Shown in pieces: positions 1-64,000 of a stretch of 64,000 bases of DNA. The translations under genes and the position numbers were made by a program. The stretch comes from Hexactinellida sp. DTS-2022. Its lineage: Eukaryota > Porifera > Hexactinellida. The stretch lies in the NCBI GenBank assembly GCA_028753945.1, contig JAPNXP010000010.1, forward strand, positions 5,831,042 to 5,895,041, in the 5' to 3' direction. The notes below the pieces were generated by a model. It was given only the letters and a program-made list of their open reading frames with translations, was not told where the DNA came from and did no database searches. Each line of letters begins with the position of its first letter. The stretch's first letter is position 1.

Positions 1-1
1 T

Positions 2-469
2 CGTTCTGGACATAACTTAACAATTAATAATATGGAAAACTGTTTCGAATATTTACAACTTGATGTACAAACGAATAATGGCATTGATTTACAATTAACC
101 ATGAGTGATGGAATAACTTGCATTGCTGGGTATATGAGTGGATGTGTGGTAAGGGAGTTTTCCAGTGGCCCTATTACAATAATTAGCGGAAAAGGTGAAA
201 TTGAAACTGTGACGAGATTTTCATTACTTTGCAATACAAACTTTCAAGAGACTTTCCAATTCTACACAAACGCACTTGGGATTTTCTGCAGTCTTCTAGC
301 ATTCGTATTACTCGCAAATTGTGTGCTAATAACTGGCTTACATAATTTCCTTGTTTGTATATGCAAAGCATTTCGTAAGCCGAATCGAGAAGTGGAAAGT
401 TTAACTGCCAGAAGAACGTTCGCCCCACCAACCTACACGAAGCAACAAGAGTATCAATCCATTCAATAA
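2..469 (+). CDS. 3' part of a single-pass membrane protein with a PPxY tail (partial)
   Basis: The frame is open from the left edge, so the ATG at 32 is probably internal and the gene continues leftwards. Counting from that ATG, about 80 polar residues with several cysteines come first. A long hydrophobic segment follows at roughly 81-110, then a basic stop (KAFRKPNR) and a short tail. The tail holds PPTY at 132-135, a PPxY motif of the kind bound by WW domains of Nedd4-type ubiquitin ligases, and ends in a tyrosine-containing QEYQSIQ. This fits a type I cell-surface protein with a cytoplasmic tail. I do not recognise the extracellular part. An AATAAA lies at 660-665, about 190 bases after the stop. 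Coding looks sound; the function is unknown. Confidence 0.6.
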   Translation, partial: RSGHNLTINNMENCFEYLQLDVQTNNGIDLQLTMSDGITCIAGYMSGCVVREFSSGPITIISGKGEIETVTRFSLLCNTNFQETFQFYTNALGIFCSLLAFVLLANCVLITGLHNFLVCICKAFRKPNREVESLTARRTFAPPTYTKQQEYQSIQ

Positions 470-945
470 ATGAAGATATGCATACTCATTAGTATAGTCC
501 CCTATTCGTGTGTGTGTTAACTTAGAACATAAATATTTGTATAATCTGTATACTACGTATTTTTTTTCTGTATATTTTCGTATTATTTTTATAAATTAAA
601 TGGTGTGTTTTGAATATAAATTAAAAACAACAATATATAAATGTAGAAATTTAATTTTTAATAAAATTGGCCAACACCATGTACGTATAATATAAATTTC
701 AGGCAATGGCAAAGTCATTTAAATAAATAGAAATTTCACCTTTGTGAAGTCGGGTTTCCCATTGAAAATGTGTTGGCCAATAAAAAGTAAGGCCATAAAT
801 AAATAGGTGAGAATAAACCCAATTATAAATGTGAAAAATATTTTACTGAAATTGCTGTGAATTGGATTTTACCAAACAAACTGAATAATTATTTGTATAC
901 AAACTATAAATATATTCTTTTGACTATGAAACACAATGGATCTAG

Positions 946-987
<42 letters not shown>

Positions 988-994
988 CCAACAA
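470..994. other. Intergenic stretch with an inverted-repeat element
   Basis: AT-rich DNA between two convergent 3' ends. It holds AATAAA at 660-665 and an inverted-repeat element at about 667-794 (GGCCAACACC at the left, GTGTTGGCCAA plus AGTAAGGCC at the right). At 948-994 a (CAA)n tract abuts the PDCL3 stop codon, so the PDCL3 mRNA would carry a (TTG)n run straight after its stop. No coding signal seen. Confidence 0.6.
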
Positions 995-1311
995 CTAATC
1001 ATCATCATCGGATAATTCAGCTAAGGCTATCTTCATGACGTCTCTAATTTCCCTTTTTTTCCTAGGATCTGATTCCAGCTCTGATTTAAAAGCTCCTTTC
1101 TCAGATAACATCCATTCCAGATCTGAAATTATAAATAGTATTTATAATTTTAAATATCAAGAAGGAATTATAATAGAAAATGTTATCAATATTTAAAATT
1201 TTTAGAATTTGTTTTGCTTGTTTTTTATTAGTTAGTTAGTTAGTTTATTTGTTTGTTTGTGTTTGTATGTTTGTTTGTTTGTTTGTTTGTTTGTTAGTTT
1301 GTTTGTTTTTT

Positions 1312-1347
<36 letters not shown>

Positions 1348-2903
1348 TTTGTTTGTTTGTTTGTTTGTTTGTTTGTTTGTGTATTTATACCTTGTATTCT
1401 AAGATTCATTCCATCAAACGTGTGCGGACCAATCAACTGTGCCTTGAGGTCTCCCTCTAGGTATATAAATAGAGTAGGCAGGTTCTTGTCCGGATAGTTC
1501 TGTATACAATCAGTTGAAATAGAACGGATGAACTTAGTGTGCTGGAATTTAACTGCCAATTCTCCCAAATGTTTGTTTATCAAGTTACACAATGGGATAG
1601 TACAAGAGTTAAGGAAAACAAACAATAACAATAATAAAACAATATAATTAGGTCTGCTTATTGTGAACAATTATTCGTCTGCTTTATAATAAAACTTAGT
1701 ATTATGAACAAGCCCTATGGTCCAAATTTAAAAACTTACATAGGGTTTGTATTACGTTGAGTTCGCATATTATGAAGTCTCTCTATTATGAACACAATTT
1801 TTGGTTTAATAAAAGAAATATTTTCTGTTGGGATTAATTTTAAAACCTAAAACCTGGAAATAAATTGCGAATTCGTCATTGTAGAATCAGGTACATGTAC
1901 AGTCGAAACCGGGTTTTTCTAACTAATCGGTTTTTTCTAACTAACTATTTATTCTAAATGTGTAAGAAATTCCAACTTAGTTTTATTTTCAATCGGTTTA
2001 TTATAAGTTATAACTATCGGATTTTTCTTACTTTATTTCCATGCAAAGAATTGGTTAGAACAAAAACCGGTTTCAACTGTATATAGTATAGTTTAACGGC
2101 CGTTATAACAGCATAGTTGTATTGAGGATATTTGTGTTGGTAGAGGTGCAATATAACCCATATTCCTTTCCCAGCCTTGTTAACCTGGGGAATATAATCC
2201 GCTGCGGTTATTTCTAGCAAAGAACCGAAAGTAGGCAGAGAATGTGTCGCCATCATCTCTGCCATTCTCTGAGATCTGCAGAGTATTAGCCAATTAAATG
2301 CTAGCTTTTAAGCCTACATTCACTAACCAAACTACTTATATTATTACAAATTCAAATTATAAGATATTAGTTAACATATTGAGACAATTAAATTCCGAAA
2401 ATGTTTTGAGAAACAAGACCTCGTTAGTACGAACACGGATAATGCGAAATTCAAGTTAATTATACGAACACTATTTTAGTCCCCTTCAAAGCTTTTTCAA
2501 TACATATGAGATTGGTTAATACGAATTTCGGATAAGGCGTAATAATTTGACGGTCCCTTGGTGTTCGTACTAACAAGGTTCTACTGTATACATATCATTA
2601 ACCTACGTATACTTCTATATTTGTTTCGTACTAACGAGGTTCTACTGTCCACATATTTATTAACCTATATTTATGCAGTGCTCTCTCGTTCTCAATATCC
2701 TCCATCTCATCCAACTCATCTATGCTCATATCCTCCAGAGGCTTAGCTGTCCCTCTCAGCTCCTCTGCTAGCTTATTAGCAGCAGCCGTCTCTACCAACC
2801 GAGATATCTCATCCTCAGATATCCCGGTGGTGGGCTTAGGGGGCAGGATGCCCTTAGAGCGGAGGATGTCGTTCCATTCTGTGTCCTCGTTAGGGTCCTG
2901 CAT
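995..2903 (-). CDS. PDCL3: Phosducin-like protein 3, four exons
   Basis: Co-chaperone of the phosducin family (viral IAP-associated factor), thought to help the CCT chaperonin fold its clients. Exons on the minus strand: 2903-2665, 2275-2132, 1599-1391 and 1122-995, which join in phase to give 239 residues, the same length I recall for human PDCL3. Exon 1 has the family start [19 protein letters not shown]. Exons 2-3 give the thioredoxin-like domain ([12 protein letters not shown], then [31 protein letters not shown] and FDGMNL). Exon 4 ends in an acidic tail (four Asp). Introns 1 and 3 are GT-AG. Intron 2 has no usable GT-AG pair but fits an AT-AC U12-type intron exactly, restoring the conserved reading LYQHNIPLC. 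All introns carry transposon-like repeats. Confidence 0.93.
1230..1380. repeat. TTAG / TTTG simple-repeat tract in PDCL3 intron 3
   Basis: Runs of (TTAG)n and (TTTG)n fill most of the 268-base intron 3 and end about ten bases from its donor. The same TTAG repeat returns in long arrays at 23.9-27.2 kb. Confidence 0.9.
1600..2131 (-). other. AT-AC U12-type (minor spliceosome) intron 2 of PDCL3
   Basis: On the minus strand the intron begins ATATCCTC (2131 downward) and ends AC (1601-1600). The branch motif TTCCTTAAC lies at 1616-1608, identical to the U12 branch consensus, with the branch A about nine bases from the 3' end. Joining exon 2 to exon 3 here gives phase 2 to phase 2 and the conserved LYQH-N-IPLC. 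The intron also contains two palindromic elements (1649-1806 and 1900-2079). Confidence 0.88.
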
Positions 2904-4765
2904 ACTATGTATAGTCTTATTGTTATACAGTGTATAATGTGCATACTATAGTCTTATTGTTATATCTATATATTAAAAGCGGAATTGTTGTGTGTGTGTG
3001 TGTGGGGATGTTTGTCCGTAATTAATTGAAAAGACCATACTACCTAGAAAGCTGAGATTTGGTATATAGGAGTAGTTTGTCATAGCGACATGGGTCTGTT
3101 GGTTTTCTAAGCGAAATATTGTGAGCATGACATGACACGGTAACCTTTTCCTTAATAACTTTTGCAAATTTGACTCCGTTAGTATAAATTTTATATGAAA
3201 ATCGACAACACATAATGGAACACCTTTGTGAAAATTATCAATTTTTACGAACTTACATAGCGAAAGTTATTAGTTAAAATGTGTCCTATTATTTTTAACA
3301 CTATGTGGGTGATCTGATTTGTTTGGTTAACAAGAATTCGCTTAGAGTAGTTAATTTCTCTAATGCATTGTTTATTTATTACACCTATATTGGCTTCCTA
3401 TAATAAGACTATCAATGGGATTACGTAATTTCTAACCTAGGATTTCTACAGAAATTAATTAAGTTAAGTAATCTAGGATTTTTGGTTCTGCCTATAACGA
3501 TGAGATTTATTATGTTAATTATTAGTAGTTTATTACTATCAATTAAATTAAATAATTCACTAACCCAGCTCCTGCAAAAAGAATTGTTTATTGAGATGTA
3601 GAACTTTATTACTATTTATAAATCAAATATTTTGCAACCCTGGATTTACCTCTCCATAATAATGGTTTAATGGTGAGAATAAGACCGCGAAGCGGTCTTA
3701 TTCTCATCTTTAAACCATTATTATGGAGAGATTACACCCAGAGTTAGTAAATTACTTTGCAATACAACTTACTGAAATAATTAATTGCGTATAATTTACC
3801 AACCACAGGTCTCAATTTATTTGAGCTAACAAGCTGAACCTTTTAATATAGCTGAACGAGCTATCCTTAAGAATTATTGAGCTATTAATTAACTAATAAT
3901 TAATAACTATTGAGCAATGAGAATAACTTACTCAACATAATTCCCCAAACAAATTACAGGAATCACAACCCAAAATGAATTTTAGGCACGCGTTATTAAG
4001 TAATAGTGTGTAATTCACTAGCCACAGGTGAAACTGAATAGTAATACTATATAGCTTTTTGGGAAGGGAAAGGCCGCGAAGCGGCCGTTAATTGTATCGC
4101 GTAGTGAATAACACGAACGAACAAAAGTCGCGAAGCGACTTTTGTGAGAGAGAGATCCGTCGCGAAGCGACCGAGACCGAAGGGCTCGTAGTGTATAATG
4201 TATAATGACATACTATGTATAGTCGTATTATTATTATGTAATGTATACATTAATGATAAGGGAATCCAGCTAAACTACAAAAATTTTCGCTTTTCCTATT
4301 TAGATATACAGTATACTCCGCTTAAAGCTTAATAGAGCCACCGGTTAATAGATTTCTCCACTTAATAAGGTTAAAATTTCGCAGGATTTATAGGACGGGA
4401 TTACATTTTGGCTTAAAATATTTTCGGTATTAAAATAGATTTCTCCGCTTAATCTGGTCAAAGTAACCTGGTCCCGAGGTGACTCTATTAAGCGGAGTCG
4501 ACTGTAGTAAAATTATGAAATATAAACAAACAAACAAATGAAAATAATAATATATATTGAACAGAAATTAATCAATAATTAAAACGTTGAATAGAGATAA
4601 TAAGGTTATGAGAATAAAATTTGATAAGACATTTATAAGTGATACATGTGAACTAGTAAATACCCCAAAAAAGGCCTAATTACCGAGTAAACACGACCAA
4701 ACAACAACAACAAATCTAACTATAATAAATAGTAAGTAAATATGACGTCACACAATTCGTAACGA
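2904..4765. repeat. Repeat-rich intergenic region with short CGCGAAGCG hairpins
   Basis: No gene seen between PDCL3 and the B56 gene. Contents: a TG-rich start (2990-3003) followed by TTTGTCCG, which resembles the ends of some Helitron or LINE copies but is not diagnostic. Palindromes centred on CGCGAAGCG lie at about 3655-3732, 4068-4088, 4125-4145 and 4158-4172. A CCGCTTAAT-type palindromic element lies at 4309-4504. Confidence 0.6.
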
Positions 4766-6166
4766 TTATTTACGAAGAGCCATCCCTTCTAATTTCTGCC
4801 AAACAATTTCTCTTTCTTTCCGTTTCGATTCAGCATTTTCTTTGTCATCCCGAAACCTCGATTCGAGTCCGTCATATAATTGCGGACTCATTGTACGAAA
4901 CGATTTCAGGACATTTGATATCATTTCTACGATATTTGCATTCCATTGACCCCCGTGTGCTGTCACGAGAGGACCGTACATTATAGGGAGAATTCCCTGT
5001 ACGTTCTCTTCGATAAGATTAAAAACATAATCGTTATTCCAGAAATAAAGTGCCCTTTCTGCTACCTGAAAATGCGGTGATTGTACACATTGGGAAATCC
5101 GTGTGAATAGAAATGTTAGAATCTTAACAAATTGGGGTGGGTCAATTACGTCCAATATTTCCTCAATTTCGTTCAAAAGCATTACTTCTTTGCTACTGCA
5201 TGTTTTGGGCCATAAACGTAGTATGCCTTGTATAACAGATTCGGTTAAAGTAGAATCTTTTTCTAAGAATTGTATGATGCAATAGGTTAATTGTGGGTGG
5301 TATAAGTATAGGGATTTTGGCTTATGCAAGGGTACTAAAACTTTGTGTAAGAAAGTTTTGTGTTCGGAGCGTAATGGTAATGCAAATCCGTTAATTATGC
5401 TTCCAAGTATCTCAAGTAATTCTGCTATACCAAAGAACTTTTCAATTTCAAATGTGTAGCGAAGAAATATATTGTTTACTTGTTTACGAATAAACGCACG
5501 TAAACCAAGGAATTTCCCGTAAATTCGATGAAGAACAGTTTTCAGATAATCCCTTTCCCGTGGATCTTCTGAGTCAAACAAATCGATAAGTTGAACCACA
5601 AAATTTTGGTTTATAAACTTTTTAGCTAATTGTGGATTGAAGTCTGGATATTCAAGGAATTTTACAAAAAATTCATAAACCAATTGTAAATGCGACCATG
5701 AAGCTTCCAAAATTGGTTCATCCTCGTCTGGATCGAATTCCTCACGTTCATTCGGTGGCAACGAACGTAATACATTAGTAGCTACCATAGAAATAATCGG
5801 TTGATAAATTACTTCGCCTAATACGCCTCTATTTGTACTTATATACTCAATAAGTTCGTTTAAGCAAGCACGTTTAATTTCCTTTGCACGTATGTCACTG
5901 CCATTATCCATGAAATTAAATACAAGCGAAGTGAGGGTTAATTTCTTCTTCAAAAGCTCAGTCTGTTGGTCGGTTGGCGTATCTTTCAAAAGAGGCAATT
6001 CCGGGATTTCCCTTTGTTGAGTTGTAGCCGGACGAATGTAGGTGCCCGATTGACTTGTTCGTTTTTGTGGTTGGCCATTATGAAGTCTGTCAGCTTTGGA
6101 TTTGTTTATGAAGTGAGAGGAAATTATGTTTTTTGGTTTGGCTTTGTGGTGAGAAAGGTCTGCCAT
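4766..6166 (-). CDS. PPP2R5: PP2A regulatory subunit B56 (B')
   Basis: Regulatory subunit that steers the protein phosphatase 2A core enzyme to its substrates. It is a single exon of 466 residues, normal for the family's shorter members. After a variable basic N-terminus of about 55 residues, the conserved HEAT-like superhelix runs from about residue 60 to 440. Family signatures: [59 protein letters not shown] and [11 protein letters not shown]. The tail is charged ([19 protein letters not shown]). Start chosen at the first ATG of the open frame. The missing introns are notable beside the intron-bearing neighbours, but the frame is intact. Which vertebrate isoform it matches cannot be said. 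Confidence 0.95.
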
Positions 6167-6813
6167 CTATAGATAGTTTCAGTTCCAATTATAACCACTT
6201 ATTTATTGATATTTTGTGATTATTTATTTGATATTTTATGATTATTTATTTGAATATTTTATGATTGTCACTCTGATATAGTTAAGAATTAGCCGATTTT
6301 AATTTGAATATAAAATTTGGGATTTATGGTTAATTGTACATATTAATATACGTAATTCTATGGATCAGCAAAAATGTGGATATTTATTGAAATAATAGGG
6401 ATTCCATAAGTTATAGAAAATCCCATTCTATTCTATACAAATATAATTTTGTCTATATATCATGAGAGTATAGTTAATTTTTGATGTTTAAAAATGCTCT
6501 TGGCATGATTGGAAATTACATTGGCCGATATAAAGTACGTAATTCCTATTATAATAGCTTTATTAAGAAATGATATTAGATCCCAAAATATTGTATTTGT
6601 CAATTAATTCAGTGTTTATTCAATTAATTCAGTGTTTATTCAAATAATTCAGTGTTTATTCAAATAATTCAGCATAACTGGCTTTATATTATACAAACCT
6701 TACTTGAAGAGTAAAAGCATAAAACACAACTAAAATTTTGATGAATCAAACATTCAAAAATCAACTATTACAAATAAACTAATTAACAAAAGTAAACTTA
6801 AAACTACAAATTA
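6167..6813. repeat. AT-rich intergenic with a 20-bp tandem repeat
   Basis: Between B56 and MYG1. At about 6600-6672 a 20-base unit (core AATTCAGTGTTTATTCAA) repeats about three and a half times. Nothing else recognisable. Confidence 0.7.
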
Positions 6814-7851
6814 CTAATCTTCGAATTCGAGAGCTCTTTTAGCCATCAAAATAACACCTTCCTTCGTAACATTACCACCAGTAAAACCATTTGAATGCAC
6901 AAATGTACAATTCTCGATTCCAGTTATTTCACTAAGTTTATCATCTCTCAAACCTCTCCAAGGCTCTGGCAAAGATTTCCGATTTTCAAAACGCTGTAAA
7001 ACCTTATTTACGCACTGTATACGCCACATTCCGTTATCATCTTTATACAAAACAAATTTAACTCTACCAACAATATCACGTTCAATTTCAATTTCATACA
7101 AATGATCTTTCCAAGGACAGAATTGAGTTAGCATTATTATCTGACAACTAGATTCCAAATTGATTGCATGCAAAAATGCATTTTCTACCAAATGTTTTGC
7201 CGGAAGCCAAATATTAACTAAACCCTTAATTCGCGAAGAAAACTCATTTCCAACCAATTCCATTGCTTCGGGAAATATTTCGTCGAAATTCTTATTTGCA
7301 ATATTCCACGCTGGAACAAGGTGAGAAACCCGGTTGGATACCGTTGTGGTTATTTGGAATTTGGGATCGCCTTCGAATTGTGAAATTCCATTATCATTTG
7401 CGTCTATTTCTTCCATAAAATTTTCGTATATTTTCTGATAAATAATCTCCAAATTCGGATCATCCAAATCGAGTTTTGAAATTATAGAAACAACAAAATG
7501 TCCGAAATGAAAATAAACTAACCCAGCGCTACTAAGCTTAGTCATCCATTTATATTTCCCTCCACTTAGCGAATGCATTGATTCATTAAATTCCCTTTGA
7601 TGATGATCGTATCTATGTATAGAGGTGTCAAAAACCGAACCAACATCAACAACAACATCGCAGTCATTGAGAACACTCGGATCGCGTGACCGAATAATTT
7701 TCGCGTTTGAACATTTCGGTATTATTTTTAGCATATAACAAGCTAGTGCGTCATCACAGTGGAAAGCGCCGTTATGAGTTCCAATCGAATTGATTGGTTT
7801 ATCAAATGCGTTATGCGAATATTTAGCCATTCTAATTAGGAGACTACGCAT
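6814..7851 (-). CDS. MYG1: MYG1 exonuclease homologue (DHH-like)
   Basis: Member of the MYG1/GAMM1 family, a 3'-5' RNA exonuclease reported in nucleus and mitochondria. The frame has HNGAFHCDDALACYML near the N-terminus, VVVDVG, and RYDHHQREF, the metal-binding DHH-like motifs. A conserved middle and C-terminus ends in FVHSNGFTGGN. The usual HCDE is HCDD here, a conservative change. The open frame extends above the ATG at 7851, which gives 345 residues starting MRSLLIRMAKYSH. That start is arginine-rich and would suit a mitochondrial leader. A 5' exon cannot be excluded, because the frame stays open upstream of this ATG. Same strand as its neighbours; no introns seen. Confidence 0.93.
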   Translation of the reverse strand: MRSLLIRMAKYSHNAFDKPINSIGTHNGAFHCDDALACYMLKIIPKCSNAKIIRSRDPSVLNDCDVVVDVGSVFDTSIHRYDHHQREFNESMHSLSGGKYKWMTKLSSAGLVYFHFGHFVVSIISKLDLDDPNLEIIYQKIYENFMEEIDANDNGISQFEGDPKFQITTTVSNRVSHLVPAWNIANKNFDEIFPEAMELVGNEFSSRIKGLVNIWLPAKHLVENAFLHAINLESSCQIIMLTQFCPWKDHLYEIEIERDIVGRVKFVLYKDDNGMWRIQCVNKVLQRFENRKSLPEPWRGLRDDKLSEITGIENCTFVHSNGFTGGNVTKEGVILMAKRALEFED

Positions 7852-8286
7852 CAACCGATTGGGCAAATGGAATGTTCTAGAATAAGTAGCTAATATAATA
7901 AGACAAGGTTAAGTCAAGGAATAATATATAAATACTGAAACAAATAGTATGTACAGTAGAACTTTGTTAATACCTACACCAAGGGACTGTCAAAATGTGT
8001 ACTCCTTATCCGAAATTCGTATTAACAAGTATCATTTGCAAGAAAACTCGGTTAAAAAAGGTGAATTTTGATGTTAAATAATGACCTTGTAAGTTCCTGA
8101 AAATGACCTTAAAAAAGGTGTTGGCCGATATTTCAATATTCTTAACAATAATTGAATACATAAACCTGGCAATAAGAATAAAATAGAGCTTAAAACGAAC
8201 AATTTACATAATAAATCTAGATAAATACACAATAAACAGTTCAATATAATTCATCATAATTCACACACTACGCTAGTTAGTTACAA
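7852..8286. repeat. Intergenic with two truncated palindromic elements
   Basis: A left half of a CAGTAGAAC-type element starts at 7954 (TACAGTAGAACTTTGTTAATAC). A GGTGTTGGCCGATAT end lies at about 8113-8130. No coding signal. Confidence 0.6.
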
Positions 8287-8973
8287 TCAAACAGCGGAGT
8301 TTGTATAAACTTCATCCTTTTTGTTGTCCGGTTGGAATCTCGGCGCAGGTTCACTTGGTGCTTCGGTAATTTCGGGGGCATTTTCTGTCGTTTTTTTATC
8401 CTTCTTTTTCGGTGAATCTCTTCCCCAAGCGAGTGTTGGTGGCCTCCAACTTTCATCGTATAAAGCAGCGACGAAATAGAATATTGCAGAAATAATTAAC
8501 ATAAATCCAGCCATTGTAGTTGCCAACGAAAACTGGGAGGGTGCAGCCAGTAGAATATACAATATACTCCGTAGGAAATAATTACGAGTTAGGAAACGAA
8601 AGAAATAGTGTATAGGGGCGATGTAACTTTGGAATATTCTTTCGTCAACTCGACCGGGGCCCTTTTTAGCACCTCGCGGATATTCCAATAACATTATAAA
8701 TATGGCAATAGGGATATTAACGTATTTAATATAATTTCCTATTTTATACAATTCAGTATTATTAGTCTGTGTGAAAGAAGAAGCTAGGATTGCACCACCT
8801 AGCAACGCAATTGAAGCTACAAATGCTTGCATGTTTGCCCAAATCCCGAATGAAACACGGGATTTAGGCGGACATAGACAGCAGTAATAAGTACAATCAC
8901 CGCATTGGTGGGCTAATATGTCAGGTAATCTCCCCTTAACTTCCTGTCCCTTCGGTTGAGTATTCTTTGCCAT
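8287..8973 (-). CDS. CYBA: Cytochrome b-245 light chain, p22phox
   Basis: Membrane subunit of NADPH oxidase, partner and stabiliser of NOX catalytic subunits. One exon, 228 residues, longer than the roughly 195 of human p22phox because of extra residues at the N-terminus. Family markers: WANMQAFVAS and GGAILAS (first membrane segment), LLEYPRGAKKG, a FFRFLTRNYFLRSILYILLAAP segment, a final hydrophobic segment, and ESWRPPT. The tail has PSEPAPR at 206-212, placed like the human PSNPPPR that binds the p47phox SH3 domains. The N-terminal extension carries a cysteine cluster (CGDCTYYCCLCPP, about residues 24-36) that I do not know from vertebrate proteins. Start is the only ATG at the head of the frame. 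Confidence 0.92.
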   Translation of the reverse strand: MAKNTQPKGQEVKGRLPDILAHQCGDCTYYCCLCPPKSRVSFGIWANMQAFVASIALLGGAILASSFTQTNNTELYKIGNYIKYVNIPIAIFIMLLEYPRGAKKGPGRVDERIFQSYIAPIHYFFRFLTRNYFLRSILYILLAAPSQFSLATTMAGFMLIISAIFYFVAALYDESWRPPTLAWGRDSPKKKDKKTTENAPEITEAPSEPAPRFQPDNKKDEVYTNSAV

Positions 8974-10331
8974 AAATAATAGAATAAACTAAGTATTTTA
9001 TTAAATTGTATAATATGTAAAAAATAGTTCAATAGGATAACAAAAAACTAAGTAATTTATTAAATTGTATAAGTTCATGTATAATGTATAATACGTAAAA
9101 GGAAAAACGAAAAAATAAGGTACAGTAAACTCTCGTTAATACGAACACGGATAAGGAGTACAAGGTTTAATTCCCCTAGCCTATACAAATGCATGCAAGT
9201 GACTCCAGTTAATACGAATTTCCGGATAATAAACAGATTTCGACGGTCCCCTGGTGTTCTTATTAACGAAGTTCTATTGTATATATATTCTGAAAGATGA
9301 ATAGTTAAAGAAATACATCATTTATTATTTAAAACAATAAATATGTTAGGAATTACAAACTTGCGATAAATATATTTAGTAATAATACTAACCATATACG
9401 TATTTACTTATTCGTTCTATTCCCTTTAACATTTAATATCGAGTATATAACTTAGATATTTTGAAAAATCTTACTTTTATACATGTACATGTAAATTATA
9501 GAACTATACAATCCTATTTGAGTGTCTCGTGATAATTGAAATATATTCAATTTATTCTATAATGCAACGAATATTGTATCATATTTCTGCTTAAGCTATA
9601 AGATCCACAATATAGAATTAATTAATTCCGTTGAAAACATTAAAAGATCCACAATAAATAATTAATTAATTAATTCCTTTGAAAACATTAAATTATTTAT
9701 TTAAAAGTACAGTCACTGCTGTAACATTCAGGTAGTTATTTTGTTTTTGTGATAAAATATTTGGAAATAATTTATACAGTAAACCCTCGCTAAACCGAAC
9801 GTATTATATAACTGACATAAAATTGATCGGATTTTAGTGAATACTCTATTATACAAGTAGAACTCGGTTATAACTTATAACGTACCATTCAGGAATTATA
9901 CTAACCGAGTTTAATTAACCTTCATATATCTGCTATATAAACTAGGTTTTTATAAGAAAATCTAATATTTAATACGTACATACTACAGTAGTAACTCGTT
10001 AATAAAACGTAGACCAATGGCCTTCAAAATGTGTATTGGAAATTCGTATTAATCACTGTAATTTGTATTGAAAAGGAATTGAAAGGGACTGAAATAGTGT
10101 AAGTAATAATATTATTAACCGGAATTTCGTATATTAACCGTGTCCGTATTAACGAGGATGTATTGTATGGAAAGTTTAGTTATCGAGAATACTCTACAAA
10201 ATACACAAAAAACAGATTTAATCTGGTAGTAACACAGATATTGCATTAGAAACAAACAATATTACTTTCTAGTTAGAATAACAAATATTAGTCCTGAGTC
10301 AAACACTAATTGAAACTCATTATTTGTGTAA
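8974..10331. repeat. Intergenic with two palindromic elements
   Basis: AT-rich. TA-flanked CAGTA elements lie at 9123-9279 and 9986-10165, with a further remnant (CAGTAAACCCTCGCTAAACCG) from about 9778. No open frame of note. Confidence 0.65.
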
Positions 10332-11718
10332 TTATATAGTTGGAACTTCATCACTTTCACAGGGCATAATAAGGTCTTTAATCCCACTGATGTGAGGTAG
10401 GGCCACTTGTGCGCAAATCTGTTTCGCTTCCTCATCGCTTATTCCACTCCCGTAAGAAAGAATAATATCCGGAGTATTTTCCTTCTTAAGAAGTAACATA
10501 AAGTTCTTTAGTAGGCATGGTTGCTCGTTATTTGGTGGAATTACGAATTCTAGTGTGCATAAGGGGAACATTGTCTTTATTCGGAATTCTAGTTTTTCTA
10601 AATAATTCATGCCAGGTTGTTCGGTTGGAGATGAGTTAAGAATTTCTGATAATCTCTGAATCATTTCTAAAGATGCCTCTTTTTCTGCTATCCTAAATAC
10701 ACAATTAATTTCTGAAAATTTTTTACATAAATATCAAATTTGGACTATAGGACTTGTTCATATTAACCAGACCTGACTGTAGTTGTAAAATTATTCTATT
10801 CACACTTTTTTCACTTATTATGAAGTTCTATTATGAACACAATTTTTGTTCCCTTGAATGTTCATAATACAAGAACCTGACTGGAATTATTTTAGTGCGC
10901 GATAAGCTCCTTTTGGAGTATGATTTTAGGGGAAAAAATAATTAGGAGCGCGAAAAATTGGAATATTCTACTAAATACCGTAAGAATAATTTATGAATAG
11001 GCGTATGTAAACTGGATCAGACCAGGATTAGGAGCGTATTTACAAATGGCTGTATAATACACTGGTATGTATCTACTATGAATGATTATTATATTACGAA
11101 TGCAACTCACTTCTTGCCAACACCTTGGCCAGTAGTTATATATTTCTCTCCAGTACGAATGTTTTCAACACAAAGCGTGCAACTAAACATAGGCAGGCCA
11201 ATCGATTCTATTGTATATATGGGCTGTTTGAATATAGCCGGGTTTCTCGTTGTAAGCAATAACAAATCTCCTTTCACATTACCAACATCAGTTTGTGGGT
11301 GTGTATTAATCCATCCCTTTAACTGTGGCAATAATAGCGCCGCCACTGTACACTCTGCTTCCTTCTTTGTGGGGCGAGTTGTAGTGTGTTTGAAGGTATG
11401 ATCATCTTCCGAACCGGATTGTGACCAAGTTAGTTGCACTGAGTAGGCACCTTGTACAGGGGACAAACGCTTGAATTTGGGAAGTGTTAGTTGGTTCTTT
11501 CCACAGAATTCCATGAGTGTTCCCTTGATATTACTGGGTATTAGTGTAGAAGTGGCTTCTATAGTTGTTGTGGGAGATAATGGTAATACTGATGGTGAGG
11601 TTGGGGAAGAGAGGGTTGGTGAATTTGGCGAATTTGGATTTTGGGGATTTGTAGATGATTCCATTTCAACACCAAGGGAGGCTCCTTTCAGATCACCGTA
11701 GCTAGTTACACTTTCCAT
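10332..11718 (-). CDS. Double-stranded-RNA-binding protein B, two exons
   Basis: Exons 11718-11111 and 10692-10332 (GT-AG, phase 2) give 322 residues. After a Ser/Pro/Thr-rich start of about 60 residues come two dsRNA-binding domains. The first is about 65-135, with the helix motif TKKEAECTVAALLL. The second is about 150-220 and crosses the intron, with VGKKIAEKEASLEMIQRL formed only by splicing. The C-terminal 100 residues could be a third, degenerate domain. Two good dsRBDs plus a weak third is the layout of TARBP2/PRKRA/Loquacious-type Dicer partners, but I see no residues that prove orthology. It lies head-to-tail with another dsRBD gene at 12.6-14.7 kb and the two may be old tandem duplicates. 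The intron holds a dispersed repeat (10894-11065). Confidence 0.82.
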
Positions 11719-12620
11719 TTATTTAGTTGCGAATTCAATAAATGTAAATTAATTAAATAAATGTAAATTCAATAAATGGTAATTCAATTTTTTGGTAAAA
11801 GGATAAAATAGTAATATTATAGGGAACTGCTGATGAAAATATTTCCAAAGACTATTTATATATGTTTCGAGTATAATGTTATGGTTAGAACTATGATAAA
11901 CAATTTGGTCACACGACAATATTTTCAACATGAACTACAAATAGTTACAATACCAATTCTAATAAAAGAATATTACGAAGCAACACTAATTATAGCGAAC
12001 ATAATATGACATAATAATTCCATAAAAATGCTATTAAAATAATTATTTATAATCAAAAGTTTAATTCTGTGACTATAGTAATTCTTATTATGCAAGGAAT
12101 TATAAATTTAACTGACAAATGTTGTATAAAATTAGCTTTGCATTTTATTAAAATATGGAATTACTTATTTATCGGCAAACACCTTTTCTAATTAATTTCC
12201 CGTAGTGACAAAGGTCATTTCTTAACAAAAAATTGATTTTTTATGAAGGTTGTATTATTGAAAGGTGTTGGCCGATATAGTAGAACCTCGTTAGTACGAA
12301 CACGGTTAATACTAATTCCGGTTAATACGAACACTATTTCAGTCCCATTCAAAGCCTTTTGAATACAAATGCAAATGATATTGGTTAATATGTATTCCGG
12401 ATAAGACGGACGCATTTTGAGGGTCCCCTGGTGTTCGTACTAACGAGGTTATACTGTTATAAGTAACCCTATAAATTATGGCTTTAACGAATTCGTTCAA
12501 ACGTTACGTAACGCAAAATTCCAGAAATTAAAGTTGCATGAATTTATCAAATTAGAGTTAACTTAATCTCATTACCAACTATATAATTATCTAAGTACAA
12601 CTGTTAATTAACAGTAGCTT
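11719..12620. repeat. Intergenic between the two dsRBD genes
   Basis: AT-rich DNA with a CGGCAAACACCTTTT...AAAGGTGTTGGCCGATA inverted-repeat element at about 12161-12279. A CAGTAGAACCTCG-type palindromic element (12278-12456) abuts its end. No coding signal. Confidence 0.65.
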
Positions 12621-14695
12621 TTACGAAGTAAAACTTTCCGGCAAAAGAAGAATTAAATTCCTCACAGCAGCATTCTTTGCATCCATTTCGGTTGCCCCGA
12701 AACCGTGTCCAGTATACATAGGCATTAGTTCTCCTTTCCGAAATAAATGAATAAACAAATAAACCGATTCGGTTAACAATCCCTCGGTTGGTATTAGTGT
12801 AAAATCAATTTCGAGATCAGAATTGTTAGTCTTTAATAGCTTTTCTAAATCACCAATTTGGTCAGTGGAAATGTTATTATTCAAATCCTGGTGTGTTGAA
12901 GGAATAAATTGAGCCGTGTTTAGTTTTGGTGGAATTAATGGTGCGAATTGTGAAAAATCAACCTCACTTTTCGGGTCATCTAAATCGATCATAATTTCGT
13001 TATTTAACGCATGTTGTACACCCATTACGAATGGATAAGTTTGTATAATTTTAGGCGGAATTAAGTGAGGGTTTGTTGAAGAGGTCATTTCTTGTTCGAT
13101 TAGAAACCACATTTTCTTAGCTGCCTCTTCGTTTGCTTCTTTCTTGCTTGAACCGGCGCCTGTCACATTCCTATTGTCCACTGCGAGCGTCACGGAGAAT
13201 CTAATACAGTAGATACTGTTAATATATATCTGTTAAGGAGTACAAGGTTAATTCCCTAGACTATACGTAGTACAAATGCATGTAAGTTACTCCGGTTAAT
13301 ACGAATTCGGATAATAAGAATAAATTTCGACGGTCCCCTGGTGTTCGTATTACGAGTCTACTGTATACAGAAAAAAACTATAAATCAAAGAAAATTCCAA
13401 ATCTAATAGGGAGACTCTCGTTAATATATACCTGTTAAGGACAAATATTAATTTTTTTGATATTTGTAAAAAAAATATTTCAAAAGCTTGTCCCTTTATA
13501 AATAGTAGAACCTCGTTAATATGTACACAAACGGACGGTACAAATTTGTTCGCTTTATCCGGAGTTCGTATTAACCGTGTTCGTACTAACGAGGTTCTAC
13601 TGTATATTTCCCTTAGGATAAATCATCGATTTACTCGGCTTATAACGAATTAAACAAAAGGGGTAATTACTTTAATATAACGGGAGTTTACTGTATATAA
13701 ATGAAATAATTGATTTGTACCTTGGTGTGTCAGAAGTTTCAAAAGTTTCGCCAGAAGAAAATTTTATTTTCAGTCCGTGATGTTGGCAATACTCGTGCAG
13801 TCTGCTTCTGTAATTCTTTTGAGATCCGAGCAAGGAACAACTGTTAGGTATCTCAATTCTATACAAATAATGGAAAATTAAAGAACTTCCTTATATGTAG
13901 ACGGTATATAAAAGTCCATACAAACTAAACTATAATTCGTTATACAGTATATACCGGTTATAAGAACATCATACTGGGAAACGGTTGCCATATACTCTTA
14001 TAGAATTATGCCGGTTATAAGATTATGGAAAATTAAAGAGCTTCTTATATGTAGAAGGTAGTATATAAAAGTCTATAAAAAACCTTCGGGGAAACTATAA
14101 AGCATTTAATAATAGTTCATTAATATAGTATGAGCGACATATATTTAGATCGGGAAAGAAGTTTTAAAGACCTATAATGGTCTTAAACAAAATGTCCCTA
14201 GCAATTTTTGTACAGTAGAATCTCGTTAGTACGAACACCAGGGGACCGTCAAAATGTGTTATCCTTATCCAGAATTCATTTTAACCAATGTCATTTGTAT
14301 TGAAAAAGCTTTGAAGGGGACTGAAATAGTGTTCCTATTAACCGTGTTCCTACTAACGAGGTTATACAGTATACCACTAACCCGTCTAATGCACTATCTA
14401 TAGCAGCATCAGTGCTACTCTCTACATTAGTATCCATATCAGCACCACTACTGGCTGCTATATCGCCAGGGCTATCGGTTTGCAGCTTAAGCAGAGCTAA
14501 TCTCGCGGCTTCTTTCTCCGCTCCTTTCTTCTTCGCGTCGGTAGCCTCAGCTGTAACGTCACTCCCGTTATCGCGAGAGATTCTGACTCTGACTGAGAAG
14601 TCGGGACCGGCGGTTATGAGCTCGTATACGGGGTAGTTCCACTTGTGCATAGTGCAGTACTCCTGGAGGGAGTTCTTACTGCTCTTTGTGGACAT
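12621..14695 (-). CDS. Double-stranded-RNA-binding protein A, three exons
   Basis: Exons 14695-14382, 13858-13721 and 13200-12621 (all GT-AG, phase 2) give 343 residues. dsRBD 1 is about residues 8-72 (NSLQEYC at the start, KKKGAEKEAARLALLKL as the second helix). dsRBD 2 is about 118-175 and is made by joining exons 2 and 3: YRSRLHEYCQHHGLKIKF, then FSVTLAVDNRNVTGAGSSKK and EANEEAAKKMWFLIE. A weak third copy may lie near the end (EMDAKNAAVRNLILLL). This again resembles the TARBP2/PRKRA layout. Both introns are packed with palindromic elements that come within 6-28 bases of the splice sites. Start is the first ATG, directly before dsRBD 1. Confidence 0.85.
13207..13375. mobile_element. Palindromic CAGTAGA-type element at the 3' end of dsRBP-A intron 2
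   Basis: One end (CAGTAGATACTGTTAATA) starts at 13207; the other end is GTATTACGAGTCTACTGTA. It shares the internal GACGGTCCCCTGGTGTTCGTATTA of the CAGTAGAACCTCG family. On the gene's strand it ends six bases before exon 3, so it supplies the branch and pyrimidine region of the acceptor. Confidence 0.7.
14213..14370. mobile_element. Palindromic CAGTAGAA-type element at the 5' end of dsRBP-A intron 1
   Basis: Starts CAGTAGAATCTCGTTAGTACG and ends CTAACGAGGTTATACAGTA, with the internal AACACCAGGGGACCGTCAAAATG of the family. Its end is about ten bases inside the intron from the exon 1 donor. Confidence 0.75.
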
Positions 14696-15789
14696 GCTAG
14701 CTAAGTGGGGTAGTTATAGGGGGTCTTATACAGTTTTAGGATACAGTATAGTATCGATAAGAGAGAATTTGCTATTGTATCATATAAATAAAAGTTTACT
14801 ACAGTCGAAACCGGTTTTTCTAACTAACAATTTATTCCAAATCTGTAAGAAATTTCAATTCTGTTTTATTTTTAATCGGTTTATTCTAACGATCGGATTT
14901 TTCTTACCAAATTTCCAAGCAAAGAATTGGTTAGAAAAACCGGTTTCGACAGTAATTCAAAGAGACTTAATCGCATTTAATTAGAGTGTAAATTACAGTA
15001 GAACCTCGTTAGTAAGAACACGGTTAATACGAAATTCCGGATAAGGCGAACGCATTTTTACGGTCCCCTGGTGTTCCTACTAACGAGGTTCTACTATATA
15101 GGTGTGTTATATAACGCATTAGTTATTCAAAACGATTTCTGCTTTGCTCTAAAATTAATAATTACTATTTAGTTTTATTACTCCTAAACTATAAAACTTA
15201 GCTTAATAGCTTAGCTAATACTTTGTAATAATAAACTCAACTTAGGTTATATAGAATAGGCAAATATGTATATTCACATTACAAACTTGTAATAATATTC
15301 CAAGTAATTATGATACCAAATATTTGTAATAAGATTAAATGAATTTATTTTAAGATTAATTGAATAAAATAAATTATCCGACCATTCATAATTTAAAGTA
15401 CTATTAGCTGTCGCTTATTATTAATATTTGCCATAAAAATATTTCCCTTATAAATAGTAGACTCTCGTTAATAGAAACACGGATAAGGGAAATATCAGTT
15501 AAGGAGTACAAGGTTAATTCCCCTAGCCTATACAAATGCATGCAAGCGACTCCGGTTAATACGAATTCCGGATAATACGAACATATTTCGACGGTTCCCT
15601 GGTATTCCTATTAACAGAGTATACTGTAGACTAATAATAATAATATCATAACCAATAATAATGTCAACAAAAGCATAGAATTAAATAGAAAAACAAACAG
15701 GAAAACAAGCATTTAATAACAACCTGTCTATAATAAGATCCTCACAGTACATATAACATTCCAAAGAGTCAAACAGGTAACTACACAAG
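14696..15789. repeat. Intergenic with three palindromic elements
   Basis: TA-associated elements at 14812-14951 (CAGTCGAAACCGG ends), 14996-15096 (CAGTAGAACCTCG ends) and 15455-15626 (TAGTAGACTCTCG...ACTG). No coding signal between the dsRBD gene and CHMP1. Confidence 0.7.
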
Positions 15790-16858
15790 TTAGGATACTC
15801 CCCTGAGATCAGCCAATCTCCGAGACAAATCATCTTCTTCGTTTGCAACGGCTGGCTTTCCTTCTGTAGGCACTCCTATAAAAGGAATGAAAAGTAATTT
15901 ATTTACAGTGAATTACCGTTATTAGTATACAGTAGAACCTCGTTAGTACGAACGAATTTCCGAATTCCGGTTAAGACGAACAAACAGTTCACAAAATCAG
16001 GTCCCTACAATGGCTATTCAATGGGTATTACTCCGGTTAATACGAACTCCGATAAAGCGAACAAATTTTACTGTCCGTTGGTGTTCGTATTAACGAGGTT
16101 CTACTGTATGTATTAAATCATTCAAATAACCACTGTAGCAAAAATCAAAATTAAATCAATTGATTTTGATTTTGATTTTGACTATATTTTATAAAATCAT
16201 TGTTTACTACCGCTTATTGTTTAAAATAAACAATTTCACATTAAGCAGACGAAATCTTGTTCATATTAAGCAGACCTGACTGTATTTATAAATAATTGTT
16301 ATACAACCACTTACCTACACCCGGGGTTGCCTCGGCTAATTGCGAGATAACATCCATGCCACTCTCCTCTGCCACTTGTAGAATCAGATTGTCTACCTGG
16401 TCCTGAGGAGTCGTTAGCGTAGTAGCTGACGTCATAGCTCCTTCCATGACCTGAGAATGGACATCTAGCTCTTCAAATACCTTCTCAAAATCACCCATTG
16501 TTTTAGTTATTTTCTCTAAATCCATTGATTTCAATGCGGAATCTAATCCTTTAGTGACTTTCCCCATTTGTTTAGTGATGTCTTTCATCATCATTGCGGT
16601 TTGCACTTTGTTATGTACCGCGTCGATTCGGGCAGCCATGCGCATTAAATTCAAACCTTCGTTCTTTTTACGGATTGTGTTTTCGCTGTATATTTTAGCC
16701 CCCTCGACATTTCCCTGTTGTAAAGCCTTCTTTATTTTAGCTTTCTGAACGAGCGAATCTTTCTCGCATTTTGCGCTTTGTTTTTCGAGCTGTTTCTGAG
16801 TCATACGAAGGGTAAACATTGTTTCTGTTAAATCCGGTTTTCTGAATAAACTGGCCAT
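15790..16858 (-). CDS. CHMP1: Charged multivesicular body protein 1 (ESCRT-III), two exons
   Basis: ESCRT-III subunit acting in endosomal sorting and membrane scission; it recruits VPS4 and other MIT-domain proteins. Exons 16858-16315 and 15875-15790 (GT-AG, phase 1) give 209 residues, slightly above the usual 196-199. A basic N-terminal helical core (FTLRMTQKQLEKQSAKCEK, ARIDAVHNKVQTAMMMKDITKQM) is followed by an acidic C-terminal half. Exon 2 supplies the MIT-interacting helix DDLSRRLADLRG, a match to the LxxRLxxLR pattern. Without exon 2 the protein would lose that function. The intron contains a full palindromic element (15930-16106). CHMP1A or CHMP1B cannot be chosen from this sequence. 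Confidence 0.94.
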
Positions 16859-17953
16859 CTTTGCTAGGCTATAAAGTCTAACTACAGTAGAACCTCGTTA
16901 GTAGGAACACGGTTAATACGAATTTCCGGATAAGACGAACAAACAGTCCACAAAATCAGGTCCCTACAAAGGCTATTCAATGGGTATTACTCCGGATATA
17001 GGAAACACATTTTGACGGTCCATTGGTGTTCGTACTAACGAGGTTCTACTGTAATTATTATTCGGTTTTTATCCAATTTATAACAGTTCCATAGGATTGG
17101 TCATAGAATCTCTTCAATAAAAAACACATTTTTGTGCTTGAATTAATTCTACTGTAATTAAATTCTTTATCAATTTGATAATCAATTATTATAAAGAGTA
17201 TACCTATAAGATTATGGTTAAATCCAGATTAATTAATTTTAAGAACAGTCGATAATTACTATAAGCTTTAGTATTTTCTAATGTTATAACTGAGATTTGG
17301 TAAAACTTAGGGGGCAAACACTAAATAATATCAATTAATTAGAAGAGTATTATTATTAGATAAATACGGACTAAATTGCTGAATAATTATCTTAGAACTT
17401 TATAAAGTGATAATCTATCTATAATGGATAAGTTGACTGAATCAAAACTTGATTGTTGTCAAAACATAGATAAACACAGTTGACAAAATACAAATTATCA
17501 ACTTACAAATCAATGTAACGGATGTCAAGGAAGTTCCTATCAATAATATTTTTCCGTAAATACAAAGTACAAATCTATCAATCGGAAATACAAACATAGA
17601 TTCCAAATAAAACAACGAATTTTCCATTCAAAATGCTATTTCTTATGTCTCAGTCTAATAGGCAATATCATACTAACGAAATTACTCATATAATAAGGCA
17701 TCAATTCAAGGATTTTGATGAGTTAATCATGAACGAAGCAAGAAAAACGCTCGAATTAATCTATACAGTATATAGCATCTGTAGAATAATATGGCTTTAT
17801 TGCAGATTACAATAAAAGTATACGTAAAGCTGACTAAGTCTTTGTTTGATATAAAAACAAACGAATAAGCAGAGAAAAGTATAATTAATGAATTACAGCG
17901 GCTTTTATATCATATTCAAAATCTAATTTCAGTATTATATTATTCGGATTAAA
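16859..17953. other. Intergenic between divergent CHMP1 and ARF-like genes
   Basis: A TA-flanked CAGTAGAACCTCG palindromic element lies at 16884-17051, only 26 bases upstream of the CHMP1 start codon. The remainder is AT-rich; a short frame at 17633-17815 has no recognisable motif. Confidence 0.6.
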
Positions 17954-18499
17954 ATGTCGTGTTTTGGACTTTTCAAATGTTTTGAACAAGAACCTAAAAG
18001 GGTGTTAATTCTCGGTTTAGATGGCTCAGGCAAAACAACACTAATATACCTACTCAAGTACAAGGAACTGATAACAACATTGCCAACCGTGGGATTTAAT
18101 ATAGAAGAATTGTATATAGCAAGAAAGCTAAAAGTTCGTCTATGGGATGTGGGCGGACATATCAAAGTTAGACATTTATGGACACACTACTATATGACGA
18201 CAACAGGGATTATATATATGGTAGATTCAAGCTGTCAAGAGCGAATGCAGGAATCAAAAGATGAATTTTATAAAATATTGAAACACCCTGATGTAAAGGA
18301 GAATATTCCAATTTTAATATTCGCGAATAAACAAGAATTAGATGGCGCGATTAGTGTAGATGAAATTATAGAATTTTTTGAGTTTAAGAAGTTTGTTATA
18401 AACCCTTGGTGTGTCCAGAATTGCTCAACTTACACTCAAGATGGTGTTTGGAAAGGAATTGAGACATTATCGGATATGATAAAGTATAATAAAGAATAA
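17954..18499 (+). CDS. Atypical ARF-like small GTPase
   Basis: ARF-family fold in one 181-residue exon. P-loop GLDGSGKTT at 21-29 (usual ARF form GLDAAGKTT), switch 1 PTVGFNIE with Thr45, switch 2 WDVGGH at 64-69, and guanine-specificity motif NKQE at 125-128. Four departures from ARF1 stand out. Residue 2 is Ser, so there is no myristoylation site. The catalytic Gln of WDVGGQ is His69. The specificity Asp of NKxD is Glu128. The third guanine loop reads CST instead of CAT. GTP hydrolysis and nucleotide choice may therefore differ from standard ARFs. No introns and an intact frame could mean a retrocopy that stayed functional. I cannot assign an ARL subtype. Confidence 0.88.
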   Translation: MSCFGLFKCFEQEPKRVLILGLDGSGKTTLIYLLKYKELITTLPTVGFNIEELYIARKLKVRLWDVGGHIKVRHLWTHYYMTTTGIIYMVDSSCQERMQESKDEFYKILKHPDVKENIPILIFANKQELDGAISVDEIIEFFEFKKFVINPWCVQNCSTYTQDGVWKGIETLSDMIKYNKE

Positions 18500-21221
18500 T
18501 AATGTATTTGACAATTGTAATCCCATATTGTATTATTGTTATTACAATATTGTATGCATTTATATTATAAACATAATAGGCTGAATTTCTTCTCATAGCT
18601 TATACAAATGCATGCAAGTGACTCCGGTTAATACTAATTTCCGGGTAATACCAACAATTTCGACGGTCCCCTGGTGTTAGTAATAACGAGAGTCTACTGT
18701 ATATGACAATTAATAAAGTTAACAACGAACTCGGATATAAATAAATACCCAATTTATCTAAGTTATAGATATTCGCCAGAATTAAATAATAGATATTATT
18801 CCGCTTAAATGAAAGGGTATTTTGGCTTCGCTATAAAAGGAATTTACTGGATTACACTGAATTAAACTGTCCTGTATAACTTAAACTGTGGTACCAATTA
18901 AACTGAATTGATAGCATTAATTTGTAGATAATGTCCGTTCAAATAAACTGTGTCAATTATTGTGATAGGAAAAAAGAAATTCCTATAAATTGTTACTACT
19001 CAAAACAAAAGTACACGCGAAGTATAATAGTGCGGTATAGAATAAATTGAATAGAAAACGAACTTAGTCAAAGTTCTAAAAGCAAATATTGTCTGTTGTA
19101 AAGCCATTGTAGATTCTTTTGATAAAGAAATCTGATAAAATAGATTTTGTAATTTTGGAAATTAGGTTTCTATCGAGTACAACATGCAACATCTACGCAA
19201 ATAAGGAAAATGTATTTTAATGCGAATCATTTAAAATTACTTAAGTAATACAGCTTAGAAGAATTAAATCAGTAAAATGCTTTAATTGATCGGTTGGATA
19301 AATTAGATTTGAATCCCCTTAGGGACAATAAATGTGTTAGATAATACAAACACCATTTTATATTAAAGGGTTTATTCAAAAGTGGCATAAATACGAAGTT
19401 AAATGATCCACTAAATTAGTAAGTATTAATAATAAATGAAACATAATATAACTGGTATGATTAACTAATTAAGTATTTTTGTAAATTAAATTTAAAGTAA
19501 AGAGGTTTACTAATTAATTGCAGTTTCTAAAATACATTTTATTACGTAGTTAGAACTTCATAAATTTCTATCGAAATTAGTGCCTTCCCGAAATTCACTA
19601 AGTAATAAACATTAGAAGGTATATTAGTAAATTAATAACTAAATTTGATAAATAAATAATTCAAATACAATTTTAAATTTCAAAATATAATATACAGTAG
19701 AACCTCGTAATACAAACACTATTTCAGTCCCCTTGAAGGGATTTTCAATACAAATGATATTGGTTAATAGAATTCCGGATAAGGCGAACGCATTTTGACG
19801 GTCCCCTGGTGTTCGTAAAACGAGGTTCTACTGTAATATACAGTGATCCCTAAGGGATTATTAAATGTGTTCTTTATGCAAAATAAATTACTTCTACACA
19901 AAGTGTAGAAAATAAAACGAAAATTATTATTATTCAATAACTTTTACGGAAAAATAAACGTGCATTTTTGAAGAAGCTTTGTAGAAAAACTTGAAAGTAA
20001 CTTTGACAATTCCAAAATGATAATGAGTAATGCAAACATGATGGAAACACGAACGAGCATAAAGAATTCATTTCAAGAAAAGAATTTCACTGTATTAATT
20101 AAAAAGGGATAGGAAAAACATGACTAGAAAAAGCTAGTTCCTAAATAAAGTGGTTATTACGCAAGAATTAGAAAAGTAAATTCAATGAATCAACAGGTAA
20201 AAGGAATAAATTCATCAGATATTGGATATTCTAAATATTATACTACAAAAGTTAGTCATTATTATTACACCCTCGCTAATCCTACCAAAAGATCCAACCT
20301 ATTTTTCGTTAATTAATTAATTAATTAATAAGAACAAATTTTGACGGTCCCTTGGTGTTCATATTAACGAGGTTCTACTGTATACTAAATCTTTTATTAT
20401 TCTTTTCCCCCCTAATAATATAACAAACTGAGCGATTTGTAAATATGACAAGAGTGTATTAAATAAATAGAACAATTTCGTATTAACGAACGAATTTCGG
20501 AAAGGGAATAAAATTTCGACGGTCCCCTTGTGTACTTATTTATGATTTGGAAATAAATATACATTATTAAATTTTCTTTGTGTAGGAAAAACATATGTTT
20601 TCAAATAAATAATCTAAAATAAAATACAGTCAGGTCTGCTTATTATGAACAAGATTTCGTCTGCTTAATGTGAAGATTTTTTTATTATGAACAAGCCCTA
20701 TGGCCCAATTTAATTAATTAATTAATTAAGTTAACACTCACATAGGGTTTGTATTAAGTTGAGTTCGCTTATTATGAAGTCTCTCTATTATGAACACAAT
20801 TTTTGGTACTTGAATATTCATAATAAAAGAACCTGACTATATTGTTATTGGATATACATATTGATGAGATAGCATTCAAGGAGCATAAATAGAGTAAACG
20901 GAACTTAAAAAGCAAAATATATACAATCAACTTTATGTAATAACACAAAGTCATGATAGCTAAATGTTACTTCCAATATAGTAGAACCCGTTAGTACGAA
21001 TTCCGGATAATACGACACTATTTCAGTCACCTTCAAAGCCTCCACAAACAAATGAAATCGGTTATACGAATTCCGGATAATACGACATTATTTCAGTCAC
21101 CTTTCGTACTAACGAGGTTCTATTGTACTTTTGAAATGAATCTATATTATAAAGTATGCAAAATTATAAAGTTTGTAAAATATAAATATTAAATAAATAA
21201 ATAAAAATAAATAAATGTTGT
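18500..21221. repeat. Repeat-bearing intergenic region
   Basis: No gene found. Elements: a truncated CAGTAGA type ending at 18699, a full one at 19695-19833, a right-hand fragment at about 20337-20382, a TA-flanked CAGTCAGGTCTGCTTATTATG palindromic element at 20627-20838, and TAGTAGAACCCG...TATTG at 20980-21125. Between them is AT-rich sequence with TTAA tracts at 20311-20330 and 20711-20728. Confidence 0.65.
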
Positions 21222-21483
21222 TTATTTTGTTGGTCTCTGTAAGTGAGTGGGTTGCTTCTCAGTAATAACCGCGGTTATTTCAGAAACGGTGTTCGGACGT
21301 TTCGCGCGTGCGACGTTAACTTGAACTGAGTCCCGCTTAGCAGAATAAGTAACCGAACCATCTGGGTTAGTAATACGTTCTGAATTTGTTAGATTTGGAG
21401 GTTGAGTAAATCTTCTTGCTTGTTGGTGTTGTTGTTGTTTGTCACCAACACTGATTCCCTGATTAGCTTTAGCTCTCTCAGTT
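21222..21483 (-). CDS. Orphan last coding exon, gene unknown
   Basis: A 262-base stretch on the minus strand follows a TTTTATTAG acceptor and stays open for 86 residues to a TAA. The other two frames stop early. Its base composition is clearly richer in GC than the surroundings, with CpG-containing codons. The peptide is hydrophilic: a Gln/His-rich run (DKQQQHQQARR), then FTQPPNLTNSERI, NPDGSVTYSAKRD and a basic end. There is no ATG, so this looks like the terminal exon of a gene whose other exons I could not find in the repeats to the right. It may instead be a relic. I do not recognise the family. Confidence 0.5.
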
Positions 21484-22212
21484 CTAATAAAATTAAGATT
21501 AATTATTAGCTAAAACTATTAACAAAGAAGTCTTTTATATTAAAATTAACGCGCTTAATTCAATAATTACCCCTAACTTAAATTAAATTTTAGGACTATT
21601 TTATTATTAATAGTACAAAAGACCGTTCAATTTAATTCTATTCATGCAAAAAGGTTCAAGGGTTCATTGAATTGTTCAAAGTCCTGAATAGAAATTGAAT
21701 TGAAATAAATTTAACTGAATTAACACAAAATAATATCGTTAGAACATGAGATTAATTAAGGAATTTCCAGGAGCGTGAGACGCTCCTTTTGGAGCATAAT
21801 ATTTAAAATTTTTAATTAAGAGCGCTAAAATTTGGATTCTTTTCCTATACGCAACATAAATTTATGATTTAGGCGCATGAAAATTTAATCAGATCAGGAT
21901 TAGGAGCGTATTACAAATGTCTGTATAATAAATACACTGCATGAGATACGTATATTTAACCCTAGGGGATCAAAATTGTAGGTTACCTACTATCTGTAAT
22001 AATCATATGAATCCTATTATATTGCCTAGTATACCATCAATACACTATGTTATTTATGAAGTAATTTTTCAAGTATACTTGAAAGGAATAGATATAAATA
22101 TTAATGAGGGCAACGTAGTAGTGTTGAAAGAATTGGAATTTTCTGATACGAGCATTATACCAAGTAAGTATATGCAGGTGTTTACACTTACAGGTAATTT
22201 ATATAAGTAGAA
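21484..22212. repeat. Intergenic with a dispersed repeat and a weak open frame
   Basis: A dispersed repeat of about 185 bases (21758-21942) starts AAGGAATTTCCAGGAGCGTG and ends GCGTATTACAAATGTCTGTATAAT; related copies lie at 10894-11065, 24543-24706 and 26186-26350. A frame of 89 codons (21941-22210) begins at its end and has a strong donor (CCAA/GTAAGTAT) at 22159/22160 in phase 1. It could be an alternative first exon of the candidate gene that follows, but nothing identifies it. Confidence 0.4.
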
Positions 22213-22938
22213 ATGAGTATAATTACAATAAAATTATTCGTTATTTCACTTGTTGTTTATCCATTTCACCAATCTTTGAGACAATTTGGGAGATATTTAT
22301 TGACATTATTCGGTAAGTAATTAATGTATTTAATTTAAATAATTTAAATAATAATTCTTTTGCGCAACGAAATCTCTGAAATTTTAATTATATTTATTAA
22401 ATAAATTTAGTATCTTTTTGTTCCCAATTTAATATATATTTGTATTCTAGACTATTCCTTCACTTTGGGACAAATTATTTGCTTTTATTATAACGCGCGC
22501 ACCTCCTCCATTCAACGACTAAATTATTTCTCATTCTTTGTCGACAAATTATTTGCTTCTATTGTTCTATGGAATAACCTTGAGATATTTCTTTTTCATC
22601 AATAGTAAGTAATTGTAAATTCAATTGGTGTATTTAATTAATTAATTTAATAATATATCCTGTATTATAATTTAATAATATACAACACAATATATTAATG
22701 CGAATACAAATAATATTACAACAATTAAATATATCCTGTATAATAATTTAATAGTATGCCCTGTATTTAATTTAATAATATTATACAACAAAATAAGTTA
22801 AGGAATACGGTATCTCTTAGTTGCCACTTGAAAGTAAAATTTAATTTAATTTCAATTGAAAATGAAGGATTTTTTCTATTATACCTTGGACCCCAGGGCA
22901 TCTGTCATATTATTAAAAAATTAATTAATAAGTTATGA
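22213..22938 (+). CDS. Candidate three-exon small protein (unidentified)
   Basis: Three open segments with good splice signals join in phase. Exon 1 is 22213-22312 (ATG, then CG/GTAAGTAA). Exon 2 is 22451-22604 (TATTCTAG/ acceptor, ATA/GTAAGT donor, 50 codons without a stop). Exon 3 is 22821-22938 (TCTCTTAG/ acceptor, ending TGA). The product would be 123 residues. The N-terminus is hydrophobic (MSIITIKLFVISLVVYPFH) and could be a signal peptide; the rest is rich in Phe, Tyr, Leu and Ile. No domain is recognised. The two donors share GTAAGTAATT, and a similar donor recurs in each unit of the tandem duplication to the right. Chance assembly in AT-rich DNA is a real alternative. Confidence 0.33.
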
Positions 22939-23032
22939 TAACTTATAAGTTATAGAAGTATAAGTAATTAATAATGCGAATACAAATAATACAAAACACT
23001 TAAATATATCCGGATATCCTGTATTATAATTT

Positions 23033-23220
23033 AATAATATACAACACAATAATAATGTGATTACAAATAATACAAAACACTTATATATACCACGGATTTT
23101 AATAATATACAACACAATAATAATGTGATTACAAATAATACAAAACACTTATATATACCACGGATTTTAATAATATACAACACAATAATAATGTGAATAC
23201 AAATAATACAACAATACTTA
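23033..23220. repeat. 68-bp tandem repeat
   Basis: Units start AATAATATACAACACAATAA at 23033, 23101 and 23169. The first two are nearly identical and the third is partial. Looser relatives extend left to about 22660. Confidence 0.9.
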
Positions 23221-23859
23221 TAACTCATGCATTCATTTGTAATATAATTTATTAATACTCTATTGGTCTGGCCAACGAATAGAGTTTAGTAAACAGTAAA
23301 CAAATTGAATAGCAACTGTCATACACAAATCTATAAGTAAATATCAACAATATAACAACACATTTCATTTGTAATCATTATTAAAGCTCTTATTTAACAA
23401 ATTGAATTGCTACTATTAATTCCAACTTTTAATAAATACAAATAATAAGAATACCGAACTTTATAAATTAATATAACATATATGCAGTTAATAAATTATA
23501 ATTCATTTGTTGATGTATTTATTTAATTCCATACAAATATGCTAATGATCTGCCTATAATAATATATACCAAATTGGGTATACCTAACTCACATTATTGA
23601 CATTTTAAGTCCACATACAAATACCATTGGTCCATTAATGTGATACCATGGGGCGAATTCATTAGTGGGATAAGGGATTAATTGCTAGCCATTCGAATTA
23701 AGTAGTTAATTATATTTGTGTCACAATTGTATACATATTTATTATAATATTTATTGTATGTTTCTATTTTGTACAACTATTGGTTTCTCTTGGTTCTACA
23801 CACCTTACGTGTAAAGATATGCTACAACAGTAAGTAATTGTAAATGTTTAATTATGTAT

Positions 23860-24390
23860 TTAGTTAGTTAGTTAGTTATTAATTTTATTATGTATTTAGT
23901 TAGATAGTTAGTTAGTTAGTTAGTTGGTTAGTTAGTTAGTTAGTTATTAATTTTATTATTTTAGTTAGTTGGTTAATAGTTAGTTAGTTATTAATTAATT
24001 TAAATATTTTGGTTAGCTAGTTATTTAGTTATTAATTTAAATATTTTGGTTAGCTAGTTAGTTTGTTAGTTATTAAATTAAGAGTTTACTTATACAGCGA
24101 TCATCGGTAGCACCGATCTTCGGCGTTTGTATAATAAATCCTGGCTAGTTTCTACCGATTGTTTTTTTATGTTTATAAAAAACACCATCGCTAGAAACTA
24201 GCCAGGTTTTATTATACAAACGCCGATGATTGGTGCGACCGATGATCGCTGTATAAGTAAATTCTTAATTTAATTATTTTAGTTAGTTAGTTATAAATTT
24301 AATTATTTTAGTTAGTTAGTTAGTTGGTTAGTTTGTTAGTTATTAATTTAATTATGTTAGTTAGTTAGTCAGTTAGTTAGTTAGTAGTTT
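23860..24390. repeat. TTAG microsatellite arrays, unit 1
   Basis: Interrupted (TTAG)n with TTGG variants and ATTAATTTAATTATTT spacers, split by the hairpin at 24078-24268. Matching arrays lie at 25358-26030 and 27005-27185. Confidence 0.9.
24078..24268. mobile_element. Foldback hairpin element, copy 1
   Basis: Near-perfect inverted repeat with arms of about 85 bases. The left arm starts TTTACTTATACAGCGATCAT, the centre is a short T/A-rich loop around TTTTTTTATGTTTATAAAAAA, and the right arm ends GATCGCTGTATAAGTAAA. CTGGCTAGTTTCTACCGAT pairs with ATCGCTAGAAACTAGCCAG. It would fold into a long RNA hairpin if transcribed. Confidence 0.9.
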
Positions 24391-25362
24391 TTTAAATTAA
24401 TATTTACTTTAATTAAATAATTTAATGTTTCAATTTGCATCTTAAACATTCAACTTAATCTGAGGGCATTTAACTTTAAATGACATTATATTAACTATCA
24501 AATAAACAAGGCGAATACAAATTAAATAACAAGACACTTAACCAAGGAATTATCCAGGAGCATGATTTTTGGAAAATTTGAATTTACGAGCGAGAAAATT
24601 TGGAATCCTCTCCTATACCGTAACATTAATTTGTGATTTAGGCGTATGAAAATTGGATCATGCCAGGATTAGGAGCGTATTTACAAATGGCTGTATAATA
24701 CACTGCACTTAACTAATGCAATTCAATTGTAATTAATTATTAATACTCCGAATGACCTGATCAATCAATAGAGCTGTTAGTAAACAATAAACAAATGAAT
24801 TGCAACTGTTAATTGCAACTTCTAATAAATACAAATTCATAAGGATTATTGACATCCTAAGTCCACATATACATACGAATACCATTGGTCCATTAATGTG
24901 ATACCATGGGGCGAATTTATTAGTGGAATAAGGGATTAATTGCTAGCCATTCGAATTAAGTAGAGCGGTTAATATAACTTGATTAATTCATTGAATAATA
25001 ACCAACTATTGAATAATTCAGGATTATTGGTCATTTGTTATAAGTGAATCTTCAAGTAAATATACTGGTATAATACATACGTTACGTATCTTATAATTAT
25101 GTTATAGAATATCTGCAATTATCTATTAAAAATCACAATTGGAAAAATACATTATAACGATACAAGTTTATCTATTTATAATTCAATGAATTAGTCAACT
25201 AAGGCCCGGTTAATTATATTTTTGTCCCAATTGTATACGTATTTATTATAATATTTATTATATGTTTCTATTTGTACAACTATTGGTTTCTCTTGGTTCT
25301 ACACACCTTACGTGTAATGATATGCTACAACAGTAAGTAATTGTAAATGTTTTATTATGTAT

Positions 25363-25395
<33 letters not shown>

Positions 25396-25440
25396 ATTTA
25401 GTTAGATAGTTAGTTAGTATTTAGTTATTAATTTAATTAT

Positions 25441-25471
<31 letters not shown>

Positions 25472-25670
25472 TTAATTTTATTATGTATTTAGTTAGATAG
25501 TTAGTTAGTTAGTTAGTTGGTTAGTTAGTTAGTTAGTTATTAATTTAATTATTTTAGTTAGTTGGTTAATAGTTAGTTAGTTATTAATTAATTTAAATAT
25601 TTTGGTTAGCTAGTTATTTAGTTATTAATTTAAATATTTTGGTTAGCTAGTTAGTTTGTTAGTTATTAAA

Positions 25671-25859
25671 TTAAGAGTTTACTTATACAGCGATCATCGG
25701 TAGCACCGATCTTCGGGTTTGTATAATAAAACCTGGCTAGTTTCTACCGATTGTTTTTTTATGTTTATAAAAAACACCATCGCTAGAAACTAGCCAGGTA
25801 GGTTATACAAACGCCGATGATTGGTGCGACCGATGATCGCTGTATAAGTAAATTCTTAA
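25671..25859. mobile_element. Foldback hairpin element, copy 2
   Basis: Same element in the second duplication unit, with a few base changes and AGGTAGGTTATACAAACG in the right arm. Confidence 0.9.
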
Positions 25860-27679
25860 TTTAATAATTTTAGTTAGTTAGTTATAAATTTAATTATTTT
25901 AGTTAGTTAGTTAGTTGGTCAGTTAGTTAGTTGGTTAGTTAGTTGGTTAGTTAGTTGGTTAGTTAGTTGGTTAGTTTGTTAGTTATTAATTTAATTATGT
26001 TAGTTAGTTAGTCAGTTAGTTAGTTAGTAGTTATTTTAATTAATATTTACTTTAATTAAATAATTTATTGTTTCAATTTGCATCTTAAACATTCAACTTA
26101 ATCTGAGGGCATTTAACTTTAAATGACATTATATTAACTATCAAATAAACAAGGCGAATACAAATTAAATAACAAGACATTTAAACAAGGAATTATCCAG
26201 GAGCATGATTTTTGGAAAATTTGAATTTACGAGCGAGAAAATTTGGAATCCTCTCCTATACCGTAACATTAATTTGTGATTTAGGCGTATGAAAATTGGA
26301 TCATACCAGGATTAGGAGCGTATTTACAAATGGCTGTATAATACACTGCACTTAACTAATGCAATTCAATTGTAATTAATTATTAATACTCCGAATGACC
26401 TGATCAATCAATAGAGCTGTTAGTAAACAATAAACAAATGAATTGCAACTGTTAATTGCAACTTCTAATAAATACAAATTCATAAGGATTATTGAAATCC
26501 TAAGTCCACATATACATACGAATAACCATTGGTCCATAAATGTGATACCATGGGGCGAATTTATTAGTTGGGATAAGGGATTAATTGCTAGCCATTCGAA
26601 TTAAGTAGAGCGGTTAATATAAGTTGATTAATTCATTGAATAATTACCAACTATTGAATAATTCAGGATTATTGGTCATTTGTTATAAGTGAATCTTCAA
26701 GTAAATATACTGGTATAATACGTACGTTACGTATCTTATAATTATGTTATAGAATATCTGCAATTATCTATTAAAAATCACAATTGGAAAAATACATTAT
26801 AACGATACAAGTTTATCTATTTATAATTCAATGAATTAGTCAACTAAGGCCCGGTTAATTATATTTTTGTCCCAATTGTATACATATTTATTATAATATT
26901 TGTTGTATTGTTTCTATTTAAGTACAACTATTGGTTTCTCTTGGTTCTACACACCTTACGTGTAAAGATATGCTTCAACAGTAAGTAATTGTAAATGTTT
27001 AATTATGTATTTAGTTAGATAGTTAGTTAGTTAGTTAGTTATTAATTTGGTTAGTATAGTTAGTAATTAGTTAGTTAGTCAGTTAGTTAGTTAGTTAGTT
27101 ATTTATTTAACTATGTTAGTTAGTTAATTAGTAATTTAGTTAGTAATTTGGTTAGTAATTTAGTTAGTTAGTTAGTTAGATAGTTATTTTAATTAAATAT
27201 TATATATAATTTACTTTAGTTATTTATAATTTATTAATTTAATTTGTTATTGCAATTTGTGCCTTAAATATTCAACATGATTCTATAGTACATACTTTAA
27301 CTGACATTATATTAACTATTAAATAAACAACACAAAAACAATGCGAATAGAATATAAATAACAACACACTTAATTCACGCAAATCATTTGTAAATAAATA
27401 ACTAGAGTTCCTATTTACAGACAAACCAATAAAACTATTAGTAAACATAAATTGTATAATACCTATATAATGTAGAACACTGCAATAAATAAATGGGCAA
27501 ATTTGAATAATACCCTGCCATATATTGTCGCTTAATCAATTTTACCTTGTATACCAAATAAAGTATACCTCATTACTATATTGACATCATGTGTCCACAT
27601 ACAAATAACTATATGTTAATTAATTAATGAGATTACATCAAACTGGTGTGTTTCATTAAAGGGGCGGTGGGAGGGTGGG

Positions 27680-28598
27680 GTACCCCAACAAATTTATTTG
27701 ATACCATTCACATTCCAATCTCCCATTATGGTATCCTTGTTCCTGTTTGCACCGATTGAATTGTGATAAGCATAAGAAGATTTATAAACTTGGATATACA
27801 GTAACCCGGGGACCGGTGAAAATGGCCTCAATTGTGAAATAAATTAATGTTTATATATATTATATGAATTCAACGGGACTTAAAAGGTGTCCGAAATCGG
27901 AGTGGCCGCTTATTCGCTATTAGATTCCACTGATATCAGAAACCCTCCATGATTAGTCAGAGCCTCGATATTTAAACTTCCTAACTGTACTAACTGTTCC
28001 TAACTTGAAATTGCTTGCGACTGTAATTATAATGCGTAACATGATCCCGATTAGGGTCTATATAATGATACTCGGTTGATAAGTAGAGCATCTCAAACCG
28101 AGTAATCGAAGCGGTGAAAGTAACTTTACCGGTCATTGGTTAGTCGGAGGTTCGATCGGTCTCACTTCTTTGGAGAGCAATCAACTGGGAATACCTCATT
28201 CCCTCTATGGCTATTATTGTCCTTGTTCATTCGACCTGATATCAATTTAACCTGTTCGTATTGACGAGGTTCTACCCAGCATATTTTCCTACTCATGATA
28301 GCAAATTTGATTATCTCGTTATAACGAAATGCTTGTAAATTCCTTCGTTATATATCCGGATATTCGTTATATAAAGCGGATAATTATTAAGCATTTATTG
28401 CTCTTGGGGAAAACCCCGTTATAAGCGGTTATTTCGTTATATCCGATTTCGTAAATAGCTTTCAGTGGGAGGGTGGGAGGAAGCTTTAATCGTCTTTTGT
28501 ATAATAAATACAATTTGGACTTACCATTCAATAACGTTGTATTTAACTGTGACTTTTCAATAACTATATTTGAGTCATTCACAATCTAATAATTTTAT
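27680..28598. other. Gene-free stretch with a tRNA-like segment and an eroded element
   Basis: No gene seen. At 28070-28165 an 8-bp stem (ACTCGGTT/AACCGAGT) and a box-B-like GGTTCGATC (28149-28157) suggest a tRNA-derived SINE relic. From about 28300 to 28460 there is a decayed TTCGTTATA-type palindromic element. Confidence 0.35.
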
Positions 28599-28783
28599 AA
28601 GAATTTACTTATACAGCGATCATCGGTAGCACCGATCTTCGGCGTTTGTATAATAAAACCTGGCTAGTTTCTACCGATTGTTTTTTTATGTTTATAAAAA
28701 ACACCATCGCTAGAAACTAGCCAGGTAGGTTACTACAAACGCCGATGATCGGTGCGACCGATGATCGCTGTATAAGTAAACTC
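28599..28783. mobile_element. Foldback hairpin element, copy 3
   Basis: Dispersed copy outside the tandem duplication. It shares the AGGTAGGTTA variant with copy 2, which suggests a close relationship. Confidence 0.9.
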
Positions 28784-29379
28784 ATTTTATATTTATGTAT
28801 TGTACACAATATTTAAATCCGAACTTCATTACATCGAAACTGGTTACAGTGAATCACGTTAGGTTGAATATTAGGCTAAATTACGTTAGGCAAAATTACG
28901 TTAGGGCAAATGTTAGGCCAAATTACGTTAGGGCGAACGGCCAACGAAAACTATTAAACAGTGGAAGCCGCTAAATTGGGAGAGGGTTAATTGTGACGAA
29001 GTATTGGAAAGTTTTGTTATCTAATATTATAATTAACAAAGGTTAATTAATCTGATAACCGGAGAATGGCTATAGCTTAATCCGAGGCGTCGCGATTAAT
29101 TAAGCGGCTTCCACTGTAATAACTGTAATGGGGATTAATGAAGATTGATATGAAGATTAATGAAGATGATAATGGAAATGAAGATTAATGGAAAAGTATT
29201 AAGAAAGCTTGCTCCGTTGTCCGTCTGTTTGTCTGTCCGTCCGTGTGTCTGTTTGTGGAAATCAAGATTGAAATGAAGACCATGGATATGAAGATTGAAG
29301 ATTAAAGAATATGGAAATGAAGATCAATGAAGATGATATTGAAACGAAGATCATGGAAATCAAGATTTGTCCTCGAGTT

Positions 29380-29800
29380 GTCGAGTTGTTGATTTGTCGA
29401 ATTGGTACCTCGTTGCACGGTACACTAATTACCCCGAATCTCTGAGTTGTTGAGTTGTTGTTGTTGATTTGGTACCTCGTTGCACGGTACACTAATTACC
29501 CCGAATCTCTGAGTTGCAATATACCAATTTTTATAAATGAAAGTAAACTCAGCGTTTCGAGGTTGTTAGAATGGTCGCGAGTTGTTGTTGTTGTCGAGTT
29601 GTCGATTTGGTACCTCGTTGCACGGTACACTAATTACCTCGGATCTCTGAGTTGCAATGTACCAATTTTTATAAATGAAAGTAAACTCAGCGTTTCGAGG
29701 TTGTTAGAATGGTCGCGAGTTGTTGTTGTTGTCGAGTTGTAGTTGTTGATTTGGTACCTCGTTGCACGGTACACTAATTACCCCGAATCACTGAGTTGCA
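29380..29800. repeat. Tandem repeat of about 140 bp
   Basis: GGTACCTCGTTGCACGGTAC recurs at about 29403, 29470, 29609 and 29754. The full unit also contains CTCTGAGTTGCAATATACC and GTTTCGAGGTTGTTAGAATG. The short open frames here come from the repeat and are not considered genes. Confidence 0.85.
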
Positions 29801-31077
29801 ATATATTATATAATGCGCTATTTAACCGTATTACGTTAGGCCGCCTTTGGTAGGTTAAGCCGAATTACGTACCATTTATTATTCATTGTTGTGTATATTA
29901 CAGTAGGTACATCAGAATAGGAATGCCTTTAACTTTTAATCTGACTGCATTATCATATACCATAAAATATGAATATTCACAGTGAATCATTGCATTATCA
30001 GTTAGCTAAGTTAATACCCGTTGTTCATTTTGAATCAGTTTGGTTAATCGGCAACCCTTAAGAGCCTAGGTCCATTAATGGGGTCAAGAGATAAGTTAGG
30101 GAATCTCAGATAAGCTCTTGCCCCCCTTCAACCGTTGGCTCGCGGTAGGGGAAAGGTACAGAGTGTGTCCCAAGTGCACTCACAGCTAGCTACCCTAGGG
30201 GCGAGCCATGGGGATAAATTTGTGATAGATTTTTCAGTTAAATTTCTTTATTTTGAGTTAAATTTGTCATAGATTTTCAGTAAAATTTGTCATAGATTTT
30301 CAGCTAAATTTTCAGTTATATTTGTCATATATTATGAGTTGAATTTGTCATAGATTATCAGCTATAATTTGTAGTACAAACATACTATAATTAAGTGAAT
30401 AAATATCATTAGAAATTTTTAAATTTTATCTAAATAATGCCCCCTCCCAAATAATTTTGGTTGGGCTACCCCCGCGTGTAGCTAGCTGCAGCCCTGAGGG
30501 ACCAACCTATATACAGTAGAAACAGTATTATACAGACATTTGTAAATTCGCTCCTATTTCTAGTTTACACAGGGTTTCATCCAGGCGGGCGCAACGTAAT
30601 TTTGAAAGGAAACTTTTCTAGGCTTTTCTAGACTTTTCTAAAATCGAGAAATGCTCTCATATACGTAATACAAATTGAGTATTTTAGGCGCATTTGAGCG
30701 AGCTCTAACTTGATCTAAGCGCGCATGAAAATTTTGCCTGGATGAAAGCCTGAACCTACATACAGTAGAGTATCTATAAACCGATTGTTTTTTTATGTTT
30801 ATAAAAAACACCATCGGTAGAAACTAGCCAGGTTATTTAATACAAACGCCGATGATCAGTGGATGAGTAAATTCTTAGATTATTAACTTAACAATGTATC
30901 TTTAAATATTACATTAACTTAATAAAGTTTCTATAATAAAATATTAACTATAAAAACTTAATAAATACACAAATATATTAACTTAATATAGTATGTATTA
31001 TTATTATATTAACTTAATTAAGTAGTATCTATAATATAGTATTGACTTATTATAGTATCTTTAAATATACTATTAAC
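29801..31077. other. Intergenic, little recognisable
   Basis: AT-rich with a short imperfect repeat of TTTGTCATAGATTTTCAG (30225-30365) and a half copy of the foldback hairpin at about 30776-30878. No coding signal. Confidence 0.5.
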
Positions 31078-33071
31078 TTACTGTTGTTTCATTGCCATTA
31101 CTCGTTGAGTTCGTCTGGATTTCATTTGTTTCATTCTATCCCTATATTTTTCTTGCAATTTCTTCTCACTTCTGCGATCACAACAACAACAAATGAGAGA
31201 TAGTATCAACGCACTACCAACACAAACAACTGAAATTACAGCTACGCAAAGTCCCATTATTATATACCATCGAGTCAATACTATTACTGTAACAATAACA
31301 GTTCCATTACCTATTTGAAAACCATTGCTAGCGATACAAGTATACTCCCCTGCATTATATTCTGTTGATGAGTCGAATTGTAATATGCCAGCTAGGGAGT
31401 AAGGGCCTTGAGTAGAACTTGTTGGAACCTGGTTACCGTTATGGTACCATGTTATGTCTGTGGGTATGGGGTTTCCACCTGTTGGACATATTACAGTAGT
31501 CGGTCCAAATACCAAGTTTACCTGGAAATGTTTTAATAAGAAATTCGAAATTATAAATGGAATTATAGTAGAATCTGGTTAAAACGAATTTCGGTTAATA
31601 CGAACACTATTTAAGTCCCCTTGAAAGCCTTTTTCAATACAAATGATATTGGTTAATAAGAATTTTGACGGTCCCCTGGTGTTCGTACTAACGAGATTTT
31701 TCTATAAGTCATATTAAAATGCTTTCAATAATACAGTAGATATCGGTTATAAGAACACCGGTTATAATAACATGCCGGATATAAAAGATTCTACTGGAAA
31801 ACAGTTGCCATATTTCCTATATATTTATTATAAGAACATTATATGCAGTTCCCGACGATGTTCTTATAACCGGCATCCACTGTATTTAATACTTGGAGTT
31901 ACTTATATATCGGCCAACACTTTTCTATTTTTACAAAATAAAAATAAATAAATAATAATACGAACTAACCTGTTGAATGGATCCAGTAAGAACATAAGGA
32001 GGTACATAATCAGTGAGAATTAAGTTCCCACGACTTGAGTTAATAACTTCGCCAAACAAGGAATATTCACAAGTGTACTCTCCTATATCGATTGCAGTTA
32101 GATTCGTAATAAGCAGAGTCGAGTTGTAAGCAAACGAAGCAACTGTATACCTAGAGTAAGAATTTTAATAATTTTTATAATTAAACATTAAATACAGTAG
32201 AACATTGTTAATACGAGAATTTTTATAAACTACAAATAGATAAAAAGTAAATACAGTAGAACCTCGTTAGTAGGAGGAACACGGATAATACGAATTTTCG
32301 GATAATACGAACATATTGAGACGGTTCCCTGGTGTTATATTAACCAAAGTCTACTGTATAACTGAGTTTCCCTAATGTTAAGTACATAACTTGTTATTAT
32401 AGTTATTATTATCAACCTCATATCGGCCACACATTTTAAATTAACAAAGTTGAAATTAATGTCTAAAAATGACCTTTATAGTGACTTTAAATTCACCCTA
32501 ATTAATAAAGCAGAAAATTATCTGTTATAACAATACAGTAATTATAAGTTTTATAGTTTACAAACCTTTCATAATTTGGGTCCAAATCTGTTTCTCCTCT
32601 TTTCCACACAAAGGTCCCTCCTCCCTTATTGACAACACAATCAAATGTAACCGTACCTCCTAGGTTACGCGACTGGGCAATAGGAATTCGTATGAAATCA
32701 GCTACGTCACGTACAATAAGTGTGGCCGTTATAGAAATGGAACTACCGTTTGATATTTGTGTCGCTTTACAAGTCACAGTTCCACTATCAGTTAGCTCAA
32801 CCGAGTCAATTGTCATTCTATAAAGCGTGGCAAATGGTGAAATCCCTGAACCGAATGAATATCCATTTATGTTCGGTATACATTGTGTTCCACAGGTGAA
32901 AATATTCGTGTTATGAGTCCAAGTTATTATTACTGGTGAATCGTATGAAATCCAACAATCGAATTCGGCAGGTAATTGTATTGAAATTGTTAGATCATTG
33001 ATTGACGAATAGAAACTTAGCGAATGAGCGAGTGTGAATATCCATGGTAAAAACAAGTAATTATATCTCAT
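31078..33071 (-). CDS. Three-immunoglobulin-domain membrane receptor, three exons
   Basis: Exons 33071-32566, 32150-31970 and 31521-31078 (GT-AG, phases 2 and 0) give 376 residues. A signal peptide (about 1-17, LFLPWIFTLAHS) is followed by three Ig-like domains. Domain 1 ends in DSGTVTCKA. Domain 2 crosses intron 1 and ends in DIGEYTCEY. Domain 3 has W254 and the pair C241/C291 (AGEYTCIAS). A membrane helix follows at about 315-340 with CCCC at 340-343, then a short, strongly basic tail without obvious signalling motifs. It would act in adhesion or recognition at the cell surface. The family member is unknown. Both introns contain palindromic elements (32254-32356; 31565-31704 and 31734-31882). 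Confidence 0.87.
31734..31882. mobile_element. Palindromic element, CAGTAGATATCGGTTATAAG type
   Basis: TA-flanked, starts CAGTAGATATCGGTTATAAG and ends CTTATAACCGGCATCCACTG, in the receptor's intron 2. GGTTATAAGAACA recurs inside it. A decayed relative lies near 13945-14020. Confidence 0.75.
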
Positions 33072-33106
33072 TTATGCTAAATTAAAAAGTTTGTAGTCAA
33101 GTTATA

Positions 33107-33256
33107 GAGTTTACTTATACAGCGATCATCGGCGTTTGTATTAAAAACCTGGCTACTTTCTACCGATTGTTTTTTATGTTTGTAAAAAAAACCCATCGGT
33201 AGAAACTAGCGAGGTTATTTAATACAAACGCGATGATAGGTGGATAAGTAAATTCA
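33107..33256. mobile_element. Foldback hairpin element, copy 4 (shortened)
   Basis: Starts 41 bases upstream of the receptor's ATG (on its strand). Left arm TTTACTTATACAGCGATCAT, centre TTTTTTATGTTTGTAAAAAAA, right arm ends ATAAGTAAATTCAT. It lacks the GTAGCACCGATC segment. Confidence 0.8.
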
Positions 33257-33471
33257 TTGTGAATATATTTTGAACTGTATATCCATAGTACGTACCAGTT
33301 ATAAATGAAACTATAGTTAGTATGTTGTATGACGGTTTACTTACCTCTATTACTATAACCATAATTAACCATGGATACTATAACTATCCATGACGGTTTT
33401 CATACCGTCATTGCTATGGCTTCAAACTTTATACTTCCTATTACAATCTATTCCTAACTTAATCCATTGTA

Positions 33472-34053
33472 CAGTAGAACCTCGTTAGTAGGAAAACCAG
33501 GGGACCGTCAAAATGCGATCGCCTTATCCGGAATTCTTATAAACCAATATCATTTGTAATGAAAGGGTTTTGAAGGGGACTGAAATAGTGTTCGTATCAG
33601 GGTTGATAAAAATCATGATTTTTTTAAAAAAATCAAAAAAATCCGATTTTTTTGATTTAAATCAGATTTTTTTGATTTAAATCAGAATTTTGATTTTAAT
33701 TGTGTTTTTTTTGCAATCTATATCACACTGGCGTATATTATTTGGCTAATAGATTAATTACATTGTTAATGACTCATTATCAATGTAATTTGACTCATTA
33801 TCAATGTATTTTCTTTTCTTTTCGCAAAAAACAATAGACATAAATAATCTGATTTAAATCAAAAAAGTCCGACTTTTTTGATTTAAATCAGACTTCTTTG
33901 ATTAAAATCAGAGATTTGATTAAAATCATGATTTTTATTAATAAAAATCATTGATTTAAATCATGATTTAAATCAATGATTTAAATCACTTGATTTAAAT
34001 CAAACAACCCTGGTTCGTATTAACCGGATTTTCGTACTAACGAGGTTCTACTG
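33472..34053. mobile_element. Palindromic CAGTAGAACCTCG element split by a hAT-type insertion
   Basis: Outer element starts CAGTAGAACCTCGTTAGTAG and ends CTAACGAGGTTCTACTG, flanked by TA. It is interrupted at 33597-34012 by a separate element. Confidence 0.88.
33597..34012. mobile_element. hAT-type non-autonomous element, GATTTAAATC-rich
   Basis: Ends CAGGGTTG and CAACCCTG, flanked by an exact 8-base duplication GTTCGTAT (33589-33596 and 34013-34020). The interior is made of GATTTAAATC and ATCATGATTT repeats in both orientations. Eight-base duplications and CAG...CTG ends are typical of hAT transposons. Confidence 0.88.
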
Positions 34054-34240
34054 TAGTCGGTCCTCAAATATGCAAATTATTAGAAATACAAACAAAAATT
34101 TATCGATCATAAATAATTTCTTTATAAACTAATTCTATAAAGAATGTCACATGCTGCTACTACTCAAATCAAAATTGGCAAATTCACCTTTTAGCTACTA
34201 CATATCTACAATAAATACACAAACAATCTGGAATAATAAC

Positions 34241-34652
34241 TCAATTGAGATAATATTTCATTTGCATTGCCCCTTTCTTCTTATTCTGATAAGGATTAGC
34301 TTTGAAAGGCATTGCCTCTGCCTGTTTATGTCTCTCCTCTTTAGTGTCGGTTGCACAAATATTATCTGCCAAATGTTGTTGCAGCATAACTGGTTTAGAA
34401 ACGTTATTCCTTTGCCAAGCATGTCCTTGGGCGAACTGATTCATAAGTTTGTTTGCTTTCAAATGATAACTCACTTTGTCTTTTAATTCCACCAAAACAT
34501 CGTTAAGCGATTCGATACAGTATAAGCATACTTCGTGTTTGGAAACTTCTGATTGGTTGATTGTTTCGATTAAGTCGGTTATAAGTTGGCGCGCTTCTGC
34601 TATTTCTCCTTTGTCGGAGAGTTTTCTCGCTTCTTCAAGAACCTAGGAATCG

Positions 34653-34708
<56 letters not shown>

Positions 34709-37700
34709 AATAAATTTGTCTCTCTCTAATCCTTTTAAATGAATGTATTCTTGGTTCAAACTTCCAAGTATAATTTCATTTTGAAACTATACTAATTAAA
34801 ATGCTGAATGAACATATCTATGGTTCCAATCAAAAATTCCTATATAAACTTAATTATTAATTTGAATGAGTATATCCTTGGTTCCAATTACAAAATCCTA
34901 TAGAAACAAATTACATCCTTGCTAATTAATTAATTAATTAATACAAACAAGCTGCTCGTCCGCGCTACGCGTTACTGCACTTTCACTCGGACTTGCGGCC
35001 CTCGCTTGTATTAAAAGCATATTCATTTTCAAATTATATAGATACTGTAGAATCTTCTATTAACGACCCGGTTTTAATCCACGAAACTTATTAAATATTT
35101 AAGGGCTCATACACAGATCGATTATATTACAGGAAATGTAATATTTTAGCGGCAGCTTAAATATATTCTATATACTATAGTATATAGAGTGTACAAATTA
35201 CCCTTATAGTAAGCATATTATACTATAGAGCATATGATAGCACGTAACAATACACTATTTTGAGAGGAGGAAATCCCGACCTTTTAGCCGTCTATTTGGA
35301 CACCAGTTAGGTTGATATAAGGAATAAATTAATTAGAAAATACTGATTCAATAACCGCCGGAATTGTTGAATACTTAAGCTAATTTGAACTGACATTTCT
35401 AAGTAATTAATTAATAGATAATGTCTGTGAGCAGTGAAGCCGTTGTATTTATTCGTAATAATTGGATATAAAATTGACACAATTGAATGTTAGAAATGTT
35501 TGGTTAGACAGACGGAACACAAATAACTTATTGGATTCATTAATTTTCTTTCGACCAAATTAAATTACAGTCTCACTTATTGCATAATTAATAGCAATTA
35601 ATAGAAATATAATTAATTTAAACTAATTGAATGCTACCTGCTAATCCATACTGGGACAACCCTTGAATTTAATTGGATGTAAGTTTTGTCACCTTTTGGG
35701 ATGGAAAATGCTAATATTTGTCTTAGATATTCGCACTTGTTTCTAGAAACATTATTACCTACCCCCCTGCCAAAGTTTGTATCTCTTACAAGCCCCTCAA
35801 TTTTGGACAAATTAACAAATAATAATTGTGATTTAATATACAGTCGAAATCGGATTATTTTGTCCAATTCTTTTCATGGATAATTCGACAAAATAATCCG
35901 ATAAGACAAATAAACCCGGTGGGATATCCATGCAAAATGGTATATTTATCATAATTTTCCTCGAATATTAGAACAAAATAGTCCGATAAAACAAAATAAT
36001 CCGATGACAAAATAATCCGATTTCGACTGTACAGGGAAACATCCGAAATGCGAACAATTTACAATTTTTCGGTTAATCGGTTTCTCCGCTTAATTGGGTC
36101 AAAACAACCTGGTCCCGAGGTGCTCTATTAAGCGGAGTTGACTGTATAAGAAATACTTACCTCAGAAGTAGCAATTCTCATCCTATTAACGAGGATTTCG
36201 CCTTGATCTGACGAAGGCACTGCAACTGTACATTTCGGGTCGACACAAACACTTGTTTGAGCCTCAATATTCACATGGCAACTGCTACAAACACTGAAAC
36301 CAACCACCCTCAATTTAGCAAGTGCTATTTCTTCACGACAAGTTTTCCTAGTCCCAGAAAGCAAAGTTGGTACCACAATGCATTTAGATTCCCCTGAATA
36401 TATGTCCGGCACTTTAATATGTATTTCTTTGCCAGGCTTCACTATTGTTACTTGGAATGGAGTAGTTGGTTTCTGAAGTACAACCTATTTGTCACATGAT
36501 TAAAACAGTTAAGAGTAACTCTGAAATAAAGGAATTTAGCAATTAGACATTTCGAAATGTAGTCCGGTTTATTATACTATTAATATAAATATTAATCAAC
36601 AGCATTATTATTGGTAGAATTTGTATCTATGGAAATGAAATTAGCATAAGGAAATTATTTCAAAGTTAGTGGTTGAGTATTAATTCCTATATGATCCTGG
36701 TATAATAAACACGTTGACAACGAAACTCTTCTATGGTATGTAAGGTGGTTATATAGGAAATATAATATTAACACCTCTGGAAAGGAAGCAAATTTAGGAA
36801 AACTTGTACATTGGCCAACACCTTTTCTAATATAAATTTCATGGCAATTTTTTTAACATAAAACTCACGATTACGAAGTGGGTTTTTATATTGAAAAGTG
36901 TTGGTCGATATATAAGTAAGTCCATAAAATATTAATTTACTTGTACAGCGATCATCGGTAGCACCGATCATCGGCGTTTGTATTAAAAAACCTGGCTACT
37001 TTCTACCGATGGTGTTTTTTATAAACATAAAAACAATCTGTAGAAACTAGCCAGGTTATTTAAAACAAACGCCGATGATCGGTGCTACCGATGATCGCTG
37101 TATAAGTAAATTCATAAATATATACGTAGTAAAACTTAATAATAACTAATAAATATATAGAGATCAGTTTTTCTAATAGTAAAAGAGACAAGCTTACTTT
37201 TTAAAAGTCAATTTTACTGTAAAAAAAGTGACCTTTATCAGTGTCTTAATTTATTTCGTATTAGAAAAACTGACCTCATTTAAGTAAGCCCATTAATATA
37301 TACAGTTGAAACTGTTTTTTTCTTACCAATCGGTTTTTTCCAACCAACTATTCATTCCAAATGTGTAAGAAATTCCAATTTTGTTTTATATTAAATCGGT
37401 ATATTCTAACTATCGGATTTTTCTTACCTTATTTCCAGCATAGAATTGGTTAGAAAAACCGGTTTCGACTGTACGTTATACGTACTAGTGTTGTAAGGTC
37501 GGAAAATTTCCTAAAATTTCCTGGAAATTTTACAACACTAGTACGCACACATAACCTAAAATGGAACTAATATCTTACTTCCAATTCCGCGGTTAATGTC
37601 AGTTGCAGATTTTGAGCAGCTACGCTTAAAAGCCCGCCTAGACAATCACAGAAAGATTCCGGAATACTTTCCTGATTATCGATAAAGTAGAATAATCCGT

Positions 37701-39153
37701 TGCCAGCCTCAGCTATAGTGCGTAGAATATTTGCATCATTTTCAGTTCCATAACCGAATGTGAATATATTTGTATTTCGTCCGATCTGCATTACTGTGTT
37801 CCTAGCTGCCTTTTCTAACGTTTTAGGATTTGTAATTCCGAAATTAGCTTTCCCGTCGGTGAAAAGAAGAACTGATTCAACTTTGGTAGCGATTTCATGA
37901 GGCACCTAAATGATATACAATTCTCTTAATAATAATAATAAAAACCACATAAATACCTGAAAATATGTGTTCTAAACCGATTTTCGAAATTCCGCTTATG
38001 GGATAAATACTACATACCATATATAGAAGTAGGGTTTAATGCAATAAACTGTAAAAATGAGTGCATGTTCATTTTTTTCTGATATAACAATTGCTCTAAT
38101 AGCAAACTATTAACTATAACACAAAAATCTTTAGAAAGTCAACACCCTTGGGACCAACCAAAATGTTTACTTTGATAGGTTTTCACTTTTCATGATTTAT
38201 CATAACGTGTGTCTAAAGTATTGGGAAAATTTGGGACCGACAAACTATATTATAGAATTCAACTTATTATTAAAACTACCAACTACAGGTAAACCTCCCA
38301 AAGCGGCACCTCCGAGTAGCGGCAACCTCCGAGAAGCGGCACAAAATCATTCTCCCGATGGGTGCCGCTTTGGGAGTTTTACCTTACGAGCAACCTCCCA
38401 AAGCGGCAACCTCCGAGTAGCGGCACAAAATCATTCTCCCGATGGGTGCCGCTTTGGGAGGTTTACCTGTATAACAAACCTGATAGAACACATTTAATGC
38501 CTATTATTAATAATTATCACTTAACTACTAATATCCTATTAATAAAACTGTACTATTAACTATAACAAACCTAGTAGAATACATTTAAATGATTTAATTA
38601 TTAATAGCCTATTATTAACATAACTATTAATAGCCTATAATACTATAATTATTAACTACAACAAACCTGATATAATACATTTAACACTAACTATTAATAG
38701 CCTATAATACTATAATTATTAACTACAACAAACCTGATAGAATACGTTTAACCCAGCAAGCAAACCCCCGCTCAAATTAGTATGTCCTCTCTCTTTAATT
38801 GATTCTATTATTTTCCTAGCTTTCTCCTTCCCTCCTTCATTCATTATTGTCAACTCGAACTCAATAGAAACCTCGTGATCAAACGTTATCAAAGCAAGTT
38901 GGTCATCCGCCCTCAATTGATCGACCATAAATGTTAAAGTTTCTCTCATTAGTCCTATGTTATCCTTCATACTTCCGCTACGGTCTATTACAGCGCATAT
39001 TGAGACAGGGGACCGTATAATATCATCCTCTGGTGCAGTGATCTGACACATGAGATGAATCTCGGTGTCTTTTGCCGCGGCAGGGACAATGCTGCGATCG
39101 CATAAGAGTAGAACTTCTAATTCCTTATTCGAGGGTGCTATTATATCCGCCAT
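34241..39153 (-). CDS. VWA-domain protein, four exons
   Basis: Exons 39153-38734, 37905-37579, 36484-36161 and 34642-34241 (all GT-AG, phase 0) give 490 residues. A von Willebrand A domain spans about residues 45-230. It carries a complete metal site: DRSGS at 57-61, T125 in GHTNLSGG, and D157 in LFTDGKAN. A beta-rich middle follows and then a helical, charged C-terminus with a Cys-containing CLYCIES. There is no signal peptide or membrane helix, so it is probably cytosolic. This is the general plan of eukaryotic VWA proteins of unknown role, some of which carry a RING finger; no RING is seen here. Exon 3 has two in-phase acceptors 12 bases apart (36484 or 36472). All introns are rich in palindromic elements. 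Confidence 0.87.
34661..34706. repeat. (AAC)n microsatellite
   Basis: Uninterrupted AAC repeats in the VWA gene's intron 3, starting about 15 bases upstream of the exon 4 acceptor on the gene's strand. Confidence 0.95.
35841..36029. mobile_element. Palindromic element, CAGTCGAAATCGGATTATTTTG type
   Basis: TA-flanked. Ends CAGTCGAAATCGGATTATTT and ATAATCCGATTTCGACTG. The motif ACAAAATAATCCGAT is repeated within. Confidence 0.88.
36939..37113. mobile_element. Foldback hairpin element, copy 5
   Basis: Complete copy in the VWA intron 2 with the central loop in the opposite orientation (TTTTTTATAAACATAAAAAC). It abuts an inverted-repeat element of the GGCCAACACC type (36809-36922). Confidence 0.85.
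37313..37471. mobile_element. Palindromic element, CAGT(C/T)GAAAC...GGTTTCGACTG type
   Basis: TA-flanked. GGTTAGAAAAACCGGTTTCG at the right end. Relatives at 1900-2079, 14812-14951 and 40893-41073. Confidence 0.85.
38286..38469. mobile_element. Palindromic element, CAGGTAAACCTCCCAAAGCGGC type
   Basis: TA-flanked in VWA intron 1. AAGCGGCAACCTCCGAGTAG is repeated, so the element carries an internal duplication. A related, shorter copy lies at 39334-39433, upstream of the VWA start codon. Confidence 0.85.
38475..38733. repeat. Repeated copies of the VWA exon 1 donor region
   Basis: The sequence AACAAACCTGATAGAATACRTTTAA spans the real donor (38733/38734). Degenerate copies lie at about 38475, 38563 and 38660. 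On the gene's strand each copy reads TATCAGGTTTGTTG or close to it. Confidence 0.8.
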
Positions 39154-41200
39154 CTAACTAACTTATTAGATACAGTAAACATTGGATAGAAAAGTTTAAT
39201 GTTTACTGCACTTTTTGAAAAAAAGTTTTTATGAAGCAGTTTTTGAACTCTTTTAAACCACATTTTGAAGCAGTGTTATGCCAGTGGTAAATATTGGGTT
39301 TAATGGACACTCGTTGGGCCATAAATGTTAATACAGGTAAACCTCTAAAAGCGGCGCCTCCGAAATGCGACAACCTCCGAATATCCGGCACAAGGGCTGC
39401 TCCCAAAAGTGTCGCATTTCGGAGGTTTACCTGTATAGTGGTGTTCGCGTAATAGCAAGTCGCATTTTGCTCGAAATTTGCTTGCTAATAAGCGAACTTA
39501 CTATTAGAGGACGTTCAAAAGTTAATACAGTCGAAATCGGGTTTTTTTGCCCCCCAAAATGCACGACAAAAGGAGGCAAAAAAACCCAATAAGTAAAAAA
39601 ACCCGTGGCAAAAAACCCCGATTTCGACTGTAACGCAAAATTCCAGGAAATTAGACACTGCGCTCCTAATACCACGCTTTTTTACCTTTGTAATATAAAG
39701 GATGGTCTGTCACACATAATGAGTATTAATTAATTAATGACACATTGTTGACCCCCTCCCCCTTGGAAGTTTTAATAAAAGCGTTACGTAACGTTTGAAC
39801 GACCCCTTATCCAATTTAATTAAGTTAACGACATGCTGTATAATCTTAGATAAATTGAATTTTTATAATTTAGATAGAAGTAACTTGTAAAGGTCCATTG
39901 TACAATGTACATACTCTGCAATCATTTGATATCCAATACAGTGGTATTTACTGTAAAAGTAAATTTGACTAACTCAATAGATATTCCTTATAAAAACATA
40001 AAACTTAGTATAAATATTTCCCCCCCTGAAATTGCTCGTTATTCAGAGGGGAAATATTTAACTTAAGTTTTATTTTTTTATAAGGAATATCTATTGAGTT
40101 AGATAAAGATAAATTGACTGATAACTGATAACTGACTGATAAGTCTCATTTAAATTTGAATATTTTTTGATATTATTCTCGATCTAACGATATAAATTTG
40201 AATATTTAAATAATCAAATTTAAATGAGACTTTGCTAATAACATTTTCATATATACATTTGAGGGGAAATAAAGCTATTTTTGATAATTTCTAAATCTGG
40301 TACATACCACAATTTCAAAATCTGCTACTAAGTTAATGACGTGGAGAATTCGTACTTTTTTTTGGTAAAATGTTTCCAAAAATAATGTTGCTAATTTCAT
40401 CATTATGAACAAGCAAATAATTAGTAATTTTGCTGCAAAATAAGATTAGCTCGCCCACATTAAGAAAGTAATATAATATATCTACCATATGATTAATTCA
40501 GAGTTCCATTTTCATCAAAGACGAAATTAAATCAAATTATACTTTGATGTCTTAATTGATACGGTTCACGACCCCTATAGTATAGAATGCATTAATTATT
40601 ATAATTTAGCCAACATGCTTACTGAACCACTATTTTCTGCGGAAGATTGGGCCTTGCAGGGACATTTCTATATCGATTTGTGTCATTAAGTTATTGGAGC
40701 CAAAATGTACTCCAAAAGTAAATGATTATGTCCCAACATAAACCAACATGTTATCCAACTATCGTAACCATTGACTACTAGACACGGTTGTTCTTTGGTT
40801 TATTAACCACAATAACGAAAGTATTGCAGCTGAAATGAGGAAAAAGTGTATGAAATTAATTACCCCCTTGTTTGGACAATATCATATTAGTACAGTCGAA
40901 ACAGGTTTTTCTAACCAATTCTTTGCATGGAAATAAAGTAAGAAAACCGATAGTTAGAATAAACCGATTTAAAATAAAATAAAATAGGAATTCTTACACA
41001 TTTAGTATAAATAGTTAGTTAGAAAAAAACAATTAGGAAAAACCAATTAGTTAGAAAAAACCGGTTTCGATTGTGATTCCATCCACTAAGCAAGTTTTAT
41101 TGTTAGTATTTAATTGAATTCTCCGCTTAATTTTGGTCAAACTCCCGTCGGATAAAGCTACCCAATTAAGCGGAGTCGATTGTATAAAAATACAAATAAC
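39154..41200. repeat. Intergenic with several inverted repeats
   Basis: Elements at 39334-39433, 39528-39630 (CAGTCGAAATCGGGTTTTTTTG ends) and 40893-41073, plus a partial CCGCTTAAT-type at about 41113-41183. Inverted repeats of unknown type lie at 39966-40106 (ACTCAATAGATATTCCTTAT arms) and 40141-40235 (GTCTCATTTAAATTTGA arms). Confidence 0.7.
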
Positions 41201-41959
41201 AACAATTGGCCAAATAAACCACTTGCAACAAACGTCCTACCGTAATTACAGGTTTAATAATTGGAATAGTTTTAAATCCATTCGTATCCATGGATTTAAA
41301 GATTGCTTTATAAATGATTGTATTTTGGTTTACCACTAAAAAATATTCAGTTTCAATAAACATTAATTGAGTAAATTTAAATAAAGGTGTTTCATTAGAC
41401 CACTGATTTAAAATTACTTTGGGATTTAGGCATTTATTTTTGGAAAACTTTTACATATTGTATAATAGGATCTAATATTAATAAACGGTAGCGAAAATGT
41501 ATGTAAAATTGGGATAAATTATTTCGACACAAACCACATAATAGGTGGAGTAAAATCTGTTTGTGGATTAGGGAAGTTAATTAGAACGACTGCTTAATCA
41601 CACTTCCTTATTTTGTAACAATATACACCCAAGTATGTAAGTTTATATATTTGCAAACTCAACTAAGGCGTAGGAATCAAATTCATTATTATATCATTAG
41701 TAACTTTATACGAATAATAATAAATTTAACTGTTCTCTCATTTAAAAATTCCTTTTAAAGAGCATGCAATATCTCGTTAATATCTGTTAAGGAGTACAAG
41801 GTTAATTCTCCTAGCCTATACAAATGCATGCAAGTGACTCCGGTTAATACGAATTTCTGGATAATGCGAACAAATTTCGACGGTCCCCTGTTGTTGTATT
41901 AAGGAAAAATAGTATTTTATCATCTTATAATTCACAATTTAATCAATAAATTGTAATTA

Positions 41960-42142
41960 CAGTCGATTCCGCTTAATAGAGTTACCTCGGGACCAGGTCG
42001 CTTTGACCCGATTATTCGGAGAAATCTATTAACCGAAAATATATTAAGCCAAACTAATTCCGTCCTATAAATCCTGTGAAATATTCACCCGATTAAGCGA
42101 AGAAATCTATTCACCGGTGGCTCTATTAAGCGGAGTCGACTG
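41960..42142. mobile_element. Palindromic element, CAGTCGATTCCGCTTAATAG type
   Basis: TA-flanked and well preserved; ends CTCTATTAAGCGGAGTCGACTG. The TTAAGCGGAG motif and its complement recur inside. Relatives at 4309-4504 and partial at 36036-36146 and 41113-41183. Confidence 0.88.
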
Positions 42143-45100
42143 TAATATAATATGTGTGCAGCTTCCTACGTCAATACTAACAATACTCAAAAGTCATTAC
42201 ATTAATCGATAATTAAGTTATATTACCATTGAAACTGTTCCTCAATTCTAGAACAAGATATTAACGAATTTTGGTTAGGTTATTAGCAAACTTATTCCAT
42301 AAATAAATAACAATTTTGTCTACATGTACCCGCGTGTATATATTTCCAGCTGAAAACAACATATTATATTACCATACACTAAATAATCAATTCTTTTAAG
42401 AATGTGTATTAATATATTTAATATATTTATCCTTTTATAGACGAGATATATAATCTAGGCGCTTGTATTACTTAAGTACAGTAGACTCTCGTTAAATTAT
42501 TGTATATTGAATATTATTTGCTCATTTAAATCGTCTTCTATAGTTTAAAATTAATCTTTTTGGAACTCAAATGATATGGACAAACTTTGGTATAATAAAT
42601 TCATTTCAGGACACAGTAAAACCATTTTTTATAAAATGTTCTAATCATTTTAATAGAATATCTTGAATTTGTATAGTGTCTATGTGAAATTAGCAAATTA
42701 ATTGAGGTTGCAATAAATACAGATTTGTAATTGAGTTAGTAGATATATGGCAAATGCAACCAAAATAATTTCACAATGGAACCTTTAAAATTTTATAATT
42801 TAAAAATTCTTAGAATTACATGTACGTACTATTAAATTCATATATGTGCACATATTTGATAGTTGATGAAAATTTGTTTGCTGTTGCGAACTAAAAACAA
42901 ATATTATTGAACTTCGAAACAAACAAACAAACAAACAAATATTAATGCAACAGACATCTAAAGACCTTGACATAATCCAGTAATGTAAATTGGGACACAG
43001 AATTGCCTGTAAGCTAGTTATATCATGTAATCATTGGCAAAAACATCTGTCCAAATAACAGAGTTCAGTTTAGTTTATAAAACCATAAAATCTCGCATGG
43101 TTTCGCTCAATTCCAGATTGATAACTTATACCTACGTAAAACCATACCTGGCGAAATTCACTAATATGATAACAACCAAACTTATCTTATAGATGTTAAT
43201 GGAAAATTAAATTATTGGACAATAATACTTTGAAGGGAAAATTGGTGTGAAATCTAACAAAAATTGTTGACAAGAAATCTGGCCCAATTTCAACAGAAAT
43301 TTTAATGTTATTAGTGTAGAATAAAATATGTTCGAATACATTGAAGTTTTTCTGTGAAGTTAATTTGGAAAATATAATACAAAATTCTTTTCAATTCAAT
43401 ACAAAATTCAGTTTTCTCTCGTTAATAATAACACCATGGGACAGTCGAAATTTCTTCTTTTTATTCCATTCGATTTAACAGGTATCACTGTGTATTAAAA
43501 GTCCTTGAATGTAACCGAAACAGTGTATGTTTTGACCGAAATTTCGTATTTACCGTGTCCTACTAACGATGTTGTATATTTAATCATAGAGAAATATATT
43601 ATAACCAAAGTTGAAATAAATTCAACCAAATACTAAACAATTGTACAACCGAATATTATTGGTCAACCGAAAATGATGTAAGGATGATCAAATATGTATT
43701 TATAAACAAATTAAATAGTGCAATAATTATCCTTAACAATAAAATAAATATCAATTTACTTAACTTAATATTACTAAATATAGTGAATTATAAATTGGGT
43801 ATAATACAAATCTGATGGTAAAATTGGGGTTTTCATAAAAACTAATGCTCGTTATAAGCGTGTTTTAATACAATAGCCCCTAATAGCATTTCCTATCTGA
43901 TATTTAATTAATTAGAAAATAAATTTATTTTGTATGTTATATATTAGGGGCTCTAACAACAAATTCCATACTACATAAGTTGAAAAAGCCAAATTGTATG
44001 TTATTTCTCCTATTTTAATTTGACAGAGTTAATTATTCTATTTTAACATAATTTGAAAAATAAGCATTTTTCTGTTTTAGCTTAGGAGATCTGACATAAT
44101 TAAATGATTTATGAATCATCAAATTTTATATCTACAAACTTTCAAAACAGATATATCAAATTATCTCCATCTTATATAAGGAATGTATGTTATAAGGTAT
44201 ACTTAACAAATTAATGTGTAATATCGAATAATTAAATTGGCGGACTAATAATTAATATTTAATGAAAGGTGAATTAATAATAACTAATGAAAGGTGAATT
44301 TGAGTTTCGTGTTCGCCACATCAAAACAAGTTAGTGACACTTAAAGTGAATCTTTTGTAACAAAATTAATAATTAATTTAATAGTATTAGCAAGCATTAA
44401 AACTGTGGTAAGATTTACTAAATTATATTTCCCTTTGTTCTTAATATTTAGTCTAGCCGAAGTAAAGAATATAATAGCAATTAAATAATTACTGTAAAAT
44501 CCCGTTATTACCAACACCAGGTGACCGTCGAAATTTGTTCGCATTATTTGAAATTCTTGCTACTTAGAGGAATTAAATTTTGTCCTCCTAAACCGATATT
44601 TCTCCCTATCCGTGACCGAAATAACGAGTATTTACTGTAATATTTGAGGAATAAATTTGATAAGAAATTAGTTTGTTACAGTTACAAGTTACAACCAGGG
44701 TAATTTAATTTGAATATTCAAAATATTATGAACAAATCCTTGATTGAACATTCACATATGATTTGTAGAAAATCTAGTTTTTAATTGTCCCGGACAATTT
44801 AAGAAAAATAAATTCGCCCATCCTCAAATTAGCAAACTAGTTTTTAATTTGTAATTATACAAATCTATTTATCTCGAATAATCCCCAAAATATGTCCTGT
44901 ATATTTACCCCTGTATATCGGTCTTAAGACAAACCCAATTTAGATATATTTGAAAGTAAAACATGATATACTAATTTAAGATTAATTCATTAATAGATTA
45001 GTGCTTACAGATAATGAAATATTATCCAAGTATTTTAATTCCCTCAAAACATATTACATATAATTAGTTTCAGTATCAAGATTTTGAGGGGAAAAATGGA

Positions 45101-46668
45101 AGTGAAAGTAGTTAATTTTCTTGAATTAAAAGTGAAAGTTAGTCTTCAAAGGGAATATAATTTCACGGGAAATTTGATAACTTATTATGAATACATATGA
45201 TTAGCAAGTTAACAGGTTTTAGAAGGAAGAATATTAGAAGCTAGTTCTGATAGAAAGTCTCCACATATGGTGAATTCCAAAAATCCCTGATAGGAATTGA
45301 GTATCTAAAGGTGTTAGTTTAACATGATTTCGATCTGATTAAATTAGGATAATCTTTTAAGCAAAGAATTACTTGACTAAATTGATCAAAGTTAATTTAT
45401 AATTCAGATTAAATACATTTTATTTTGCTACTCAATTTTCACTGAATACTTATATCTTTACAAATCAGAAATAGTCTCTAAAAACCAAGAAAATACTGTT
45501 GAAATCATAAAAAAAATTTAAATTTAAAATGCTTCAAATATCTTTCCAACATAAACCCTTATAAAATACACATTTATATTTGTATATTATTTGTACATTA
45601 TCCTAGGATACCATTTTAAATACATAGTATGAACCTTAAAATACTAATTAATTAATACACCGTCACTATTACCAACCCTAGAAATGAAATAGAAATTTGG
45701 GTTTATAAGAAAGCTAATAAGAACACATTTCAAATGTAATATCTGGCCAATTAGCTGTTCGTATTAGTGAGGGTTTTACTCCACAAAATTTAATTATTGA
45801 TTAAATTGGTAACACAGGTTTTTGTTCATAATTAATTAGTATAATTATATTATCAAAATGCTTGGTAGAAAAACTAATCCGATTAGTTAAACGATTGATC
45901 ATTCAACTTGAAAACAGGTAGTTCCCTGAATAAGATTGCTAAACAGTTGTTATGTGGGTAATATACATACCCTAACAGATATTCCCTAGCATATATATTC
46001 TTGTAGTAACTTGAATATAGGAGAGTAGAGATAGCATTACTTAGTACCAACATGTTAGAAAAGTTATTTCTGATTATAGTAATAAAATGTTATTTCACAT
46101 ACACTTAATTAATATTAGCTAATCTATTCAAAAGTTAGTTTTGTATTAGTTAAAAGTCGTACTATGAACAAACAGCTCCTAATTTATTCAAATAAGCAAA
46201 CTGGATTAGTAGTAATAGGAAATGTAAATTTATGGTCAGTGATTTGTGTGGTACAAACATATTATATTTGGTACCAATTTGTTGTATATTGACTATTAAT
46301 AATGAATGTTTTATTATGAAACTACAGTAGATTTTCGTTAATATGAACACAAGGGGACAGTCGAAATTATATGTTATAACCGGAGTCATTTCCATGCATT
46401 TGTATAGGCGAGGGCAATTAAACTTTGTACTCCTTATAATTAACTTATAATTAGATATCCGTGTTCGTATTAACGAGAGTCTACTGTATTTATTAAGAAT
46501 TCCCTATTATTTAACATAGCGTACTAAAATTATATTATTACAATTCAAAAAGAGATTCATTTCATACTATTGAATCTAGGATGTACTAACTATACGTAAC
46601 AACAATTATCCATTTAAGTTAGTTAAGCTAATCTATTATACACACCTTATATTATACATCCTATACGG

Positions 46669-46977
46669 CAGGGGTCCCCAAACTGCGGCCCGCGGGCCAA
46701 ATGCGGCCCGCGATATCAAAATATGCGGCCCGCCAAATAATATTGTGAAAAGCAAACAGGCACAGATCGCCAAATGAAATAGTTATAGTGATAGTGGTAG
46801 CATGTCTTGTAATTGATAATAGCCAATTAAAATTACATGATTTAAAGATTTAATGCCAGGTTACAATAAAAATTGAAATGTATATGCTGTTGAAATTTTA
46901 GATTATTTGTGTTGCGGCCCTCGATCAAGTTGTTATAACTAATGTGGCCCTCGACTGAGAAAGGTTGGGGACCCCTG
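46669..46977. mobile_element. hAT-type non-autonomous element
   Basis: 309 bases with terminal inverted repeats CAGGGGTCCCCAAACT and AGGTTGGGGACCCCTG, and GC-rich GCGGCCCGCGGGCC near the left end. Flanks CTATACGG (46661-46668) and ATATACGG (46978-46985) are an 8-base target duplication with one mismatch. No transposase frame. Confidence 0.9.
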
Positions 46978-47764
46978 ATATACGGCAATGCCAAATTATT
47001 ATTCACATACTGATAACAATTTCACAGCTGTAATAACTAAATCATCTTCTTGTCGAACATATACTGATAAGAATAATCAATTTTGCGATCTCGGGGAAAG
47101 GAAATTATATAGTTAACAAGTTAAATGTGGTTTTGTTATATGTGTGGTTTATATCTAGTTATAGATAGATATTGTATTACATGTTAAATATAATAATTGT
47201 TATAGCCCACAAAAGCTTATTCGCAGTTAATAATAATAACCACTCAGACGAGTTATCTGTTGACACGAATATCACACAAAATATATTTGTAGACAAAATA
47301 ATTACTGAATATATTGCCATCGCGTAATATATGTTAGACAAATAGGTAGATACTTAATTTAACTGATTTATTCATTCAAAAAGCCAAGCTATTTCCATTA
47401 CTTAAATTGGACAAGATGTGAACATAATAAATGTCTTATATCCTGAATTATGTAAATATATTAACATTGAATGTTGACAATAATAAGTTAGTCAATGCTT
47501 TTATTTGTAATTTAATATCTTTATACCCAATAATTTTAAGTGAGTTTACCTATCAATTCTATAGAGCAATTAGTCCAATTCACTTAATTAAATCTTTCAT
47601 TTTAATTAATGTGGGAGAAAGGGAGTAAGCAAAATGTATAGCATAGAAATTAAGTTGGCTTTTACTGGGAATCAATCGTATTAACTGTCCTTATGACTTA
47701 TATTGATTTGAATTATTTTAGTTAATTTATTGATCTATTAATTAACACAACAATTTAATTACAG

Positions 47765-47926
47765 AGGTGTTCGCCTAATAGCAATTGCTATAATGGTAAT
47801 TGCTCTATTAGCAAGTTAATTTCAGCCCCAAGCGAGCATTTAATGTTAATTCTGTCCCTCTAATAGCAAGTTCGCCTATTAGCAAACAAATTTCTTGCAA
47901 ATGCGACTTGCTATTACGAGACACTA
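47765..47926. mobile_element. Palindromic element, GTTCGCCTAATAGCAA type
   Basis: AATAGCAA and its complement TTGCTATT recur at least six times inside. A second copy at about 50934-51073 ends ACTATTACGCGAACAC. Confidence 0.75.
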
Positions 47927-50900
47927 CTATAAATGTATTGAAAGTCCAATATTTCATTTCATTTCACATATATTTCCTATTTATTTTGTACCTTAATACG
48001 TATAACCAAATCTATAGTAAATACCCTGAAAGTTATGCAAATATGTTAAACAATAAATAACAAGACAAGCTCTAAGCGAATTGATAAATATGCCACCCTA
48101 GATGTGGGCAAATGCAACCTTAAATTGAGTGGAAAGTTACAATACTTGGAGAGTTATTCATAGGCCAGTTGTTAGTATACTAACTGTCAGGTTTCTACAT
48201 TGCCATGTCATGAACTTGGAAGCTGGAAAAGTTAATCGAAAATACTGAGTAATTATATCCCCTTAAGTATTCAAGCATTAGTGGTTGCGTATGTATGAAT
48301 GGTTGGATATATTTTGACCAAAAATGAAGACATATTAAGCAACTTTGTGATTAATTAAATGGGAAAACTTGTTATACATTCCAAAATGTATGTTTCAAAT
48401 TCTAAAAAAAACTAATAAGATATATTGAAATATTGTAATTATGTCATTTTAATAAATTTATGTATTCTTAATTGAGACTGATAACTGTAAGAAATTATAA
48501 ATTAAAACTAATTGATTTATTTCACTAAATTATTAGCCATTATTATAATATTTAAATTATTAGGGTTCGATAGACCAGGTTACTTTATTATGAAAACTTT
48601 TTGGGTACAAGTTAATAACATACAGTCTCTAGTCGTTTTGTCGGAACTTTTCGATGTTATGCTCATCAAAATATAATTCATTGAATATTTGAATAAAATA
48701 AATCAAGTCGTATACATTATAATATTAATTAACTGAATATTTTCTATTAATGTATCCCATTTTCTTATGAAAGAAATAAGATAAATTGTCATGCGTGTAT
48801 CAAGCAAAACAATAAAACCCATTAAACCAACAGAAATTGAATATTAATGCTCTCACAAACACATAAACAACTTAAAACAGAAAACTTAAAATACTCGCGC
48901 TTTCAACTCAAGCATCGATTAAGAATTATCAACCAAACACACATGCAAAGACAATAATATTATCACCTTAGATAAGCGCTTAACATGTCAAGGTACAATC
49001 TGTAGTAAAGTTAATATTTAGTATGGAAAGAAGCCTATTTAAAGGGCAGAGTTGATTGGTTACAAGGAACTAAGTACAGGTATTACTCACAGGTTGGTTT
49101 GCCTGCATTTCTTAGAATATCACCCACAGAAATGATATGAGAAACCTTATGTTATGTTAGGGTACACTTTGAAATCTCGTAAGAGCCTCATGTCACCGTT
49201 ATGACGGGATAATATGTAGCATAGGTTCTTACAGATTGCATGGCAATAGTAGTTTATAATTAGTTCATTAGAAAAACATTAGGAACAATGTTCCAAAAAC
49301 CTTTTGGTGATAATTTATAGTTTATTTAAACTTATTTGTCGGATAGCAATTGTAACTTAACACAGTATGCTTGTTTAAAGAATATTATAACTAAATTAGT
49401 ATAGTAGATGTTGAAAGGAGCAATTTTCTCCAATTAACAACCCAAAACATTTAAGTGGTCCTATGGAGTGAGCTTGACTTTAATAATAATAATTTAATCA
49501 AAGGTAAATTGACTAATTTAATCAAACTAATTGCTAATAAAAAAACAAATTTTCAAAGGATTTTCATTGATTTTACAAGGTACATATGGAGGAAATAATC
49601 TTTTTATTTTATAAGCAAATTATGTGATATTTTGAAAGTGAATTCTAATTAATTATTAATTAGAAAATATAGAACGAATTTGTAATAAAAGGATCTATTT
49701 AATTGAGTTTACCCAACGCACCAAGCCAATTTAAGGATCAAAGTAACGCTCATAAAAATTAATTAACAACCAAGTTGTATAATAATCAAAAACAGATTTA
49801 AAATCATCTTCAAGAAAAGTTGGTCATGTTCATAATTCTATTTTTGCCAGGCACAAATTTCACATACCAATTGCAACATTTGAAAAAATATGGTTCAATA
49901 ATTGGATTTATATTTCGTGGGGGGATGCTATAAAAATCGAACTAGCTTTTAATGGATGATTTAAGCAACTTTTTATAAATTAATAATAAATAGCAATCCC
50001 AAAACCCACTAAAACGAACTATATTTTGGAGTGCATCCATTAATTGATATATTACAATGTTCTTAATAACCACTGAGGTCAATTAAAATCTACACTTTAA
50101 GGTATCATTTGGAGACAGATGTGAATGTTCTTTGTATGATGCTTGTTAGTAACAGATTTAGGAAATAAGTGTAGTTTTCTAAAGGGAATTGAGTGGTATA
50201 AACTTGTAATTAAAGCCAGTTGTCTCAATCAAATGTTCGTCTAAGGATTAATCCTGTGATTTGTTGTCCGTTCTAATTCCAATTATTAATTTACTATTGT
50301 GATTTAAATTATGTAATGTATGCAAGTATATTTATAGATATCTTTACAAATAATTTCATGTTGTGTATTAATGCTAATTGTTATACAGCATTTACTATTT
50401 ACAATCTTAATGTAACATTAATCACCTGTTTACCTTTTTTGTCTTTGTATAAATTTATATTGAAAACAATGGGAAAATCATATAAAAATACAATAGAATA
50501 GGATAGTATATTATAATATTATAAAGCAAATAATTCTTACAGTTTAAGAATAAACATTTAATTAAACGTTTAAAAATGCACTATCAAATTCGTTTTATCG
50601 ATGAAATATAATCTAATCGATATTAACTAATAATTAATCAGCTATTTAGACTTTCATCACAAAACATAGTTAAATAACCAACTTTGTATAACTAAAAGGA
50701 AAGTTAATGACTGAAAAAGGTGAATTTACAATAATTATTTTAAATAGTTATCTTTGCGAAATATGTGAATTACTCTACTAAGTCGTTACAATTATTCGTT
50801 GTAATTGATAAAATATAAATATTATTTTGAATTTGAATGATTATCGAATAAAATGGGCTTACTTATATATCAGCCAACACTTTTTCAACTAAAGTAAATC

Positions 50901-52921
50901 CATAAATATTTCAGTATGTGTATACAAAACATGTTCGCCTAATAGCAAGCTCTATTATAAATTTATTTTTAGTCCCCAAGCGAGCATTTATTGTCAATTC
51001 TGTTCCTCTAATAGCAAGTTCGCCTATTAGCAAGGATATTTCATGTAAATGCGACTTACTATTACGCGAACACAACTGTATACAGTCTAAATAAACCTAA
51101 ACGTAACTCGGGTAAACACTGGAAATAAAGAGTAATAAATCCTCGATCCGAAACCCAATTATTACGCAAACTCCCCTCGCTCGATTAAGCAAATCTCTGA
51201 TTAAGAGAATCGACCATAGTAAAACTACCTGGCCAATAACATGAGGAAAAATGAGGTGAAAAGAAACCTATTTTAAGATCCTCTGTTAATAGGAAGTTAA
51301 ATGAAGCTACATTTAACTGGGACAAACGTGTTTAGGCCTATTAATAATAATAAATTAATTATTATTTAGTTGTAATATTTATACAAAAGATGTATAATAA
51401 TATAATACAAAAGGATGGGTAATAATTTAATACGAAAGGATGGGTAATAATTAAATTATGTTCTATATAAATTTTTCTTACTCATTGAAGTATAACTTAT
51501 ATAGATTTTTCTATAGAATTTAAAAAGAATATTCTAGAGATAATTTCGGAATGCTTTTCAAGGTGCACGTTATCATATTTTTTGTGATGCAACACATAAA
51601 TCTGATTTATTTAACTATTTCAGTTGTTGGATCTCAGTGAAAAAATTGAAAAATACATTATTGTTAATGGGATGTTTTTAGTTTCAAATTCAAATTCGTC
51701 AGAAAGTTAATTCATTTAAAAATTACACAATAAAATCTCACATTTTGATATTTGAGATAAAGGATGTAATTAATTAATCAATTTATTAATATAAACTGCT
51801 TTTATTAATTCGTACCAACTTACATAGGTTGGTACGAACTTACATATTACTTACATTACGAATTCTCCCAATGATCTACACTGAAAATCAATTGTTGAAA
51901 GAGTAAGAACTTAATATTTCTAGAAGTAGTAAGTACAAATGTTGATTCCGTTTCAACAATAATTAGCATTAACATTATCAGGGAAAGTATAATGTCAACC
52001 TATTTTAAATATTGCCCTTATAGATTGTATAACATTTTGTTTAAGTTATTATACTGTCGAAATTCAATAGAAAACAGAATATTATTCTATGAAAGAAAAT
52101 GTAAAATTCCACAATATTCAAGACAAAACAAAATTTATCAGAAGTTATACTTTCAAATTATACCATCGTTTCGAAAAGCTAGATACATAATTGATAGTAT
52201 TTTTGTTGAACTATTTTTGTATAAAATATTATTACGAATTCTCCTAATATACTAACACTGAAAATCAACCACAAAAGACATTAAAGTTTAATTTAACTTT
52301 TTAGTTATTCGAATTCTAACCAGGGGACATGACCGAAAAACCACAAATAACACAGTATATTGCCATACTAATAATATACGCAATTATAGCTCTAAATTCT
52401 AAACCGTAGCCAAATTAATGTAGCACTTTACGATTGACTAGTAGCAATAGAACAATGTATGTATGTGAATTTAATTCCTGAATTTACCATAGCATATAAG
52501 CCAATGAATGAAGGGGGTATATTAACCCGAACGGAAAGTATATAAAGAAGTAAACGAGAATAGATTTAAAATATAATTCGGACAATAATTCAGAAATTTC
52601 TTTTTCAAAAACCAATTTTGAAATATTAAACAAGGTAAGTAAGTGTTGTATACTAACAAATAAATATTTAAAAATGTATTTTGTAAACGGGTATGTTTAG
52701 ACAATAATATCAATATAATTAATGGTTCTTAAATCGAAATAATTAACAATAATTAATTGAATTATGAAAATAATACTATTTAGAATGTTATGATTTCTCA
52801 CATGTTAAGACGTAATATTAAACCGAAATGTCTAGCCCTGTCTATTCAAAGTTAAATCTATCATGTAATAAAATAGGTCTCGTATTAACGTATTCCATAG
52901 GTGTGCCTTGCACTAGGTTAC

Positions 52922-52929
52922 TATAAAAG
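52922..52929 (+). promoter_or_regulatory. TATA box of the SoxB gene
   Basis: TATAAAAG, 147 bases before the start codon, would place transcription initiation near 52950-52955 with a 5' leader of about 115 bases. No splice acceptor is needed between it and the ATG. Confidence 0.5.
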
Positions 52930-53068
52930 CAAGTGAATCCACTATACAATTAGCTAGTAACTACATTCAAGTAACTTACACACAATTAACTGACTGTCTT
53001 ACATAGAATAAATTTCAGCAACCAGCACAATTTCAACTCTAACAGTTAGAAAAGTAACGAAAGATAAA

Positions 53069-54094
53069 ATGAAAATGGAAGAAGATCGTGTCAAGCGACC
53101 AATGAATGCTTTCATGGTTTGGTCTCGCGAGGAAAGAAGGAAAATGGCTCAGGAAAATCCTAAAATGCACAACTCAGAAATCTCAAAAAGACTAGGAACA
53201 AAATGGAAGACACTCACAGAGGATGAAAAGTCGCCTTATATCGAAGAAGCGAAACAATTGCGAGCCAACCATATGAAAAAGCATCCCGAATACAAATATA
53301 GACCACGTAGGAAAAAGCCTCAACAACAAGTTAAAAAACCTCTCCCAATGACAAACATGCAAGGGATACCCTCCTATAGAGGAGCAGCTTGGAGCACGCT
53401 ACAAAGATTTCATCCAATTCATCACCCTCGCACGCATTACCCACATCCAACTTCTTACTTGACTCAACCAACACACTATACTACAGAAGGGCCTATTATA
53501 TCTAGTGGTGGGCTATGGTCTTATCAAAACCATAACGTACTACCATCACTACATAGTGGTCTACAACAATACCCAAGTGCAGCAGAAATGCTACAAACAC
53601 ATAATAACCAGGAAAGTCCCATTAATAGCCCAAAGGATTTAACCGCGGCTTATAATGATACTAATTTCGACTTGGAACCAAATTCCCCACTTAAAAGTTG
53701 CATTATGGATTCACAATATTCACCAGTTGGAATTCAATCCAAATTTCCTTCTCCTCCAACGATTCCTAGTGATTACGATATAAAACCAAATATGAGTCAT
53801 TACATGGACAAATACGATGAAATGCCTCAACAACTTTCAATGTATAACATGAATATTCCATCTCATCAAATACCTAACTACTCAATGGCCATGTTCCAAT
53901 GCCAAAATCCTATTTACTCAACCAATGAAATCGATGGTATTCCATCTGAAATAGATGAAATTGCGAATATGTATCTACCGAAATCAAACTGTAGTCATCC
54001 TTTTCTTGAGAATTCACCTTACGCACCTAGCAATGAAAATGGTTCAGTGACACCTGAATCAACCAGTCAATCACCTCCTACAATACAGATTTAA
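53069..54094 (+). CDS. SoxB: SoxB-type HMG-box transcription factor
   Basis: Intronless gene of 341 residues. The HMG box begins almost at once ([19 protein letters not shown] from residue 10) and runs to about residue 78. [34 protein letters not shown] and the basic [13 protein letters not shown] follow, a close match to the SoxB box of SOX1/2/3/14/21. The very short N-terminus recalls SOX14/SOX21. The rest is low-complexity, rich in Ser, Pro, Gln, Asn and Tyr, as in activation regions, and has no second domain. The first of two nearby ATGs (codons 1 and 3) is used. The gene stands alone in about 20 kb of non-coding DNA, the usual setting of a developmental regulator. Stop is followed by AATAAA at 54147. 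Confidence 0.95.
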
Positions 54095-54146
54095 TTAATT
54101 ATATTTTTGTATGCTTTGTTTTTTAACTTAGCTCTCAAAAAACGGA

Positions 54147-54152
54147 AATAAA
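54147..54152 (+). terminator. Polyadenylation signal of the SoxB gene
   Basis: AATAAA about 53 bases after the stop codon, on the coding strand. Confidence 0.5.
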
Positions 54153-56460
54153 GTATTAGTTGTTGACATAATGCTCACTCAAAGATCATATCAGATTGAT
54201 TAAATGATCGCTAAAGTATTTGGATGCTAAAGTATAACATCACTTCTTGATTTTATTTGATTCATTATTGTTATGTTACTATTAAACTTATCATATTATC
54301 ACTCACTTTTCATTTGATCAAAAAGTAGTTTTAAGTTGGGGAAATTAAATAGTAATACAGTGAACTCTAGTATTAACGAAGTGCTTGGGACCTGTAATTT
54401 ATTTCGTTATATCCAGATATTCGTTATAAGCAGATAATAATTAATTAATTTAGTACTCTGGGGTAAATCTCCATTTAGTTTTAAGCGGTTATTTCGTTAT
54501 ATCCGACTTCGTTATAACGGGAGTTTACAGTATTTCGTAGAAAAATATTTGTGGAATATAACTAATTTAAATTAATTGGTTTTTAAAATTAATTCTCTTA
54601 TAAACGTTATTAATACATTGCAACTGGTTAAACTCCTTTTTTTTTGCAAAACTTTAATTTCAGAAACATTTTCTTCGATTCAGGAAAACATAAATTTTAT
54701 TATTTCCAATAATTAATTCAAGTTATGCTTTATTAGATCTCAGTTATTTTTGCAGATAAACAAATCTATAGAAATATTCGAGCCTATTTTGAAATTTATT
54801 AAGTGAAAAAATTCCATCATATTTGCTATAAGATAATTAGCTTTGGAATTATTAAAACTAGAATCGAGTATAATTTGTATCATCTGATGTTCCAGCTCAT
54901 TGGCTGTGACCTCACATGAATCATATTATCATCAGACTAAGAAATGTATAGGGGATACCATTGCAATAACTAGGCATGGTATATATCTTCATGCAATAAA
55001 TTCTAATATTTGGAAGTTATCAAAAATGCATGACCAATGTGAACCACAACCTTGGGACGTAGGATAAATACTTATCGTATATATAATCACATGTTTTACT
55101 CATATGATTTCAGAAGACTATAATTACGTGTCTATTTTACTACAATTTTTTGTCGTAATAAACCAACAAATATATCTGCATATGCAATTCTTTTAATATT
55201 ATACTTCATAATTTATAATAGTTATACGTATATCATTCAATAAAACGCCCTTTTTTAAAACATTAAATAATTATTGTAAGGACACAATTTAAAGTCAAAA
55301 TGCACATAATCAATTACGAAATATATTTAAATATTTAAATTGAATTTCACACAAGAATTTTACCCACAATACTTTAATTAAAGATAATTCCCAATATATT
55401 TTAATTGATTTTAAAATATTTTTGGTCCCCTGTTAAATTAAAGAAGTGAAATATTAATATTAATCACACAATTAAGAATTCTGTCTTTTGAAATATTTCA
55501 TTTTTTCAACATTCATAGTGAAATAATTGCATTTGACAAGTCTGTACTTTGGGAATGAAGTTAAAATATATTTAACACAATTAATATATTGTAAGCAAAC
55601 TATGCCAATTAATATAATTAATAAAAAGTGGTTCATTTAAATTCATTTTCTAGGGCAGGTTGAGATATTTAATGGTATTTTCAATGCATAGACTTTAATA
55701 TTCCCAATATGGGAAATCAATGTAATATTAGAAATGGTGATTTATCAAACCTTTAAACTAAGTTATTTTAATATATTTATGAATCTATAAAAAGGGAATA
55801 TCAATATTGAACTAATACTGTTAAATTTTTCAAATAACCACGAGAATGACGAGATTAAAATAAAATTTATGTATCAAGGAAATTTAAGTTATCGGGGAAA
55901 ATTCCTATAGAAATATGGGAAATGTTAGAAAATTTCCCATACAATATTTACTCGATAATTCAAAAATTAAATAGGATAAAATCAGTAATTTAGCAGTAAT
56001 CCGATGTAATTGATATTATCGTATCTTATGGCATTTAACAAGTTAATATTACGCTAAGTAATTCTAAACAGGTGTTAATATACAAATTAAACGCTCCTTA
56101 ATTTCAATCTGTTATGACTCAACAGTTAATAAAGATGGTAATTTGTTAGAAAACTCCCGATAAAAACAAACAATTCCACCGTTTTATTACGCAATAATTG
56201 AGATATACTCCGATATTAAGTGTTCATTCAATTTACCACCAAACAACTGAAAATAATGTATAATATTAATTAATTTGTATTGGGGCATAATCACTATGAA
56301 CACCAGGGGGCCGTCAAAATGCGTTCGCCTTATCCGGAATTCGTTTTAACCGACCGGTGTTATATGTATTGAAAAGCCTTTGAAGGGGACTGAAATAGTG
56401 TTCGTATTAACGAAGTTCTACTTTAAATTAATGAATATTTCCAATAATACATAATATGTA

Positions 56461-56633
56461 CAGTGAACTCTAGTTATAACGAAGTGCTGGGACCTGTAAA
56501 TCCCTTCGTTATATCCGGATATTCGTTATAAGCGGATAATAGTCAATGCATTTAGTGCTCTGGGGGGAAATCTCCATTTCGTTATAAGCGGTTATTTCGT
56601 TATATCCGACTTGGTTATAACGGGAGTTCACTG
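56461..56633. mobile_element. Palindromic element, CAGTGAACTCTAGTTATAAC type
   Basis: TA-flanked. Ends CAGTGAACTC and GAGTTCACTG. CGTTATAAGCGG and CGTTATATCCG recur through the whole length in both orientations. A sister copy lies at 54358-54540. Confidence 0.88.
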
Positions 56634-59473
56634 TACTTAATTTGTTCATTGTGTATAATATAAATTATAAATGAATTTAACTTGTGGAAACACAGATCAT
56701 TACTTTATCATTAATTCCTATTTACTTTAACCAATAATTAGTACTGTTGTGTGGTAAAAATCGGTGAAAAGTAGATGATAGTAACATCGAATAGTTTTCA
56801 CAACTTAACCAGATAAATTTGTGGATGGGATAAAACGTTCTTACATTAAATCTGCAAATGAGATAATATTAACCCATTAAATTGCTATTAATAATTATCA
56901 CACTATAATTACGACCAAACCAGAGTAATACCAATCACTCCATGGAAAAGGTACGAATTTCCCTTATAAAAAGTTTGAGAGTAAGCAAATTTGGAGCTAA
57001 ATTAAATGACCGAATTGTACTTAATAAAAAGTTCATAATCTACACTTAATAGTCTCATCGCCACGAGATAACGATAATTTTTAAGACATATGTATGGTTG
57101 AACCCAATCTAACAGCTAGTTATGAAGTAATTGATGATGTCCAATATAAACCAGTAGTATAGAGTAATTAATGTCATGCTTAAGGTAAATTAGTTATTAG
57201 GCAAGGATTGACTGTATATTGTATCCTGTGTTAAAAACTTAAAATGGATTTAATACTTGGTCAATGCATAGACAACCTCAGTTACCTCAAATTAACAAAA
57301 TGTGGTTAATTTATAAATTTGGGAAATTGAGTGGTTATATCATAATAATAATCGACTAATTAATAAAATTTAAATAATTAATTAATTGGTCAATTCCCTT
57401 TCCATAAATTTTGACATCAAAATTCACATTTGCAAATTCGGGTTTTATAATTAAAAGTATTAACCAATATATAAGCAAGCCCGATTTAATAAATAAAATG
57501 GTGGTTTATAGGAATATAGTTGGGGGTTTTATTTCAGATAAATTCCTGGGTTTTACAGAATGGGATCTAATTGTGTTTTAAATTTGCAAAAGTTTCATTA
57601 TTTATTTACACCAATAGCTTTTGCTCCAATTTTACCAAAAAAGTTTTGGACACAACATTGATATTAGATAGAGTATGACATTTGATTGGACAAATACACC
57701 TGCAACATTATTAAGTGATAATTTTGCTTACAGTACTTGGTTTACCACAAATAAATGAATAATTCGGCCAAAAGTTCAAAGTAAGATTTAGGACACAGTT
57801 TCAGTACCAATTTGAATCAATAATATGTGAATTCACTTTGCAAGACAATATTGAATAACCTGTCACTTAAAAACAGGTGAAACTACATAAAGTTTAACTT
57901 TGCGAAGCCTTAACCTAAAAAGATGACTTCTATTTCTAACCGACTGAACAGTGATTACTAACTTCACAAATTATAAGCGGGTTTCTGGCGAAAACAGCTG
58001 TGGATCCTTGCTTGATTGGGAAGGTTATCAGTTTATGTAAGGTTAAGTTTACATTATGGTAAGACAAGTCTCATAGTTCAATCAGGATTAACTACTGATG
58101 AAATAATGGGATGTTAATTAATCCGTAGCCATCTGTAAAGTAGATAAGGGTCAGATTGTACCGTCTATTGGTTTATAGGCGTGTAATCTATTTAATGTTG
58201 TGGTTTTGTTTGTGGCAATTAAAACAAGATTATCAAATGGTATTTTTAATATTAATTGTGTGTTTTTGTTTGAACCAAAGTTTGGAGTACTGAAACGCCT
58301 TGGCCAGATGTGTGGTAGGCATAAACTGTAGAAATAGAGGCGTAACGAATTATATTACAAAGATTAAGTGCTTGCCCTTGTTGGAATAATTTTCATTATG
58401 TTAACTTAAATGGATTAGTGATATTTGATATTTTCAAGAGTTGCACTATTATCACGTGTTGTACGTAGTAATAACACTGTATTTTAGTTGCTTTCAATAC
58501 AGCTGAAAATTCAAATAAACTGTTTGACCTAAAGTTTCGCTCCAAACAAGATTGGTTAATATCTGTGATTAATTAAGTTCTTATAGTTAAGGTGATAAAA
58601 AGCATTTAATTTAATAACTTTCTAATTTTATTGAGAATTAATAATCAACTAATCGATGGCTTTACTAATTGAGGATATTGTTTAAAATTAGAGGATTATT
58701 ATTTGTGGTATCCTAATTCCTAATTCCAACCAAAGTGAATAAAATTAGTTGACTCCATTATTTGGAACTAACTGCTTGAAATCTGTTAAATTTAACTAAA
58801 AAGTACAAATGTTAATTTACATTGGCTATGACATTCAATTCAAATAAAAACAATTATTCTCAAATGATGGAATGTAACTTTTGTTCTGTGTTCAAGATAA
58901 TATCCTGGAAATTAATTAATGCAAATTACAAGCAATTAGTATAGTAGGAGTTGAGTAGGAAATCCAAAATTAACTCGTTAAGGAAATCTAAATATGTTTC
59001 CATTCATAAATATATTTGGACAGGAGGATTCTCTATGAATGTAACAACCAATTAAATGCCTTCGTTTAGAACATTTCTAAAATAGGCACAATGTCTGAAA
59101 CGATTTGTTAACAAAGAAAAGCCGTAGGAGGAAAACAATTATAAATCCCAATACTTTTGTTAATGTGCATTATTGTAAATTAATTGGGGTTCATAAGAGT
59201 AGGATAAATTTGTAGTTTACTGGGTGCAATAATTTACTGCTAACAATATTACTTTGTAAACGAGTGGTAATTACAAATGGTAAGTCTTAAACCGTGGATA
59301 TTAATAAAATTCCCGTTTAGTTTATTGTTAAAATATAATAAACTACTAATAGTTTTAATTACCAGATTGCTGCTCAAATAGTTCCGAAAATTATTCTTAG
59401 CATAATGTTGATATAGTATTATATTATAAGAAATTTTCATGATAGTTAACATGTATATTGTATTACAATATTA

Positions 59474-59652
59474 CAGTAGAACTTCGTTAATACGAGCACG
59501 GTTAATACGAAATTCCGGAACAAACGAACACTATTTCAGTCCCCTTCAAAGCCTTTTCACTACAAATGACAACGGTTAATATAATTTCCGGATAAGGCAA
59601 ACGCATTTTGACGGTCCCCTGGTGTTCGTACTAAACTAACGAGGTTCTACTG
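59474..59652. mobile_element. Palindromic element, CAGTAGAACCTCG type, well preserved
   Basis: TA-flanked. Ends CAGTAGAACTTCGTTAATAC and AACGAGGTTCTACTG, with the family interior GCATTTTGACGGTCCCCTGG. Other full copies: 12278-12456, 14996-15096, 15930-16106, 16884-17051, 19695-19833, 32254-32356 and 46324-46486. Confidence 0.9.
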
Positions 59653-61420
59653 TATTGTATTTAATCTCTGTTATAATATGGAATAAATTATTAATTCATC
59701 ACTATGGATCTGTAGTTATTCTAATAAACAACATTTGTTAATTAATATTGAAAAGAGCTTAGGGAGTCGTAATTTGAGATTTTCTAAAAATATACTTTGC
59801 ATTATTAATTGTGAAATTGATCCTTGTGGAATATATTGAGCAACCATATTATATTGTGTCCTCTAGCAGAGCTATATCAATCTAGGAAAATTATTTTATA
59901 AATTTCATTACTACTTTGCAACAACAATAACAACAACAACAACAATCATAATAAACGCGATAAACTGATATCAAATTATCATCTTGCATTCTACAACACA
60001 TTTCAAAAGTGAGTTATAATATTTATTTATAGTATTACAGTGGGATTTTGCCTAATAACAAAATTGCTTTATTAACAATTGACTTTAGCTAAAATGGAAT
60101 CTTATTCTGTTAATTCAGTTCTGTATAAAGCGACCTGGTATTAGCAAACCCTACTGAGTATACTAGTATATTATTTCTGTATTATAAGTATAAATATATT
60201 TAAATAATTATAAGAATAACTTATATGTCAGCCAACACCTTTTGTAGTGTAATTCTAAGGCACTTTCAAGATAATTTTTACATATCAAATGATCACCTTT
60301 GTTAACTGGGTTTTATAATAAAAGGTGTTGCCGCGCCGATAATAAGTAAGCCCTTGAATAATTAAGTTAGATGGTTAACTAAACTTTGTACTAATATTTG
60401 TATGGGTCATGTTATGTTAGTTGCAATTTAGTGCTATTTAATAATAGAAAAGTAAATAAAAATCTTGAATATGATAAGTCATAGTTACAATGCTGTAAAG
60501 CCAAATACTCAGCACTTGGCTCCATAGGCATCGTAAACCACCCGAACTTTACCCGGATTCCGATTAAACTCCGATAATAGTACACTTGTATAGAAGTGGG
60601 TAGAACTACGGCCCTCAAACAGTTGGCACAGCTCTAGTTTTTCATTTACCGGGCGGCCCGAAGGGCCAATACTCGTATTTACGACGCCTATGCCTTGACC
60701 CATGCAATTATATTCTCATATCTAACTTATATACCAGGAATAACAATTAACTCTATTCTATTAACTCTATTAACCTATTTTTCTTCCTATCTGATCCATT
60801 ACTATATATGATTCGGTTAATACGCACCTCGGATAAGACCTACCATTATCTATTCCCAATTAAATAAAATGTATTATTTTAAAACATACGTAATACAGTA
60901 GAACTCGGTTAAGACGTACACCCTTGGGAAACAAGAAAAAGTACGAATTGAAAGTGTTAAATCTAATTTTATTGATTCAACTTGTGAGATCGAGTAAGCT
61001 TCTATTTTCTAATTGAAAACTTGAGATTATTTATTCCATAAAAACGACAGATTTGAATAATTATTTACACTAACCAGCTAATATCATTGATTTCAGAAAT
61101 TATACAAGATAAAACAAACTTTAAATTTATCAATTGTTCCTTATGACACGTTGCACATTTACAAAATAATCTTAAAAAATTCCTAAAAAAAGTGTTTGAC
61201 CATTACAATTTTGGGAATTATACACGTATATGTATATCGAAATATAAAAGTAACATGTACATAATAAGTGCTGATTCATCACCTATTATATTTATACTCA
61301 AAGTGAAATAACTATAAAATAGAGTGGGTAGAAGGAAACTTCCCGAACTACTAGGATCTTATTAAAATTTCCGAAACACCTTTGTGAAATGGTTTAACAC
61401 CTTTTGATGAAGACGACACT

Positions 61421-61700
61421 ACGTAAAATCTAAAATTACACCTGTGCAGACAGCATTTTCTTATGGAGGCACCCAACCAACCAACAAAATGTAGTGCCTC
61501 CAAAAGAACATTTTGTCTGCACAGGTATAATTTTAGATTTTTGTGAAATGGTTTAGCACAATTTTGGTTTTGATGACATGACGTAAAATCTAAAATTACA
61601 CCTGTGCAGACAGCATTTTCTTATGGAGGCACTACCAACCAACAAAATGTAGTGCCTCCAAAAGAACATGTTGTCGGCACAGGTGTAATTATATATTTTT
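61421..61700. repeat. Tandemly duplicated hairpin upstream of the NHL gene
   Basis: Two direct copies (61421-61547 and 61578-61700) of an inverted repeat. The left arm has ATTACACCTGTGCAGACAGC and TATGGAGGCAC; the right arm has GTGCCTCCAAAAGAACA and a TCTGCACAGGT end. The two copies are about 95% alike by eye. The second ends about 50 bases before the NHL start codon, so this lies in the promoter or 5' leader. Confidence 0.9.
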
Positions 61701-61749
61701 ATAAAGTTGTGTACATCGCTTAATTATTAGACAAATAACCTAATACCAA

Positions 61750-62955
61750 ATGGCCGCTGCAAGAGAAGCATTCGATATCGACGCTAGGCTAGAAGCCCTT
61801 AAGTTGGAGATACTTCGCACGTTCGAAGAGCTGTTACGGAGTCTCGAGGAACGCAGGAACTGCCTCCTGTCCCGACTTGCCAGGATCAAAGAGGGACACG
61901 ATAGGAATGTGGAATTGGAGGAAGCGATTAGTCAGCTGAGGATAACAAGGAATACCATTCAGGGTACAATGGTTAGCAACTTAGTAGGCCAGTCCCTAGT
62001 CGCTATCAAAGAGAGGCTAGATGTAGACATTGAGTTGAGAACAGCTGAGAAGGTAGCAGTAGCAAATCTGGAGTTTGTTGAGTTTCGTTGTTTCTCTGGT
62101 AGGATTCGTAAAGCGATCGAAGAGACTGATTTGATAGAACTGATACCAGAGTATGTGGGGAGAGTAAACCCTGTTATAAAGAGGTGTAATGAGGGTAGAG
62201 GAAATGGAGAGTTTAATAATCCCAGAGGAATATCAGTCGATAGAAATACGAATGAGGTTTTCATTGCGGATGAAGGTAACAGTCGTATTCAAGTACTGAA
62301 TACAGAAGGAAAATATCTGCGTTCATTCGGAACTGACCACTTGGAAGAGCCATATGGTATCTGTGTGTCACAAGATGGAGTGTTTGTGACAGATAAGGCT
62401 ACAGATAGTTTGTTGAGGTTTAGTCTAGCCGGACAGTTCATTAAGAAAACTGGCTCTCGAGGCACTGCACTAGGATGCTTTTCTCGAATAGCAGGATTGT
62501 GTTATGAAGCGGGATTCGTATTTGTGTGTGATTTTAGTGTACAACGAATCCAAGTATTTAACTTAGATCTCCAATTTGTTAAAGAGTTCGGTTATGGAGA
62601 AATCGAATTCCCCACTGACATCGCTATACACTCAGACACTCTCCACATTATATCTCAAAACCAGAGTACTATCTACTGCTACAACAGAGACGGTATTTAT
62701 CTGAGGAAGATAGAGTTAAGAGGACAAGAACAACAAATGACATCAGCCTACTTCTTCACAATCGATAAGAGAGGTAACTTCCTAATTACTGACTTATCAA
62801 CCAACGAAATCCGTATCTTCTCGCCTGATGGAGTATTCAAGCATACTCTAGGCAAAGAGCACCTCACATTCTTAAACGGTATTACACTAGACAACACAGA
62901 TAATATTATTTGTGTGTGTAGTGGTGATGGTAATGACTGCTTCCAGAAATACTAA
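61750..62955 (+). CDS. Coiled-coil / NHL-repeat protein (TRIM-NHL-like, no RING)
   Basis: 401 residues in one exon. The first 140 or so are helical and charged, with likely coiled coils (LEALKLEILRTFEELLRSLE, and EELEEAISQL-like stretches). From about residue 150 there are NHL repeats forming a six-bladed propeller: FNNPRGISVD, NEVFIADEGNSRIQVLN, EPYGICVSQDGVFVTD, FPTDIAIHSDTLHI and FLITDLSTNEIRIFSPDG. RING finger and B-boxes of full TRIM-NHL proteins are absent, so ubiquitin-ligase activity is not expected; RNA or protein binding by the propeller is more likely. The ATG follows a hairpin-rich 5' region. GC content is clearly higher than around it. An upstream exon with RING/B-box was not found. 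Confidence 0.88.
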   Translation: MAAAREAFDIDARLEALKLEILRTFEELLRSLEERRNCLLSRLARIKEGHDRNVELEEAISQLRITRNTIQGTMVSNLVGQSLVAIKERLDVDIELRTAEKVAVANLEFVEFRCFSGRIRKAIEETDLIELIPEYVGRVNPVIKRCNEGRGNGEFNNPRGISVDRNTNEVFIADEGNSRIQVLNTEGKYLRSFGTDHLEEPYGICVSQDGVFVTDKATDSLLRFSLAGQFIKKTGSRGTALGCFSRIAGLCYEAGFVFVCDFSVQRIQVFNLDLQFVKEFGYGEIEFPTDIAIHSDTLHIISQNQSTIYCYNRDGIYLRKIELRGQEQQMTSAYFFTIDKRGNFLITDLSTNEIRIFSPDGVFKHTLGKEHLTFLNGITLDNTDNIICVCSGDGNDCFQKY

Positions 62956-63322
62956 CATTATATGCCATGTCTTGTTTGATAATTAGTTTGCTATAGCATT
63001 TGTATCTTTGTGCAATATTCTAGTTATCCCCCTAGTAATATATTTTGTATGATTGTTGTATTAAGAACAATATATATATACAAACATAAACATAAACATA
63101 AACACAAATACAAATACAAATACAAACACAACAAACAAACAAACAAACAAACAATCAAACAAACAAATACAAACAAGCATAAGGATTTCATGAATCTACA
63201 TAAAATTATATACCAAACAATATCGAAAAGGTTGAAACCATTAGTTTACAAAAGAGGCCCTTAATCTACAAATAATGTCAAACTGAAATATTAAATTTAT
63301 TTCAATAACATATTAAAAACAA
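62956..63322. repeat. 3' region with CAAA / AAACAT repeats
   Basis: Simple repeats AAACATA and (CAAA)n at 63083-63175 between the convergent NHL and MAN2A genes. The frame across them is an artefact of the repeat. Confidence 0.8.
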
Positions 63323-64000
63323 TTACTGATTAGCTTTAGTTGCAAAAGTTAATTTAAACGATTTAAGATCCATAGCATCAAATTCAGCTAGAGATGTCTT
63401 TACTTTTGGTTTCAATTCTTCCAACAAAGTTAAGCTCATGTGCTTAATTTCTACTATTCTCTGTTCTAAAAATAGTTTAGTCAGGTCTAGGCCTTCGTCT
63501 CTATGGTTACTGCAATGGGTGATTGGAATTCCATTGTTGGGTAATTCGCAGTCAAATAGGAACTTGTGTATGATGAGTGCAACTTCGGTGTTTAATGGAT
63601 TTTCTGTTTGTTTCAGCCCTCTCATGTTAACAATTTGTAGATCACAAGGTAATGGAGAAGTTAATGTTGAAACCTGAAGAGGAGAATCAATATTCATATT
63701 TTTAACAGTTTTCTTTGAAATAAGTTTGAAAATTGGATTTTGCAGCGCTTCACGGATCATATGGGAAAGTAGAGATGGGAATGAAAGTTCAGAATTTGGA
63801 TTTTCAAAGCCCTTTTTTGTGAATTCTACTAATAATCTGAATTTCTCGACAGTTGCTTTATTATCGGTCAAACCTTGTTCAAGTCCTCTGCTATCATCCA
63901 AACTAGGTCGCCGATCCAACATTACTTCAAAACACCCATTTTCGACACTACCAACCCCTAGAGATTGTTTTGAATGCAGTGATATTCTAGTGTTGGTATC
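63323..64000 (-). CDS. MAN2A: Golgi alpha-mannosidase II, C-terminal part (partial)
   Basis: Glycosyl hydrolase family 38 enzyme that trims mannoses from N-glycans in the medial Golgi. The frame is open to the right edge and ends at a stop at 63323, giving the last 225 residues. They match the C-terminal beta domain of MAN2A: SKQSLGVGSVENG, then EVMLDRRPSLDDSRGLEQGL (the conserved DRR...DDxRGLxQG signature), FPSLLSH, PLPCDLQIVNMRGL and a LxLLEELKPKV ending near the stop. The catalytic domain lies outside the window. MAN2A1, MAN2A2 or the related MAN2A-like cannot be told apart. Confidence 0.92.
   Translation of the reverse strand, partial: DTNTRISLHSKQSLGVGSVENGCFEVMLDRRPSLDDSRGLEQGLTDNKATVEKFRLLVEFTKKGFENPNSELSFPSLLSHMIREALQNPIFKLISKKTVKNMNIDSPLQVSTLTSPLPCDLQIVNMRGLKQTENPLNTEVALIIHKFLFDCELPNNGIPITHCSNHRDEGLDLTKLFLEQRIVEIKHMSLTLLEELKPKVKTSLAEFDAMDLKSFKLTFATKANQ

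Follow-up and report, generated by a model that had tools for sequence, protein, structure and literature searches.

Introns of the U12 type are characterised by a donor of the form RTATCCTT and a branch site of the form TTCCTTRAY. In animals, AT-AC introns of this type begin with ATATCC and have a branch site resembling TTCCTTAAC near their 3' end. According to PMC3584512, donor and branch sequences define these introns, a distinct pyrimidine tract is absent, and the distance from the branch site to the 3' end has its optimum at 11–13 nt; the study showing that pairing of U6atac with the donor is needed is also cited there. AT-AC termini are found in U2-type introns as well: in the sodium channel genes, every intron of this kind has G at +5 (PMC2831892), and Table 2 of that paper gives PHB2, STX6, KCMF1 and SLC9A7 as genes whose AT-AC introns are common to fly and human.

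Our literature search returned nothing linking PDCL3 to U12-type or minor introns, and no study of minor introns in Amphimedon or Porifera, some candidates having been judged by title alone. The words sponge, Porifera and Amphimedon are absent from the main text of a survey of more than 3000 genomes (PMC10639083), whose supplements may include sponges, and from the main texts of PMC7367187 and PMC6865273.

The PDCL3 gene and its second intron

The window, which is the whole stretch of 64,000 nucleotides analysed here, carries a four-exon PDCL3 gene on the minus strand, from 2903 to 995. PDCL3 is a phosducin-like co-factor of the TRiC chaperonin. The features of the gene are as follows, with the basis of each in brackets.

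2665..2903, minus strand: PDCL3 exon 1, ATG at 2903 (gene model and human PDCL3 alignment)
2276..2664, minus strand: intron 1, GT-AG, major type, 389 nt, phase 2 (gene model)
2132..2275, minus strand: PDCL3 exon 2, 3' end ...LYQH-AA (gene model and human PDCL3 alignment)
1600..2131, minus strand: intron 2, AT-AC, very probably U12-type, 532 nt, phase 2 (gene model and junction enumeration)
2124..2131, minus strand: predicted 5' splice site ATATCCTC of intron 2 (sequence; pairing with U6atac and U11)
1898..2081, minus strand: MITE-like element, TA-bounded, with inverted ends TACAGTTGAAACCGG / CCGGTTTCGACTGTA, 14/15 complementary (repeat search)
1630..1805, minus strand: second dispersed repeat, which stops shortly upstream of the branch motif (repeat search)
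1608..1618, minus strand: predicted branch motif TTTTCCTTAAC (sequence; U12 pairing of 9 bp, -9.0 kcal/mol by duplexfold)
1600..1601, minus strand: AC 3' end, 9 nt past the second A of the branch motif (sequence)
1391..1599, minus strand: PDCL3 exon 3, start T-IPLC (gene model and human PDCL3 alignment)
1123..1390, minus strand: intron 3, GT-AG, major type, 268 nt, phase 1 (gene model)
995..1122, minus strand: PDCL3 exon 4, including the stop (gene model)

Given the AT-AC intron 2, an uninterrupted frame runs from ATG to TAG and encodes 239 amino acids. The joined protein aligned with human PDCL3 (PDB 7nvm chain P) over residues 1–227 of 239 at 247.9 bits, above the unnamed entry 2dbc (122.2 bits) and PDCL2 (117.1 bits), and contained the Pfam family Phosducin (59.5 bits). 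Relatives of PDCL3 were not found in the viral and prokaryote contig collections. The alignment with human PDCL3 has gaps in the linker near residues 25–70, and the C-terminus is unaligned.

Intron 2 reads ATATCCTC...TTTTCCTTAACTCTTGTAC, from its first base, A at 2131, to its last, C at 1600. The initial annotation had placed the intron at 1600..2131, with the junction at 2132/1599; these coordinates proved exact, and the spliced frame is open throughout. The reading LYQH-N-IPLC, which that annotation proposed as restored by splicing, corresponds to LYKQGIPLC in human PDCL3, and the two proteins align without a gap across the junction. Exactly one residue between LYQH and IPLC is given by four junctions, with termini AA-GT, AA-TA, AT-AC and TA-CT, among which only AT-AC represents known splice termini. 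Slid splice sites giving the same mRNA are impossible, since the bases flanking the junction differ.

The ATATCC donor, perfect branch motif and AC acceptor claimed for this intron were all found. The donor ATATCCTC matches RTATCCTT at 7 of 8 positions, the mismatch being C at +8, and the branch sequence TTCCTTAAC matches TTCCTTRAY at 9 of 9, with TT immediately before it. The termini are unmixed AT-AC and the last six bases are TTGTAC. A polypyrimidine tract is absent, the space from the branch A to the exon being spanned by CTCTTGTAC only; the 9 nt between the second A and the 3' end are a short distance, under the optimum of 11–13 nt.

The MITE-like element ends in TACAGTCGAAACCGG and is 86–90% identical to the copies listed elsewhere in the genome, which number at least several dozen (including loci L002–L008). 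Because the two repeats together fill about 360 of the 532 nt, the intron in its older state was probably far shorter. Other features were also observed. The window contains a near-perfect 39-nt palindrome at 3650–3730 (95%, 3-nt loop, GACCGCTTCGCGGTC core), similar CTTCGCG hairpins near 4080–4150, a PP2A B56 regulatory subunit in a single uninterrupted frame of 466 aa (4766–6166) and MYG1 in a single frame of 364 aa (6814–7908). At another locus (L030, 1–1574), a long tandem array with the in-frame repeat SVLTRYYSTI adjoins a Band_7 gene.

Minor-spliceosome RNAs and proteins

The initial annotation implied a working minor spliceosome in this organism and had named the absence of its RNAs from the genome as a ground for giving up the splice model. 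The Rfam models RF00548, RF00007, RF00618 and RF00619 were run on the whole genome and the best candidates were scored. Three RNAs were found over the cut-off, each at one locus at least: U11 (104.4 bits, cut-off 39), U12 (65 bits, cut-off 53) and U6atac (60.3 bits, cut-off 33; C17:36584-36681, L012). U4atac, also with at least one locus, scored 45.4 bits, under its cut-off of 53. The loci other than that of U6atac lie at C7:420693-420833, C7:3427008-3427136 and C11:232422-232537.

The candidate U4atac locus nevertheless appears convincing because of its complementarity to the genome's own U6atac. The 5' part of U4atac, GUCCUUAUCGAGGG, matches CCCUCGAUAAGGAC of that U6atac as an exact reverse complement, giving 14 uninterrupted Watson-Crick pairs. 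The Rfam consensus U4atac and U6atac form 8 consecutive pairs at that place; when either RNA of this genome is combined with the consensus partner, no run of pairs, whatever their kind, exceeds 9, or 8 at that place. Consensus lines are not actual RNAs, so that the comparison serves as a guide only. A second U4atac-U6atac helix pairs UUGCUGAC with GUUAGCAG (8 pairs, two of them G-U).

Relatives of three minor-spliceosome proteins were also found. The SNRNP35 relative (C5:584251) scored 178.6 bits with U11/U12-35K; the next distinct entry, a U1A/U1-70K fusion, reached 92.2. A two-RRM protein at C11:533270 (L019) scored 98.8 bits with RNA-binding protein 40, taken here to be RNPC3, and 60.6 with RBM41, while the locus at C9:1848476 (L018) gave 87.7 bits to RBM41 and 51.9 to RNA-binding protein 40. 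It is these PDB comparisons that tell the two loci apart; the RNPC3 query segment, for its part, reached 51.3 bits on the RBM41 locus and a lower 37.5 bits on the RNPC3 locus. The genome search returned no match for SNRNP25, ZMAT5 or PDCD7, a weak result, given divergent families and searches split by exons; the PDCD7 control matched nowhere. The four snRNA loci and the relatives of SNRNP35, RNPC3 and RBM41 represent a credible machine and support the minor spliceosome that had been claimed.

Class of intron 2 and alternative readings

We propose that intron 2 of PDCL3 is very probably a U12-type AT-AC intron, removed by the minor spliceosome. The assignment is based on its donor and branch signals, on the single protein-consistent junction with known termini and on the minor-spliceosome loci of the genome. 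Motif pairs alone are weak evidence: on both strands of the window there are 49 ATATCC words and five ATATCC..TTCCTTRAC..AC pairs within 1500 nt, and order-1 Markov controls also give some (mean 0.45 pairs; one or more pairs in 50 of 200 sequences). Among the five, only the donor of intron 2 has T at +7. It is the occurrence of a pair at the junction required by the protein that makes the case for this intron strong. Considering base composition only, the joint chance of an [AG]TATCC donor, an AC or AG end and, at one of 13 allowed spacings, TTCCTTAAC is about 4e-9 at a fixed junction and about 2e-8 over the four one-residue junctions.

The other readings of the locus are far less probable. 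A conventional GT-AG intron with other borders, removed by the major spliceosome and leaving an insertion or deletion in the protein, could draw on 56 pairs with an open frame, so that the earlier statement that no GT-AG pair joins the exons holds only in the sense that none is acceptable by the protein reading. Every one of these pairs costs at least 20 residues or adds at least 37 where human PDCL3 aligns without a gap: three lose a single reference residue and insert 37, 38 or 59, the mildest of them being 2077..1654 with the 37-residue insertion, and the remaining 53 lose at least 20. The 50 open-frame GC-AG pairs include some that lose one residue and insert 48 or 49 and some that lose 6 or 7 and insert 18 or 20, all others losing at least 20. 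These alternatives were ranked by rising damage, and the best 40 of 56 GT-AG and the best 40 of 50 GC-AG pairs were listed. As a GT-AG intron would also leave unexplained why a U12 donor and a branch motif coincide precisely at this junction (chance about 2e-8), we consider this reading very improbable.

We regard as equally improbable that the major spliceosome handles intron 2 as an AT-AC intron. Such introns exist, for example in sodium channel genes (PMC2831892), and those have G at +5, whereas intron 2 has C at this position. Its donor is of the U12 form, its branch motif is perfect and the minor snRNA set is present in the genome, all of which argue against a U2-type intron. A decayed or mis-assembled copy of PDCL3, with no working gene, would fit with the two repeats inside intron 2 and is hardly credible otherwise: the reading frame is open and in phase in each of the four exons, and both flanking introns are ordinary GT-AG introns. 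In addition, exons 2–4 had no second copy among 67 DNA matches, a weak point, since the best 40 of 5188 candidates were scored with a query without exon 1. On the sequence evidence, then, the splice model of the initial annotation, with its U12-type AT-AC intron, is almost certainly right.

In this model, U11 and later U6atac would pair with ATATCCTC at the 5' end of intron 2, and U12 would pair with TTTTCCTTAAC, bulging the branch A. The minor spliceosome would then cut out 2131..1600 and leave an mRNA for the complete PDCL3 of 239 residues. Transcription of PDCL3, assembly of the snRNPs and the splicing itself are presumed to take place accordingly.

The U6atac of this genome has GAGAGGAGAGACGG in place of the Rfam consensus GAAAGGAGAGAAGG, that is, A to G plus a nearby A to C. 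In the register that we assume for the pairing of U6atac and donor, the A to G change faces donor base +8. The duplex of the C donor reaches -7.9 kcal/mol with the U6atac of this genome and -4.2 kcal/mol with the consensus U6atac, while for a donor with T at +8 the two values are -6.7 and -6.6 kcal/mol, respectively. U11 is unchanged from the consensus, and its pairing with the intron 2 donor is weakened (-3.1 against -5.4 kcal/mol for the consensus donor) because the donor has C in place of the usual T at +8. It is conceivable, and in our judgement unlikely, that the minor spliceosome has been retuned in this lineage, the G of U6atac pairing with C at +8, with few minor introns left. If so, other minor introns here should have C at +8 far more often than those elsewhere in animals, where +8 is rich in T. 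Co-evolution cannot be shown from one intron only; the U6atac change offers a straightforward way of testing whether snRNA and splice site have evolved together.

Search for further minor introns and comparison with known systems

In limited motif scans of the genome, no second convincing minor intron was found, a negative of little weight given that any one form of the motif picks up only a fraction of such introns. The short-intron pattern matched 3 times, and its reversed control 7 times. Loci L014 and L015 were rejected on reading the sequence, as they contain no introns, and L013, with an ATATCCTGGA donor and an TTCCTTGAC branch, was rejected because its whole span lies inside one open frame of 744 residues. 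A search for TTTTCCTTAAC plus a following YAS yielded 34 rows, and its control 67; these numbers do not point to a large set of minor introns. Thirty of the 34 rows made loci, of which 12 represented one repeat (AAACTCCAC) and were dropped; among the 18 scanned, only the PDCL3 intron (L052) presented an RTATCCT donor with coding sequence on both sides. L063, which has ATATCCTCA at a distance of 533 nt upstream, appeared non-coding on inspection and was rejected, and the mutual near-copies L067 and L068 give an open frame on joining, with GTATCCAAT as the donor. Across 45 loci (L002–L046), 23 donors with an open joined frame were found, none of them convincing by eye. If minor introns are indeed few in this genome, the whole machine would be kept for a handful of introns.

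The genes with AT-AC introns common to fly and human were also considered. No convincing minor intron was found in STX6, read around the matched exon, or in the Na/H exchanger loci, covered by a motif scan. PHB2 (L036, 1686–1953) has a GT-AG intron after DLQIVNI and a second donor, GTAAGT, after EAKQ; both PHB2 donors read here are of the major type, GTAAG.

The analysis provides an exact gene model where a predictor limited to GT-AG introns would be expected to break PDCL3, and shows a set of minor-spliceosome RNAs in an animal genome of a kind for which we found no study of minor introns. In comparison with the known minor snRNAs, all four families are represented, and the U11 5' end AAAAAGGG and the U12 sequence GUAAGGAAAA are kept; the differences from the Rfam consensus are the GAGAGGAGAGACGG of U6atac and a U4atac-U6atac helix altered on both sides. 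Intron 2 shares with the AT-AC U12-type introns of animals the AT-AC ends, the ATATCC donor and the TTCCTTAAC-like branch site, and is located in a gene different from PHB2, STX6, KCMF1 and SLC9A7. It is a new example of a class of introns that is itself already known.
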